A stretch of 64,000 bases of DNA, taken from NCBI GenBank assembly GCA_017857395.1, contig JAFMDF010000010.1:1-64000 (forward strand), given 5' to 3'. Below are positions 1 through 64,000 of the stretch, in pieces (position 1 is the stretch's first letter; each line of letters opens with the position of its first letter). A model generated the notes under the pieces. The model saw nothing but the letters and a program-made list of their open reading frames with translations. It did not search any database and had not been told where the DNA came from. The DNA comes from Bacteroidota bacterium. Lineage in GTDB: Bacteria > Bacteroidota > Bacteroidia > Chitinophagales > Saprospiraceae. A program made the position numbers and the translations under genes.

Positions 1-115
1 GAAAGAAATTGAAGAATATTAACTGCCGCTAACTTCTTGCGCAAACCACTAGCCACAGGCTGCTTGAGTTGACATATCAGGTCTTTGGTTTGCACGAAGT
101 CTGCTTCTGGTATTT
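1..115 (+). ncRNA. 3' portion of a second, diverged retron-like ncRNA unit (truncated by window start)
   Basis: Segment 47-101 is a direct repeat of 373-427 (the 3' part of the ncRNA next to the RT): shared acaggctgcttgagttgac and aggtctttggtttgcacgaagtc. It is followed by a T-tract, as in the downstream copy. Confidence 0.55.
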
Positions 116-195
116 TTTTTTATTACTCAATCGGGTAGGGGGGCGATACAACTCGCAACCCGTAACTCGTAACCCGCAACTCGAATTTTTCTTTT

Positions 196-439
196 GGGGA
201 CAGCATTGCACTTGCATTAGTATATCAAAGTTTAGGCTTTTATATACTTCGATTGATGTTATCGTCAATCAGATTCATAGCTTTTTCATGCTTCACCCAG
301 TCAGTCGAGACTTTGCAGCCTAAAGTTACTAGTGTACCATTTCCTAGATTACATCGGAGATGTGAAATAGTACACTAGTAACAGGCTGCTTGAGTTGACT
401 GGCTAGGTCTTTGGTTTGCACGAAGTCGCTGTCCTTTTT
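196..439 (+). ncRNA. Putative retron msr-msd ncRNA
   Basis: a1 ggacagc (198-204) complements a2 gctgtcc (428-434), followed by a T-tract. msr-like hairpins at 221-246 and 251-270. Long msd-like hairpin 325-343/364-382 with terminal acatc-gga-gatgt and basal gcagcct/aggctgc (315-321/383-389). Located directly upstream of the RT. Confidence 0.7.
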
Positions 440-455
440 CTACTGTAGTCTTCTC

Positions 456-490
456 TAAATCATGGTGATTTTTAAAATCACCATGATTTA
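456..490. repeat. Perfect 17-bp inverted repeat between ncRNA and RT gene
   Basis: taaatcatggtgatttt (456-472) / aaaatcaccatgattta (474-490). Confidence 0.8.
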
Positions 491-512
491 ATTACCTTAA
501 AAATGTACAACC

Positions 513-1910
513 ATGTCAGACGATAGAAGAACCTTACTGCGCCAGCAAATGCGCGAAACTTCCAAAGAAAACGTCATTTTAAATGAAATGAAGCGTTTAG
601 GATTTTGGCCGAATGAAGAAAATGCGCCTACCTTACCCGAACAAATCATTACCGAAGAAACAGCCTTAAATAAAGAATTGCGGCAGTTGTTAAATGAACA
701 GAGATTACTGCAAGATAGAGATAGGCTACTCCGCAAAATTCGTAAAGAACGGATGAAAGCGTCTAGAGAAAAACAAAAGGCGAATCGAGAAAAAAGAGAA
801 GCAGCAAGAATTGTTCGAAAAGCAGCCTGGCAGGAAAAACAACAAAAGGACATTGTTTATTTAGGAGAAGAAGTTTCGAGTGGATTAAATGATGCGACCA
901 ATAATACGGAATTATTAGAAAAATTAGGTTTACCTATTTTTGAATCGGCAGCAGCAGTCGCTACTTTTTTGAACATTAATCTTTCGCAATTACGGTTTCT
1001 AGCTTATAACCGAAAAGTCAGTAAAGTATCGCATTATAAGCGATTTTATATGGCGAAGAAAAGTGGCGGAAAACGCTTGATTTCTGCGCCAATGCCGCTA
1101 CTGAAAAGTGTGCAATATCAGATTTTGAATGAATTATTGTATCGTTTAGAAATTCAAGATACGGCTTACGGTTTTGTACCGAATCGGTCTATTGTGGATA
1201 ATGCCAAACAGCATATTGGGCAATCGGTGGTCATCAATATGGATTTAAAAAATTTCTTTCCGACGGTTACTTATAAACGAGTCAAAGGTTTATTTAAGGC
1301 ATTAGGATATGGTCAAAAATATGCTACTATATTAGCCTTGCTTTGCACCGAACCAGAAACAGATGAGGTAAAAATGGATGGCGAACGTTATTTTGTGGCA
1401 ACGGGCGAAAGACATCTACCACAGGGCGCACCAACCAGCCCCGTTATTACCAATTTGATTTGTCGGACTTTGGATAAAAGAATGTTAGGGGCTGCTAATA
1501 AGTTAGGTTTTACTTTTTCTCGGTATGCCGATGATTGTACTTTTTCATGTGCTGAAGCGGATAAACCGAATGTCAATAAAATGCTTTGGATAGCGCATCG
1601 AATTGTGAAAGAAGAAGGCTTTATCATGCACCCTGATAAATTGAGTATTATGCACAAAGGGCGGCATCAGGAAGTAACGGGGATTGTGGTCAATGAAAAA
1701 TTAAATGTGAATCGTAAAGATTTAAAGAAATTTCGAGCTTTATTATTTCAAATTGAACGAGATGGATTTGAAGGGAAATCTTGGAATAATAGCCCTAATT
1801 TACCAGAATGTATTCAAGGCTATACAAATTTTGTGATGATGGTGAACCCTGTCAAAGGGAAGGTTTTGAAGGGACAGGTTCGGCGGATATTGGCAAAGCA
1901 TGCTTGTTAA
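513..1910 (+). CDS. Retron-type reverse transcriptase with N-terminal coiled-coil extension
   Basis: NAKQH (NAxxH), LPQGAPTSP, FSRYADD and VTGIVVN motifs; N-terminal extension ending IVYLGEEVSSGL, resembling myxobacterial Mx162-type retron RTs. Confidence 0.88.
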   Translation: MSDDRRTLLRQQMRETSKENVILNEMKRLGFWPNEENAPTLPEQIITEETALNKELRQLLNEQRLLQDRDRLLRKIRKERMKASREKQKANREKREAARIVRKAAWQEKQQKDIVYLGEEVSSGLNDATNNTELLEKLGLPIFESAAAVATFLNINLSQLRFLAYNRKVSKVSHYKRFYMAKKSGGKRLISAPMPLLKSVQYQILNELLYRLEIQDTAYGFVPNRSIVDNAKQHIGQSVVINMDLKNFFPTVTYKRVKGLFKALGYGQKYATILALLCTEPETDEVKMDGERYFVATGERHLPQGAPTSPVITNLICRTLDKRMLGAANKLGFTFSRYADDCTFSCAEADKPNVNKMLWIAHRIVKEEGFIMHPDKLSIMHKGRHQEVTGIVVNEKLNVNRKDLKKFRALLFQIERDGFEGKSWNNSPNLPECIQGYTNFVMMVNPVKGKVLKGQVRRILAKHAC

Positions 1911-1918
1911 AATGATTC

Positions 1919-1984
1919 ATCCGTTGGGCTTCATTCATCCGTTGGGTATTATTTTTCCCAACGGATGAATGAAGCCCAACGGAT
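1919..1984. repeat. Perfect 28-bp-arm inverted repeat (ATCCGTTGGG family)
   Basis: atccgttgggcttcattcatccgttggg (1919-1946) and its exact reverse complement (1957-1984), 10-nt T-rich loop. Confidence 0.85.
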
Positions 1985-2062
1985 TTAGATAGGTTTTGTG
2001 TTAGTTGAATAAAGTATAAAATCTGTTTGACCCTATCAATTTGATTATAGACTAAAATAATA

Positions 2063-2199
2063 ACCCTCGTTTCGACGATTTTTTTACAATGATTTGATTA
2101 ACAATCGACTATAAATATAAAATGCTCTAAATTTAGAGAAATATTGTTATTGAACTAATTCATAATCAATTAGTTATAAAAAATGGTCGAAACGAGGGT
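2063..2199. mobile_element. MITE-like element, about 137 bp
   Basis: Terminal inverted repeats accctcgtttcgacgatttttt / aaaaaatggtcgaaacgagggt (1 mismatch in about 22); flanks aataata / aataatg; no coding capacity. Confidence 0.6.
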
Positions 2200-2318
2200 A
2201 ATAATGAAAAAATAAATTGAAGACTTCTTATTCGTGGGGAGAGTTAAATTCGTGGGGAAATCAGGTACTACAATTATACAAAAAATGAGGAAATATCGTT
2301 TTAGGTAAAATCATTAGC

Positions 2319-2564
2319 ATGAACTTAAAAGATACTATTAGCAAGATTCCTCTCGGTGCAACTGAAATGCGAATCAATGGCAAAAAATATTTAGTCAGCA
2401 GACAAGATTTTAATCAAGGAAAAAGCACGAAAGTCTATGCAGAAGAGCTAGGTGGTAATGATTTTATAAGTTTTAATTTTTACTTGACGTCAAAAGGAGA
2501 ACACTTAAAACCTTGTGAAATGCCTACACAGAAGGTATTAGATTTTTTGACTTTAGTTAAATAA
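2319..2564 (+). CDS. Small conserved-looking hypothetical protein (81 aa)
   Basis: ORF track; ends with CEMPTQKVLDFL. Confidence 0.6.
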   Translation: MNLKDTISKIPLGATEMRINGKKYLVSRQDFNQGKSTKVYAEELGGNDFISFNFYLTSKGEHLKPCEMPTQKVLDFLTLVK

Positions 2565-2609
2565 ATGGCTATTTTCACTTTCCTAAACCTAAATTATCAA
2601 AATAGTAAA

Positions 2610-2993
2610 ATGAAAGAAGGAACAAAAGTCTTATTAATCGCCGCAACCATTATTTTCCTTGGCTTTACGAGTATCAAAGGATTTACTAGCCATATTTACA
2701 ATAGAACGGATTGCGAACAAATGAATATCGACAATATTGAATTAAGAACAGGCATTGATATTCCTGCGGTAAGTAAGGTTGTTTGTGAATTTAAAACAGC
2801 CGAGCAAATGAAAATCTCCGTTTTTACTTTGGATAAAAATCAAGTAGACTTAGCGGATTACACTACGAGGAATGGTTTTATTCAAAAAGGAACTCAATAT
2901 GTAAAATCAGGAGAAAGAGCAGATACTAAGTGGGTAGCAAATTTGGACGCAACTACTTGGAAATTAACTGTTTATGTAAAATATAAAGCGTGA
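2610..2993 (+). CDS. Hypothetical exported/membrane-anchored protein
   Basis: ORF; internal ATG at 2610 gives an N-terminal hydrophobic segment MKEGTKVLLIAATIIFLGF. Confidence 0.5.
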   Translation: MKEGTKVLLIAATIIFLGFTSIKGFTSHIYNRTDCEQMNIDNIELRTGIDIPAVSKVVCEFKTAEQMKISVFTLDKNQVDLADYTTRNGFIQKGTQYVKSGERADTKWVANLDATTWKLTVYVKYKA

Positions 2994-3046
2994 AACTTAG
3001 CTTTAAAAAGGCGTAATAATTTGCGGTTTTATAAAAATTTATAAAT

Positions 3047-3439
3047 ATGCATGACATTCGGGATAAAGCTGACATCAAAATATTTGTAGACGCTTTTTAT
3101 CAAAAAGTTAGAATTGATGCTATGATTGGGCCTGTCTTTACTGCCCGTATTCCTAATGACAATTGGGTACCGCATTTAGAACGGATGTATAGCTTTTGGA
3201 ACACTATTTTATTTGGGGTCAGCGACTATCGAGGGAATCCATTTGCTAAACATGAGCAATTGCCTATTCAAGCTCGACATTTTGAACGTTGGATTGGCTT
3301 ATTAACGGAAACGGTTGATGCACTTTTTGTTGGTATGAAAGCGGAAGAAGTTAAAATGAGAGCCAATAAAATTGGGGCTGTATTTCAGGCTAAATTGGAA
3401 TATATTCAGGCGAATGAGGCTACAAGAAAACCTTTATAA
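3047..3439 (+). CDS. Group III truncated hemoglobin
   Basis: Globin-like sequence: FVDAFYQKVR...MIGPVF...YSFWNTILFG...HFERWIGLL. Confidence 0.85.
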   Translation: MHDIRDKADIKIFVDAFYQKVRIDAMIGPVFTARIPNDNWVPHLERMYSFWNTILFGVSDYRGNPFAKHEQLPIQARHFERWIGLLTETVDALFVGMKAEEVKMRANKIGAVFQAKLEYIQANEATRKPL

Positions 3440-3470
3440 ATTAACCTTCAATCCTCAAAAAACGCCTTTT

Positions 3471-3998
3471 TTATACTACCCGCCGCACAAACATTAATCG
3501 TTTACGCCAATAGCTGGACTTCATTATATTGGTGTGAATTACACCTTTGGAAGAAGAAGCGTGAATCATAGTTAATGTTTTACTAGGTTTAGACGTAACG
3601 ATTCCCACATGCGATATCTTTTTTCCATCTTGTGAAAAAAAGACCAAATCTCCAACATTGGCTTTTTCGGTTACTATTTTTTTTCCTGCTTTGGCTTGAC
3701 TGCGAGTAGTTCGATTGATGGAAATACCTTTTTGAGCAAAAATATATTGCGTAAAACCAGAACAATCAAAGCCATTTTTGGGCGAATTTCCTCCATAAAC
3801 ATATTGAACGCCCAGTTGTTTTTCCGCTGCTTGGATTAATTGCTTCCGCTTATCATTTTTAACAGCCACTTTCGGTTGACCTAATTTTTTGAAAAATTGG
3901 TCAATCTGAGTATCTAAATTAGGCGTCGAAAATACATTACCTATTTTATCTGGTTGCGTCTTCTTAATTATTTCCTTTTTCTTTTTGCTAGATTTCAA
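3471..3998 (-). CDS. C40/NlpC-P60 family peptidase
   Basis: YGGNSPKNGFDCSGFTQYIF and VGDLVFF...HVGIV motifs. Confidence 0.9.
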   Translation of the reverse strand: MKSSKKKKEIIKKTQPDKIGNVFSTPNLDTQIDQFFKKLGQPKVAVKNDKRKQLIQAAEKQLGVQYVYGGNSPKNGFDCSGFTQYIFAQKGISINRTTRSQAKAGKKIVTEKANVGDLVFFSQDGKKISHVGIVTSKPSKTLTMIHASSSKGVIHTNIMKSSYWRKRLMFVRRVV

Positions 3999-4174
3999 GC
4001 CTAGGTTCTTGCGAACTTCTTTAATTATTTCTTATGACTGACTATGACTTATGTTCGCATCGGCAAACAGTTTAGTCATTTTTTTGATGATTGGTTTTAG
4101 ATACTGTTGGCTCATTATTTGGAATATCTATCAATAAAATATTTAGGTAAGTATTTTACTTTTAGTCACAAAAA

Positions 4175-4230
4175 AATCCATGTTAAGCACTATAGGTCAA
4201 TTCCTTAACCCGTAGTGCTTAAGATGGATT
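4175..4230. terminator. Hairpin downstream of small ORF 4258-4377
   Basis: aatccatgttaagcacta / tagtgcttaagatggatt (1 mismatch). Confidence 0.5.
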
Positions 4231-4257
4231 ATCTTTTAATAATATACATTGTTATTA

Positions 4258-4377
4258 TTAGTCATTTCCTCTTCCTTTCTCTTTCTTTTTTGCTGCTTTT
4301 GCCGCTCTTTTTTCTTTCAACGTTTTTCCAGCTGCTGTTTTAGTACCTTTTTTTTGAGCACTTTTTCCTTTTGCCAT
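4258..4377 (-). CDS. 39-aa Lys/Ala-rich basic microprotein
   Basis: Reading the minus strand: MAKGKSAQKKGTKTAAGKTLKEKRAAKAAKKKEKGRGND*; not in the supplied ORF track; followed by a hairpin. Confidence 0.55.
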   Translation of the reverse strand: MAKGKSAQKKGTKTAAGKTLKEKRAAKAAKKKEKGRGND

Positions 4378-4607
4378 GTCGCTTTTTTTAAAAAATTTAA
4401 CTAAATATATTTTTGGGGAATAGCCCCCTTTCTATACTATGTAAGGTTGATTTGTTGATTATTAAGTTAAATCAATGCTATGGATTAATAATCAATCAAA
4501 TCTATTAATACTTATTTCTGCCACCATAGATGGAGAGCAAGATAGGATATTATACTTATAAACCTAAAAATTTATTGTAAATCCTCTTTCAAATCCTCGA
4601 ATTTTAC

Positions 4608-7046
4608 TCAATAATACCGATTATTACAAAATACTACTTCTTCTTTATACAAATCCGTCCTGCTCTTCCTAATAATCAACTCATCCACCAAAAACAACTG
4701 CTCTTCCATAGCCTTATTCAAGATAGAAACCTCCAAAACGCCATCAGCAGGCAAGGTAAAAGGCAAATCTACCAAAGACCAACCATCATTAGCCATGACA
4801 GATAAAAAGTAACGAATTTGTGGGCGGTGTTGCCACATAACAGCACCTGTTGTAGGGTCTAGTAACTTAACATTTACGAAAGTATTGGCAACTGGAAATT
4901 TTTGCAAGTTATGCGCCCAAAAAGAAAGACGAATGTTATCTCCTTTTTTAGTATTGGGAACTTCACCTTTAAAGATAGTTTGGGGAGTACTGATATTTAA
5001 ATTTAACCCACCATTACCTCGATAGGCAGCCGATTGGTCTTGGTCATCAAAAGATTGATACACAAAATTTTCGATACTATCGGTAGATAAAAAGCCATTG
5101 ATGTTAAATAAAGTAGAATCTGCTTGCAAACGTTGTTGAATAGCTATTTTTCGATTATCAATCCGTTCTTGGAAACCCGATAGCGGCAATTCATAATAAC
5201 GCATGGCATCTACGGCTTTTAAAAATTTCATCCCTTCTCCTAAATAAGGATATTTTTCAAGATGACTGGTATCTACCATCAATAATAAAGGTTTGTCGTT
5301 TTTAAAATCGGATAAAATAGTAGGAATATCGTAAGGTTCAGTTGTTGTTTGAAATAATTTATAGGCTCTGGAAACAGAACTACGGTTACCCATAGAAGCT
5401 ATTAAAGGCAAACCTGTTTCCATAGATAAGGCGGAACTTTTTTGTTGAATCCGTCCGTGGACTTTGGCATTAAAATTATCCGTTCCTACATGGAAATAAG
5501 GAATGGGTAAAATGGCTTGGTAGTTGTCAAAATTGAAACCTGTTTTGTCTTTAAAGGTTTTACCTTCATAAAATTCTGGGACGGTATCCATGCGGTATCT
5601 TCGAGCATGATTAAATTGCCACGATTCATACACTAATAAAGCTAAAGGCAAAAGGAGCCATACTTTTTTCCTGCTAAATTTTCGATAGAGGTAAGTAAAA
5701 ATGATAATATTGATGACGTAATAAAATATCCAATTAAATCGACCAACTGAACGGAACTGTTTTAATGGGCCTGAATAATCCAGTAAATTTTCAAAGCCAG
5801 GCAAAACAAACGGTATCCCAAAAGAAAAAACAACCAATACAAATGCCATGGCAAATAAGCGCCTTAAAAAATCCGCATCATCATAGACTAATTTTTCTAA
5901 ACCTCGCATCATAATCAATTCGCTCTGCGCTACTTTCCCCGCTTTTTTGGAAGTTAAAACCGTCATCTTTTGGAAAAAAGAATTTTTGAACAAATGACTT
6001 ATCCAATGGAATAACATGGTCAAAAATACCCCAAATCCAACAATCCCTACATAAGCTAAACCCTCTGAACTTACTTTTCGAATTTCAATAATATTTTCAT
6101 TAATCCATTTATAATAAGGCATTCTAAGTGATAAAAATAAACCTTCCCAATGCGAAATGAAAATAAGAAAACCATAAGGTTTATCTGGTCGATTAGGCAC
6201 GTCATATTGGGCAAACCAAATTAGGAATAGCGCATAAGGCAATAAGACTTGAAAAGAAAAATGAAGGGCATATCGAAAAAAATCTGATTTTGGAAATATC
6301 CATTTGCCCATTTCATTCCCCGACGGACGGGCTTTTTTCAAAAAGGAAAAGAAATAAAATAGGGCGATCATAAAAGCCGTAATGGCAAAAAAGTAGAATT
6401 GTATTAAAGAAGTTAATAAGACCGTTAAAAATAAACCAATGCTCGACCACCAATTAGGTCGTTCATCAAAACGCATTAAAAAATAAATCGTCGCAGGAAT
6501 CGCATATAAATGAGCTAAGCCATAATGCCCAAATAAACGTTCTGCTTGGGGCGACATCATCGTCAATCCAATCGAAACAATGATGTTAAACCATGGAGGT
6601 ATCGCTAATCGAGCGAATATTAAGTATAAAAAGATAGCACAAATTAGATAGGAAAACAGCATCGAATAATGCAAAATAGGAATCGAATAATCTGTTACAT
6701 CTAAACCAACTGATTTTAAAAATTTTAAGCCATTAGAAATCAAAGGAATTGTCGAAGCAATCGTCACATGTTCTCCATACGGATAGCCCATTCCTTCAAA
6801 TACGGTATAAGTAGCGTCGTACTTGGCGTGATAGGTGACGATATTATAGGCATTAAATGCATCTCCATACCCTTGAATCACATGGTTTGGCGAAGCGGTC
6901 AATATTTGCCCGAATCGAATGTATAAAACGATGCAAGTAAATAGGAGGAGTAAGAGAAATCCGAGTTTGTTTTTTTGTCGCAAATTGTTGGGTTTGCGGG
7001 TTGCGAGTTGCGAGTTGCGGGTTTTACGTACTGTATGAACCCGCAA
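4608..7046 (-). CDS. Large multi-TM membrane protein (glycosyltransferase/YfhO-like), hypothetical
   Basis: Many hydrophobic segments; start uncertain because the first residues (TRNSQLATRKP) are encoded by an intergenic heptad repeat; a TTG start in NLRQKNKLGF is an alternative. Confidence 0.65.
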   Translation of the reverse strand: MRVHTVRKTRNSQLATRKPNNLRQKNKLGFLLLLLFTCIVLYIRFGQILTASPNHVIQGYGDAFNAYNIVTYHAKYDATYTVFEGMGYPYGEHVTIASTIPLISNGLKFLKSVGLDVTDYSIPILHYSMLFSYLICAIFLYLIFARLAIPPWFNIIVSIGLTMMSPQAERLFGHYGLAHLYAIPATIYFLMRFDERPNWWSSIGLFLTVLLTSLIQFYFFAITAFMIALFYFFSFLKKARPSGNEMGKWIFPKSDFFRYALHFSFQVLLPYALFLIWFAQYDVPNRPDKPYGFLIFISHWEGLFLSLRMPYYKWINENIIEIRKVSSEGLAYVGIVGFGVFLTMLFHWISHLFKNSFFQKMTVLTSKKAGKVAQSELIMMRGLEKLVYDDADFLRRLFAMAFVLVVFSFGIPFVLPGFENLLDYSGPLKQFRSVGRFNWIFYYVINIIIFTYLYRKFSRKKVWLLLPLALLVYESWQFNHARRYRMDTVPEFYEGKTFKDKTGFNFDNYQAILPIPYFHVGTDNFNAKVHGRIQQKSSALSMETGLPLIASMGNRSSVSRAYKLFQTTTEPYDIPTILSDFKNDKPLLLMVDTSHLEKYPYLGEGMKFLKAVDAMRYYELPLSGFQERIDNRKIAIQQRLQADSTLFNINGFLSTDSIENFVYQSFDDQDQSAAYRGNGGLNLNISTPQTIFKGEVPNTKKGDNIRLSFWAHNLQKFPVANTFVNVKLLDPTTGAVMWQHRPQIRYFLSVMANDGWSLVDLPFTLPADGVLEVSILNKAMEEQLFLVDELIIRKSRTDLYKEEVVFCNNRYY

Positions 7047-7068
7047 CTCGCAACTCGCAACTCGTAAC
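6996..7068. repeat. Period-7 CGCAACT word repeat, inverted pair
   Basis: gcgggttgcgagttgcgagttgcgggtt ... aacccgcaactcgcaactcgcaactcgtaac. Confidence 0.8.
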
Positions 7069-7227
7069 TATAAAATCCGAAAGGTACGATTTATCCTAAA
7101 ATTTATTAAAACTTAGGCCGAAAGCCTTAAAGTTTTCAAAAAAAAATTAATTTTAGCAGGTAGATGCAACCCTTATTGAAAGTATCCTGTCTCTTACTAT
7201 AGAATATTTAAAACCCGAATATTCTTT

Positions 7228-7932
7228 TTGAGAAAAAAACCGACTTTCAATTTTGGTAGTATGAATCAAGGAATTTTGCATAATCTAGTGGGCAAAAATA
7301 CTGTGCCTAAGGTCAAATTAGTCCATTCTAAATTCCCTGCAAATCAATCAAAATTAAAGCAGAGAAAAACACCAGACCCTTTGAATTACGCCGCAACGCA
7401 CCAGGAAATCATAGATGACTGTAGGCAAGGCAACCGCCAAGCTCAGTTTGAATTGTATCGACTATACTCGAAAGCGATGTATAATATCTGTTTGCGGATG
7501 CTAAAAGATGACATGGATGCAGAAGATATTTTACAAAACTCTTTTGTAGATGTCTTTACCAAACTGCATACTTTTCAACATCAATCGGCTATCGGCGCTT
7601 GGATTAAACGAATTGTGATTAATAATTGTATCAATTTTCTAAAAAAACGACGTTTAGATATTGAAGAATTAAATGATAATCACATAAATGTGACCGATGA
7701 ACGTCCTAATGATAATGATGCAGAAGATTACCCGATGTCCATAGAACAAATTAACCAAGCGGTGCATTTATTGCCTGATGGATATCGAGTCGTTTTTTCC
7801 CTTTATTTATTTGAAGGATATGACCATAAAGAGATTGGCGAAATTTTGGGTGTGACAGAAGCTACTTCAAAATCTCAATATAGTCGAGCGAAGAAGAAGT
7901 TGAAGCATATATTGAGTAGTCAATATATGTAG
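7228..7932 (+). CDS. ECF/sigma-70 family RNA polymerase sigma factor
   Basis: DAEDILQNSFVDVFTKLHTF...IKRIVINNCINFLKKRR...HKEIGEILGVTEATSKSQYSRAKKKLK; TTG start as listed. Confidence 0.9.
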   Translation: MRKKPTFNFGSMNQGILHNLVGKNTVPKVKLVHSKFPANQSKLKQRKTPDPLNYAATHQEIIDDCRQGNRQAQFELYRLYSKAMYNICLRMLKDDMDAEDILQNSFVDVFTKLHTFQHQSAIGAWIKRIVINNCINFLKKRRLDIEELNDNHINVTDERPNDNDAEDYPMSIEQINQAVHLLPDGYRVVFSLYLFEGYDHKEIGEILGVTEATSKSQYSRAKKKLKHILSSQYM

Positions 7933-7998
7933 CTCAGACATTCCTGTCTGAGAAAACAAATACGCTATAGAGACTCAGACAGGAATGTCTGAGCTACA
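7928..7998. repeat. GTAG-type REP pair (BIME-like)
   Basis: tgtagctcagacattcctgtctgag and its exact reverse complement; each arm contains cagaca-ttcc-tgtctg. Confidence 0.8.
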
Positions 7999-8041
7999 AA
8001 AAGACAAGTAATCAAAAAATATAAAACAGTTTTAGGCAGCA

Positions 8042-8620
8042 ATGTCTGGACAACAAACAGCGATGAAAATGGATAATCTCGAACAATTCATACGAGACAA
8101 CCGAGAAGAGTTTGACACGGCCGTTCCAAGTTTGAAAATTTGGGCGGAATTGGACAAACAATTACCTCAACCACAAGAAAAAACTGAAGCTAAGCGGATT
8201 TCTATCCGACGCTTCTTGAGCATAGCAGCAGCGGTGACTTTATTAATCGGCTTTGGAGTAGGTATTGGTTTTTCTTTATCTCCTAGCCCTGACCAAAGTG
8301 CCGTCACGTTGAGTGATTTGTCTCCAGAATATGCAGAAGTAGAACAATATTATGCAACGCAAGTCAATAGCCAATTAGCAAGATTGGCTAGTTATAAGGC
8401 AACTACACCAGAGATGCAGGCAGATTTAGCAGAGTTAGATCAATGGATGCAGGATTTGCAAAAGGAACTATCAATCGTTCCTAAAAGTAAGGAAGAAGCG
8501 GTGGTGAATGACATCATCGACCTTTATAAAACTAAAGTGGCCATTTTAGGAAAATTATTAGAAAGTATTCAATCAAGTAATCAAAAAAACAGTAATCAGC
8601 ATGAAACCGTGGATATATAA
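8042..8620 (+). CDS. Probable anti-sigma factor / sigma-associated membrane protein
   Basis: Directly downstream of the ECF sigma gene; single TM segment ISIRRFLSIAAAVTLLIGFGVGIGF. Confidence 0.65.
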   Translation: MSGQQTAMKMDNLEQFIRDNREEFDTAVPSLKIWAELDKQLPQPQEKTEAKRISIRRFLSIAAAVTLLIGFGVGIGFSLSPSPDQSAVTLSDLSPEYAEVEQYYATQVNSQLARLASYKATTPEMQADLAELDQWMQDLQKELSIVPKSKEEAVVNDIIDLYKTKVAILGKLLESIQSSNQKNSNQHETVDI

Positions 8621-9728
8621 ACATCTGCTAGTCCTAGTCCTTGTGGGACTGGGCAGCGCCACTACCTTCGCCGCCGATGGGCGAGAAGAATTTACTAAGA
8701 CCATAAAAAAAGAATTTGACATTAGTAAGAATGGAGAAATAGGTATCTCTAATCAATTTGGAAAAATAGAAATAAATACTTGGAATAAAGACAGAGCAAA
8801 GTTTTCGATTGTTATCTCTGTAAGAACGAGCTCAGAAGATAGAGCACAAGAAATATTTGATAGAATTGACGTTGATTTTTCTAATGGAAGTGATTACGTG
8901 AAGGCGGTTACGGAAATTGAATCACAGAAAAGTAAATGGGGTTGGAATGGCTGGAATGGCAATAATAACGCTGATTTTGCTATCAACTATGAAGTTTATC
9001 TCCCTAAAACTGTTGCTTTAGATATTGAAAATAGACACGGTAATACGTACATCGCTGAGATGTCAGGAAATGCCGAACTAGACATTGCACATGGTAATAT
9101 TACCGCAGATGGCTTTACAGGATCACTAGAGTTTGAAATGGCACATGGAAATGGTACCGTCATTATGGCGAACAGTTTGGATGCCGATATTAGCCATAGT
9201 AATATTCGCTTCAAGAAATTGGGTAATGTACAATTGGAAACTGCTCATTGTCAGATTGATTTAGGCGATGCGAAGAAAATAAGACTAGATTCTAGACATA
9301 CTAATTTTGAAATGGGAGACATTGAAGAATTAAGAGTAGATAGCCGACATGACCATTTTGAAATAGACGCAGTTAAATCTGTTTTCTCAGAATCGTCCCA
9401 TAGCACTTATGAAATAGATAAATTATCCGTTGCCGCAGATTTTGATTGCCAACACGGAGGGGCTTATATTGATTATCTGGAGAAAGGATTTGATGAAATC
9501 ATTTTATCAGGTTCTCATGCAGGCTTTAAAATCAGAATGGACGAATCCGCAGCTTTTGATTTAGATGCTTATGCGTCTCATGCAGGTATTCGCTATCCTA
9601 TGGATATGGATATTTCCTACGAAAAAGATAAAAATAATGCCCATGAAGTGAGAGGAAAAAGAGGTGGTAGTGGCAATGCTGGAAAAATACGAGCTAGGCT
9701 AGCACATGGGAGTTTAAGAATACGGTAA
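8601..9728 (+). CDS. Exported DUF4097-like beta-solenoid protein
   Basis: Signal peptide; repetitive beta pattern (ADISHSNIRFKKL...VQLETAHCQIDLGDAKKIRLDSRHTNFEMGD). Confidence 0.65.
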   Translation: MKPWIYKHLLVLVLVGLGSATTFAADGREEFTKTIKKEFDISKNGEIGISNQFGKIEINTWNKDRAKFSIVISVRTSSEDRAQEIFDRIDVDFSNGSDYVKAVTEIESQKSKWGWNGWNGNNNADFAINYEVYLPKTVALDIENRHGNTYIAEMSGNAELDIAHGNITADGFTGSLEFEMAHGNGTVIMANSLDADISHSNIRFKKLGNVQLETAHCQIDLGDAKKIRLDSRHTNFEMGDIEELRVDSRHDHFEIDAVKSVFSESSHSTYEIDKLSVAADFDCQHGGAYIDYLEKGFDEIILSGSHAGFKIRMDESAAFDLDAYASHAGIRYPMDMDISYEKDKNNAHEVRGKRGGSGNAGKIRARLAHGSLRIR

Positions 9729-10055
9729 GCAATTTCAAATTTTCAATTTTTAGTAACAATTTTCAAATGGAACAAGTCTTAAGCACCTATTGTACAATTG
9801 TATAACCTCTTAGTTTTCAGTAATAAACTGGTTCTTTTCTTTAAATTTTAAATTTACGAATTGAAAATTAAAAATTGTGTATTCCGTTTATCTATAAAAT
9901 AAGCCGATTCGTAGAATCTAGTTTAATAAATAGTTAAAATAGTAGATATTTGAGTCAAAGAAGCCACCAACACCAAATAGTATAAAATACCAATTAAGAA
10001 ATCACTTTTTAGTGTAAAAATTTTTCATACTAATCCGACTGAAAGTTTTTATGAG

Positions 10056-10081
10056 GCCGTTCCAATGGGAACGGCTTTTTT
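10056..10081 (+). terminator. Rho-independent terminator-like hairpin
   Basis: gccgttccaatgggaacggc + tttttt. Confidence 0.75.
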
Positions 10082-10152
10082 GTTACAGGATGACAAGATT
10101 TTTCAGGATTTACGGGTTGTCATCCATAGTGAGTGCATCTCAAATTGTCATT

Positions 10153-10223
10153 CGTAGCTTGGGCATTCCTGCCCGAGTAATGTCGCTTACCTTATGTGTT
10201 CGGGCAGGAATGCCCAAGCTACG
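10153..10223. repeat. GTAG-type REP pair (BIME-like)
   Basis: cgtagcttgggcattcctgcccga and its exact reverse complement; inner hairpin gggca-ttcc-tgccc. Confidence 0.8.
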
Positions 10224-10420
10224 GTTCTGAAGTAAACGCATCCGTCGGCAATCTCCTCAAAATAGCACTTTCTCAAAAATTTACAGAAAAAACAATCTAC
10301 TACTACTAGCAATTAGTATCTTTGTCAAAATTGATTAGCTTGTTGGTTGAAATCAAATAGAATTGATAATAGTAAATCACCAATCTACTAATCACTAATC
10401 AACAAATCACCATTTCAAAA

Positions 10421-11050
10421 ATGCTGCAAACCAATCAACTCCAGTTTTCTTATACGGGCGCACAAACAATGACTTTCCCTGATTTTACTTGTAAAAAAGG
10501 GGAACAATGGTTGCTATTAGGACAATCAGGAAGCGGTAAGACGACGCTACTTCATTTATTAGGTGGATTATTGTCGCCAACTAAAGGAGAAGTCAAAGTA
10601 GGTGAAACTTCCTTAAAATCGTTATCTACTGCTGCTTTGGATAAATTTAGAGGAAAGCATATTGGCATTATTTTTCAAAAAACGCATTTTGTGCGGTCTT
10701 TGACGGTACAGGAAAATTTGATTTTAGCACAGCAATTAGCAGGCGTAGCTATTAATAAAACTAGAATCTCGGACTTATTAAATCGGTTGAATGTGGGGCA
10801 TAAGTTACATGCCAAGACGAATGAATTAAGTCAAGGAGAACAACAACGAGTTGCTATTGCTAGAGCGATTGTCAATCAACCAGAAGTTATTTTAGCAGAT
10901 GAACCGACTTCTGCTTTGGATGATGAAAATTGTGAAGAAGTGATTCAATTATTGGAGGAACAAGCCGCCGCCGTTGGGGCGACTTTGTTGGTGGTGACGC
11001 ATGATGGACGGTTGAAGGAACGATTTGAGAAGCAAATTGTAATTGAGTGA
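10421..11050 (+). CDS. ABC transporter ATP-binding protein (LolD/MacB-like)
   Basis: GQSGSGKTTLLHLLGG Walker A; LSQGEQQRVAIARAIVNQPEVILADEPTSALD signature. Confidence 0.92.
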   Translation: MLQTNQLQFSYTGAQTMTFPDFTCKKGEQWLLLGQSGSGKTTLLHLLGGLLSPTKGEVKVGETSLKSLSTAALDKFRGKHIGIIFQKTHFVRSLTVQENLILAQQLAGVAINKTRISDLLNRLNVGHKLHAKTNELSQGEQQRVAIARAIVNQPEVILADEPTSALDDENCEEVIQLLEEQAAAVGATLLVVTHDGRLKERFEKQIVIE

Positions 11051-11152
11051 TGAATTATAAGTGGTGAGTGATAAGTTTACTCAATACAACATATAACGTT
11101 TCCGAAACCTATATTTTTAAATTTCACATTTTCAATTTTAGATTTATAACGT

Positions 11153-12550
11153 ATGAATCTTTTTAAACTAAGCTGGAAAAATCTTATCAATAATCCGTTA
11201 TCCATGACGCTAAGTCTAGTGCTATTTGCATTAGGCGTAGGATTGATTTCGTTATTATTGATTTTAAATAAGCAATTAGAAGACCAGTTTGAAAAAAACT
11301 TAGCGGGAATTAATCTAGTAGTTGGGGCAAAAGGAAGTCCGCTACAATTGATTTTATCTAGTATGTATCATATTGATTCGCCTACGGGAAATATTCCGAT
11401 TAAAAGCGCCAAGGCATTGATGAATCCTAAACATCCTTTGATTGGACAGGCGATTCCTTTGTCAATGGGTGATAGTCACCAGGGATATAGAATCATTGGC
11501 AGTACGTATGATTTATTTGGCTTGTATAATGGCGAAATAGGGGAGGGGAAACTTTGGTCAAAAGACATGGAAGTAACCATTGGCGCAACGGTAGCAGATA
11601 AATTGGGTTTAGGAGTAGGTGATGGCTTTTACAGTTCTCATGGTTTAATTATAGACGATAACCTAGTGCATGATGATGCACCTCAATTTAAAGTAGCAGG
11701 CATTTTTAAGCCGACAGGCTCGGTTTTAGACCAACTAATCTTAACCAACACGCAAAGTATTTGGAAAGTGCACGATTCGCATGCGCATGAAGAAGGCGAA
11801 AGTGAAGAAGGGCACGCAGAGGACGACCATGAAGGACATGACCATGAAGAGAGTCAGCAGTCAGCAGTTGGCAGTACACAGGACGATAATCATGATCATG
11901 ATGACCATGAAGGACATGATCATAGTAATCACGACGACCATGACCACGCAGCAGCAGATACTCCCAAAGTCGCACCGACGAATGAATCTCTAATCACTAA
12001 TGCCGATCAAAGCATTACCTCTTTATTGATTAAATTTAAATCGAATAATTACCGCACCTTAAATATGCAGCGGAATATCAATGAAAATACAGATATGCAA
12101 GCCGCAACGCCTGCTTTTGAAATCAATCGCTTGTATTCCATGATGGGAACTGGAACGGATGCCTTACAAATGCTCGCTTATGTGATTGTTTTTGTATCTG
12201 GGTTGAGTATCTTTATTTCTTTATTTTCTTCGCTGAGAGAGCGGAAATACGAATTGGCACTAATGCGAGTTATGGGGTCTTCTCCTACTAAAATATTTGC
12301 CTTGATTGTTTTAGAAGGATTGATATTAGCTGTTTTAGGTTATTTAATTGGTATTGCTTTAAGTCATATAGGGATGGAAGTCTTAGCTAAATATATGTCA
12401 GATGCTTATCGCTATTCTTTTTCTGGTGCTTTATTTTTAAAAGAAGAAATCTATCTATTATTTGGTGCTTTGGGGATTGGTTTTATTGCAGCTATTATTC
12501 CTGCTATTCAGGCTAAGAATACGGATATTTCACGGACATTAGGGAAATAG
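11153..12550 (+). CDS. FtsX-like ABC permease with His/Asp-rich extracytoplasmic loop
   Basis: FtsX topology with C-terminal ISLFSSLRERKYELALMRVMG; internal HDHDDHEGHDHSNHDDHDH loop; follows the ATPase gene. Confidence 0.9.
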   Translation: MNLFKLSWKNLINNPLSMTLSLVLFALGVGLISLLLILNKQLEDQFEKNLAGINLVVGAKGSPLQLILSSMYHIDSPTGNIPIKSAKALMNPKHPLIGQAIPLSMGDSHQGYRIIGSTYDLFGLYNGEIGEGKLWSKDMEVTIGATVADKLGLGVGDGFYSSHGLIIDDNLVHDDAPQFKVAGIFKPTGSVLDQLILTNTQSIWKVHDSHAHEEGESEEGHAEDDHEGHDHEESQQSAVGSTQDDNHDHDDHEGHDHSNHDDHDHAAADTPKVAPTNESLITNADQSITSLLIKFKSNNYRTLNMQRNINENTDMQAATPAFEINRLYSMMGTGTDALQMLAYVIVFVSGLSIFISLFSSLRERKYELALMRVMGSSPTKIFALIVLEGLILAVLGYLIGIALSHIGMEVLAKYMSDAYRYSFSGALFLKEEIYLLFGALGIGFIAAIIPAIQAKNTDISRTLGK

Positions 12551-12946
12551 CGATAATTTCTAGCTTCAATTGTACATCTAAATTTTGTCTTCGTATAACT
12601 CTGTGTAACAATTACATGTAAAGAATTATTCCACAGAGATTCCGAGACAGACACAGAGGTACTCAGAGAAAAATAGACAAATGTATTACACTAGATTTTT
12701 TGTGATTCATAACTAGTTGCCTGTCTATCGATTTTTTTATTTGAATGATGAACTATAAATGATGAATTGGAAATTAAGTCTAGAAAAAAGCTTTTGCGTA
12801 ATCTAACCTATTTAAATATAAAGAATCAGGCTATTTCAGCAGTCAAATTTTCGAATTTATCGTTCATCATTTATAGTTTCTCGTTTAACAATTATTCCAG
12901 CATTTTTTTTTAGTTTTACCTTCTTAAAATTTGAACCCAAATTTGA

Positions 12947-15900
12947 ATGAGCTATATAAAACTGGAATATCCCATATTAGTGCAAAATATCCCTGCAAAT
13001 GATAAGCCGAATTATCATTTGAAGCCTCTTTTTGTGCCTAGTCCAGTTGTGTCTAATAGGCGATTTGAATCAGCTGCAAGAAAATTACAAGATGCTTTAG
13101 CCAATCGACTAAAAGGTTTTGAGCTTAACTCAGAAAATACGGAGCAATTACTTTGGTATGCTTTTAATCCAACTTTAAAGTTTTCCACGCCCATTCTTCG
13201 ATTCCCTATCGGTCGACAGTATTTTGATGGCGCTGTAAGTGTAGTAGAATTTGACTTAAAAGGGATGACTTTTATTTGTTTGCCTTCTTTCCAGCATTTT
13301 ATGTTTATCGCTAGGGTGAATAATACAGATAAAACGAATATTAAAGATGCTGTAGAAAGCGCAGTTATTAAATATTTAAAAGCAGAAAGGATCGCCTTAC
13401 AGGAAGACCTTGATTTTACGGAATATTACGCTGTAAAAGGCGCTTTTGTCACCACCATTTCTCAAAGTATAAAAATAAAACAAGGTGCATTTAAAGTAGA
13501 AAAATCGACGGATTCTTTATTCTTTGACAGTTTAGCACCCAGTTCAGATTTTGATGGTGGAACGGAAATTGAAAAAGTCGGGACTGATTTATTGCGAAAA
13601 TATCCAGACAAATTACTACGTGCTTTTCAAAGAGAAAATTTAGTTCAACGTTTATTTAATACCCTCTATCATTCAGAAAACACGCCCATTGTATTAGTTG
13701 GCAAAGAAGGAGTTGGTAAACATAGTTTATTAAATGAAGCCATCTTTCGCTATCGACATTCCTATAAAAATAGAAATATAGAGCAATTACAAAGCGTTTG
13801 GCATATTGATCCTACTCGTATTATTGCAGGGATGAGTATTGTTGGATGGTGGCAAAAACGCTTTGAAGCCATTATAAAATTTGCGCAGGAGCGCCGTAAA
13901 GACATCGTTAAAAATTATACAGCAGATAAAATTGTATTTGACAACATTGTCGCCTTACAACGGATTGGAAAATCTGCCCAAAATAACATGACTTTAAGTG
14001 ATGTCTTAAAGCCCTATTTAGAAAAAAGGAAATTGCAAATTATTCTAATTGCCACACCTGAAGAGTGGAAAATTGTACAAGAAAAAGACCGAAGTTTTGC
14101 CGACTTATTTCAAGTCTTACGTATTCCTGAGGTAACGTACGAAACAGCGGTAAAGATTGTCTTAGCACAACGCAAACAATTAGAATTAGCTTATGATGGT
14201 AATATTTCTATTCAAGCCATTCATCGCTTATTTACCATTCAGCGAAATTATTTAAAAAATAAAGCTTTGCCCGGTAGCGTCATGAAATTGCTACGGCAAT
14301 TAGTGACTAAATATAAATCGAGCCCAGTAGATTTGCCAGAAGTAAGAGAAGAATTCCAAAACTTTAGTGGTTTAGAAGAATCTATTTTTGATACGGCTTA
14401 TTCTTTTGAAAAACAGGAAGTTAGGAAAAAAATAAGCGCTTCTTTAGTAGGACAGCCCGAAGCAGTGGACACTTTAGCCAACGTTATTCATACCATTAAA
14501 GCTAAACTCGCCAATCCCACTAAACCGTTGGGGTCTTTTATGTTTATTGGGCCAACAGGCGTTGGAAAAACGCAAGCGGCAAAAGTGCTTTGTAAGTATT
14601 TGATGGGCGACGAAAAGCATTTGATGCGGTTTGATATGAATGAGTATATCGATGAAAGCGCTGTTCATAGATTGATTGGAGATTATTATAATCCAGAAGG
14701 GCAATTAACTGGAAAAGTGAGGTATAATCCTTTTGGTATTTTATTACTAGATGAGATTGAAAAAGCACATCCCAAAGTACACGATTTATTATTACAAGTA
14801 TTAGATGATGGTCGATTAACCGATAGTATTGGCAGAACCGTAGATTTTACCAATACTATCATTATTATGACTTCTAATGTCGGTGCTAGGGCAGTCTCTT
14901 CCCAATTAGGTTTTGGGCAAAACCTGGACAATGATGCTGCCATTTACCGAAAATCAGTAGCAGATATGTTTCGCCCTGAATTTGTCAATCGGATTGACCG
15001 CATTGTTATCTTTAAACCACTCGAATTAGAACATATTCTCAATATTGCTCGACTGCAAATCAAAGAATTACTGCAAAGAGATGGTTTTGTTAGGCGGTCA
15101 ACTATTTTAAATATTTCTCAAGAAGCGCTAGAATGGGTTGCTAAACGTGGCTATGATGCACGGATGGGTGGTCGGGCGCTCAAACGACAAATAGAACGAG
15201 ATTTAACGGCGCTTTCTGCGGAGCAATTGGTGTCTACTTATAGCGACCAACCTATTTTGTTTGATATTTTTTATGATGGTACTAAATTAGTCCCCAAAAT
15301 AGCTACCCTTGAATTTGTAGACAATATTGAAGATGACTGGCTGCCAGAAACACCTGATGAACGACAAGGTAGGCGGTTTTATGGGCAATTATTGCGGCGG
15401 ATTGAACGCATTGAGCAACAAATTAGTCGTAAAGAACAGGCCGAAGAACAAAGTGATTTGATTGTTATTGGTAATAATAAAGGCGACCAATTAAATTGGC
15501 AACATTACGATTTTAAAAATAGATTGCTAGAAGTCAAAGAGCGGGTGCAAACGATGTTGTTAGGGTATCGAGACCGAAATTTTGACGAAGCTCCAGCGAT
15601 ACCATTTAGATTAAAACGTATCAAAAATAGTAGCTTTAATTATTCCAGTAATAGCGGCGATAAAGCTTATCGAAAAATGGTCAAAGACCAACTTTTTCAG
15701 CAAGAAGGTTTGCAAGAAGTTATTGAATATTATCGCCACGCAGCCGCTCAATTTGATAGCTTAAGCACTGAATTTCTTGATAATTTTCTGAATGTCTTTT
15801 TATTAGAATTAGCGGCCAAAGGATTTATGAAAGGGGCGACAGAGCAAGTGGTTTTTTACCTCGAAACAGGCATTATTGGGCTTGGAAAAAATGAGATGGA

Positions 15901-16252
15901 CTATCTTTTTTCACATTATGAAAAAGTCTTTGAATTTTTAGATATTCGTACTATCCAGAACAAACAAGCAGGTACGCTGACTATAGAGGGTTATTCCCTT
16001 TATGATTTATTCAAAGAAGAACAAGGTATTCACATGTTCCGAGCCGTTCAAGGCAGTATGATTCCAATTAAGTTAAGGATTGAAAAAACAGGGAAGGAAG
16101 TCGTCAAACATCAAACATTGAAAGTTATTCGAGTCTATAGTGAAACTACGTTAACGGATGTAAGAACAGGTTTTTCTAATAGTATCGCCATTACGCCTGA
16201 AGAATTTAAGTTGTTGCTTTATGCGGGGGTGAGAAAACGATGGGGGTATTAA
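12947..16252 (+). CDS. Clp/Hsp100-like double AAA+ ATPase with atypical N- and C-terminal domains
   Basis: D2: GPTGVGKTQAAKVL, LLDEIEKAHPKVHDLLLQVLDDGRLTDSIGRTVDF, GYDARMGGRALKRQIERDL; D1 Walker A GKEGVGKHS. Confidence 0.85.
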   Translation: MSYIKLEYPILVQNIPANDKPNYHLKPLFVPSPVVSNRRFESAARKLQDALANRLKGFELNSENTEQLLWYAFNPTLKFSTPILRFPIGRQYFDGAVSVVEFDLKGMTFICLPSFQHFMFIARVNNTDKTNIKDAVESAVIKYLKAERIALQEDLDFTEYYAVKGAFVTTISQSIKIKQGAFKVEKSTDSLFFDSLAPSSDFDGGTEIEKVGTDLLRKYPDKLLRAFQRENLVQRLFNTLYHSENTPIVLVGKEGVGKHSLLNEAIFRYRHSYKNRNIEQLQSVWHIDPTRIIAGMSIVGWWQKRFEAIIKFAQERRKDIVKNYTADKIVFDNIVALQRIGKSAQNNMTLSDVLKPYLEKRKLQIILIATPEEWKIVQEKDRSFADLFQVLRIPEVTYETAVKIVLAQRKQLELAYDGNISIQAIHRLFTIQRNYLKNKALPGSVMKLLRQLVTKYKSSPVDLPEVREEFQNFSGLEESIFDTAYSFEKQEVRKKISASLVGQPEAVDTLANVIHTIKAKLANPTKPLGSFMFIGPTGVGKTQAAKVLCKYLMGDEKHLMRFDMNEYIDESAVHRLIGDYYNPEGQLTGKVRYNPFGILLLDEIEKAHPKVHDLLLQVLDDGRLTDSIGRTVDFTNTIIIMTSNVGARAVSSQLGFGQNLDNDAAIYRKSVADMFRPEFVNRIDRIVIFKPLELEHILNIARLQIKELLQRDGFVRRSTILNISQEALEWVAKRGYDARMGGRALKRQIERDLTALSAEQLVSTYSDQPILFDIFYDGTKLVPKIATLEFVDNIEDDWLPETPDERQGRRFYGQLLRRIERIEQQISRKEQAEEQSDLIVIGNNKGDQLNWQHYDFKNRLLEVKERVQTMLLGYRDRNFDEAPAIPFRLKRIKNSSFNYSSNSGDKAYRKMVKDQLFQQEGLQEVIEYYRHAAAQFDSLSTEFLDNFLNVFLLELAAKGFMKGATEQVVFYLETGIIGLGKNEMDYLFSHYEKVFEFLDIRTIQNKQAGTLTIEGYSLYDLFKEEQGIHMFRAVQGSMIPIKLRIEKTGKEVVKHQTLKVIRVYSETTLTDVRTGFSNSIAITPEEFKLLLYAGVRKRWGY

Positions 16253-16434
16253 TATAAAATTTTCAGACACTTATTATGACTATCAAACCATTAACGCTAT
16301 TTTGATAAAGGATAAATCTTTTTCAGTACTGCTTCGATATTCGTATCGTGATATTTCTATCAAAATTAACTTTTATTACACAGCCCAACATTTCTATCAA
16401 ATAGTTGCTTCGTTTGGTTCGCCATACTCCTCAA

Positions 16435-17655
16435 TTATTTTCCTTTCACCCGATTCCACAAATCACTAAAAACACCACTGCGGTCCTCAAAATCTCTAGT
16501 TTCAAAAGCATTGACACCACCTTGTCCATCAGGCACAATCGTAAACTTAAACACATAATCTTCGGGTTGAGCAGGACGTTCCTTGGTTGTACCATACCGC
16601 AAGTCCCCAATCTGTAAAGTATCACCGTTCATGGGGGTAACAGTATAATATCCATCTGAAAACCATTGTAAGATTTGAATATCAGTGTCTTCTTTATAGA
16701 CATCCACTAAATCGTGATTTTTCGGTGTTTTATAAAACTGGTAAACCTTTGGCTGTTTGTCTAACAAAGAATACGAACCATAATAATAACCAGCCTTTGT
16801 TTCCGCTACGCCTTGCCAGAGAATATTATTAAATATAGAAGGCCCTGTTCTAAATCTTTGAAAGTCGATATTTTCTGCTTGTAAGGATTGTTTGAAGACT
16901 TTATCTATTCTCTGTTTATTAAAAACCGTAAATAATAAATAAGCACTACTTAGAATAATGCCTAGCCCATTTAAATAACGGCGCATCCCTTTATCTCGTT
17001 TATAAAAAGAAGCAGCAATGAGGCAAGTTAAAAAAGGAACGGTATAAATTGGATCCGCTACAGAAATGGTATTGAATGCCACTCGATAGTCGGAAAAGGG
17101 CGCAAATAACTGCGTTCCGTAAGCAGTAAAAGCATCTAGCAATGGATGGGTGAAAATTGACCAGAAAAATAGCCAAGTCCAGTCTTTTCTAGTGGCATTG
17201 ATAGGCGGTAGTTCTTTAGTGAGGTAAGTTTTAGCTAGACGAACCATGCTCCAAATGCCCAATCCTGCAGAAATACCTATCAGTATATAATTATAATCAC
17301 CACCAATTACTTTAGTTGCCAAATTGAGAATAAAGGCAGCAAAGGCAGTAAATAGTAAGGTAGAGAGAAAGACCAGTCCTTTATAAAATTTATTTTGATA
17401 CAACCCACTTTGATAGAGTTTATCAACCAAATAGCCAAATAAAAAAGGAGTCGTTACTGCAAAAAAGATAGAATGAGAGATGCCTCTATGAAAAGCCAAA
17501 GCTTGCATATCTGTCATCATGAAATTTCCTAAAACATCTAAATCAGGAATAGTACCACCTACAGCACCCCATAGCATGGCTCGATTGCCTATTTTTTTTC
17601 CTAATACAACTTCACCACAAGCAGCACCTAATACAATTTGAGTTAACGAATCCAT
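16435..17655 (-). CDS. Membrane-bound metal-dependent hydrolase (YdjM-like)
   Basis: MDSLTQIVLGAACGEVVLGKKIGNRAMLWGAVGGTIPDLDVL; HRGISHS; HPLLDAFTAYGTQLF. Confidence 0.88.
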   Translation of the reverse strand: MDSLTQIVLGAACGEVVLGKKIGNRAMLWGAVGGTIPDLDVLGNFMMTDMQALAFHRGISHSIFFAVTTPFLFGYLVDKLYQSGLYQNKFYKGLVFLSTLLFTAFAAFILNLATKVIGGDYNYILIGISAGLGIWSMVRLAKTYLTKELPPINATRKDWTWLFFWSIFTHPLLDAFTAYGTQLFAPFSDYRVAFNTISVADPIYTVPFLTCLIAASFYKRDKGMRRYLNGLGIILSSAYLLFTVFNKQRIDKVFKQSLQAENIDFQRFRTGPSIFNNILWQGVAETKAGYYYGSYSLLDKQPKVYQFYKTPKNHDLVDVYKEDTDIQILQWFSDGYYTVTPMNGDTLQIGDLRYGTTKERPAQPEDYVFKFTIVPDGQGGVNAFETRDFEDRSGVFSDLWNRVKGK

Positions 17656-17823
17656 GAATAATTTTCAATTTATGATTTTCAATTTTTCAATTTGGTTTTG
17701 AGGGCGTTGACTTTTATAGAATGGCATCTTGTTAACAACCTTTTTTATTATCTTTTGTGTCTACTAGTTTAATTAACAAGCAATTGAAGACAAGGTTCGA
17801 TAGAAATCTGAAAACTAAAATTT

Positions 17824-18813
17824 TTAAATTGGAATTTGAAAATTGCCCAGTGTTTCTTCAATAATAGCATCTAAAAAATCACTTAACTCCCAACCCATTG
17901 CGGCTACTTGTTGGGGAATAAAACTTTGTTCTGTCATGCCTGGTATCGTATTAATCTCTAAAAAATGGAAAATTCCATCAATCAAAATATAATCGACTCG
18001 ACACATTCCTTTGCAATTCAATAACTCATAGATCTCTTTAGTTCTATGCTGACATTGTAGCGTAAGTGCATCTGAAATTTCGGCAGGTGTGATTTCTTCA
18101 CTTTCATTTTCGTACTTTGCGCTATAATCAAAAAACTCATTTTCTGTACGAATTTCTGTAATGGGCATCACTATAACCTCTTTTCCTTTTCTAAAAATAC
18201 CATTGGAAAATTCTTGCCCTTCCATAAATTGTTCAATAATCACCTCATCATCGAATTGGAAAGCTTTTTTGGTAGATGTTTGGATACAATTTTCATCAGG
18301 AACTTTGGTGATGCCATAACTACTACCATTTTTGTTAGGTTTGACAAATAGCGGAAAACCCATACTTTTAATATCATCTACATCAATGGGTTGGCCTCGT
18401 CTTAATAATCTAGAATCTGCCATTGGAATACCATAAGGTCTTAAAAAGTCCTTGGTACGTTGTTTATTAAAAGTCAAGGCACTTACAAAATGGTCACATC
18501 CTGTACAAGGAATTCCTAATAATTCAAAATAGCCTAAGATACTACCGCTTTCGGCTGGATGACCATGTAGCATCAAAAAAACTAAATCAAACGTAAGCTT
18601 TTTTTTGTTGATTAATAGAGAGAAGTCATTCATGTCTAATTGAACACCAGTTGCTTGTTCTATGAATTGCTTCCCATTTAATTCAATAAGGTAACGATTA
18701 TATTTATGCGAGTTGAGATATTTTTCAACCGTCTTTGCGCTTTTTAAGGAAACACCTCTTTCTGCTACATTTCCGCCAGTTAGGATGGCAATATTTAATT
18801 TTTCCGCTTTCAA
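17824..18813 (-). CDS. ddl: D-alanine--D-alanine ligase
   Basis: ATP-grasp fold: LMLHGHPAESGSILGYFELLGIPCTG; FVKPNKNGSSYGITKV; FLEINTIPGMTEQSFIPQQ. Confidence 0.85.
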   Translation of the reverse strand: MKAEKLNIAILTGGNVAERGVSLKSAKTVEKYLNSHKYNRYLIELNGKQFIEQATGVQLDMNDFSLLINKKKLTFDLVFLMLHGHPAESGSILGYFELLGIPCTGCDHFVSALTFNKQRTKDFLRPYGIPMADSRLLRRGQPIDVDDIKSMGFPLFVKPNKNGSSYGITKVPDENCIQTSTKKAFQFDDEVIIEQFMEGQEFSNGIFRKGKEVIVMPITEIRTENEFFDYSAKYENESEEITPAEISDALTLQCQHRTKEIYELLNCKGMCRVDYILIDGIFHFLEINTIPGMTEQSFIPQQVAAMGWELSDFLDAIIEETLGNFQIPI

Positions 18814-19466
18814 AGTATGATAAAATTAATGGTTAACAAGAACCGATGATTAGATATGGAATGAGGTGCAAATTTAATTTAAAATACCTAAATCAAGTAT
18901 TTGCGATGCAAGAACTTTTTAAAGTACCTTTTTTAATGAATTCTAACATTAATTACTCCCATTTTTCTTGACTAAATTTGGCCTAAAAACACTTAATTCT
19001 ATTTATATAACACTATAGATAACGGTAGTCGATAGAATGATTTTAAATATTAGGTTTTCTGTGATGTATTTTTAAATTGTATAATGGCCATTTATATGTA
19101 TAAGTTCATATAGTTACTTATTTTTATAAAAGAGATAACTAAAAATCATATTTCAATAATTGTGAAAAAAATGAATTTTATGACTAGAATTCAGGGGGAA
19201 AACAAGGCTAAATATTTGTAAATAATTATTTTATATATTTTAAATTTTATTTAATTATTTGTGACGGGCTTATTTTTATAAAATTCACTAAAAAAAATTT
19301 ATTTTCCCTTGAAATTGTTACTTTTTTACTTATTTTTCAGTCAGAAACGATATATTTTTATAAATAACTTAGTCATAATATGTAGAATTAACAAAAATTA
19401 CTATTTTGCTGACTAAAATACATTTACTTACAGTAATTTTTCATAATTGCAAACTAAAATCCAACT

Positions 19467-22400
19467 ATGAGAGTAAGAGTCTTTCGTCGTGAAGGTAACA
19501 ATCAGTATTACTTCCAATTTTTGAGAGATGACGGCCAGGTTATCCTAAATAGTGAGGGTTATACCACTGAGGCTGCCAGAGATAATGGCGTTCAATCTGT
19601 TATTAATAATGCCGGTAATGCGGATAGATATGAAGCTCACAGTAATGATGGGGGCGGATTTTATTTTATCCTTAATGCTGGAAATGGTCAAGAAATTGGT
19701 CGTAGTGTTACTTTTCGTAAGGAAAATAGCAGAAATGCTGCGATTACACTTATGCAAGGTGAGGCAACAAGTGTTGAAGGCGGTGGAGATACTGCAACAA
19801 CAGCGACTACTGCTGAGACTACTGTTCAGAAAGTAGTAGAGCCTTACAAAGCATCGGGAAATGAGGATAATTATAAGCCTTTGAATTTTTACGAAACTCG
19901 AATAACGGGTGTGGATAACGGATTCGATTCCTTTTCTGAAGGCGGTGAGCATTATTTTACTTATAATTTAGGTGGTAATGTTTATTTGATTAGTGAAGGA
20001 TATACTTCTACTGGGGCTAGAGATAATGGTATTCAGTCGGTTACGAATAACATGAATAATGAGGCTAGATACCAGCGTCAACAAGATCCTAAAGGTCATT
20101 TCTTTTTCAACCTGAGAGCTGGCAATAATAAGGAGATTGCTACTAGTCGTTGGTTTGATGACCAAGGAAATATGGATAGTGTGATTGCTCGAATGGTCGC
20201 AGGTCTTGGGTTGGGTGGAAGAAGAGTAGAAGAAGGTACTCAATTACAAGCAGCTAACCGAGATGCAAATATTGCTATTGCCGCACCTCCTGCTCCAAGA
20301 GAGATGGGTGAGCCTAAGAAGAAACGAAAGAAACGAGATACACCGAAGAAGCCTAAGGCTGAAAAGGTGTATGTTGCTAATGGGAATTACTTGTTTAATG
20401 ATTTAACCTACCAAATTTTTAGAAGCGGAAATAATCGTTATTATTTTACTTTTAAAACACCTGAAGAAAAGACTTTATTCCTAAATGCGGACGTGAGAGG
20501 GTTTGAAACACAGGAACAAGCACAAGCTGTTGTTGATCAGATTATGCTTTATGCACCATATGAAGATAATTTTGAAGGTAAGCAGGCGAGAAATGGTAAG
20601 TTTTACTTTTATATTAAAGGGGAAGATGGTAAAAATATAGGAAAAAGTTTCTTCTACGGAACTGCAGAAGATATGCAGTCTTCGGTTGGCTTATTATTAG
20701 GCAGCGAAGCTCAAATTGCAGCACTGAAAGGAAGAGCAGCCAATTTGAATGAAGATGAATATTTAGCATGCAGTGCCTATGCTTCTAATGAAGATGGTTT
20801 CCATAAATTTACACACGATAATGGCGAACACTACTTTGGCTATAATCATGGTGGAAAAACTTATTTGCGTTCTGAAGGATATACTACTACAGGCGCAAGA
20901 GATAATGGAATTGCATCTGTTCAGAAAAATGCCCCTATAGAGGCACGTTGGAAGACGAGGCAAGATGAAGCCGATGGAATGTGGTACTATGCGCTTCGTG
21001 CAGGTAATAACCAAGAAATTGCGCTTAGTTGTGGTTATGAATCAGAAGCAGCTATGACTACTGCTTGGGAATGGATGAGAGGAGAAGAGTCAACATTGGG
21101 CACAGGTGCTCAATTTGTTGGAGGAATGTGGTATTCAGGTGCTTGGTTGCGAAGAAAAGCGGAAGAAGAAGCCGCTGCAAAACGTGCTGCTGAAGCTGCT
21201 GCCGCTGCGAAGAAAGCGGAAGAAGAAGCTGCTGCAAAACGTGCTGCTGAAGCTGCCGCTGCGAAGAAAGCGGAAGAAGAAGCCGCTGCAAAACGTGCTG
21301 CTGAAGCTGCTGCTGCGAAGAAAGCGGAAGAAGAAGCTGCTGCTACCACTGCTAAGAAAGCTGCTGCCGCCGCTGCTGCTGTTGCTGCCGCTGCACTTGC
21401 TGCCAAACAAAAAGAGGAAGAAGCAGTAAAAGCGCAGGCATTCGCTGCTGCTGAAGCAGAAAAGAATAAAGATAAAGAAGACGACTATTTAACTTGTAAG
21501 GCTTATGAAGGCCATGCTGTAAATGATAAGCGTAATAATGTAGCTTTCTTTAAAGGAGAAGATGGACAGTATTATTTTGCACTTTATAATGAAGAAGGTG
21601 GTGTTCGACTGAGAAGTGAAGGCTTTAAAACGGCACAAGAAAGAGATCAAGAATTATCTGGTGTAGTAAGACTGAAAGATAATCAAGATTTCTATAAGCG
21701 GAAAGAGAGAGGCAAATATTATATGGATATTCTCTATGATGAAACTGGTCGAGAGGTTGGTAGAAGTTGTTTGAGAAATGCGGAAGAGGAAGCCGCTGCC
21801 GCTGCTGCGCTAATTGCTGCTAAACGAAAAGCGGAAGAAGAAGCTGCTGCAAAACGCGCTGCTGAAGCTGCTGCCGCTAAGAAAGCGGAAGAAGAAGCTG
21901 CTGCTGCTGCCACTGCTAAGAAAGCTGCCGCCACTGCCGCCGCCGCTGCCGCTGCTGCACTTGCCTTAAGACAAAAAGAGGAAGCGGAAGTAAAAGCTCA
22001 AGCATTTGCTGCTGCCGAAGCAGCCAAAAATAAGGATAAAGAAGACGATTACTTACCATGTAAGGCTTATCAAGGTCACGCAATAAATGATAAACGAAAT
22101 AATGTAGCTTTCTTTAAAGGAGAAGATGGGCAGTTTTATTTTGCTTTATATGATGATAATGGTAATGTTCGATTGAGAAGTGAAGGCTTTAAAACAGCAC
22201 AAGAAAGAGATCAAGAATTATCTGGTGTAGTCAGATTGAAAGATAATCAAGATTTCTACAAGCGATTAGAGAAAGGTAAATATTACATGGATATTCTCTA
22301 TGATGAAACTGGCCGAGAGGTTGGTCGAAGTTGTTTGAGAAATGTGGAAGAAGAGAAAGCTGCCGCTGCACTTCTTCTGAAACAAGCAGAAGATAAAAAA

Positions 22401-23255
22401 GCTGCTGCTGCTGCCGCTGCGGCTACTGCCGCCGCTGCCGCTTTAGCTGCAACGCAGAAGAAAGAGGAGGAAGCTACTGCACTTGCCTTAGCTGCTAAAC
22501 AAGAAAAGAAGCGTAAAGCTGCCGCTGCTGCCGCTTCGGCTGCTGTTGCTGCTACTGCCGCAACAAAAGTTGTTAAAACGACTAAGAAAAAGGAGAAAGT
22601 TGCTGCGGTCGCTGCTGCTACTACGGAAGGTTCGGGTACGATGGGGTGGTTGCCTTGGCTACTATTACCATTATTATTGGCTGCTGTCTTTTATTTTACT
22701 AAAGGATGTTATGGGTGTGATGACGCTGCTGCTGGCTTGCCAACACCAATGGACGTTAGTTCAATCGTTACTCCACCAGTTCGAGCAAATGCAGTTGCTG
22801 ATGCGGCTGCTAGATTAGCTGCGACGACTTGTGCTTGTAATAGTGACTGTAAAGTGATGAGCATTCCAACAAATGGTAGAGCACAAATCTTAACTCGACT
22901 AGGCACTAATCCTGAGTTTGGAAATGCACATGATTTAACTGGACCTCAATTCTTAGGTAGATTGAGAAACCGTTATGCGACAGAACCAGCAGATACGAAA
23001 TTCTTAGATGAATTATTTACTTGTATGGGCTATACGAATGGATTTGCAGATGCCACAGCAGATATCTTCTCAGTTGTTACGCTTCCAAACGGAAAAACTG
23101 GTAACATGGGATATGGTGCTAATCACGGCACAACTTATGCGACTTTAAATGCTAAAGATGCAAAGGATTTAGAAGCCTTTAAAATCGAAGCAGCGAATGG
23201 TTGTGATGTACACTTCATGAAGACTTGTGGTAATCATTTCTTCTTCTGTAACTAA
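19467..23255 (+). CDS. Giant YegP/DUF1508-repeat protein with Ala-rich coiled-coil linkers and near-C-terminal TM
   Basis: At least six YegP-like modules (YYFQFLRDDGQVILNSEGYTTEAARDNGVQSV...), AAAKKAEEEAAAKRAAE tracts, TM GWLPWLLLPLLLAAVFYF, Cys-containing C-terminal domain. Confidence 0.85.
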   Translation: MRVRVFRREGNNQYYFQFLRDDGQVILNSEGYTTEAARDNGVQSVINNAGNADRYEAHSNDGGGFYFILNAGNGQEIGRSVTFRKENSRNAAITLMQGEATSVEGGGDTATTATTAETTVQKVVEPYKASGNEDNYKPLNFYETRITGVDNGFDSFSEGGEHYFTYNLGGNVYLISEGYTSTGARDNGIQSVTNNMNNEARYQRQQDPKGHFFFNLRAGNNKEIATSRWFDDQGNMDSVIARMVAGLGLGGRRVEEGTQLQAANRDANIAIAAPPAPREMGEPKKKRKKRDTPKKPKAEKVYVANGNYLFNDLTYQIFRSGNNRYYFTFKTPEEKTLFLNADVRGFETQEQAQAVVDQIMLYAPYEDNFEGKQARNGKFYFYIKGEDGKNIGKSFFYGTAEDMQSSVGLLLGSEAQIAALKGRAANLNEDEYLACSAYASNEDGFHKFTHDNGEHYFGYNHGGKTYLRSEGYTTTGARDNGIASVQKNAPIEARWKTRQDEADGMWYYALRAGNNQEIALSCGYESEAAMTTAWEWMRGEESTLGTGAQFVGGMWYSGAWLRRKAEEEAAAKRAAEAAAAAKKAEEEAAAKRAAEAAAAKKAEEEAAAKRAAEAAAAKKAEEEAAATTAKKAAAAAAAVAAAALAAKQKEEEAVKAQAFAAAEAEKNKDKEDDYLTCKAYEGHAVNDKRNNVAFFKGEDGQYYFALYNEEGGVRLRSEGFKTAQERDQELSGVVRLKDNQDFYKRKERGKYYMDILYDETGREVGRSCLRNAEEEAAAAAALIAAKRKAEEEAAAKRAAEAAAAKKAEEEAAAAATAKKAAATAAAAAAAALALRQKEEAEVKAQAFAAAEAAKNKDKEDDYLPCKAYQGHAINDKRNNVAFFKGEDGQFYFALYDDNGNVRLRSEGFKTAQERDQELSGVVRLKDNQDFYKRLEKGKYYMDILYDETGREVGRSCLRNVEEEKAAAALLLKQAEDKKAAAAAAAATAAAAALAATQKKEEEATALALAAKQEKKRKAAAAAASAAVAATAATKVVKTTKKKEKVAAVAAATTEGSGTMGWLPWLLLPLLLAAVFYFTKGCYGCDDAAAGLPTPMDVSSIVTPPVRANAVADAAARLAATTCACNSDCKVMSIPTNGRAQILTRLGTNPEFGNAHDLTGPQFLGRLRNRYATEPADTKFLDELFTCMGYTNGFADATADIFSVVTLPNGKTGNMGYGANHGTTYATLNAKDAKDLEAFKIEAANGCDVHFMKTCGNHFFFCN
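21160..21420 (+). repeat. Coding tandem repeat, Lys/Glu/Ala-rich unit
   Basis: Repeated gcggaagaagaagc(c/t)gctgcaaaacgtgctgctgaagctgc... units. Confidence 0.85.
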
Positions 23256-23320
23256 TGACAAAATCAATTGAGTAACTGTCGGTTTATCGAATAGGGACTT
23301 AATTTGACGGATAAATTAAA

Positions 23321-23358
23321 AGCCGCTTGCTAATTCATTTTAGTAAGCGGCTTTTTTT
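23321..23358 (+). terminator. Rho-independent terminator of the YegP-repeat gene
   Basis: agccgcttgcta...tagtaagcggct + ttttttt. Confidence 0.8.
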
Positions 23359-23584
23359 GTTTTGGATAAAAATTAAGAATATTTGATACATTGCCAAATT
23401 AAACTAGATTGTCGATTTCAGTCAACGAAAGGTCTTGATTTTTAGATAGAATTCAATGAAATGCAATGTGTCAAAAAACGAAAATTAAAAGAGACCGCAA
23501 AAAGAACTTTAAATCGTTCCATTTTCCTAACAAATTACTTTTCTTTGCAGCTCCAAATAGACTTCTTTCTTTTTTATGGAAATT

Positions 23585-23857
23585 TATAGCGCTAGGTTCG
23601 CTCAAATTTTTGATTAATACATAAATTACACGAAATAATATTCTGTATTAAAAGTATTTTTATCTTTAAAACAGTATTTTGTTCGTATTTATTTTTATTA
23701 AATAAATATAATTAAAATATTATTTTTAACCCTAAAATAATAACCTGAAAAGAGTTTATTTAAAATAAATAAAATTCTGCATTTTAAACATAAATCAAAA
23801 TATTATTTTGATAATATTTTATTTTATTAACTAATTTTGGGCGAACCTAGCGTTATA
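23585..23857. mobile_element. MITE, 273 bp, with 7-bp target-site duplication
   Basis: TIR tatagcgctaggttcgctcaaa / revcomp tataacgctaggttcgcccaaa; flanked by direct repeat ggaaatt (23578-23584 and 23858-23864); AT-rich noncoding interior. Confidence 0.75.
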
Positions 23858-23964
23858 GGAAATTCCTTCTCTTAAAACTATAAAATATAAGGTCAATAAA
23901 TTGATGACTTGCCAACAACCTTATAAAGACCGACTTTTTACAATAATATTATATTAGACAAATT

Positions 23965-24882
23965 ATGAATACGAATATTTATCGAAGGATTGTGGATAGC
24001 CAGTGGTTTCAAAGTACGATTATTTTTTCTATCCTTGCTGCTGGAGTGATTGTAGGTATTGAAACTTACGGCGATGCGGTAAAAGAATGGTTGCCTTTAT
24101 TACACGGATTAGATTATGCCATTTTATTTATTTTTACAGTAGAAGCAATTATTAAAATAGCCGCTGAAGGAAACCGACCGCTGAATTATTTTAAAGACCC
24201 TTGGAATATCTTTGATTTTTTGATTGTAATCGTTTGTTGGATGTCTGTCTTTTTACCCAATATTAATGCTGGTTTTGTGGCTGTATTTCGATTGGCTAGG
24301 ATTTTAAGGGTTTTACGCTTAGTAACAGCTCTGCCGCAATTAAAAATGTTAGTAGATGCGATGCTAAAAAGTATTCCATCTATGGGCTATGTAAGTATTC
24401 TTTTATTTTTATTATTTTATATCTATGGCGTATTAGGCGTATTTATGTTTGGCGAAAATAACCCTGTTCATTTTAAGGATTTGCAAACCTCACTGATTAC
24501 TTTATTTCAAATTACGACTTTAGAAGGATGGGCAGATATTATGTATATTAATGTCTTTGGTTGTGATCATCCACAATGGGGAAGCGAATTTTGTCCAAGC
24601 CCTGTTGCGAGTGGAGTAGGAGCGATTATCTATTTTATTTCCTTTGTTTTGATTGGGACGATGATTGTTTTGAATCTATTTATAGGGGTCATTATGAATA
24701 GTATGGATGAAGTGGCAACGGAACAAAAAATGGAGGAATTAGCAAGTGCTAAAACTGCTGGAGGTGCGCCTAGCTTAAACCATGATATTAGTCGCCTACA
24801 AATTCAACTAAAAGAAATGCAAAATCAGCTACTGTTTATAGGTCATCGGATAGAACGAGAAGAAGAGGATCGGAGAGGTTAA
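23965..24882 (+). CDS. Single-domain voltage-gated cation channel (BacNav/Cav type)
   Basis: S4 VFRLARILRVLRLVTALPQLK; pore TTLEGWADIMY; C-terminal coiled coil. Confidence 0.9.
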   Translation: MNTNIYRRIVDSQWFQSTIIFSILAAGVIVGIETYGDAVKEWLPLLHGLDYAILFIFTVEAIIKIAAEGNRPLNYFKDPWNIFDFLIVIVCWMSVFLPNINAGFVAVFRLARILRVLRLVTALPQLKMLVDAMLKSIPSMGYVSILLFLLFYIYGVLGVFMFGENNPVHFKDLQTSLITLFQITTLEGWADIMYINVFGCDHPQWGSEFCPSPVASGVGAIIYFISFVLIGTMIVLNLFIGVIMNSMDEVATEQKMEELASAKTAGGAPSLNHDISRLQIQLKEMQNQLLFIGHRIEREEEDRRG

Positions 24883-24885
24883 AGA

Positions 24886-24954
24886 AGTGATGAGTTATAA
24901 GTGGTGAGTGATGAGTGTCTATAACTCATCACTCACCACTTATAACTCATCACT
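24886..24954. repeat. Inverted pair of period-7 GAGTGAT words (31-bp perfect arms)
   Basis: agtgatgagttataagtggtgagtgatgagt / actcatcactcaccacttataactcatcact. Confidence 0.85.
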
Positions 24955-24957
24955 ATT

Positions 24958-26787
24958 TTAACTATACATTGCGTTAATTTCTTTTTCAAATTTCTCTCTC
25001 ACAACTCGCCGCTTAAGCTTCATCGTAGGCGTTAATTCAGGCTTAGAACCATCTTCTTTTACTGCATCCCAAGTGATTGGCAATAAAGTGAATTTTTTGA
25101 TTTGCTCAATATGACTAAAAAGGGGATTGAACTGATCGATAATTTCTTGGTAGCGAGCAATTACTTTGTCATTTTTACAAACTTCTGCTAAGGAAGTAAA
25201 CGGAATGCCATTTTCTTTGCACCAATCTTGTAATGCTTGGGCAGAAGGGACTAGCACCGCAGAAACAAATTTGCGCTTCTCGCCAACCACCATCATGTGT
25301 TCAATTAAAAAATCTTCTTTAAATTTATTTTCGATAGGAGCAGGCGCTACATATTTACCCCCCGATGTTTTTAATAATTCTTTTTTACGATCTGTAATTT
25401 TTAAGAAATCATGACCGCCTGGTCCTTTAACCATTTTTCCTATATCTCCCGTTTTAAACCAAACTTTGCCATCAATATCCTTAAACACTTCCGCATTTTT
25501 CTTTGGCTTATTATAATAACCTTGCATGATATTAGGTCCGAAAGCTAAAATTTCTCCTTCGCCTGCTCGATATTCCCCTTCTGAACGATCAATTAAAATA
25601 TCTACGCCTTCAATTGGGCGACCAACAGTACCCATAAGAGCACCTCCAGGTTCATAAGTATTTATTGTTAAGGACGGAGAGGTCTCTGTTAAACCATATC
25701 CTTCTCTAATTGGGATGCCAGCAGCAGAAAAGACTCGCATAATTTTAACAGGACAAGGTGCTGCACCTGTGACAATTCCGTTGACATTGCCACCTAGAGC
25801 ATCTCGCCATTTGCTATAAATTAATTTATCTGCAATGCTTTGTTTTATACGAGCAAGTCCAGTATATTTTTTATCATACACGTAATCATCCGTAAGACTT
25901 AATGCCCAGAAGAATAGTTTTTTCTTGAAACCAGTTAAGGCTAATCCTGTATTGTAAATTTTTTCATAGACTTTTTCTAATAATCTAGGAACAGTCGTAA
26001 AAAAGTAGGGTTTTACTGCTTGCAAATCCCCTTCAGGTCCTCCTAAGTTATTTGTTCCCGTAAAATAAACTTTTGCACTTTTTGCCATATAACTATAGGA
26101 GACGGTACGCTCAAAAATGTGACACATGGGCAGGAAACTTAGTACTTGGTTGCCTGGTTTGGTCGGTAATAAGTCAATGGTACTTTTGATAATGTGTACT
26201 AAATTATTATGTGTTAGTACAACTCCCTTTGGATTACCTGTTGTACCAGAAGTATAAATGAACGTAATGATATCGTCTGGCTGAATCGTGTCTGCTATCT
26301 TAGCAACTTCTGCTAATCGACTTTCATCCATTAAATCTTCGTAATATTTTCGACCCGTTTGTCGGTCGAAAGTATAAATATCTTCTAAGGTCGAAATATT
26401 GGCCTTGGCTTTAATTACTTTATCATAGAGATCATTTGTGCCGACAAAAGCATATTTTACTTCTGCATCATTAAAAATATAATCATAATCAGATGAACTA
26501 ATAGTAGGATAGACGGGTACTGTAATAATACCTAGTTGTTGAGCCGCCAAATCCATAATAGTCCATTCTGGGCGATTTGTATAGCTAATTAACGCAATTT
26601 TATCTCCTTTTTGTAGACCAAGATTAAGTAATCCACCAGCCATTTTTTGACTACTACGGATGATTTGTTCCGTACTATAAGAAGTCCATTTATCACTACC
26701 TGGCAGGCGATGACTAAAAGCTTCTTTTAAAGGAAAATTTTTTTGTTGGTAGAAAATGGTATCAAATGCTCTTGTTATGTTTTGCAT
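24958..26787 (-). CDS. Long-chain fatty acid--CoA ligase (AMP-forming)
   Basis: FIYTSGTTGNPKGVVLTH; GYGLTETSPSL; FKTGDIG; KITDRKKELLKTSGGKYVAP. Confidence 0.95.
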   Translation of the reverse strand: MQNITRAFDTIFYQQKNFPLKEAFSHRLPGSDKWTSYSTEQIIRSSQKMAGGLLNLGLQKGDKIALISYTNRPEWTIMDLAAQQLGIITVPVYPTISSSDYDYIFNDAEVKYAFVGTNDLYDKVIKAKANISTLEDIYTFDRQTGRKYYEDLMDESRLAEVAKIADTIQPDDIITFIYTSGTTGNPKGVVLTHNNLVHIIKSTIDLLPTKPGNQVLSFLPMCHIFERTVSYSYMAKSAKVYFTGTNNLGGPEGDLQAVKPYFFTTVPRLLEKVYEKIYNTGLALTGFKKKLFFWALSLTDDYVYDKKYTGLARIKQSIADKLIYSKWRDALGGNVNGIVTGAAPCPVKIMRVFSAAGIPIREGYGLTETSPSLTINTYEPGGALMGTVGRPIEGVDILIDRSEGEYRAGEGEILAFGPNIMQGYYNKPKKNAEVFKDIDGKVWFKTGDIGKMVKGPGGHDFLKITDRKKELLKTSGGKYVAPAPIENKFKEDFLIEHMMVVGEKRKFVSAVLVPSAQALQDWCKENGIPFTSLAEVCKNDKVIARYQEIIDQFNPLFSHIEQIKKFTLLPITWDAVKEDGSKPELTPTMKLKRRVVREKFEKEINAMYS

Positions 26788-27548
26788 ACTTAATAGTTTA
26801 TTTACAACAGAATATAGCTAAGATTCAAAAATCTGAACTACCAGTAGTCAGATAATAGGCAAATCTACTAGTTAAAAAACGCTGTACTTTTAGCTTTGTG
26901 TGCTATTTTGAAGCACTATGTTTATTTTTAATATTTAGTAAAATTGCAATATATTGGCTTAAAAATACATTAATTATAAGAATTGTAAAGTTATCAGATT
27001 ATCTGAAAACTGTTCGTATTGAAGTGAATTATTTGGATTTTTTATACTTTTAGTCAAAAAAGGCAGCTTTTTATAAAAAAAATAATTTTTTTTTTTTGTA
27101 AATTCGTATTAGAAAGTGACTTGATAAAAGTAGTGCTAATCTAAAAAAAATAGAGAACTGTTGATTTTATTTTGACAGATATTTTACATAGTTTAACTTT
27201 TTTAGATACAACTGTTTTTCAACGGTTTATCTAAATGTAGATGTGAAAAGCGTTGATTTACAGAAGGATAGGTTAAAATGTTGATAATCAGTAACTTATT
27301 TAAATATTTTGTTATATGATTAAATGAAATAATTTATAAAAAAAAGTTTGTGTAACTACTAAAAAAACGATAACAAGAAACTTTTTGGCAGGATTTTTTG
27401 TACTTAATGTAAAAGAGCTGACGATATATATATTTTTAACCTAAAAGTCAAATTTTTTAAGCGTACATTTAAAAAAATAGTAACTTTTAGGTTTGCAAAT
27501 CGTATTTTTACTCAACCAATACTAAAATAATCTTAAACCAAAATTCCC

Positions 27549-28415
27549 ATGCGTCAACTTAAAATTACCAATAAGATAACGACGAGAGAAAGTCTTGCAT
27601 TGGATAAGTATCTAAATGATATTGGTAAAATATCCATGCTCAATGCAGAAGAGGAAGCGGAAATGGCGCGCCGTATTCGAGGCGGTGATGAAGCTGCATT
27701 AGAACGCTTGACCAAAGCTAATTTACGTTTTGTGGTGTCTGTTGCTAAACAGTACCAGAACCAAGGACTTTCCTTAAGTGATTTAATCAATGAAGGAAAT
27801 GTTGGCCTCATGAAGGCTGGCAAAAGATTTGATGAAACTAAAGGCTTTAAATTTATTTCCTACGCCGTTTGGTGGATTCGTCAATCTATCTTACAAGCAA
27901 TTGTAGAATATTCTAGAATTGTTCGTTTACCACTCAACAAGGTTGGTTCTTATAATAAAGTGAATGAAGCGTATTTGTCCTTTGTCCAAAAATTTGAACG
28001 AGAGCCTACTAATGAAGAATTAGGAGAAATATTAGGGATGACTGCTAAAGAAATTTCTAATATGTTGAAAGGAAATGGTAGACATTTGTCCGTCGATGCA
28101 CCGCTTAGTGGTGAAGATGGGGATTCTACCATGTTGGACGTTATTTCTAGTTCACAAGATATGACACCTGATGGTCGGCTAATGGATCAGTCTTTGAAGG
28201 AAGAAGTGCAAAATGGTTTATCTATTTTATCTCCTAGAGAGGTGGAAGTACTTTCTTCTTATTACGGGTTGAACAACCATAAATCGCTAACACTCGAAGA
28301 AATTGGCGAATTATATGGTTTGACTAGAGAAAGAGTTCGACAAATTAAAGAACGAGCGATTCGTCGCTTGCGTAAATCTTATAATCGAAATGCTTTGAAA
28401 TCTTACTTAGGATAA
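27549..28415 (+). CDS. rpoD: Primary sigma-70 factor (RpoD/SigA)
   Basis: NLRFVVSVAKQYQNQGLSLSDLINEGNVGLMKAGKRFDETKGFKFISYAVWWIRQSI...LTRERVRQIKERAIRRLR. Confidence 0.95.
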   Translation: MRQLKITNKITTRESLALDKYLNDIGKISMLNAEEEAEMARRIRGGDEAALERLTKANLRFVVSVAKQYQNQGLSLSDLINEGNVGLMKAGKRFDETKGFKFISYAVWWIRQSILQAIVEYSRIVRLPLNKVGSYNKVNEAYLSFVQKFEREPTNEELGEILGMTAKEISNMLKGNGRHLSVDAPLSGEDGDSTMLDVISSSQDMTPDGRLMDQSLKEEVQNGLSILSPREVEVLSSYYGLNNHKSLTLEEIGELYGLTRERVRQIKERAIRRLRKSYNRNALKSYLG

Positions 28416-28440
28416 CGAAGTATTTTAAGCAATTAAAAAA

Positions 28441-28474
28441 GCCGAAAGAAATGTACATTTCTTTCGGCTTTTTT
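28441..28474 (+). terminator. Terminator of rpoD
   Basis: gccgaaagaaatgtacatttctttcggc + tttttt. Confidence 0.9.
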
Positions 28475-28820
28475 AATTTATAAGTATAGGTTTATGAGTT
28501 GATAAGCTGCTAAGTTAATGAGGCATCTCATAATCTCATTCCTTCATAATCTCAGCCTTACCTATTATATGGAGATTCATTAATCCAATTGAATTTCCGT
28601 GATAATAATAAAAAATCAGCTAAGTTCTTTTTGTGGACTAGACCATTGGTTTTTAGTTAAGTCGGTAATTGTCATTTTATGTCGTTTTTGATGTTGCCTT
28701 GAAATTAAGGAATTATGTTTGAACGACTTAATTTTCTTAGGAGATTAACCTATTATTGGCTCGTATAATGGGAACTTCAGTTCCACGAAAAACTTAGTTG
28801 AAATGAAGTTTCATGATACC

Positions 28821-28859
28821 AAAAAAGCCTTGACACTGCAATGTATCAAGGCTTTTTTA
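28821..28859. terminator. Terminator-like hairpin
   Basis: aaaaaagccttgacactgcaatgtatcaaggctttttt. Confidence 0.75.
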
Positions 28860-28913
28860 TATGGAATGGAGCTTTAAAAACTATTAACGATACACGCTGT
28901 ACCGTCACTATAT

Positions 28914-29927
28914 TCACCCAAACAAATTATCATATTGATTGCCACTTCCAGAAGACCGTTGTGTTGGTTGAATAGCAGGTCGATCACTATTTAAATCTAA
29001 TCCTTCTAACTCATTTCCTTCCATCAGCATAAGGGTACTTTTCTTTTCCCATTCTTCTAACATGTTCATGCCATCTTCTTCAAAAACGCCATTTTGTAAA
29101 TCAATAGAATTCATAAAGTTGGAAGACATTTCCATAAAAGTTTCCATTTCACCAACTTTATTGGCTACATCATCCGCTATATTTTCCATCGCCGCATCAA
29201 ACATTGCTCGTTTATCAGGATCCCCAGACATGACACTCATGGCGGATTTCATAGCAGAATGAGACGCTTTTATAGCTTTATGTTCTTGTTCTTTAATCAT
29301 CACTTGGTCTTTGGTATCTTCCAAGAGGATTTCAGAATTTTGGTACATTTTAGTCAAAATACGATATATCACTTCCATTTTTTTATGGAGTTTGTCGTAT
29401 TTACTATTACTCTCTTTTAACCTTGCTGCTTTCCGAGTGGAGAGTAATAATTGTTTCTGATTGCCTTGTGTTTGCGCTCGATTGGCTAACTTTAGGTTCA
29501 TGTCAATGTCCTTATTATTCTTGGTCATGATGTCCTTCATCTTACGCATCTGCCCTCTTAAAGCACCAATTTGTTGACTCATTTTACCTAAATTACCTTG
29601 CAAATCGTCAATGTAATTTTTTAGAATACCAATTGGATCAATCGTTACAAACCAGCCTGTAATAGAACGCATTACACTCTTGTACATATAGCTGACTAAA
29701 CCCCGCATTTTGGGGTCTAAAACCATATACACGATGGCGGCTAAAACCATTAAAGTTGCACTTAAATACAGGATGTTTCCTAGAATAGTTGTTAGAATAC
29801 CAGTCGTTATTAAATAACCAACACCAGCAGCAACACCTAATAAAAAGATAGCACCAGTAACGCCTTCAGGGCGCTGCCAAAAAGATTTTTGTGTGTTTTG
29901 TGGTCTGAATTCAGCTAAATCTGCCAT
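28914..29927 (-). CDS. Two-TM, long-helical protein with PspA/ESCRT-III-like character
   Basis: Two N-terminal hydrophobic helices, then long alpha-helical heptads (IGALRGQMRKMKDIMTKNNKDIDMNLKLANRAQ...); acidic C-terminus. Confidence 0.55.
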   Translation of the reverse strand: MADLAEFRPQNTQKSFWQRPEGVTGAIFLLGVAAGVGYLITTGILTTILGNILYLSATLMVLAAIVYMVLDPKMRGLVSYMYKSVMRSITGWFVTIDPIGILKNYIDDLQGNLGKMSQQIGALRGQMRKMKDIMTKNNKDIDMNLKLANRAQTQGNQKQLLLSTRKAARLKESNSKYDKLHKKMEVIYRILTKMYQNSEILLEDTKDQVMIKEQEHKAIKASHSAMKSAMSVMSGDPDKRAMFDAAMENIADDVANKVGEMETFMEMSSNFMNSIDLQNGVFEEDGMNMLEEWEKKSTLMLMEGNELEGLDLNSDRPAIQPTQRSSGSGNQYDNLFG

Positions 29928-29986
29928 ATATTATAGTGTTGTCAGTTGCCAGTTTGTCTGCTGCTAACAGGTAACGGGTAACTGAT

Positions 29987-30538
29987 TTAAAGATAAGTGT
30001 TAAAATTGTCGATATCGGATTTTATCTGGTCGATAAAATTTTCATGGGTGCGTTCAAAGTTATTTTGCGTCCCCATAATTTTTTCTTTTTCTGCTTGAAT
30101 TTGCTCATCAGCAGTATCAATCGTATGTTGATGCTTTTCAATTTGCGCTTTTAATTGCGCTATTTTTTCGTTGTACTTGACGATTTGTTCTTTTAATTTT
30201 TCTACCTCTTTTATTTTACCACCCACCTTCTGATTAATTCGCTTAGCTAAAGCTGCATCAAAATGTTCTTTTTCTTGATTGATGATTTTGGCGTAATAAT
30301 TGGCAGATTCCATCAATTTTTTCTTTGTCAAACCAACCGTTGAAGCAGTTGCAAAAGCAGAGCGAATAGCCGTACTTTCGTCAATGTTCATTTTGGCCAT
30401 GGCGCCTAAAGATTGCTTGAATTCGATATAATCAAACCCTGGTTGATTGCTTCTTTCTAAAGCCTTGATAAAGAGGGTAACAAATTTTTGCTCTAGCTCA
30501 GGATGCGAACCGAATAATTGGGACAAATTCTTTTGCAT
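29987..30538 (-). CDS. Coiled-coil protein paired with the preceding helical protein
   Basis: IKEVEKLKEQIVKYNEKIAQLKAQIEKHQHTIDTADEQIQAEKEKI; start chosen at MQKNLSQLFG (ORF extends to 30592). Confidence 0.6.
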   Translation of the reverse strand: MQKNLSQLFGSHPELEQKFVTLFIKALERSNQPGFDYIEFKQSLGAMAKMNIDESTAIRSAFATASTVGLTKKKLMESANYYAKIINQEKEHFDAALAKRINQKVGGKIKEVEKLKEQIVKYNEKIAQLKAQIEKHQHTIDTADEQIQAEKEKIMGTQNNFERTHENFIDQIKSDIDNFNTYL

Positions 30539-31226
30539 AGTATTTCTATCTAATTTTGAGTGCAATTTAATATACCTAGTTGATACTTCCAAAGTATTTG
30601 CCTCCTTTATTGGACACTAGTCGATTTAGTGCTAACTTATTCAGTATCAGTAAGGGAGTAATCAATAAGTGTTAAAGGAATTTTTGTAAAATATTAGGAC
30701 TATTTAAATAGTATAGGGCAAGAAGGTCTACTTTGTTTCAAAATAGGAAATTTCCCTACTATAAATGGATAAAAATAAATACAAATTCGTTGACGGATTA
30801 GACTTAATAGACGAATGATGATTAGTTGCGGATTAAATGGATTAACGGTCGGTTGATTGCTACAACGGATGTTGCTGCCACGGATGTTCTTTTAAAAAGA
30901 GTATTCGCTTTTTTACGAATGTTTTTGACAATGGGCTGACTACCAAAAAAGTAATTTTGAGTAAAAAATATTCGTGAAAATCTAGCATCTGTAGCAACAA
31001 TATCCGTGGCAAAATATCCGTGGCAAAATACATCCGAGGTATAACCAAAACATCTTCTTCACTTTTGACCATTAAAAATTGCTATTGTTCTAAACATACC
31101 CTATATTTATTTTTAATAAGAACAGGACAAAATAGCTACAACCTTTAGACTATTTTAGCATTGATTAGGCAAAAAGAAACAGACACAAAATCTTAGCTCT
31201 TTAAGTCTAATAAATAATTTGACAGC

Positions 31227-31784
31227 ATGAGTAAAAAAATATCAACAGGCACGATTCTTTTAGCCGAACCGTTTATGGTAGACCCGAATTTTAAGCGGTC
31301 AGTCGTACTGCTTTGTGACCATTCGAAGGAAGAAGGAACCGTTGGCTTTGTCCTTAATAAAAATTTAGGCTTACAAGTGAATGAACTAATTTTAGACTTT
31401 CCATCCTTTGATGCCGAAGTGTATTATGGGGGCCCTGTTCAAACGGACAGCATTCACTATATCCATAATGTGGGAGATTTGCTAGATAATAGTACCAAAG
31501 TAGTAGATGGTGTTTGGTGGGGTGGCGATTTTGAGAAATTGAAATTTTTGATTACTTCTGATTTAGTTAAACCCGATAATATTCGCTTTTTTGTAGGCTA
31601 TTCAGGTTGGTCAACTGGTCAGTTAGACAAAGAACTGACACTCGGTTCGTGGGTCATTACCGAAATGTTTGCCAATTATTTATTCAACAATAAATCGGAT
31701 TCCCTTTGGCAGGAAGTGATGAAAAATAAAGGCGATCGTTATGAAGTGATTGCGGATATGTCAGATGGGTTGAATTGGAATTAA
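31227..31784 (+). CDS. YqgE/AlgH family protein
   Basis: GTILLAEPFMVDPNFKRSVVLLCDHSKEEGTVGFVLNK; YYGGPV; GYSGWSTGQLDKEL. Confidence 0.92.
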   Translation: MSKKISTGTILLAEPFMVDPNFKRSVVLLCDHSKEEGTVGFVLNKNLGLQVNELILDFPSFDAEVYYGGPVQTDSIHYIHNVGDLLDNSTKVVDGVWWGGDFEKLKFLITSDLVKPDNIRFFVGYSGWSTGQLDKELTLGSWVITEMFANYLFNNKSDSLWQEVMKNKGDRYEVIADMSDGLNWN

Positions 31785-31812
31785 CTACAGGATGACAGGT
31801 TTGTGTAAGATT

Positions 31813-31855
31813 AACAGAAAAGGCGTTATCAAAATTTGGTAACGCCTTTTCTGTT
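31813..31855 (+). terminator. Terminator-like hairpin
   Basis: aacagaaaaggcgttatcaaaatttggtaacgccttttctgtt. Confidence 0.75.
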
Positions 31856-31966
31856 TTATTAGGATTGTTTGGGAGGTTGATATTCCAAAATATTTTATAA
31901 AAAACATCTATTTGACTGCTTTTAAAATGGTGAGTTTCCAGAATTTAAAGTAAATTGCTACCCTAA

Positions 31967-32040
31967 GTAGCTCGGGCATCTTGCCCGAGTAGCTGTATTC
32001 ATTATAGCAAAACATTTCTCAGGTAAGATGCCTGAGCTAC
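31967..32040. repeat. GTAG-type REP pair, diverged arms
   Basis: gtagctcgggcatcttgcccgag ... ctcaggtaagatgcctgagctac. Confidence 0.75.
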
Positions 32041-32061
32041 TACGAAACAACTACACAAAAC

Positions 32062-33129
32062 ATGTTAGAAAATTGGTTGAAAGCTGTAAAGATTGAAACG
32101 GAGCATCAATCTTGGCAATTCGGAGCGCATATTGAATTATTTGATGGCGAATTTCCAGATTTAAAAGAGACAAAAATTGCTTTAATTGGAACTGGAAAAT
32201 CCATTGACAATATACGTAAATACTTGTATGAATTGGCATTTCCATTTAAGAAAATGCAGATTGTAGATATTGGTAATTTGCGTAAAGCTAATGATGAATT
32301 TTTATTACCTGTCGTTCGAGAATTATTAGACAATAACATCATTCCGATTATTTTAAGTGATAAGGCATTGCAATTTTCGGGACAATTTAAAGCGTACCAA
32401 AACATCCGAAAAAAAGTAAATGTAGCGGTCATTGATGAAGGAACGCCTTTTCATACCGAAGACATTCATTACCTCTCCACTATTCGCAAGGCGGAAGTAC
32501 CCAAATTAGGTAATCTAGGCTTAGTCGGTTATCAGACCCATTTGGTACCAGCTGATACTCTTAAATATTACGAGAAAAAAAATTATGATTTATCTCGTTT
32601 AGGCGTAGCTAAATCCAATATGGAAACGGTCGAACCTACTTTGCGAGCAGCAGATACCGTTTACTTCAATTTATCAGCACTTAAACAGATAGAAGCATCG
32701 GGACTTTGGGCAAATACACCGAATGGATTTAGTTCTGAAGAGGCTTGCCAGTTATCCCATTATGCAGGGATGAGCGATAAATTAACGTCGATTGGCTTTT
32801 ATGGGTATTATCCAAAGAAAGATAGAAGTGGGCAAACTGCTCAATTAATTGCCCACTTAGTTTGGTATTTTATTCAAGGCATTTACAACAGAAAAAGAGA
32901 TTTTCCTGCTTCTACGGATGGTATGATAGAATATATTATTTCTTTTAAAGATTTTGACCATAATGCGACTTTTTGGAAAAGTACTAAAAGTGGTCGCTGG
33001 TGGATACAAATGGATAGCGCAACTAAAGGTAAACATGAATTGGTTCCTTGTACTTACGAAGATTATAAACTGGCCTGTAAAGATGAATTGACGGAGCGAA
33101 TTTTGACTATCTTGGAGCGGTATATGTAG
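32062..33129 (+). CDS. Arginase/formimidoylglutamase-fold protein lacking canonical metal motifs
   Basis: Ureohydrolase-like layout (IALIGTGK..., GLVGYQTHLVP, SxGFYGYYPKKD) without GGDHS/DAHxD motifs. Confidence 0.6.
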   Translation: MLENWLKAVKIETEHQSWQFGAHIELFDGEFPDLKETKIALIGTGKSIDNIRKYLYELAFPFKKMQIVDIGNLRKANDEFLLPVVRELLDNNIIPIILSDKALQFSGQFKAYQNIRKKVNVAVIDEGTPFHTEDIHYLSTIRKAEVPKLGNLGLVGYQTHLVPADTLKYYEKKNYDLSRLGVAKSNMETVEPTLRAADTVYFNLSALKQIEASGLWANTPNGFSSEEACQLSHYAGMSDKLTSIGFYGYYPKKDRSGQTAQLIAHLVWYFIQGIYNRKRDFPASTDGMIEYIISFKDFDHNATFWKSTKSGRWWIQMDSATKGKHELVPCTYEDYKLACKDELTERILTILERYM

Positions 33130-33131
33130 AT

Positions 33132-33231
33132 GAGTTGCCGTGTTGCGATGTTACCATGTTACCATGTTACCATGTTGCCGTGTTGGGTTTCGCCTTATCG
33201 TCAACATCGCAACACAGCAACATCGCAACTC
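33132..33231. repeat. Period-8 GTTACCAT word repeat, inverted pair
   Basis: gttaccatgttaccatgttaccatgttgccgtgttg ... caacatcgcaacacagcaacatcgcaac. Confidence 0.8.
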
Positions 33232-33234
33232 GAA

Positions 33235-35946
33235 TCACTTCACCAACCCAATCAACACCCCATAATCATCAAAAGGGGCATTTCCATCCTTCATCTCCAA
33301 TAAATCCATCAATTCTCCTTCATAAATTTCTTCTAAATCTAACTGCGTTTGTTTGGTACGAATTTCGATATTTCCTTTTTTTAATTGAGCTAAACGCCAA
33401 CGCAAAGTGGCTTCCATTTTCTCCCAAATCCGCTCATTGATTTCGATATGGTCGCAGTCTGGATTAACGGCTACACAATTTTGGAAAGCCTGATGATTAC
33501 GGGCAATCATTTCGCCTTTTTCTAAAATAAAATAAGCAGTATGCGCCCAAGTTGAGTCGGGGGTTAATAATTTGGAATACATGACTAATTGTAAATCCTC
33601 TTCATTTTTAATCACTGATTTTCGATAATTACCCCCTCTCCATTTTAAATCAACCACACATAATTCACCGTTTCTTTCTAAGACTAAATCGGCTTTCCCT
33701 TTCATCGGAATGCCAATAAAATGCCCTTTTAAATCCATTTCGGTGCCTTTCACTTTCCAGCCATTTTGTTGAATACTAGAAACTAAACTCCAAGCTGCAT
33801 ATTTAATAGTATTTAAAAAAGCCAATCTTTCTGGTTCTCGACCATACATTAATAGGGTAGCGGCTTCTCTGGCAAATAGTCTAGGGGCTTGCTGGTCTAT
33901 CCAATTTTCAACTTGGTCTTTTTGCCAAAGTAGAATGGCCTCTTTTAATAATAATTCAATGAAGCGGTGTGCCAAATTTCCTAAAAGTGCATTATCACTC
34001 ACCACACTTAAAATAGCTGATTTATGCAGTCGAACCTTATGCCTGAAAACCCATTGATACGGATAATAAAATAGCGAATCTAAACTAGTAAATGTTTCGT
34101 GTTCTCGCTCGTTGAATAATTCCGCATGCTCTACATCTAATACTGGAATGGGTTGACTAATAAATTGCTGATTTAAATTGACCCAAGTTGGTAAGTCAAA
34201 AGTACCTTCTAAACAAGCAGCATTTTGTTGCTTATCTATATCAAAAGTGACGGCTTCTAAATTGCCGAAAGTAGCTTCCAAATCTCCCAATAATGGATGG
34301 GATAATACTTCTTTTCCTTCGACTCTTTCAGGGATGATTAAGATTAGCCGTTCGCTTGCTTGCAACATAGGACGTTTGCGCTGCCAAATTAAGACATCAT
34401 TTTCCTTTTTGGGTGTTTCTAATGCAATATCAATCGTTTTAAAATAATTGATTTCTGGTTGATACCACTTAGAAAAGAAGGAAGGTTGTTCTTTTAAAGA
34501 AAAATTCCACCATAATAAATCTGGTGTGGGCTGAATAATGGCACTTGGATGATAAACGAATGGTAAATGACCCACTTCTACTTCTCTGAAAAGGACAGGA
34601 GAAGCTTGATAAATGGTCCGCACAATTCGCTCTAAATCTAAGTTGTTCAAAAAATTATAAGCATCTGGTAAGGCTTCCATTAATTCCTTAATCCGCTTGG
34701 ATTGTTCACTTAATACGAGTAAAGATTTATTAGCACTACCATCCGATTCATATTTTTGAGATGCCCAATCTGCTATATATTCAAAGACTTCAATGACTTC
34801 ATCTTTTGGTAGTGATTTTGATATATCATATCGTCGTCGTTCAAACCAAAACTGGTATTCCTTCCGAATTTTATCAATTTTTATCAAAGGGTCAGCTGCT
34901 GACTTCTTTTCTAATTCTTCAAAATATTGATTGATAGAAGCATACCAATTATCACTATTTAAACCTGGCCTTTGCGCAATTTGTCGAGCAATAATAAACG
35001 CTAAATCTGATTCTAAAGGCTTAATCGGCAAAGTCACAAACTCCAATACCTTATAAGGGTCGATTGGTCGCCATAAAAAAGTAGTGACTAGTTTAATGAT
35101 TTGTAACGTCGGTCGAGCCAAAGAAGCGGATAAAATACCTAAACTAGGTAAGCCTTCTTGTATTAAAGCATTGTCTAAAGCTCTATTTTTTTGAGGAATT
35201 AAACAGACTGGTCGATAATCTGCATTGAGTTGTATTTTTTTAGCTAAAAAAGCGGCTGCATCTGTTTCCCTTTTTGCTCGGATAACCAATAAAGAGCCAT
35301 CTTGTTGGGCATTTACTTTCCCTCGTTCTCCATTTAACGCTTTCTGGAAAATAGCTAAATCATGTGTACCATCTATTACAGGTTCCGGTAATTGACTAAC
35401 TTCTGTGCCTTGTTCTTCTAGGTAAGTAAATATTTTTTGCCAATGAAAAGGAAATAAATGCCGAGGTTCATTTAGTAATAATTGCTGAATAGGGGTAGGT
35501 CGTTCTTCGCAAGCTTCTAAAACAGCTACAAAACGGTCGGCAAAACCTGTAGCAAAATCATAATCTGCGTTTTCTAAAGCTTCTTCTACGCCCGCTAAAT
35601 CAGCTAATCTAGCTGGTAAACCACTGGCTGATTCAAAATCCCAACCTGCTAATTTTAGTTCGTCTCTTCTATTTAATAATTCTTCTGCGGCTGCCAACTG
35701 GTCTGCATCAAAGGATTCTTTGTAAAAAGCATCAGGCGTACTGTCCAAATGCTGTTGTAAGGCATGGCGATATTGCGCAATCCTTAAATAATCTATGGTA
35801 TTCGTAGGGCCAATTAAACCAAGGTGTGCTTCTAATAAAAACAGGAAACCTTGAGGGCCTAAATAATGGGCGCCTAATTCGGTCGTTGCTCCTCTAGGAA
35901 ATACTTTATCATCAAGCTCTAAACCAAAATGGACGGTTAGGTACAT
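33235..35946 (-). CDS. PD-(D/E)XK nuclease family protein (AddB/RecB-nuclease-like)
   Basis: C-terminal GKADLVLERNGELCVVDLKWRGGNYRKSVIKNEEDLQLVMYSKLL; IPMKGKADL...VDLKW nuclease core. Confidence 0.8.
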   Translation of the reverse strand: MYLTVHFGLELDDKVFPRGATTELGAHYLGPQGFLFLLEAHLGLIGPTNTIDYLRIAQYRHALQQHLDSTPDAFYKESFDADQLAAAEELLNRRDELKLAGWDFESASGLPARLADLAGVEEALENADYDFATGFADRFVAVLEACEERPTPIQQLLLNEPRHLFPFHWQKIFTYLEEQGTEVSQLPEPVIDGTHDLAIFQKALNGERGKVNAQQDGSLLVIRAKRETDAAAFLAKKIQLNADYRPVCLIPQKNRALDNALIQEGLPSLGILSASLARPTLQIIKLVTTFLWRPIDPYKVLEFVTLPIKPLESDLAFIIARQIAQRPGLNSDNWYASINQYFEELEKKSAADPLIKIDKIRKEYQFWFERRRYDISKSLPKDEVIEVFEYIADWASQKYESDGSANKSLLVLSEQSKRIKELMEALPDAYNFLNNLDLERIVRTIYQASPVLFREVEVGHLPFVYHPSAIIQPTPDLLWWNFSLKEQPSFFSKWYQPEINYFKTIDIALETPKKENDVLIWQRKRPMLQASERLILIIPERVEGKEVLSHPLLGDLEATFGNLEAVTFDIDKQQNAACLEGTFDLPTWVNLNQQFISQPIPVLDVEHAELFNEREHETFTSLDSLFYYPYQWVFRHKVRLHKSAILSVVSDNALLGNLAHRFIELLLKEAILLWQKDQVENWIDQQAPRLFAREAATLLMYGREPERLAFLNTIKYAAWSLVSSIQQNGWKVKGTEMDLKGHFIGIPMKGKADLVLERNGELCVVDLKWRGGNYRKSVIKNEEDLQLVMYSKLLTPDSTWAHTAYFILEKGEMIARNHQAFQNCVAVNPDCDHIEINERIWEKMEATLRWRLAQLKKGNIEIRTKQTQLDLEEIYEGELMDLLEMKDGNAPFDDYGVLIGLVK

Positions 35947-36184
35947 AGTTGTGGTACACGTTTTTCATTGAATAACACCGCTTTAAATTCAAAATGTAAA
36001 ATTTAAAAATCAAAATTGAAAAGGGATGGACACTATCGGATACTTTTAAAATATTTGATAGGTTTAAGATTTTACATTTATTATTTTCAATTTTTGATTA
36101 AAAATTGGTGTAGTATTCCTTTTATTAATAAAGTTCGCAATATACGAATAAAATTTAATTTGATACGCAAATAAGTGAATTTTG

Positions 36185-36481
36185 CTATAAATGTTCCCCT
36201 ATAACTCTTATTAACTCCAATTCAGAAACAACGCCTGATTGTCGCCATTTGGTTTCCCCTCCTTTATAGAGAATTAAGGTAGGCACACCTCGAATTTGCA
36301 ATTTATTCGCTAATGCCTGATTTTTATCAATATCTATTTTGATAATTTTAGCTTTATCCCCTATTTTTTTCTTAACATTTTTGATAATTGGTGCTAAAGC
36401 TTTACATGGGCCACACCAAGTAGCATGAAAGTCGATTAACACAGGCGTTTCGCCATTGATGATTTGTGAGAAAGATGCCAT
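36185..36481 (-). CDS. trxA: Thioredoxin
   Basis: [36 protein letters not shown]. Confidence 0.93.
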
Positions 36482-36549
36482 TTATGTTTTTGATTTTAGA
36501 ATTTGTAAGTAATGGATAAAAAATAAGTTGGAGATATTTTGTTTTATTC

Positions 36550-36927
36550 CCCACGAATTTATTGACCCCACGAATTATAGCTATTATGTTATTCAAAGGG
36601 CTAACTTAAATATAGTTCTTTGTTAATGAATAATTGTCAATTATTGCTACTATTAAAAACCTTTCAAGACGGACAAAGTTCGCTCTTTTTTCAGTAAATG
36701 GTTTAGCAATAAATAAACTACGTAAATTGACGCAATTATTTTTAGTCCGAGCAAGGCGCAAAAAACGGAGTTACCCGATAGCTATCGGGTTAGCATAATG
36801 AGAAATTTTGTAACACAGCATGGGCCGAAAATAACAAGTTCAAATGCGTAGGTTATATTTTTCTAAAGCATTAAATACAAAATAATAAATCTAATCGTGC
36901 TAATTAGTGGTGAGCAATAAATTCGTG
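36550..36927. repeat. Intergenic element bounded by 16-bp perfect inverted repeat
   Basis: ccccacgaatttattg (36550-36565) / caataaattcgtgggg (36912-36927); contains an imperfect palindrome centred on acccgatagctatcgggt (36773-36790). Confidence 0.6.
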
Positions 36928-37215
36928 GGGCAATCACCTCCTATTTGATCGTGTTATTCTAATTTGTTACTAAAAATGTTAAATTTGAAATAATCAATAA
37001 AAAAAAGTTGGATAATATTGACATCAATTCTTTTTCCCCTTAATTTTGTAGTCGAATTACAGATATTTTTTATTAAAAAGTTGGGTGTTTTCAAAATGCC
37101 CCAACAATTATTAAAGTTCAAAGAGTAAGGGTTCTTTTATTTTGTTTTTTAATCATTTTATCTGTCCTTGACCTTACTTGGTTTTTGTGCGTCTATTCTG
37201 ATGGCAAAATCCGTC

Positions 37216-37260
37216 TTGCCGAGTGTTGAAGCCACAACTTCACTCGGCAATCTTTTTTTT
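37216..37260. terminator. Terminator-like hairpin
   Basis: ttgccgagtg...cactcggcaa followed by T-tract. Confidence 0.75.
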
Positions 37261-37335
37261 TACAGGATGACATGATTTTTCAGGATTAACAGGATTTGCT
37301 ACTATCCGCTGCCAAACTATAAAGTATTAGTTCCA

Positions 37336-38193
37336 CTATAATCGACTCAAGACTGCCTCCAAAAATCCTTGCTGCCCTTTTTCGCCAGCCCTAAAATATA
37401 ATTCAGGGTCAATCAATTCCGCTTCCATTAGTTGAAAATGACCATTATGTATAATACCGTCCATGCGAGCATACAATATTTCTTCTTCATAACTATCTAA
37501 AATAGCCTTTGCTTCTGCGATAATATGCGTTGGCGGTTCAGGGTAAGTAATCGAGCCCCCTAATTCACTCTGTACTCTAAATTCTCCTTTTTTTGGTGTT
37601 TTTAATGCCGTCATACAATATTGTTTATCATAAAAAACTAAAGACCATTCTCCTTCTGTTATAATCTCTTTAGCAAATTTTTGTACCATGACTTTCGTAT
37701 CGCCATAATAATTAACTAATTGTGTTTGTAAGGCTTGGCAATTATTTTTGTCAAAAGAATAAGTATGGTAGGCAGACATAGAAATCACAGGCTTAATGAC
37801 GCCCTTTTCCCATTGTTGCGTTTCCATTATTTGTGTTAAATTGATTGGATCTACATTATCAAAAAACAAAGTCGGAATAATCTGAAAACCTTTGTCTTCA
37901 AGCTTTTTTAAATAGCGTTTATCATAATTCTCCTCAATGATAGAGATTGGATTATAAATAGGCGTTTTGATTTTTTTTAACTGCGTTAACCAAGTTTCAA
38001 AAGCGACTGTTTTTTGGTGATAGTCCCACGCAGAACGAAAAAGGAACATATCAAAGGCTTCATAATTGATTGGCTCATCCCATATTATTGGAATAATTTC
38101 TAGACCAGCAACCTTGAATGGTCCTATTAAATATTGCTCATCTGATGCTAATGCGGAATATTCCTGACAAGTGATAAAACCAATTTTTTTCAT
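37336..38193 (-). CDS. ATP-grasp domain protein (glutathione synthetase/RimK-like)
   Basis: FRSAWDYHQK; NYDKRYLKKLEDKGF; VIKPVISMSAYHTY; FQLMEAELIDPELYF; start chosen at MKKIGFITC. Confidence 0.75.
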   Translation of the reverse strand: MKKIGFITCQEYSALASDEQYLIGPFKVAGLEIIPIIWDEPINYEAFDMFLFRSAWDYHQKTVAFETWLTQLKKIKTPIYNPISIIEENYDKRYLKKLEDKGFQIIPTLFFDNVDPINLTQIMETQQWEKGVIKPVISMSAYHTYSFDKNNCQALQTQLVNYYGDTKVMVQKFAKEIITEGEWSLVFYDKQYCMTALKTPKKGEFRVQSELGGSITYPEPPTHIIAEAKAILDSYEEEILYARMDGIIHNGHFQLMEAELIDPELYFRAGEKGQQGFLEAVLSRL

Positions 38194-38560
38194 AATTTTA
38201 ATATTTTGCAACTTAGGATAATAAAAATGGTCTTTAGATAGTAGATTAGGCAATGATTAGTTTCTTTTGTGAGCAAAAAAAGCTAACTTGCCTCCACTAC
38301 TGGACTTATTTTTGCTATGAAAAGTTATAACCTCCCTAATTTTTAGTCCAAATGTAAAAATTGTAGGATAAAACAATTTACCTCCATTCAAATAAACATA
38401 AGAAACTTAATTTAATGTCAAATATTCCTATATTTGTTCCTACTTTTTAATTCATATAAACGGATGTCTCTTTTTAGAGAAAACATATTATAACTTTAAC
38501 TAAATCAATTGTTTAGATGTCGACATCCTTATTATTTTTTTTCAAAAACTTAAACCTATT

Positions 38561-39970
38561 ATGTTGAGGAATAATTTTTTACTTGCAATAGTAATTAGTT
38601 TATTTGGGGGAACCTTAACTGCCCAAAGTGTTACAGTTGGCTATGCGCCACCAGCGAAACATGCTGCTGAATTTGGTTTGGCTGTGGGCTATGCGGCTAA
38701 TTACGGAGATATTGATAACCGTCCTGGTTTTGGGATAGGTCTACATTACCGCAAAGCTATTGATTATTTATGGTCCGTTAGAGTGGAAGGGAATTATCTG
38801 TCGCTTAATGGAGAAACAGATGATCAAACTTTAGAATATAACACGACTATAGCTAGTCTTGGTGTTCACGGAATCATGAGCTTGAATAACTTAAGATATG
38901 ATGGTCCTAAAAAGACAAATATTTATGCACTTTTTGGAGGTGGCGTAAATAGTATTTCTCCAGATGTAACTTCAAGCACTGTTGCTGATCCAGATAGCTA
39001 TACTAAAGTAAGCCTTCAAACAGGTGTAGGTTTTGCTTTTAAAATTAGCGAAAAATTTAATGTGGCTATCGAAACAATGGGAATCCGTCCATTTGGAAAA
39101 GATCAAGATTTAGTTGATGGATTTGCAGGTAACGATAATGATTTTATTAACTATACCAATATTCGTTTGAATTTTAATATCGGACAAAGAGAAGGCATTA
39201 AGGAACCATTATATTGGGCGAGTCCTTTTGAAGATGTTATGCGAGATATTGCAGAGTTAAAAGCTCGGCCAAAGTTTGATCTAACAGACGAAGATAAAGA
39301 TGGTATCGTCGATATGTGGGATGAAGATACCGCAACTCCTGCTGGTGCTAGAGTAGATGCCAAAGGAAATGCGATGGATAGTGATGGTGATGGTGTGGCA
39401 GATTATAAAGATAAAGAACCTTATTCTGCTCCAGGATATACCGTTAATGGCGAAGGTGTTGCGCAAATTCCAGAACCATCTTATATCACAGAAGGGGATG
39501 TGAACAAAATTGTAGATGCGAAAATTAAGGACTATGACCTTACTGCGAAAGATGCAGTCGTTAATTGGTATTTACCAAATGTCAATTTCACGAATAATAG
39601 CTATACGGTCGCTCGTTCTGAGTATGAAAAATTATATCAAATAGGCAAAGTAATGCGTAGTAACCCTCAAATGAAGTTTGTCGTGAGAGGTTATACGGAT
39701 CAAACTGCTTCTGAAAATTATAATAATGTATTGTCTTATAATAGAGCAGCCGCTACGGTTGATCATTTAGTGAATACTTATAATATTGCTAGAAACCGCC
39801 TTGTTTTACAATGGGGAGGAGAATCTGAGAATATTATTCCTGTTAATAAAAGTAAGATTAACCGTCGAGTTGAAATTGGGGTGGCCAAAGCTGGTGATGC
39901 GGAAATGGGCAAACCAGAAGGCCCTGATGCAGGTGTTGGTACTTTTAAGGGAAATAAGTCCGGTTACTAG
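38561..39970 (+). CDS. OmpA family outer-membrane protein
   Basis: N-terminal beta-barrel-like, thrombospondin-3-like DEDKDGIVDMWDEDTATPAGARVD, C-terminal VVRGYTDQTASENYNNVLSYNRAAATVDHLV. Confidence 0.9.
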   Translation: MLRNNFLLAIVISLFGGTLTAQSVTVGYAPPAKHAAEFGLAVGYAANYGDIDNRPGFGIGLHYRKAIDYLWSVRVEGNYLSLNGETDDQTLEYNTTIASLGVHGIMSLNNLRYDGPKKTNIYALFGGGVNSISPDVTSSTVADPDSYTKVSLQTGVGFAFKISEKFNVAIETMGIRPFGKDQDLVDGFAGNDNDFINYTNIRLNFNIGQREGIKEPLYWASPFEDVMRDIAELKARPKFDLTDEDKDGIVDMWDEDTATPAGARVDAKGNAMDSDGDGVADYKDKEPYSAPGYTVNGEGVAQIPEPSYITEGDVNKIVDAKIKDYDLTAKDAVVNWYLPNVNFTNNSYTVARSEYEKLYQIGKVMRSNPQMKFVVRGYTDQTASENYNNVLSYNRAAATVDHLVNTYNIARNRLVLQWGGESENIIPVNKSKINRRVEIGVAKAGDAEMGKPEGPDAGVGTFKGNKSGY

Positions 39971-40061
39971 TAGGCAGTAACACAGTTGGCAGTAGGCAGT
40001 AATTCAGTAGGCAATTCGCAGTAGGCAGATGACTACTCAAAAAATTGCTTAATTGCCAAAT

Positions 40062-40100
40062 AAAAACGACTTAGGAGTTTATCTCCTAAGTCGTTTTTTT
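40062..40100 (+). terminator. Terminator-like hairpin
   Basis: aaaaacgacttaggagtttatctcctaagtcgttttttt. Confidence 0.85.
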
Positions 40101-40134
40101 AGTTTGTAAATTAGCAGCAATACCATTTTTTAAG

Positions 40135-40263
40135 TTAGTACCTGTCATATTTGTCATGTTCTTGAAGTTCAACGTATTTAAAAAAATTTATAATGAGCGC
40201 AATTAGCATAAATACCAAAAGACCAATAGTGCCAATTATCTTTGTTCTGGTATCCGTATCCAT
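40135..40263 (-). CDS. 42-aa single-pass membrane microprotein
   Basis: Minus-strand translation MDTDTRTKIIGTIGLLVFMLIALIINFFKYVELQEHDKYDRY*; below the ORF-track length cutoff. Confidence 0.5.
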   Translation of the reverse strand: MDTDTRTKIIGTIGLLVFMLIALIINFFKYVELQEHDKYDRY

Positions 40264-40418
40264 TATTCAGATTTAAAAAATTAATTACAAAGTCGGCCAA
40301 ATGTATCGTCAAGAATACTTGTTACTCCTTGACTAAAGTAATCTGTATATTCTTGTATTCGCTGTCCTTTATTAATAAAACTATTTGAGTAGTTAGAATT
40401 ATTGCTTGTTTCATATTG

Positions 40419-40443
40419 CTACTCAGGCTGGAAGCCTAAGGTA
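40419..40443. repeat. Solitary REP half-element
   Basis: ctactcaggctggaagcctaaggta, related to arms at 57628-57701. Confidence 0.6.
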
Positions 40444-40444
40444 T

Positions 40445-40807
40445 TTAATAATCCCCCACCGACAACATTACCAACGTACAAGCAATCTCCGTTTCAATTC
40501 CTTTGGCTTGTGCCAATGCTATCAATTCCATATTCTCCGTCCCTGGATTAAAAATGATTCTTTTTGGACGTAACTCAATAATGTAATCGTATAAAGCGAC
40601 TTGTCGCTTAGGATTCATGTATAAGGTAATTGTATCAATATTCTCTAAATCTGGTTCCCCTTTTATAATAGAAACCCCTGCTACAATTCCTTCTCTTAAA
40701 CCAATAGCCAGAACTTCATGCTGATGATTCACTAATCTGTTGATTGCGATATTGGAATACCTATGTGATTTTAAAGAGGCGCCTAAGACTAGTGTTTTTT
40801 TACTCAT
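40445..40807 (-). CDS. CoA-binding Rossmann-fold protein
   Basis: TLVLGASLKSHRYSNIAINRLVNHQHEVLAIG; IIFNPGTEN. Confidence 0.85.
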   Translation of the reverse strand: MSKKTLVLGASLKSHRYSNIAINRLVNHQHEVLAIGLREGIVAGVSIIKGEPDLENIDTITLYMNPKRQVALYDYIIELRPKRIIFNPGTENMELIALAQAKGIETEIACTLVMLSVGDY

Positions 40808-40863
40808 TGTTTTATTTATTGTATAAGGGAAAACTTCAGTTCCCTGTAATTCACTATACGAAA

Positions 40864-40900
40864 AAAGCCATTCGTTATTGAGGAAACAACGAATGGCTTT
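40864..40900. terminator. Terminator-like hairpin
   Basis: aaagccattcgttattgaggaaacaacgaatggcttt. Confidence 0.7.
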
Positions 40901-40990
40901 GAAAAGTTAATTTTTTGGAAAAGAGAAAGGATAGATAAACTACTGGGTAACCTTTATACCTTTTAGCCCCTATACCTTTACACCTCTATT

Positions 40991-42280
40991 TTACACCAAC
41001 ATTCTAATTGGATCTTCCAATATTTCTTTAAATGTTTTTAAGAATTTAGCACCAGCTACGCCATCGACTACTCGATGGTCGCAAGAAAGCGTCACTTTCA
41101 TGCGTTGTCCAATGGCTAATGCGCCATCTTTAACTACAGGCTTTTCAATAATCGCACTAACGGCTAAAATACAAGCATTTGGCCGATTAATAATTGCCGT
41201 AAATTCTTCTATACCAAACATGCCTAAATTAGAAATCGTAAAGGTACTGCCTTGTTGATCTTTAGGTTGTAATTTTTTCTCTTTGGCTTGCCCTGCATAA
41301 GCTCTTACCTCTGCATTAATTTGAGATAAAGATTTCATATCAGCATGTCGTACTACAGGGATTAATAAACCATCTCCTGTATCTACTGCTACACCGATAT
41401 TGACATCTCCGTTATAACGGATTTTATTATCTTCTAACCAAGCGGCATTGATGGCAGGATGTTGCCGTAATGCGACTGCTGCTGCTTTTACGGCTAAGTC
41501 ATTAAAGGAAATTCTTGTAGGTGAAACCTCATTCATACGGATACGAGAAGCAATTGCTTGTTCCATATCTATTTCCGTCGTCAAATAGAAATGAGGCGCA
41601 GCAAATTTATTCGCCACTACATTTTTCGCAATGGCTTTTCGCATTTGACTAATAGCGACATCCTCATAATTAGCTTCGCCACTATTCATCGAAAAGGATG
41701 GTGCTGGCATTGAAGGTGCCGCTTTAGCGGGTGCAGGCGCTTGTGGAACGGGTGCCGCTTTTGGTGCAGCAGTCGTTTGCTGTCCACCTAGGATAGCTTC
41801 TATATCTCGTTTGACAATTCTTCCGTGGTCGCCACTTCCAGATACTTCTGCTAAGTTGATACCTGATTCCTTAGCCATACTTTTGGCAAGAGGAGAAGCT
41901 TTAATTCTTTCGCTAGTTGAAGGAGCGGTTGGTTCACTAATTATTTCCGTAACCTCAGCTGGCGCTGCTGCTGCTTCGGCAGGTGCATCTGCTTGACCAC
42001 TATCACCAGCACTTGCAGCTGCGATAGCTGCTTTCCAATCTTCGCCTTCTTCTCCAATTACGGCAATGACCCCATTAATTGGTACGGGCCCTTCTTTAAC
42101 AGCAATATGTAATAATACACCATCACTATAGCTATCTAATTCCATAGTAGCTTTATCGGTTTCTACTTCAGCTAGGGTTTCACCAGATTCAATTGCTTCA
42201 CCTTCTTCTTTTAACCAGCCTACAATAACACCTTCTTCCATCGTATCACTCATTCGAGGCATGCGGATGACTTCAGCCAT
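40991..42280 (-). CDS. Pyruvate dehydrogenase complex E2 (dihydrolipoamide acetyltransferase)
   Basis: Lipoyl domain VETDKATMELDSY; E3-binding ASPLAKSMAKESGINLAEVSGSGDHGRIVKRDI; catalytic LSCDHRVVDGVAGAKFL. Confidence 0.95.
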   Translation of the reverse strand: MAEVIRMPRMSDTMEEGVIVGWLKEEGEAIESGETLAEVETDKATMELDSYSDGVLLHIAVKEGPVPINGVIAVIGEEGEDWKAAIAAASAGDSGQADAPAEAAAAPAEVTEIISEPTAPSTSERIKASPLAKSMAKESGINLAEVSGSGDHGRIVKRDIEAILGGQQTTAAPKAAPVPQAPAPAKAAPSMPAPSFSMNSGEANYEDVAISQMRKAIAKNVVANKFAAPHFYLTTEIDMEQAIASRIRMNEVSPTRISFNDLAVKAAAVALRQHPAINAAWLEDNKIRYNGDVNIGVAVDTGDGLLIPVVRHADMKSLSQINAEVRAYAGQAKEKKLQPKDQQGSTFTISNLGMFGIEEFTAIINRPNACILAVSAIIEKPVVKDGALAIGQRMKVTLSCDHRVVDGVAGAKFLKTFKEILEDPIRMLV

Positions 42281-42901
42281 ATTTTTTTTTCTTTAAGAGT
42301 TGGAAAATTATTTTTTATTTAACAATTAAATTGGTCTATTAGTTTGGAAAGACAAAAATAGGGTATTCAAAAACGATATTTTAAATTTTTTACAAAAAAA
42401 TAGGAATCATTTTATTTGTTCAAAGTTTAGGCGTCCAAATCAGTCTGATTTTGAAAATAAAGTACGGGTGTTTTTTAGAAATTACCAATTGCTTGCTGTC
42501 GATTTTAAGTAGAATTAGTATTTAAAACTAGCAATGGATAACTGATAATTGTTTGATTAAGCTAAAAAAACTTTTATATTTAATTTATTAATTATTTGAA
42601 TGGATAGCCTAAAAATCACTTAATTTGTTGAATTACAACTATTTGAAAGGAATGGAGACCATTTTTATCGAAAATTCTTTTGTTATAAAAACATACTTAG
42701 TATCTTCATGCCTGTGACGCTTCCTTTTTTAGGACGTATAAATAGTATCGTAAAAATTAGGGTAGAGGCAATTAGACTAAATTTGTTAGCCTTATTTTCT
42801 TACCTATTGTATAAAAAATACTAAAAACTAATTTTTTAACCTACTTGAACAAGATTAATTGTTTAACATCGTCTTGTTTTAAACTAAAACAATTTACAAT
42901 T

Positions 42902-43573
42902 ATGGGATTTTTAAGTGACATGAAACGTTTAGTATTTGGTGCAACATCAATCGCTAAATCAGCGGCTGAAAAAGCGACTGAGGCAGGTAAAGATTTAGGT
43001 GGAGATTTATTAGAAAAGGCAGGAGATGCAATGGAAAAAGCAAAGGACATGGCGGAAGACGCCGTAGAACATGTACAGGAAAGCGATTTAATGGATAAAG
43101 CAGGGGACATGATGGCCAAAGCGAAGGAGGTTGCAGGAGATGTCGTAGAATCAGCAAAAGATGCTACGGGTGATTTTTCTGAGAAGGCAGGAGAGATGTT
43201 GAGTAAAGCAAAAGAAGTGGCGGCGGATGTGGCAGAAGTAGCGAAAGATGCTACGGGTGATTTGGCAGAAAAAGCACAAGAAATGGCAAAGGATGCCAAA
43301 GGAATGGCTGCAAATGTTGGCGAAAGTATCCAGTCTGGTGACTTAATGGAAAAGGCGAAAGAAATGGCGGCTGATGTTTCGGAGGTGGTTAAAGATAAAA
43401 CAGGTGATTTAGTCGAAAAGGCAAAAGGGGTTGCAGATGAAGTAAAGAATAGCGAACTTGGTAAAAAAGCTACAGATATGGCAGCTAATGTAGTGGATAA
43501 AGCAAAAGATGTTGGCGGAGATTTAGCGGATAAAGCGAAGCAAGCCAAAGATGATTTAGATAAAATGGTTTAA
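42902..43573 (+). CDS. LEA-like helical repeat protein
   Basis: MGFLSDMKRLVFGATSIAKSAAEKATEAGKD... repeated 11-mer-type A/K/E/D-rich units. Confidence 0.75.
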   Translation: MGFLSDMKRLVFGATSIAKSAAEKATEAGKDLGGDLLEKAGDAMEKAKDMAEDAVEHVQESDLMDKAGDMMAKAKEVAGDVVESAKDATGDFSEKAGEMLSKAKEVAADVAEVAKDATGDLAEKAQEMAKDAKGMAANVGESIQSGDLMEKAKEMAADVSEVVKDKTGDLVEKAKGVADEVKNSELGKKATDMAANVVDKAKDVGGDLADKAKQAKDDLDKMV

Positions 43574-43654
43574 TCTTAATTATAAGTTATGAGTGATGAG
43601 TTATGAATAACACACACTCATAACTCATCACTCATAATTCATAACTAATAATAG

Positions 43655-44710
43655 ATGGGTTTTTTAAGTTCTTTAAAGCGTTTATTTTTTACGACCGAGG
43701 CAGTAGCAAAATCAGCAGCAGAAAAAGCAGCGGATGCTACTAAAGATGCAGGAAAGGATATGTTTGAGAAAGGAAGTAATTTGTTTGAGAAAACAAAAGG
43801 TAGCGTCAGTGATAATGTAATGGATGTTGCTAGTGATTTGGCGGAAAAAGCTAAAGATGTTACTGGACAGCTTGGTAAAAAAGCTAAGAGTGTTACTGGA
43901 CAATTTGGCGAGACAGCTAAAAATGTTACTGGACAGCTTGGTGATAAGGTGAAAGATATAGCTGGCAATGTGAGTGAAAAACTCAAAGAAAGTGAAGTAC
44001 TTAATAAAGCTGCTGACTTTACAGAAGGCGTTGGTAAAAAAGTATTAGAAAGTGATGCTTTAAAGAATGCTGGTGAACTAGCGGAGAATGTAGGTGGAAA
44101 AATTATTGAGACAACAGAAAACGTAGGTAAAACCATCTTGGAAAGTGATGCTTTAAAAAAAGCGGAAAGCCTCGCTGAAAATGTAGGCGGAAAAATACTG
44201 GAAAAAGGAAGTGATTTTACAGATTCTTTTAAAAGTGCTTCTACTAAAATAGGTGGAGCTATTTTAGATAAGACAGCAGGCTTGACGGATAAGATGGAAG
44301 ATTTGTCTACTAATTTTGGTAGCTCCATTTTGGATAAAGGAGGGAATTTAGCAGACAAAGCAAAGGAGGCCGTGAATAATCCAGAAGCTTCTTTAGATGC
44401 GATTTTAGAAAAAGCAAAAGGCTTAGCTAATGATATAGAAGAAAAAGTAAAAAATTCTGGTGGGGAATTATCTGATAAAATCGGTTATGAAGAATTGAAT
44501 AAGAGTACACTGGAAGGGAAAGACGACTTCTTTGCGAAAGCAGACCGTTATGCGAAAGGAGATTTTAAAAAAGAAGGAGAAATTAATATTGTAGATGTCA
44601 AAGAAGGAGAAGCCGTTGATAAAGAACCTTTTAAAGGGGATATTCATGGGTTTAATGATTTGGATGGAGATGGTGATCCTTTAATAGATGATGCCATTAT
44701 TGAAGAATAA
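43655..44710 (+). CDS. LEA-like helical repeat protein (paralog of upstream gene)
   Basis: MGFLSSLKRLFFTTEAVAKSAAEKAADATKDAGKD...; same N-terminal motif. Confidence 0.75.
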   Translation: MGFLSSLKRLFFTTEAVAKSAAEKAADATKDAGKDMFEKGSNLFEKTKGSVSDNVMDVASDLAEKAKDVTGQLGKKAKSVTGQFGETAKNVTGQLGDKVKDIAGNVSEKLKESEVLNKAADFTEGVGKKVLESDALKNAGELAENVGGKIIETTENVGKTILESDALKKAESLAENVGGKILEKGSDFTDSFKSASTKIGGAILDKTAGLTDKMEDLSTNFGSSILDKGGNLADKAKEAVNNPEASLDAILEKAKGLANDIEEKVKNSGGELSDKIGYEELNKSTLEGKDDFFAKADRYAKGDFKKEGEINIVDVKEGEAVDKEPFKGDIHGFNDLDGDGDPLIDDAIIEE

Positions 44711-44845
44711 ACAAACGATTCACCAAATTATGTGCTGAATCATTGTTTCGTTTAGCGGAAAATTGTTTATTTACTAGCAAACAAAATGGCTTTTTGTAAC
44801 AACTTATTTTAGGTACTTGCCGTACAAGTAAAAGCTACATTAAAT

Positions 44846-44885
44846 AATGAGCGCAATGGTAGCATTCGATACTATTGCGCTCATT
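44846..44885 (+). terminator. Terminator-like hairpin
   Basis: aatgagcgcaatggtagcattcgatactattgcgctcatt. Confidence 0.75.
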
Positions 44886-44985
44886 TATTCTTTAAACTCA
44901 GGAAAATTAAAGAATTTTAACCAAAAATGGTCGTTTGTCACTTAGTTGACTGGCGAATTCAAAACTCCTAAAATACGCAAACCAC

Positions 44986-46377
44986 TTGGCACTAATTAAA
45001 TCAATTTCTGGAATACGAGGTACTATTGGCGGTGTTGCTGGGGAAAACTTAACACCACAAGATATTGTTGAATCTACTGCGGGTTTTGGTACGATGCTGC
45101 TGAAAAAATATAAAGCACCATCTGTTGTAATTGGTCGAGATGCCCGAATTTCAGGTAGCTTGGTGAATAATCTAGTCTGTAGTACTTTGCAGATGATGGG
45201 GATTAATGTGGTTGATTTAGGCTTATCGACTACACCTACTGTAGAAGTGGCGGTAGTCAAAGAAAAAGCACATGCTGGGATTATTTTAACCGCAAGTCAT
45301 AATCCTAAGGAATGGAATGCCTTAAAATTATTGAACAAGAGAGGAGAATTTATTTCTGCTAAAGACGGGCAAACCATCCTTAATACTATAAAAAAAGGAG
45401 CAATTGAATATGCGCCTGTTGAAAAACTAGGAACTTATAGAAAGGACGATACTTATATTGCCAAGCATATTGAATCCGTATTGGCTTTACCTTTAGTGAA
45501 TATGGAAAATATAAAGACTAAGGCTTTTAAAGTAGTCGTAGATTGTATTAACTCTACAGGAGCTATTTCACTTCCTCCTTTATTGGAGCAATTGGGTTGC
45601 GAAGTTATTTTACTAAATGAAAAAATGACAGGGGATTTTGCTCATAATCCAGAACCACTACCTGATAATTTAAGAAAATTATCACAAGAAGTGCTGACTA
45701 GTAGAGCACATCTAGGGATTTCTGTAGATCCTGATGTAGATAGATTAGCTTTTGTTTGTGAGGATGGAGAAATGTTTGGCGAAGAATATACTTTAGTAGC
45801 GGTGGCAGATTACGTATTGAAGCATACTAAAGGAAATACAGTTTCCAATTTATCATCTACTCGAGCATTAAGAGATGTAACAGAAAAACATGGAGGTGTT
45901 TATCATGCTTCTGCTGTTGGAGAGGTTAATGTGGTCACAAAAATGAAAGAAGTGGATGCCGTAATTGGAGGAGAAGGAAATGGAGGTATTATTTATCCAG
46001 CATCTCATTACGGTAGAGATGCTTTAGTTGGAATTGCTTTATTCTTATCTCATTTAGCAGATTTTGGTAAACCTGCTTCTTTTTTGAAATCGACTTACCC
46101 TAATTATACCATTTCTAAAAATAAAATACAACTCACTCCTGAAATAGACATTGATTATTTATTAGCTCGACTTAAAGAGAAATATAAAAATTACGAACTG
46201 AATACGATTGATGGTTTAAAGATAGAACTAGATAAAGATTGGATTCATCTTCGAAAATCTAATACAGAGCCAATTATTAGAATATATTCAGAAAGTAATT
46301 CTAAAGTAGTTGCCGATAATCTAGCTCGAAAAATACAACAAGATATTCATGAAATACTCAAGGGTGTTCAGATATAG
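44986..46377 (+). CDS. glmM: Phosphoglucosamine mutase / phosphohexomutase
   Basis: ISGIRGTIGG; ILTASHNPKEWNALK; DPDVDRLAFV; KSNTEPIIRIYSES; TTG start. Confidence 0.88.
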   Translation: MALIKSISGIRGTIGGVAGENLTPQDIVESTAGFGTMLLKKYKAPSVVIGRDARISGSLVNNLVCSTLQMMGINVVDLGLSTTPTVEVAVVKEKAHAGIILTASHNPKEWNALKLLNKRGEFISAKDGQTILNTIKKGAIEYAPVEKLGTYRKDDTYIAKHIESVLALPLVNMENIKTKAFKVVVDCINSTGAISLPPLLEQLGCEVILLNEKMTGDFAHNPEPLPDNLRKLSQEVLTSRAHLGISVDPDVDRLAFVCEDGEMFGEEYTLVAVADYVLKHTKGNTVSNLSSTRALRDVTEKHGGVYHASAVGEVNVVTKMKEVDAVIGGEGNGGIIYPASHYGRDALVGIALFLSHLADFGKPASFLKSTYPNYTISKNKIQLTPEIDIDYLLARLKEKYKNYELNTIDGLKIELDKDWIHLRKSNTEPIIRIYSESNSKVVADNLARKIQQDIHEILKGVQI

Positions 46378-46400
46378 TTAACCTCTGAGATGTTATGCTA

Positions 46401-46442
46401 AAAAAAGTGCTTTTAGAACCTAGATTCTGAAAGCACTTTTTT
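46401..46442 (+). terminator. Terminator-like hairpin
   Basis: aaaaaagtgcttttagaacctagattctgaaagcactttttt. Confidence 0.8.
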
Positions 46443-46833
46443 ATTGTTGTTATTTTTATTTTGAACAGGCATCAGTTATTTGAATTGTTATACCAATGTC
46501 ATATAATTACAAAAAAGTTTCCTTTTTTTGTTAACTAGGTATTTTTGCCTATTTTTGCCTGACTTTAATAAAACCTATCCTTTTTCTACCCTGAAAAATC
46601 GTTCAACTTGACCAAGTTGAACAATAAGCCTATTATTTTTATTTGTAGTCTACTTCAATATAAAACTAAATTAGTTTATTATCTGCGTCTATTCTCAATT
46701 GATGTTGATATAACTATTGATTTTGGATATTGAATGTCCTTAATAATTAATGCAACAGATTTAAATTTCAGTGTGTTTTTCAAATTCTGGATTGGCACTT
46801 GAAACTTATACGCTCATAATTGAACGAAAAACC

Positions 46834-47544
46834 ATGGACGAGTTAAAATTCCTAATCGTGGAAGATAATGCTTCTACTGCTACCAAATTAGAGCAACAAA
46901 TTGAATCGATTGGTTGTCATCCTGTTAAAACAGTTGACAATGCAGTTGCAGCATTACAATATATTGAGCGAGAAGTAGTTGATGCAGTCATTGCCAATGT
47001 TTTTATTAATGGTAAACCTGAAGGAATTCAATTAGCTGCTCAGCTTAAAGCTCGAGACTTACCCATTTTTTTAATTGCTTCGTCAGAAGACCCAGAGATT
47101 TATCGGCAAGCGAGACGAGTTCAGCCCATGGGCTATTTTGTTCAACCGTTTAGTAAATATACGCTTCAAAATACGATTGATATTGCTCTAAAAAGGAGGC
47201 GTTCTCCTGAAGTCGGTTTCATCCAAGATGCTTTTTTTGTCAAACAAAATAATTTACTTAGAAAAATTCCTATAGATGAAGTACTTTGGATAAAAACAGA
47301 AGGAAATTATAGCCTTATCCATACAATTACTAAAAAGTATGTTTTAAAATTATCGCTCAAAAAGGTACTGGAACAATTGCCCACCACGTATTTTATTCAA
47401 ATTCAACGGGCCTACATTATTGCCCTTTCAAAAATGGAAGATATTGATACTAGTACTAATGAAGTGATTATTAATAAGGAGCGACTACCATTGGGCAGGA
47501 ACTATAAAGAGGCTTTATTTAGTCGATTGAAAATATTGAAATGA
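46834..47544 (+). CDS. LytTR-family response regulator
   Basis: Receiver FLIVEDNASTATKLEQQIES; LytTR domain IPIDEVLWIKTEGNYSLIHT...FIQIQRAYIIALSKMEDI; start chosen at MDELKFL. Confidence 0.9.
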   Translation: MDELKFLIVEDNASTATKLEQQIESIGCHPVKTVDNAVAALQYIEREVVDAVIANVFINGKPEGIQLAAQLKARDLPIFLIASSEDPEIYRQARRVQPMGYFVQPFSKYTLQNTIDIALKRRRSPEVGFIQDAFFVKQNNLLRKIPIDEVLWIKTEGNYSLIHTITKKYVLKLSLKKVLEQLPTTYFIQIQRAYIIALSKMEDIDTSTNEVIINKERLPLGRNYKEALFSRLKILK

Positions 47545-47548
47545 TTTC

Positions 47549-47767
47549 GAGTTGCGAGTTGCGGGTTGCGGGTTGCGAGTTCAATTATAGTATATGTATT
47601 TATGTTTAGTTGCTATACTTCTATTTTTAGGAATGTTTAACCTATAAAAAATAAGTCCTTCTTCCATAAAATTTAGAAGAAGGACTTATTTTATTTATAA
47701 TATCTACTAATATTGATTAAAACTGCTATGCCAACCCGCAACCCGCAACTCGTAACTCGTAACTCGC
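47549..47767. repeat. Nested inverted repeats between convergent genes: outer period-7 CGCAACT words, inner bidirectional terminator
   Basis: cgagttgcgagttgcgggttgcgggttgcgagtt (47549-47582) ... aacccgcaacccgcaactcgtaactcgtaactcg (47733-47767); inner hairpin 47648-47692. Confidence 0.8.
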
Positions 47768-48715
47768 CTACTTTCGCTTAGTCCGAGAAAACAAGGTAAT
47801 ATCTTTATTAAATAAAAAGCCATAAATCACAGCTACCCAAGAATCATGAGCATGTAAATTATTATAAAATTCTGGCGCTATTTTTTTTAACTGTGGTAAC
47901 CGACTTCCAGGAATAGTTGGAAAATCATGGTGCTCATTATGGTAGCCCACATTAAACGTAATTTTATTTAAAGGCCCATAATAAGAATAGGTTTCTTGCC
48001 CTTCCTCAAATACATAATGTTCCGAGATAAAATGACCTGCTGTAGGGTGTAAACTACCTGCAAAAAACATGGATAGCAATAAATATAATAAGCCTGACCA
48101 GCCTGCAAAAGGTAAATAAATTGCCATGGCTACTAACTGAAAAGCAATATTATATTTTTGCCATTTGTCTAATTTTATTTTTTTGACAAAAATCGGTCGG
48201 AAAGCATACACTAAAATCTGATTAATATACCAAGTTAACTTACCAAATAAACCTCTAAAAAAAGAAGCTTCTTGGACCATCGGAATATCTACATCTATTC
48301 CATCTGTACCTTGATGCCAGTGGTGTAATCCATGATATACTTTAAAGGACATCGCATAAGGTGCAACGATTGGAAGATTTGCAAAAATGGCAAAAATATT
48401 ATTATGTTTTTTAGATTTAAACGCTAGATTATGCGTGATTTCATGAACCGCTAAAAACATGGCTCCTGCAATAGTCGCACCTATTATATAAGTGACTAAT
48501 AAAAATGGAATCCAAGATAATTGATGCGCAAAAAGCCCAATGGTTAATTGCACGACAACCATAAGTGTCGTCCAATATTTTAAATTTTTATCAATACCAA
48601 ATAACTCCTTTACTTCTGGGTGTGCTGCTAAAATTTCTTTTCGCCTATCAAAATGAGGCTCTCTATCTTCTACCCAGTAAAAATCGTCTTTTGGTGCTGT
48701 TTTCTGTGAGACCAT
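47768..48715 (-). CDS. Sphingolipid delta-4 desaturase (DES1/DEGS1-like) fatty acid desaturase
   Basis: DFYWVEDREPHFDRRKEILAAHPEVKEL; HEITHNLAF; HGLHHWHQGTDGIDVDIP; HPTAGHFISEHY; TYSYYGPLNKITFNVGYHNEHHDFPTIPG. Confidence 0.92.
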   Translation of the reverse strand: MVSQKTAPKDDFYWVEDREPHFDRRKEILAAHPEVKELFGIDKNLKYWTTLMVVVQLTIGLFAHQLSWIPFLLVTYIIGATIAGAMFLAVHEITHNLAFKSKKHNNIFAIFANLPIVAPYAMSFKVYHGLHHWHQGTDGIDVDIPMVQEASFFRGLFGKLTWYINQILVYAFRPIFVKKIKLDKWQKYNIAFQLVAMAIYLPFAGWSGLLYLLLSMFFAGSLHPTAGHFISEHYVFEEGQETYSYYGPLNKITFNVGYHNEHHDFPTIPGSRLPQLKKIAPEFYNNLHAHDSWVAVIYGFLFNKDITLFSRTKRK

Positions 48716-49008
48716 GTTTTAATAAAGATTAAATTGAAAATAAAAATGTAGTGTTTAAGCAAGCTCGCTGTAAGAACACTTACTTTTCACATCAGTTCGC
48801 AAATATCTGATAATTTAACAGTAATTGGAAATGAGTAGGTAAAAGTAATGTAAATTGTAGGCCTTTTAATCGTAGATTCAACGATAGAATTACATTGACG
48901 TTTAATAAAATGGTAACTATGTCTGCTCAAAAAATAGGTTTGATAATCTAGCATTTATTGCCTAGCGTCCTTTTTACCTCTATACCCCGTTACCTTTATG
49001 CCTCTTTT

Positions 49009-49485
49009 TTATTCCATTTCAAAAGGCACATTCCGCTTAAAAGCACAACCAAAATCAATAATAGATTCTGTTTTTCTGACGCCTTGAATATGGTCTATTT
49101 TTTCGTAAAGGAGCCGCCGCATGTGTTCATTACTTTTAGCGACTACTCTTATATATAAAGTATAACTTCCTGTAATGTAATAACATTCAACGACCTCAGG
49201 GATTCGCTTTAATGCTTCGATAACTTCCTCTGACTTTGCATCTTCTTTTAAGACAAGGCCTGTAAAAGCACCCCAATCAAAGCCTAGTTTTTTTTCATCT
49301 AAAATAACCGTTGTGCCTTTTAATACCTTTAATTCCTTCATCCGCAAGACTCTTTGATGTACCATGGTATTAGAAATGCCTAAATCTGTTGCGATTTTGG
49401 AAAAAGGTTTTTTGCCATCTGCTTCGAGCGCTTTTAAGATTCTTTTATCGTAGGCATCTAAATATTCTTGAGTAGACATAGTCAA
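49009..49485 (-). CDS. Lrp/AsnC family transcriptional regulator
   Basis: DKRILKALEADGKKPFSKIATDLGISNTMVHQRVLRMKELKVLKG. Confidence 0.93.
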   Translation of the reverse strand: MTMSTQEYLDAYDKRILKALEADGKKPFSKIATDLGISNTMVHQRVLRMKELKVLKGTTVILDEKKLGFDWGAFTGLVLKEDAKSEEVIEALKRIPEVVECYYITGSYTLYIRVVAKSNEHMRRLLYEKIDHIQGVRKTESIIDFGCAFKRNVPFEME

Positions 49486-49698
49486 TGTATGATATATAGA
49501 GATAGTTAGTTTAAAATTGACTTAAATATAGGAAAATAAAGTTATTTTAAAATTATTTAACTTAAAAAAAGTCAAATAATAACGAATTGTATAATTCTAT
49601 TTTATCCATATAAAACAAATAAGTATTTAAAGCTACATTTGCCTTTGAAGAAATGATAAATCACTAGTTAATCTATTTTTTTAATTAAAGCTTAATGC

Positions 49699-52326
49699 AT
49701 GAAAAATTTATTACTTTTTACGCTATCCTTTTTATTCACCGTCCAACTTGCCGCCCAGCATACGGTATCAGGTAGGGTGGCGGATGATTCCAATGAACCA
49801 TTAATTGGCGTCAATATTCTTGAAAAAGGAACTTCCAACGGTACAATTACAGATATTGACGGTAATTATAGCCTGTCTGTTGCTTCAAGTAATGCTACTT
49901 TGATATTTAGTTATACTGGATATTCTACTACAGAACTTGATTTAAATGGAGATTCTTCCCTTGATGTAGAGTTAACGGAAGGTATTGCACTTGGTGCTGT
50001 CCAAGTAACGGGTTCTAGAAGTTATAGAAGAACTGCTACCGAAACACCAGTTGCCGTAGATATTATTGACATCCAAGAAGTGGCTACTCAAAACGGTAAC
50101 ATCGAATTAAACCGTATTTTACAATATTTAGCGCCTTCTTTCAACGCAACCAAACAATCTGGTGCGGATGGTGCAGAACATATTGATCCTGCTTCTTTAA
50201 GAGGTTTAGGCCCTGACCAAACTTTGGTATTAATTAATGGTAAAAGAAGGCACCAATCTTCTTTAATCAATATCTTTGGTACAAGAGGTTTAGGTAATAC
50301 AGGTACAGATTTTAATGCGATTCCTGCTTCAGCTATCGAAAGAATTGAAATTCTAAGAGATGGTGCAGCTGCTCAGTATGGTTCTGATGCCATTGCTGGA
50401 GTTATCAATATTATTTTGAGAAAAGGGACGAATAAATTAACTGGTTCTGTTACTGCTGGTGCTTATAATGCAAAACCTCCTGGGACTTTTGATTCAGATG
50501 CTTCTAATATTGATGGTAATTACACCGATGTTGATGGCCTTGGTGGAACGGATACTAGAAATGACTACCCAGGTTTAGATGGACAAACTTATAAAGTGGC
50601 GGCTAACTATGGTTTTGATATTGGCCAAGATGGTGGATTTGTGAACTTTACGACTGAATTTGTTAATAGAGAAAAAACATTAAGACCGGGTGCGCCTTGG
50701 AGACGAGGAATGGGAGAAGCGGAGATTAGTGGTTTTGCTGCTTTTATGAATGGAGCGATTCCAATTGGAGAAAAAACAGAATTTTATTTTTTCGGTGGTA
50801 AAAACTATAGAGACACGGATGCTTATGCTTTCACTAGAGGACCTGCTTCTGAAGATAATCGTTCTGTAGCTTCTTTATACCCAGGAGGATTTACCCCTAG
50901 AATTACGTCTATCATTAATGATAACTCTATTTCTGGCGGGGTTAGAAAGCAAATAGCTGGTGGCTGGAGTGTTGATTTTAATAACACTATTGGTAATAAC
51001 GATTTTCACTACTTTATTAAAGGCACCAATAATGCAACTTTAGGAGATGCCTCTCCAACTAATATTGATGCAGGTGGACATACTTTAACACAAAATACAA
51101 CAAGTTTAGATTTTTCTAAATACTACGAAAAAGGAGATGGCATTGGAACGAACCTTGCTTTCGGAGCGGAATTTAGAACCGATAACTTTACTATCTTTGC
51201 AGGAGAAGAAGCTACTTGGGCTGCTTATGATGTAGATGGTTTATTAATCACTCGTCCTGACCAAGTTTCTACTGGACGTCCTGCTGGCTCTCAAGGTTTC
51301 CCAGGATATAGTCCTGCAAACGAAGTAGATAGAAGTCGTTCTAACTTTGCCCTTTATGGAGATGCGGAATTTGATATTTCTAAAGCATTTTTATTAAGCG
51401 CAGCGTTGAGATATGAAAATTACTCGGATTTTGGTAGTACTCTAAACTGGAAGTTGGCTGCTAGAATGAAAGCGAGTGAAAACTTATCTGTTAGAGGGGC
51501 GATTTCTACAGGATTTAGAGCGCCATCTTTAGCGCAGCTTTACTATAATTTAAGATTTACTTCTTTTGTAGATGGTCAGTTGAACGAGTCTTTATTATCG
51601 GCTAATAATAGTCCTGTTACTAAAGGTTTTGGTATTCAAGATTTGAAAGAGGAAGAATCTTTGAATGCTAGTTTAGGATTCACTTATAAGGCGGGTGCTT
51701 TCTCGGCAACAATTGATGGATACCTAATCAATGTAGACGATAGAGTAATTATTACCAATAACTTTGACGCAACTTCTTTAGGCATTGGTGTTTCTACTGC
51801 GCAGTTTTTTGCGAATGGGGTGGATACTGAGTCTAAAGGTTTAGATATTGTATTGGCTTACAAAGCTGATTTAGCGAATGGTTCTTTGAATCTTTCTTTA
51901 GCTGGTAACTTAAACCAATTAGAAGTCGCCAATATTAGAAATGAGGGCTTAGATAAAGAAACTTTCTTCGGGGCAAGAGGTCGTTCTTTATTAGAAGACG
52001 CAGCGCCAAGTACCAAATTTGCTTTTAGTACGGCTTATAGTAGTGGTAAATTTAGTGCACACTTAGGCTTGACACAATTTGGTAAAGTCAGTTATATTGG
52101 TTTTGCTGGAGAGTTAGTAGAGTATGAATCTAGAATAACAGCGGATTTAAGTTTGACTTTAAAAGCATCTGAAAAACTTGATTTCACTTTAGGTGGTAAT
52201 AATATTTTCAACACTTACCCAACTCAACAAGATTACAATAGTACAGATAACTCTGGTTACTGGGATTCTACGCAAATGGGTTTTGGTGGTGCTTATTACT
52301 ATGCTAGAGTTGGATTTTCTTTCTAA
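49699..52326 (+). CDS. TonB-dependent receptor with carboxypeptidase-like N-terminal domain
   Basis: HTVSGRVADDSNEPLIGVNILEKGTSNGTITDIDGNYSLSV; plug domain LRGLGPDQTLVLINGKRRH; beta-barrel to terminal SF. Confidence 0.94.
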   Translation: MKNLLLFTLSFLFTVQLAAQHTVSGRVADDSNEPLIGVNILEKGTSNGTITDIDGNYSLSVASSNATLIFSYTGYSTTELDLNGDSSLDVELTEGIALGAVQVTGSRSYRRTATETPVAVDIIDIQEVATQNGNIELNRILQYLAPSFNATKQSGADGAEHIDPASLRGLGPDQTLVLINGKRRHQSSLINIFGTRGLGNTGTDFNAIPASAIERIEILRDGAAAQYGSDAIAGVINIILRKGTNKLTGSVTAGAYNAKPPGTFDSDASNIDGNYTDVDGLGGTDTRNDYPGLDGQTYKVAANYGFDIGQDGGFVNFTTEFVNREKTLRPGAPWRRGMGEAEISGFAAFMNGAIPIGEKTEFYFFGGKNYRDTDAYAFTRGPASEDNRSVASLYPGGFTPRITSIINDNSISGGVRKQIAGGWSVDFNNTIGNNDFHYFIKGTNNATLGDASPTNIDAGGHTLTQNTTSLDFSKYYEKGDGIGTNLAFGAEFRTDNFTIFAGEEATWAAYDVDGLLITRPDQVSTGRPAGSQGFPGYSPANEVDRSRSNFALYGDAEFDISKAFLLSAALRYENYSDFGSTLNWKLAARMKASENLSVRGAISTGFRAPSLAQLYYNLRFTSFVDGQLNESLLSANNSPVTKGFGIQDLKEEESLNASLGFTYKAGAFSATIDGYLINVDDRVIITNNFDATSLGIGVSTAQFFANGVDTESKGLDIVLAYKADLANGSLNLSLAGNLNQLEVANIRNEGLDKETFFGARGRSLLEDAAPSTKFAFSTAYSSGKFSAHLGLTQFGKVSYIGFAGELVEYESRITADLSLTLKASEKLDFTLGGNNIFNTYPTQQDYNSTDNSGYWDSTQMGFGGAYYYARVGFSF

Positions 52327-52382
52327 TATGGAGGTTCAAGATTTAGTAAATTTTCAAAATTTGCTAAATCTCTAATTCTATA

Positions 52383-52420
52383 AAAAAGGGTTAGGTATTT
52401 TCGAATATCTAACCCTTTTT
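52383..52420 (+). terminator. Terminator of TonB receptor gene
   Basis: aaaaagggttaggtattttcgaatatctaacccttttt. Confidence 0.85.
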
Positions 52421-52475
52421 TAGTTTCTTGTGGATTAGTAAAATCATAATAACCAGCGTAATTCGCGTCAAAAAA

Positions 52476-53765
52476 ATGAGTCAAAAACAACAAAAAATAG
52501 GCTGGAAAACAGCAGCAGCAATAGTCATCGCCAATATGATTGGCACAGGCGTATTTACCAGTCTAGGTTTCCAAATAGCTGATATTCAGAACACTTGGAG
52601 TATTATCCTACTCTGGTTAATCGGTGGTATGTTGGGTTTGATTGGCGCATTTACTTACGCCGAATTAGGAACAAAATTCAAAGAGTCTGGTGGAGATTAT
52701 ATTTTTCTATCTCGTATTTTTCATCCTTTTGCAGGCTATTTATACGCTTGGATTTCGCTAACTGTCGGTTTTTCTGCACCTATTGCAATTTCCGCTTTGG
52801 CAATGACGAGTTATTTAAGCCCAATTAACCCTAGTGTTTTTACCGATTGGTTTGGTATTGGTGTAATTATTTTAGTAACAGCGATTCATTCGGTAAGTGT
52901 AGGACAAAGTGGAAAATTTCAGAGTTATGCGACTATTTTAAAACTTGCCTTTGTTTTTGTATTAATCATTCTAGGTTTTTGCTTTATACCCGTAGAAAAT
53001 ACCGCACTTAACTTTTCGTCTACTTGGAAAGAAGAACTCTTATTACCTGGTTTTGCAGTCTCTTTAATTTATGTGTCCTACGCTTATACGGGCTGGAATT
53101 CTGCGGCTTATATTACCGATGAAATAGAAGACCCTGATAAAAATTTACCCAAAGCTTTAATTCCTGCTACGGTCTTAGTCATGGTGGTTTATATTTTATT
53201 ACAAATAGTCTTCTTACGACATGCTTCGGTTGACCAATTAGCGAATAATGTAGAAGTAGCTACCATTTCTTTTTCCAATGTGTTTGGCGAAAGTGGCAGT
53301 TTTTGGATTAGTATTTTTATTGGCCTTCAGTTGATTGCGACTATTAGTGGTTATCTCTGGGTAGGTTCTCGTATTTCTTATGCCATGGCAAAAGAAAATC
53401 CCTTATGGAAAATGATTGCGGTAAAAAATGAAAATGGGATTCCTGTTCGTGCTTTATGGCTACAAGGATTGATTGCTATTGCCCTAACCTTAACAGGTAC
53501 TTTTGAACAAGTAATGCTATACGCTAGTTTTGCCTTACAATTAATGGGGACTTTAACCGTCGCTTCTCTATTATGGCTTAAACGGACAGAAGGTACTTAT
53601 CATAGTCCTGGTCGTCCTTGGCTGCAATACATTTATATCCTTTTTAGTGTTTGGGTTTTGGGTTTTATGTTGAAAGAACAACCTTATGAAAGTATGATTG
53701 GAATTGGCTTTGTAGTTGTTGGGGGGATTACTTATTTTATGCAGCCGACAAAACAAGAGAATTAA
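52476..53765 (+). CDS. APC-family amino acid permease
   Basis: GWKTAAAIVIANMIGTGVFTSLGFQ; 12-TM-like hydrophobic pattern; start chosen at MSQKQQKIG. Confidence 0.9.
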   Translation: MSQKQQKIGWKTAAAIVIANMIGTGVFTSLGFQIADIQNTWSIILLWLIGGMLGLIGAFTYAELGTKFKESGGDYIFLSRIFHPFAGYLYAWISLTVGFSAPIAISALAMTSYLSPINPSVFTDWFGIGVIILVTAIHSVSVGQSGKFQSYATILKLAFVFVLIILGFCFIPVENTALNFSSTWKEELLLPGFAVSLIYVSYAYTGWNSAAYITDEIEDPDKNLPKALIPATVLVMVVYILLQIVFLRHASVDQLANNVEVATISFSNVFGESGSFWISIFIGLQLIATISGYLWVGSRISYAMAKENPLWKMIAVKNENGIPVRALWLQGLIAIALTLTGTFEQVMLYASFALQLMGTLTVASLLWLKRTEGTYHSPGRPWLQYIYILFSVWVLGFMLKEQPYESMIGIGFVVVGGITYFMQPTKQEN

Positions 53766-53816
53766 CTTAAAATAGCAGCGACTTTTTCTGAGAAATCACT
53801 TTCTTTATGGTATACT

Positions 53817-53887
53817 AAAGTAGCTTAGACCTCTGGTCTGAGTAGGTGCATTTTACTGCTACTCAGACCAGAGGTCTAAGCTACTTT
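53817..53887. repeat. GTAG-type REP pair (29-bp perfect arms)
   Basis: aaagtagcttagacctctggtctgagtag and exact reverse complement. Confidence 0.85.
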
Positions 53888-53906
53888 AGAACCAAAAACA
53901 TAAACC

Positions 53907-55769
53907 ATGAAGAAAGACCTCCTTTTTTTATTATTACTCTTAGGGATAAGTTGGAATGGACGCTCCCAAAACGACATCTGCACAGGCAACCTAGGCGATA
54001 ACATCTTCACCTCAGGTGATTTTGGCAGCGGACAAATAAACATTCCAAGTAAACCTGCTGATATTGTTTCCACTTATTCTTATGTCGGACAAGGCCCACC
54101 AAGAGATGGCTCATTTACTTTGACCAATAATACAGGTGCTTGGGGCGGATTATATTCTGCATGGCTAGCTATTGGCGACCAAAGTAATGACCCCAATGGT
54201 TATTTTATGGTTATTAATGCCGATTTTTCCCCAGGCGTTATTTATGAACAAACGATTGAAGGACTTTGTGAAAACACCTTATATGCTTTTTCTGCGGATG
54301 TGATTAATTTGGTCAGAACAGGTATAGTAAATCACGTTGAACCCAACGTCTCTTTTTTATTAAATGATGTCGAACAATACACTTCTGGAAATATCGGACA
54401 AACTGAAAGATGGAATACTTACGGTTTTACCTTCACAACGGACCCTGGTGTAACAACGATGACCTTAAGCCTTAGAAATAATGCGCCAGGCGGAATTGGC
54501 AATGATTTAGCCATTGATAATGTCACTTTTAGACCTTGTGGACCAATCGCCGAAATTCTTCCAAAAGACATAGCGAATATTTGTGAAGATGGCGACCCGA
54601 TAGCCATTAATGCGACCATCAATGGCAATCAATTTGGCGAAGGTGCTTTCCAATGGCAACAAAGTTTTGATGAAGGTTTGAACTGGGAGAATATGGATAT
54701 GGCGAACCAAAACACTATTGAACATAATGAAAAAAGTGCAGGCTTTTATTATTATCGCTACTTATTATCTAATACGGAAGAGAATATAAACAATGCCAAA
54801 TGTCGAGTTAATTCCAATACTAAAATCATCCAAGTAGTACCCAAATCATTTGATATTGAACGATCTATTTGTGAAGGATTGAATTTTGCAGTAGGCTCAT
54901 CTAGGTATAACCAATCAGGGGTTTATACGGATTCTTTAATTTCTTCTTTGGGTTGTGATAGTATTGTCACCTTAGATTTGACCATTGTACCAGATGAAGG
55001 GATTGATCCAATTATTCGATTTAACGACCCAATTTGTACAGGAGATACCGAAGGTTCGATTGAGGTTTTTAATATCCAGAATATTCATCCACCTTATATC
55101 ATAGAACTAGGAGAACGACGAGCGACGAGTTTTGTGAAATTTGTAGAACTAACCGCAGGGGTTTATGATGTTTTTATAGAAGACGCTGTGGGGTGCACTT
55201 TTAAAGAAACCGTTGAATTATTTGACCCAGCACAATTTGTTATTGACTTGGGGGCTGATTTATCCATAGATTTAGGGGAACCCGTTACTATTAACCCAAC
55301 TACTAACTATCCAATTACTGAGTTTCAATGGTCACCTAGCCAAGATGATTGTGGAGATAATTGTTTGGAACCTACTTTTTTGCCGACTATTTCTAGTAAT
55401 TATAGATTAACTGCGACTTCGGAATTAGGTTGTGTAACTGTTGATTCTATTTTTATTGAAGTTAATCCTGCTAGAAAAGTTTTTATTCCCAATATTTTCT
55501 CTCCAAACGCAGATGGTACGAATGATTTTTTCTCCATTTATTCAGCTTTTCCCAATGTGCAAGAAATTTTACAAGTAGCGATTTATGACCGATGGGGCAA
55601 TCTGCTCTTTGAGCGCCAAAATTTAGCAGCAAACGAAGGAGATAATCTTTGGGACGGAATGTATCGAGGACAAAAGGTTGAACGAGGCGCTTATTTATAT
55701 TATGCCAATATCTTATATTTGGATGGAGTCGAAGTGATTACTGCTGGAACGTTGACGGTGGTTTATTAA
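53907..55769 (+). CDS. Secreted protein with gliding-motility / T9SS type-B C-terminal domain
   Basis: Signal peptide; C-terminal KVFIPNIFSPNADGTNDFFSIYSAFPNVQEILQVAIYDRWGNLLFE...DGMYRGQKVERGAYLYYANILYLDG. Confidence 0.9.
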   Translation: MKKDLLFLLLLLGISWNGRSQNDICTGNLGDNIFTSGDFGSGQINIPSKPADIVSTYSYVGQGPPRDGSFTLTNNTGAWGGLYSAWLAIGDQSNDPNGYFMVINADFSPGVIYEQTIEGLCENTLYAFSADVINLVRTGIVNHVEPNVSFLLNDVEQYTSGNIGQTERWNTYGFTFTTDPGVTTMTLSLRNNAPGGIGNDLAIDNVTFRPCGPIAEILPKDIANICEDGDPIAINATINGNQFGEGAFQWQQSFDEGLNWENMDMANQNTIEHNEKSAGFYYYRYLLSNTEENINNAKCRVNSNTKIIQVVPKSFDIERSICEGLNFAVGSSRYNQSGVYTDSLISSLGCDSIVTLDLTIVPDEGIDPIIRFNDPICTGDTEGSIEVFNIQNIHPPYIIELGERRATSFVKFVELTAGVYDVFIEDAVGCTFKETVELFDPAQFVIDLGADLSIDLGEPVTINPTTNYPITEFQWSPSQDDCGDNCLEPTFLPTISSNYRLTATSELGCVTVDSIFIEVNPARKVFIPNIFSPNADGTNDFFSIYSAFPNVQEILQVAIYDRWGNLLFERQNLAANEGDNLWDGMYRGQKVERGAYLYYANILYLDGVEVITAGTLTVVY

Positions 55770-56161
55770 AATAAATTTTATTTCATAATATTCATTTTAA
55801 AAATATTATAAAAATATTGGATTAAAATTATTATTATTTTATTTTTTTTATATCTTTGAAATAAGTCATTGGTATTGTATTAGTTATACATACCATTTTT
55901 ATGAAATTTTTTGTTAGATATAAACTAACCACTTACCACTTTATAAAGTGTTTTTTTAGTAAGATTTAATAACTCCAACTAATTTTTAGAGAGAATCCTA
56001 TCTATTTAAGGTCAGAAAGATAATGCATATTATCCTTCTAGATTATTGTTTATTAATTTTTCCTAATAATAAATCAGCAAATACGCTTGATTTGTTGGGC
56101 GGTTAATTAATAGATAATTTAACATTTACCCCAAAGAAAAAAATCAGTCCACAAAGAAATA

Positions 56162-56279
56162 GGTAAAACCTAGCACAATCAACGGTAAATAGTTGACAGT
56201 ATATGCCTGTGAGTAATACTCAATGAGGTAACTACTGAAAACTATAGCAGCCATCCTGCTTGAGCTAACAGGTGTTACC
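56162..56279 (+). promoter_or_regulatory. Structured 5' leader, riboswitch-like multibranch RNA
   Basis: Closing stem 56162-56171/56270-56279 (ggtaa a acct / aggt g ttacc); hairpins tcaac/gttga (56179-56196), cagta...tactg (56197-56237, inner gagt-aat-actc), agcag/ctgct (56246-56260). Confidence 0.5.
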
Positions 56280-56330
56280 CTTATCAATTAATTTCTATAA
56301 TTCAAAAACTATTAACAAAACCCTCTCTCT

Positions 56331-57620
56331 ATGTCAAATATTCACTACACCAAACTACTTAATACTATTTCTGATGTTTATGATGCTGGAAAAATTGCCG
56401 AAGTTATCTGTCTAGAAAATCGAACAGAGCATTGGAATGGTCAGCAACTAAATATTAACCAAAAAGAGCTCATTAATTTCGGTACTTGTGGCTACTTAGG
56501 TTTAGAAACGGATCGTCGATTGATTGATCGTGCCATGGAATATACGGATAAGTTTGGTACGCAATTTTCTGTTTCTCGATCTTTCCTTATTTCTAGTTTA
56601 GTTACTGATTTGGAGCACCATTTAAGCGAAGTCTTTGACGGACAAAAATTATTCGTTTTCTCTTCCACTAGTTTAGCCCACATTAGTATCTTGCCTATAA
56701 TTATAGGCAGCGAGGATGCTATTATTTTTGACAAACAAGTTCATTTCAGTGTGCAAAATGGCGCAAATTTGGCAAAATCTAATCATTCACCCATAATGAT
56801 TAAGCATAATAATATGACGATGCTAGAGCGTACGATTGAACGCTTGAAAGATAGCCGCCAAAAGATTTGGTATATGGTCGATGGCGTCTATTCTATGTTT
56901 GGAGATTTTCCACCAATAGATAAGCTCAATGCCTTGATGTCAAAGTACGAACAATTACATTTGTATGTGGATGATGCACATGGTATGGCTTGGGCAGGAA
57001 AAAAGGGAGCAGGTACGATTTTTAATCAAATAAAACATGCAGACCGATTGGTTTTAGCAACAACGATGGCTAAAGGATTTGGCTCAGTCGGTGGTATAGT
57101 TGTTTTTCCAGATGAGGATATGTATACCAAAGTGAAAAAATTTGGTGGGCCACTTTCTTACTCTCATCCGATTCCGCCTGCTATTGTTGGTGCAGGTATG
57201 GCAGCTACGGACATCTTACTTTCGGAAGAAATTAATACTATCCAAAATGAACTAGCCAATAGAATTAGTTACTGTAATCAATTATTAGGGAATTCGGGAT
57301 TGCCGATTTTATCTCATCCAGATTCCCCTATTAAATTCATTGGAATTGGTAATTTAGAAACTGGCTTTAAGCTCAACAAGAAAGTATTAGATGAAGGCTA
57401 TTTTGTTAATATGGCTTTATTTCCCACGGTTGCTATTAATAACACAGGGATGCGTTTTACCATTACTCGACATGTAACGATTAACCAGATTTATGATTTT
57501 GTGGAAGTGTTGAAATTTCATTATTTTAAAACGCTTCAAGAAGCAAATACGGAAATTAGAACCGTTCAAAAATTCTTTAAATTACCGTTAGGTAAGAAAG
57601 TACTATTGGCAACGGGCTAA
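56331..57620 (+). CDS. Alpha-oxoamine synthase family PLP enzyme (serine palmitoyltransferase-like)
   Basis: NFGTCGYLGLETDRRLIDRA; LYVDDAHGMAWAGKKGAG; ATTMAKGFGSVGG. Confidence 0.85.
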   Translation: MSNIHYTKLLNTISDVYDAGKIAEVICLENRTEHWNGQQLNINQKELINFGTCGYLGLETDRRLIDRAMEYTDKFGTQFSVSRSFLISSLVTDLEHHLSEVFDGQKLFVFSSTSLAHISILPIIIGSEDAIIFDKQVHFSVQNGANLAKSNHSPIMIKHNNMTMLERTIERLKDSRQKIWYMVDGVYSMFGDFPPIDKLNALMSKYEQLHLYVDDAHGMAWAGKKGAGTIFNQIKHADRLVLATTMAKGFGSVGGIVVFPDEDMYTKVKKFGGPLSYSHPIPPAIVGAGMAATDILLSEEINTIQNELANRISYCNQLLGNSGLPILSHPDSPIKFIGIGNLETGFKLNKKVLDEGYFVNMALFPTVAINNTGMRFTITRHVTINQIYDFVEVLKFHYFKTLQEANTEIRTVQKFFKLPLGKKVLLATG

Positions 57621-57627
57621 TGTTAAT

Positions 57628-57701
57628 GTAGCTTAGGTTTCCAGCCTGAGTAGTGATGCTACTGCTAATCTACTCAGGCTGGAAACCTAAACCTAAGCTA
57701 C
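57628..57701. repeat. GTAG-type REP pair with 6-bp duplication in one arm
   Basis: gtagcttaggtttccagcctgagta ... tactcaggctggaaacctaaacctaagctac. Confidence 0.75.
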
Positions 57702-57705
57702 TAAA

Positions 57706-58422
57706 TTATTTCTTTCGAGCAGAAGGCGGCACAGTAGGCCGAACCTCCACTTTACTAGGCAAAGTCCGAGGGTTCATCTTTAATAAATCTACCACCATTT
57801 GACCAATATCCTCAGGTTGAATTTTCCAGCCATCGGCAGCCGATGGAACATGCCCATTAAAATAAGTGGCTACAGAACCTGGCATAATCGTTGTCGTCTT
57901 AATCTCGTAAGGACGTACATCCAACATAACTGCTTGTGTAAATCCGACCAAACCAAACTTACTAGCATTATAGGCTGCACCTCGCTGAAAAAAGTTAGTA
58001 CCAGCCAAACTAGCAATGGTCATAATATAGCCCTTAGATTTTTTTAAAGCAGGAATAGAAGCTTTCACCGTATGAAAAACACCCGTCAAATTGGTATCAA
58101 TCACGGCATTCCAATCTTCGGTGCTCATTTCATCAATAGCAGCAAATTTTCCCACACCTGCATTGGCAATACAAACATCTAATTGTCCCCATTTATCTAA
58201 TACTTGTTGAATGGCATATTCTTCATCGGCATAATTTCTGACATTCGATTGAATCCCTAAAATTTCTCCTTTGTCTATTTTTTTTAACTCAGTGACCGCT
58301 TCATCAATTACCTTTTGTGTCCTAGCGGTAATGGCTACTTTATACCCTTCTTTTAATAAGGATTCAGCGATACCTAAGCCAATGCCTTTTGACCCACCTG
58401 TAATGTATACTACTTTATTCAT
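57706..58422 (-). CDS. Short-chain dehydrogenase/reductase
   Basis: VYITGGSKGIGLGIAESLLKEGYKVAITAR; NAG; YNASKFGLVGFTQAV; start chosen at MNKVVYITGG. Confidence 0.93.
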   Translation of the reverse strand: MNKVVYITGGSKGIGLGIAESLLKEGYKVAITARTQKVIDEAVTELKKIDKGEILGIQSNVRNYADEEYAIQQVLDKWGQLDVCIANAGVGKFAAIDEMSTEDWNAVIDTNLTGVFHTVKASIPALKKSKGYIMTIASLAGTNFFQRGAAYNASKFGLVGFTQAVMLDVRPYEIKTTTIMPGSVATYFNGHVPSAADGWKIQPEDIGQMVVDLLKMNPRTLPSKVEVRPTVPPSARKK

Positions 58423-58751
58423 TGTTTTTAAAAAGTTGATTTTGAAAAAAAGATGATTATCTTGTTGAATGGAAACCAATTAAATTAGGAAAAGTTTGTC
58501 CGGAACGAGGAAATTCATTCGACAGGTACAGATAAATTTTGACCATGTTTTTGTGTGCCGATATTTTAAGATTTTATCTTAAAATCAATATTTTTTTGGT
58601 TTTAACCATTATAAAAAGTATTAACCATTTTTTATCGGAATGATTTCTAGAAACAATAGTATATCAGAATCTTAGTCTCTTGAAAAAGATATTCAATAAA
58701 TTTTCTTTTCATCAATAAAATTATTACGACCTTAGCTGCAAAGAATTCAAA

Positions 58752-59516
58752 ATGCGACAATTTAGTATTGACCTCAACTGCGACATGGGTGAAAGCTACG
58801 GCAATTACAAAATCGGTAACGATGACCGAGTAATGCCTTACATCACTTCCTGTAATGTAGCTTGCGGTTTTCACGGAGGCGACCCACTACAAATTGAAAA
58901 GACCATCAAAAATGCCTTAAAGCATGGTTTACAAATAGGTGCCCATCCAGGTTTTCCCGATTTACAAGGTTTTGGCAGACGTAGAATGCAAATTCCTGCC
59001 GATGAATTAAGAGCGATTATTAAATATCAAATTGCTGCGGTAAAAGGAATGACCGAAAGTTTAGGCGGAAAATTAGCCTATGTCAAACCACATGGTGCTT
59101 TATATAATATGGCTGCGGATGACGCACAAGTTGCCCAAAGCATCGTACAAGCCATCCAAGAAATAGGACAAGATATTGCCTTTATGGGCTTGGCAGGAAG
59201 TGAACAAATGGAGGGCATTGCGAAAAAAGTAGGTGTCCGTTTTATTGCCGAAGCCTTTGCAGATAGACGCTATACTCCGAATGGTCGCCTGCAATCTCGT
59301 AGTATTGAAGGTGCAGTCATTCACGATGCCGAAAAAGCAGCGGCACAAGTATTATCTTTGGCAAAAGATAAGCAGGTTATAAGTAGTGCAAATACAATGG
59401 TTAAAATCAATGCCCAAAGTATTTGTATTCACGGAGACAATCCGAAAGTAGCCGATATTTTACAAACTATTGGTGTGCTATTGCGGATGAATGGTATTGA
59501 GAAAAAAGCTTTTTAA
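58752..59516 (+). CDS. pxpA: 5-oxoprolinase subunit A (LamB/YcsF family)
   Basis: IDLNCDMGESYGNYKIGNDDRVMPYITSCNVACGFHGGDP; AHPGFPDLQGFGRR. Confidence 0.95.
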   Translation: MRQFSIDLNCDMGESYGNYKIGNDDRVMPYITSCNVACGFHGGDPLQIEKTIKNALKHGLQIGAHPGFPDLQGFGRRRMQIPADELRAIIKYQIAAVKGMTESLGGKLAYVKPHGALYNMAADDAQVAQSIVQAIQEIGQDIAFMGLAGSEQMEGIAKKVGVRFIAEAFADRRYTPNGRLQSRSIEGAVIHDAEKAAAQVLSLAKDKQVISSANTMVKINAQSICIHGDNPKVADILQTIGVLLRMNGIEKKAF

Positions 59517-59637
59517 AACTAAAAAACCTGTGTTATTATTCATTCGAGATACGATATATACCAAGCAGAGCTTGGCACTACAGAAAAAATCCTTGGGAAA
59601 ATAAAATCCGTAAGGAAAAACATCCAAAATAGAAATC

Positions 59638-60267
59638 ATGCAAAAACAATTCAAAGAGGTCATCACTACCGAAGCACAACTGCGGGCAATCATGGGTACA
59701 CCAAGTGAGGTGGTCAAAAACAAGACCATTACTATCCTCGATAAACATTGCCGAAAATTCATCGAACATTCTCCTTTTCTAACCATCGCCTCCACGAATG
59801 CCAAAGGAGAAGCAGACGTTTCCCCCAAAGGTGATCCTGCTGGTTTTGTAAAAGTATTGGATGACAGGACGCTAGCGATTCCTGAAAGATTAGGCAATAA
59901 AAGAGCAGATACCTTTGTCAATATTTTGCATAATCCAGGCGTAGGTTTATTATTTTTTATTCCAGGAATCAAAGAAACTTTAAGAGTAAACGGAAAGGCG
60001 CAAATTGTAACTGATTTAGCAATTAGAGAGCAATTAGCCGTTAAAAATAAACTACCTAAATTTGCCTTAATTGTTCAGGTAGAAGAAGCATTTATGCACT
60101 GCTCAAAATGTATGATTCGGTCTAAATTCTGGACGGATATTGACCCTGGTATTCGGCAGAAAGTCCCAAGTTTAGCGGAAATAATTATTGACCATGCTAA
60201 GCTAGATGCGCCTGTTGAACAAGTTGAAATTTATCTGAAGGACAGTGAAAAGAACCACCTTTATTAA
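59638..60267 (+). CDS. Pyridoxamine 5'-phosphate oxidase family protein
   Basis: FIEHSPFLTIASTNAKGEADVSPKGDPAGFVKVLDDRTLAIPERLGNKRADTFVNIL. Confidence 0.88.
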   Translation: MQKQFKEVITTEAQLRAIMGTPSEVVKNKTITILDKHCRKFIEHSPFLTIASTNAKGEADVSPKGDPAGFVKVLDDRTLAIPERLGNKRADTFVNILHNPGVGLLFFIPGIKETLRVNGKAQIVTDLAIREQLAVKNKLPKFALIVQVEEAFMHCSKCMIRSKFWTDIDPGIRQKVPSLAEIIIDHAKLDAPVEQVEIYLKDSEKNHLY

Positions 60268-60286
60268 TTGATACAAATACGATAAA

Positions 60287-61120
60287 ATGAAAACGCATTT
60301 ATTATTTTCCCTTAGTTTTATAGTTCTATTATTCGCGTGTCAAGAAAGTGAATATGTGCCTGAAGGATTAAGAAAATTAACTCCTGAGGAAATGATTACA
60401 AAAGCCGAACAAGGAGATTGGGGAAATGCAGGAGAAGTGGTACTGAAAGATGAAAAAGGAAATGTCATTCCAAGAGATTCGCTTCGGAAGATTACGGATT
60501 TTGATGCATTTTGGACAGACCCTTATGCGGATGAAGATGGAAAAGTGGTGGAAGCGATTATGAGGCAAGCGACTCCAGCAGACAAACAACTAAGAGATAG
60601 GATTAACCGAATTATGAATCAAGGACCAGATGTAAAAATGGTAGAGGTAGATTGTGCGAATAAACAAGATTTTTTACAAGCGATTTATGAAAGCGACCAA
60701 TATAAGCGTACCGAAAGAGTAGACCCGAAAGTAGACCATGAAAACTTAGGAAAGATTGTTAGCTTTTTAGAGAAATGTGGCGTGCCTAAAAAAGCAGAAG
60801 TGAGTGAAGTACAAATGGCAGCTATTTGGGCAGTTCTACAACATGGCAGTCTTCGCTACAGGAAACAATATTTGCCGATGTTAACAGCAGCAGCCAAACG
60901 AGGAGATATGGACAAAGGCGTTATTGGAATGATGAAAGACCGAAATTTAATGGACGAAGGCAAACCACAAATTTATGGCACACAAATTAGAGGTAACCAA
61001 TTGTATACTTTATTCAATCCTGAATTTGTCAATAAAAGAAGAAAAGAGATTGGTTTAGGACCGATTCAGGAATATTTGGATAGATGGAATATTGTTTTTG
61101 AGATACCGCAAAAGGAATAG
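60287..61120 (+). CDS. Hypothetical lipoprotein
   Basis: Lipobox-like LLFSLSFIVLLFACQ. Confidence 0.7.
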   Translation: MKTHLLFSLSFIVLLFACQESEYVPEGLRKLTPEEMITKAEQGDWGNAGEVVLKDEKGNVIPRDSLRKITDFDAFWTDPYADEDGKVVEAIMRQATPADKQLRDRINRIMNQGPDVKMVEVDCANKQDFLQAIYESDQYKRTERVDPKVDHENLGKIVSFLEKCGVPKKAEVSEVQMAAIWAVLQHGSLRYRKQYLPMLTAAAKRGDMDKGVIGMMKDRNLMDEGKPQIYGTQIRGNQLYTLFNPEFVNKRRKEIGLGPIQEYLDRWNIVFEIPQKE

Positions 61121-61150
61121 AAACATCGGAACTATTTAAATTATAGCAAT

Positions 61151-61402
61151 ATGAAGAAAGAAGAACTGCAAAAACTAAGTACAGATAAGTTACAGGAAAA
61201 GGTAAATGGACACAAAACCTTAATTGGTATTTCTATCGCACTTACTGCTTTTTTTGCCTATATTGTAATCACAGATTACCTAAACGGAAAAGAGGCTGAA
61301 ATGATTAATTGGATTATGATTCCTTGTCTATTTACAGGACTTGCAACTTTATTCCCAGAATTAAAAGCCATCCAGAAAGAACTAGTAACTAGAAAAAATT
61401 GA
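61151..61402 (+). CDS. Hypothetical small two-TM protein
   Basis: Two hydrophobic segments; short spacing to following gene. Confidence 0.6.
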   Translation: MKKEELQKLSTDKLQEKVNGHKTLIGISIALTAFFAYIVITDYLNGKEAEMINWIMIPCLFTGLATLFPELKAIQKELVTRKN

Positions 61403-62103
61403 TAAAATCCATTAAACTATATGGCGACCAAGCCATCCTCATCAATTTTGAACAAAAAATTGACCCTGCTATTAATGCAGCAGTCATTGCTTTGAAAAAT
61501 GCCATTGAAGCAGCAACTATTTCAGGGATTACCTTTATGATTCCTGCCTATTGTTCTTTAACTATTGGCTATAACCCTGCGGTAATTGAATATGAAATTT
61601 TAGTAAAAGTCATCAAACAAATTGCAGCGAATGCACTAGATACAAATGATAGTAATCCTAATCAACAGAAAGTAAGACAGTTAAAAATTCCTGTTTGTTA
61701 CGAACTTCCTTATGCTTTGGACTTAAAAGAATTAAGCGAAACTAAAAACTTACCGACTGAAGAAATAATTAGTATTCATACCAGCCAAACCTATAAAGTC
61801 TATATGTTAGGTTTTATGCCTGGTTTTGTATTTATGGGAAAAATAGTTTCCAAATTGGAGTGCAATCGAAAAGTAACGCCAAGACTAAGGGTGCCTGCAA
61901 GTTCAGTTGGTATTGCTGGTTTTCAAACAGGAATTTATCCAACGGCTTCTCCTGGTGGCTGGCAAATTTTAGGTAGAACGCCCTTAAAAATATTTAACCC
62001 ACAAAAAGAAAACCCTTTTTTGTTTCAAGCAGGAGACGAAGTAACTTTTTACTCGATTACGACAGATGAATTTATAAAAATTGAAAAAGAAGACAACCAA
62101 TGA
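61399..62103 (+). CDS. pxpB: 5-oxoprolinase subunit B
   Basis: YGDQAILINFEQKID; VYMLGFMPGFVFMG; PRLRVPASSVGIAGFQTGIYPTASPGGWQILGRTP; TTG start. Confidence 0.93.
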   Translation: MIKSIKLYGDQAILINFEQKIDPAINAAVIALKNAIEAATISGITFMIPAYCSLTIGYNPAVIEYEILVKVIKQIAANALDTNDSNPNQQKVRQLKIPVCYELPYALDLKELSETKNLPTEEIISIHTSQTYKVYMLGFMPGFVFMGKIVSKLECNRKVTPRLRVPASSVGIAGFQTGIYPTASPGGWQILGRTPLKIFNPQKENPFLFQAGDEVTFYSITTDEFIKIEKEDNQ

Positions 62104-62534
62104 AACCAATCAACTTCAGTAAATCCTTTCAACTATTTTGGGGAAGTATTCCATTGATTTGGTTAGCGACTTTATTATTGCCTGCCGAAGTAATAGATAT
62201 CCAATTTCATGACACGTATTGGGTGATTGCCTATTATCATTTGGCAATTCCGATTACTATTTTATTAGCAGGTATAGGTTTATTATATTGGTTGTTTAGA
62301 AAGAAAGAATTGATTCAATGGATGACCATTTTTCATACTTTAATTACGATTCTACCAATTTTGGTATTATTTATAAAATGTGGATTTCCTAAGGAAGATG
62401 GAGTAGGAGATTATATTGAAGGAGATGCTATAAGTCGGAGTATACCTTATCTAATCTTATTACTACTATTCATTTTTGGACAAATTTTATTCGTACTCAA
62501 TTTATTAATAGCCTTATTCAAAAAAAGGGATTGA
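62100..62534 (+). CDS. Hypothetical membrane protein
   Basis: Four hydrophobic segments; overlaps pxpB stop by 4 nt. Confidence 0.6.
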   Translation: MKPINFSKSFQLFWGSIPLIWLATLLLPAEVIDIQFHDTYWVIAYYHLAIPITILLAGIGLLYWLFRKKELIQWMTIFHTLITILPILVLFIKCGFPKEDGVGDYIEGDAISRSIPYLILLLLFIFGQILFVLNLLIALFKKRD

Positions 62535-62597
62535 TTGTAAATGTAACAGATAATAAATAATGTGTATAACTGCAGAGTATTTCTATAGTATACAAAT

Positions 62598-62663
62598 CAT
62601 CCGTGGAGGTTATCCGTGGAAAATTATACGTACTTTAATTTCCACGGATAATCTCCACGGATG
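62598..62663. repeat. Inverted repeat (ATCCGTGG family)
   Basis: catccgtggaggttatccgtggaaa / tttccacggataatctccacggatg (1 mismatch). Confidence 0.8.
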
Positions 62664-62714
62664 AAAACTTACACATTCTATTTTTCTATCCTCGTTAAAA
62701 AATATCCGAAATAA

Positions 62715-63602
62715 ATGACCATCTTCCATTTCCAAAAAGCAGGTCTCCAAACGACAATTCAAGACAAAGGAAGAATAGGCTACCAATCCTATGGTGTTCC
62801 TGTCAGCGGCGTAATGGATAAAAAAGCGGCTGCTTTGGCAAATGAATTAGTGGAGAATACACCAGAAACCCCAGTTTTAGAAATAACCTTGTTAGGCCCA
62901 ACCATCAAAATAATGGGCGATTGCCAAATAGCGATTACAGGTGCTGATTTATCACCAAAAGTCAATCAACAACCGATTTTATTATATAAAACCATCCAAT
63001 TAAAAGATGGAGATACCTTATCCTTTGGTGCTGTAAAAAACGGTTGTCGAGCTTATTTAGCGATTAGAGGAAACTGGCAAATCAAAAAATGGTTGGATAG
63101 TTATAGTGCTTTACCTTATAGTGGTGATGCCGCAATGCCAGATAGTTTAATTCAAAAAGGAACGACTTTACAAGTTGAAACGATTCCTGCTATTGCTATT
63201 AAAAATATACCTAAAGATGCCCAACCGAACTTCCGAAAAAGAGTAAGAATTCGAGTATTACCTGGCCCCGAATTTGAAGAATTTTCTCCCTATACCATTG
63301 CCTATTTTTTTAGCAGAGGCTATCAATTAACGAATGATTCTAACCGAATGGGCTACCGTTTAGATGCGACTTTGATTGATTTTAAACCGAAAAGAGAAGT
63401 GATTTCTTCAGGCATTATGCCTGGTACCATCCAAATTACGAGCGCTGGACAACCTGTTATATTAATGATGGATGCGCAAACGGTTGGCGGATATTATCGA
63501 ATAGCGAATGTTGTCTCAGCTGATTTAGATAAATTAGCACAATTGAAACCTGGAGATGAAGTATGGTTTTCTTTGGTTAGATTGGAAGAGCTAGTCGATT
63601 GA
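62715..63602 (+). CDS. pxpC: 5-oxoprolinase subunit C
   Basis: FQKAGLQTTIQDKGRIGYQSYGVPVSGVMDKKAAALANELV; RVLPGPEFEEF; GIMPGTIQITSAGQPVILMMDAQTVGGY. Confidence 0.94.
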   Translation: MTIFHFQKAGLQTTIQDKGRIGYQSYGVPVSGVMDKKAAALANELVENTPETPVLEITLLGPTIKIMGDCQIAITGADLSPKVNQQPILLYKTIQLKDGDTLSFGAVKNGCRAYLAIRGNWQIKKWLDSYSALPYSGDAAMPDSLIQKGTTLQVETIPAIAIKNIPKDAQPNFRKRVRIRVLPGPEFEEFSPYTIAYFFSRGYQLTNDSNRMGYRLDATLIDFKPKREVISSGIMPGTIQITSAGQPVILMMDAQTVGGYYRIANVVSADLDKLAQLKPGDEVWFSLVRLEELVD

Positions 63603-63625
63603 TTTATTAACAGTTGATAGTTTTT

Positions 63626-63694
63626 GTTGCCATGTTACGATGTTGCAATGTTGTCAGCTTGATGAAAAAAATCGCAACATGGTAACATCGCAAC
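63626..63694. repeat. Period-8 CATGTTAC word repeat, inverted pair
   Basis: gttgccatgttacgatgttgcaatgttg ... cgcaacatggtaacatcgcaac. Confidence 0.75.
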
Positions 63695-63775
63695 TTTTAG
63701 CTAACTTTGCACTTATTTTAATTCAATAATATAAGTTTCGAACTCGAAACTCGCAACCCGTAACTCGCAACTCAC

Positions 63776-64000
63776 ATGGAAAAGCTGACAAAGCAAACCA
63801 TTAATATCATTCGAACAACCCAACGTAATAATATTGACCTCACGCAATTGGCGGATAATAAAGCGAATGTATTACTGAGTTTGAATGCGATTATGATTAC
63901 TTTTTTATTACCAATGATTTTGTCGAATATAGAAGTTATCATTCAAGGTTATTTATTCATACCGCTAATTATTTTATCTATTACTTGTTTTTCGACCATC
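63776..64000 (+). CDS. N-terminus of a probable Pycsar effector family (DUF5706-like) membrane protein, truncated by window end
   Basis: MEKLTKQTINIIRTTQRNNIDLTQLADNKANVLLSLNAIMITFLLPMIL..., open to 64000 (75 codons); LADNKANxxLSxNAxxI motif; absent from the ORF track. Confidence 0.65.
   Translation, partial: MEKLTKQTINIIRTTQRNNIDLTQLADNKANVLLSLNAIMITFLLPMILSNIEVIIQGYLFIPLIILSITCFSTI

What the first reader, a model, noticed from the sequence alone, without database searches (positions are those of the whole stretch)
1..1910. Reverse transcriptase preceded by tandem, partly variable structured ncRNA units (retron-like array)
The RT at 513-1910 has retron hallmarks (NAKQH, YADD, VTG). Immediately upstream is a foldable ncRNA (196-436), and 326 bp further up is a second copy of its 3' part (47-101 vs 373-427). 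Two blocks are identical (acaggctgcttgagttgac; aggtctttggtttgcacgaagtc). What differs is the central pentamer (atatc vs tggct), the putative a2 segment (tgcttctgg vs gctgtcc) and the msd 3' strand. In the intact unit those variable positions fall in predicted paired regions. Known retrons generally carry one msr-msd per RT, so an RT with repeated ncRNA units would be unusual. The window edge cuts the upstream unit, so more may exist.
Basis: partly seen in the sequence, partly recalled or inferred. Interest (0 to 1): 0.92.

Follow-up and report, generated by a model that had tools for sequence, protein, structure and literature searches.

The report
Type XIII retron with tandem msr-msd array
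A bacterial reverse-transcriptase immune system (a type XIII retron) carries not one but four tandem copies of its template RNA, each predicted to make a different small DNA hairpin, and relatives carry one to four, which suggests that one immune effector may be wired to several interchangeable DNA sensors.

Summary
The repeat is real, and the array is larger than the window shows. The RT at 513-1910 is a type XIII retron RT (PADLOC RT_XIII, E 2e-178). The window begins at a contig start, inside an insertion sequence (IS). The rest of the locus lies on contig C456: WGR/HEAT-ARM_XIII and SWIM_XIII genes, two more complete ncRNA units, and the 5' half of the unit whose 3' half is window 53-112. 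Gene order is ARM-SWIM-[ncRNA x4]-RT, with three units intact.

Among 51 type XIII loci with a recognisable unit, 24 carry two to four. Units share msr and 3' parts but differ in msd stem and closing arms. Within loci, msd pairs changed on both sides yet still paired number 610, against 178 broken. A central stem block of about 22 or 33 bp has only 1% G-U pairs, consistent with function as duplex DNA. Sister species share msd types in shuffled order. I infer several msDNAs served by one RT and effector pair, most likely as alternative sensors; dosage is the main rival. Structure is well supported; function is untested.

The parts
1..48 (.). Right end of a multicopy IS inserted in ncRNA unit 3; target duplication CTAG is 49-52. 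The contig starts here.
   Evidence: Matches about 38 other contig ends; inverted ends TGGTTTACGCATGAAG (C456) and TGGTTTGCGCAAGAAG (reverse complement of the window end); CTAG on both sides
53..112 (+). 3' half of ncRNA unit 3 (end of msd, GAGTTGA block, a2 TGCTTCTGGTA); its 5' half is at C456 about 8285-8440
   Evidence: Joined halves fold as one normal unit and a1 CCAGAAGCA pairs with a2 TGCTTCTGG; partial model hit at 1-99
196..436 (+). Complete ncRNA unit 4 (a1 196-204, a2 428-434)
   Evidence: Fold; covariance model hit 249-425, E 3e-32 (a training sequence)
206..215 (+). Candidate priming-G motif TTGC/CTTGC at the inner end of a1
   Evidence: TTGC in 87 of 92 units against 22 expected by shuffling; position analogous to TAGC of known retrons
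251..270 (+). Conserved msr hairpin
   Evidence: Compensatory changes in the alignment
315..389 (+). msd hairpin with unit-specific stem
513..1910 (+). Retron reverse transcriptase, type XIII, 465 aa
   Evidence: PADLOC RT_XIII 2e-178, RVT_1
456..490 (.). Perfect 17-bp inverted repeat between unit 4 and RT; possible terminator or leader hairpin

Best explanation
This is a type XIII retron whose template gene has been duplicated into a tandem array. Upstream of the window (contig C456) lie the two effector or accessory genes, a WGR/HEAT-ARM protein and a winged-helix/SWIM zinc-finger protein; four msr-msd units follow, then the RT. Shown by computation: the units, their folds and own closing helices, conserved msr and 3' parts, compensated variable msd stems, and recurrence in relatives. 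Inferred: the array is transcribed from a promoter ahead of unit 1; each unit folds on its own because its a1/a2 arms pair best with each other; the single RT recognises the shared parts and makes several msDNA species with different duplex stems, held with the same ARM/SWIM proteins. Following the general retron model (msDNA as latch or sensor that phage SSBs, methyltransferases or nucleases disturb), each stem most likely offers a different target, so that disturbing any one activates the shared effector. In this genome an IS has destroyed unit 3 and separates the effectors and units 1-2 from unit 4 and the RT, so the local system may be impaired.
For: Family assignment of RT, ARM and SWIM. 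Four units and the IS-split unit. 24 of 51 loci have 2-4 units. Own closing helix 18.8 bp against 8.9 bp with a sister unit's flank; 61 of 65 units reach 8 bp. Stem changes: 610 double and paired, 20 single and paired, 178 broken. G-U 25 of 2209 in the central msd block against 15-47% at the stem base. Sister species keep msd types in new order or combination. Promoter motif before first units, 15 of 51 against 3.6 expected, not before later ones, 2 of 41 against 2.0. msDNA as sensor in other retrons: PMC13158370, PMC12548924.
Against: No transcript or msDNA data. Stem hypervariability with pairing kept is also what neutral drift under a pairing constraint would give. No recognition-site signature beyond TpA and GTAC enrichment was found. 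About half of type XIII loci manage with one unit. C456 and C621 are joined by inference, not by one read.
Confidence: 0.55

Rival explanations
1. Dosage: the copies only raise ncRNA or msDNA level or stoichiometry. The stem sequence is neutral as long as it pairs, and the a1/a2 differences arise by drift or to prevent misfolding.
For: Pairing is kept while sequence drifts; flanks that contact the RT are conserved; single-unit loci exist.
Against: msd types persist across species and are reassorted; stems are compositionally biased, TA 194 against 122 and GA-poor, so not free of constraint.
Confidence: 0.28
2. Decaying or retrotransposed by-products: extra units are dead copies, as proposed for the msDNA-like repeats of Nannocystis exedens.
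For: Precedent in PMC6868368. A few units lack a clear closing helix or TTGC. Unit 3 here is broken by an IS.
Against: Compensated stems, own closing arms in 61 of 65 array units, and deep persistence of arrays in one clade of nine. In this genome there are no scattered copies.
Confidence: 0.07
3. Recombination reservoir: units are silent cassettes that swap stems into one expressed unit (a variation device).
For: Near-identical flanks around divergent cores; order and combination of msd types change between sister species.
Against: Every unit keeps its own arms and msr; a reservoir would need only the msd. The promoter-motif signal lies before unit 1, not before the RT-proximal unit.
Confidence: 0.07

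Closest known systems
Type XIII retrons (classification of Mestre et al. 2020, not readable here; PADLOC RT_XIII, WGR_XIII/HEAT-ARM_XIII, SWIM_XIII)
   Same: All three protein families match at E 2e-178 or better, in the same gene order as most relatives.
   Different: Four ncRNA units instead of one. Whether the original description notes repeated units could not be checked.
Retron-Nex1 (Ne160) msDNA-like repeats of Nannocystis exedens (Lampson and Rice 1997, via PMC6868368)
   Same: Several msr-msd-like repeats in one genome.
   Different: Described as lying without an RT within a kilobase and read as retrotransposed; here units are tandem, intact, and sit between effector and RT genes.
Single-msDNA retrons with known triggers: Eco8, Ec86, Asa1, Squ1
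   Same: msDNA acts as the switch between a phage protein and the effector (PMC13158370, PMC12548924); I assume the same logic.
   Different: One msDNA per system, other effectors; type XIII trigger and effector mechanism not described in the papers I could search.

Membership tests
Retron | RT with YADD, NAXXH (region X) and VTG (region Y) | tested here: met
   YADD, NAKQH, VTG in the ORF 513-1910; definitions in PMC6868368
Retron | Template RNA next to the RT with a1/a2 closing arms, msr hairpin(s) and long msd hairpin | tested here: met
   Fold of each unit; own arms at least 8 bp in 61 of 65 array units
Retron | Conserved priming G near the end of a1 (usually TAGC) | tested here: inconclusive
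   TTGC in that place in 87 of 92 units; TAGC in the distant subgroup; priming itself untested
Retron | msDNA with 2'-5' linked RNA is produced | not testable with these tools
   Needs msDNA extraction
Type XIII retron | RT of the type XIII clade | tested here: met
   RT_XIII 2e-178, next family 2e-95
Type XIII retron | ARM/HEAT-repeat (WGR) and SWIM partner genes | tested here: met
   WGR_XIII 8.7e-231, SWIM_XIII 2.8e-221 on C456; adjacency to the RT inferred from the split unit, and direct in relatives
Retron, usual layout | One msr-msd per RT (usual, not strictly defining) | tested here: not met
   4 units here; 2-4 in 24 of 51 loci
Anti-phage defence system | Protection against phage | not testable with these tools
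   Inferred from family membership only

The most novel reading that the evidence does not exclude
Type XIII retrons carry a heritable, recombinable repertoire of DNA sensors: one RT and one effector pair read out several msDNAs whose duplex stems are each matched to a different phage protein, and lineages reshuffle, gain and lose stems under phage pressure.
Probability: 0.35. Interest if true: 0.95.

Novelty: new variant of a known kind. Interest (0 to 1): 0.8.

Why it matters
Retrons are described as one RT, one template RNA, one msDNA, one effector. Arrays of 2-4 templates with conserved RT-facing parts and diversified stems are natural variants of the msDNA alone. They make an open question directly testable: whether msDNA stem sequence sets what a retron detects (PMC13158370 names this as unclear). 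They are also a natural design for making several DNAs from one RT, which is useful for retron-based editing.

Tried and rejected
Rfam: no retron or other credible family in 1-2400. Phage origin of stems (spacer-like capture): three stems of 19-21 nt had no exact match in 2.9 million viral contigs; only three were tried. Methylase or restriction-site signature: palindromes of 4, 6 and 8 nt not enriched overall, only GTAC. Separate promoters per unit: no motif enrichment before later units. RNAalifold on the MAFFT alignment found only two hairpins because the msd strands are not aligned in register, so stem statistics were taken from per-unit folds. Key retron papers (Mestre 2020; the experimental retron census) are not held. 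Searches for multi-ncRNA retrons in the literature found nothing beyond Nannocystis.

Full report
What was checked. The RT ORF is 513-1910. It matches Pfam RVT_1 and, specifically, PADLOC RT_XIII at E 2e-178, with the next family at 2e-95. It has NAKQH, YADD and VTG, the motifs given for retron RTs in PMC6868368.

The window is only the right half of the locus. Position 1 is the start of contig C621 of a 10.15-Mb, 631-contig genome. Window 1-48 matches about 38 other contig ends, so it is the end of a multicopy IS that broke the assembly. The signature occurs four times in the genome: twice in the window and twice on contig C456, 8,487 bp. C456 carries a 974-aa protein (WGR_XIII, 8.7e-231; HEAT-ARM_XIII) and a 544-aa SWIM zinc-finger protein (SWIM_XIII, 2.8e-221). 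It then has two complete ncRNA units and the beginning of a third, and ends in what reads as the other end of the same IS. The third unit stops at ...GTACCCTAG followed by TGGTTTACGCATGAAG, and the window has CTTGCGCAAACCA followed by CTAGCCACAGG: a 4-bp duplication CTAG between inverted ends. The left half carries a1 TTACCAGAAGCA and msd strand GTGGCTAGG; the right half carries CCTAGCCAC and a2 TGCTTCTGGTA. Joining the flanks gives one normal unit. The RNA model finds these units and nothing else in the genome, and there is one such RT.

Anatomy of a unit. From 5' to 3': a unit-specific arm a1; a motif TTGC (87 of 92 units against 22 expected) in the place where known retrons have the priming guanosine, usually in TAGC; an optional extra hairpin (in units 2 and 4, replaced in unit 1, absent in unit 3); the conserved hairpin with loop TGTTTCG or TGTTATCG; CATGCTTCAC; the msd hairpin; GAGTTGA; a stretch that closes the stem base; GCACGAAG; the unit-specific arm a2. 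All four units close with their own arms in the minimum-energy fold.

Relatives. RT homologues were sought in about 1,190 genomes by three searches, and 63 regions were read, plus loci from the species-level collection. A covariance model from 26 units was searched over 674 kb of these loci. Nearly all strong matches lie in ncRNA positions of type XIII loci, on the RT strand. Of 51 loci with at least one unit, 27 have one and 24 have two to four: G000, L050, L051, L054, L067 and L124 have four; L058, L072, L113, L116 and L131 three; the rest two. Counts are lower bounds; for L116, another unit sits at the end of a separate contig with SWIM and ARM. On the RT tree, single and multiple states need at least nine changes, five forced by well-supported branches: arrays have formed or collapsed repeatedly, yet one well-supported clade of nine is all multiple. 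A more distant type XIII subgroup places its array ahead of the ARM gene: G147 has a second locus with four units there, and G363 has at least two.

What varies and what does not. Between units of one locus the msr part is 82% identical, the 3' block 86%, the msd 68%. At paired msd positions that differ, 610 cells changed on both sides and still pair, 20 changed on one side and still pair, and 178 are broken; partners slid by 1-2 positions pair 37% of the time (cells are counted over ordered pairs, so they are not independent events). G-U pairs are 25 of 2,209 in the central msd block, against 15-47% at the stem base and about 20% near the tip, and 36 of 527 in the outer msr hairpin. Folding allowed G-U everywhere, so this is not a method effect. 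Avoiding G-U in the msd is what is expected if the stem matters as DNA, where G-T is a mismatch. It contrasts with the description that msd stems generally contain mismatched or wobble pairs (PMC6868368). Core length falls mostly in two classes, 172-178 and 196-200 nt; the difference of about 22 nt is 11 bp, one helical turn. Stems are rich in TpA (194 against 122 expected) and GTAC, but not in palindromes generally.

Closing helices. Folding each unit with its own downstream flank gives a mean closing helix of 18.8 bp; with the flank of a sister unit from the same array it is 8.9 bp. 61 of 65 array units reach 8 bp with their own flank, and 42 of 65 pair strictly best with their own. Simple duplex energies agree (-23.8 against -15.3 kcal/mol). 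This is what a multi-unit transcript would need so that units do not cross-pair. The Bacteroidota promoter motif TAnnTTTG (my knowledge) is enriched before first units but not before later ones, consistent with one precursor. Both points are inference, not transcript data.

Descent. In genus g130 (L050, L051) three of four msd types have a partner in the other species at 79-92% identity, in changed order. In g367 both types are shared. In g333 three species each hold two of three types in different pairings. Distinct msd types therefore outlive speciation and are reassorted.

Mechanism. Retron msDNA is described as the latch or sensor that phage SSB, methyltransferase or nuclease activity disturbs to free an effector (PMC13158370; PMC12548924). 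I infer that one RT, recognising the shared parts, makes several msDNAs and that they serve one ARM/SWIM pair as alternative sensors. The main rival, dosage with stems free to drift, explains much of the same pattern and is not excluded. In this genome unit 3 is inactivated by the IS, which also splits the operon.

Verdict. A genuine type XIII retron with a tandem msr-msd array: a new variant of a known kind as far as the held literature shows. The nearest precedent is the RT-less repeat family of Nannocystis. Whether the original type XIII description mentions repeats could not be checked.

Noticed in passing
L143 (G147:C343:15500-25500), 4148-5450: A second type XIII-like locus in the same genome as L051, with four tandem ncRNA units ahead of ARM and SWIM genes; the contig ends just after SWIM, so the RT was not seen.
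   Followed up: partly
L079 (G363:C7:30000-43500), 1839-2000 and 2235-2397: At least two ncRNA-like units ahead of the ARM gene in the distant type XIII subgroup.
   Followed up: partly
msd stems of 92 units: Stems are rich in TpA, GTA, CTA and GTAC and poor in GA/TC and CTC. Cause unknown.
   Followed up: partly
All loci, unit cores: msd stems come mostly in two lengths differing by about 22 nt (11 bp, one helical turn), with few intermediates.
   Followed up: no
L052, L111, L115, L119, L125, L135, L138: Contigs start within about 350 bp upstream of (or inside) the RT, suggesting that short-read assemblies often break at these arrays and that array sizes are underestimated.
   Followed up: no
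L071, L134: The single unit lies between the ARM and SWIM genes instead of between SWIM and RT.
   Followed up: no
window 1919-1984 and 2057-2205: A perfect 28-bp inverted repeat just after the RT, and a second inverted repeat (28 nt, 89%) around a 93-nt gap.
   Followed up: no
window 1-48 and about 38 contig ends of the genome: A very abundant IS (ends TGGTTTRCGCAWGAAGTT, CTAG duplication here) fragments this assembly; its transposase was not identified.
   Followed up: partly
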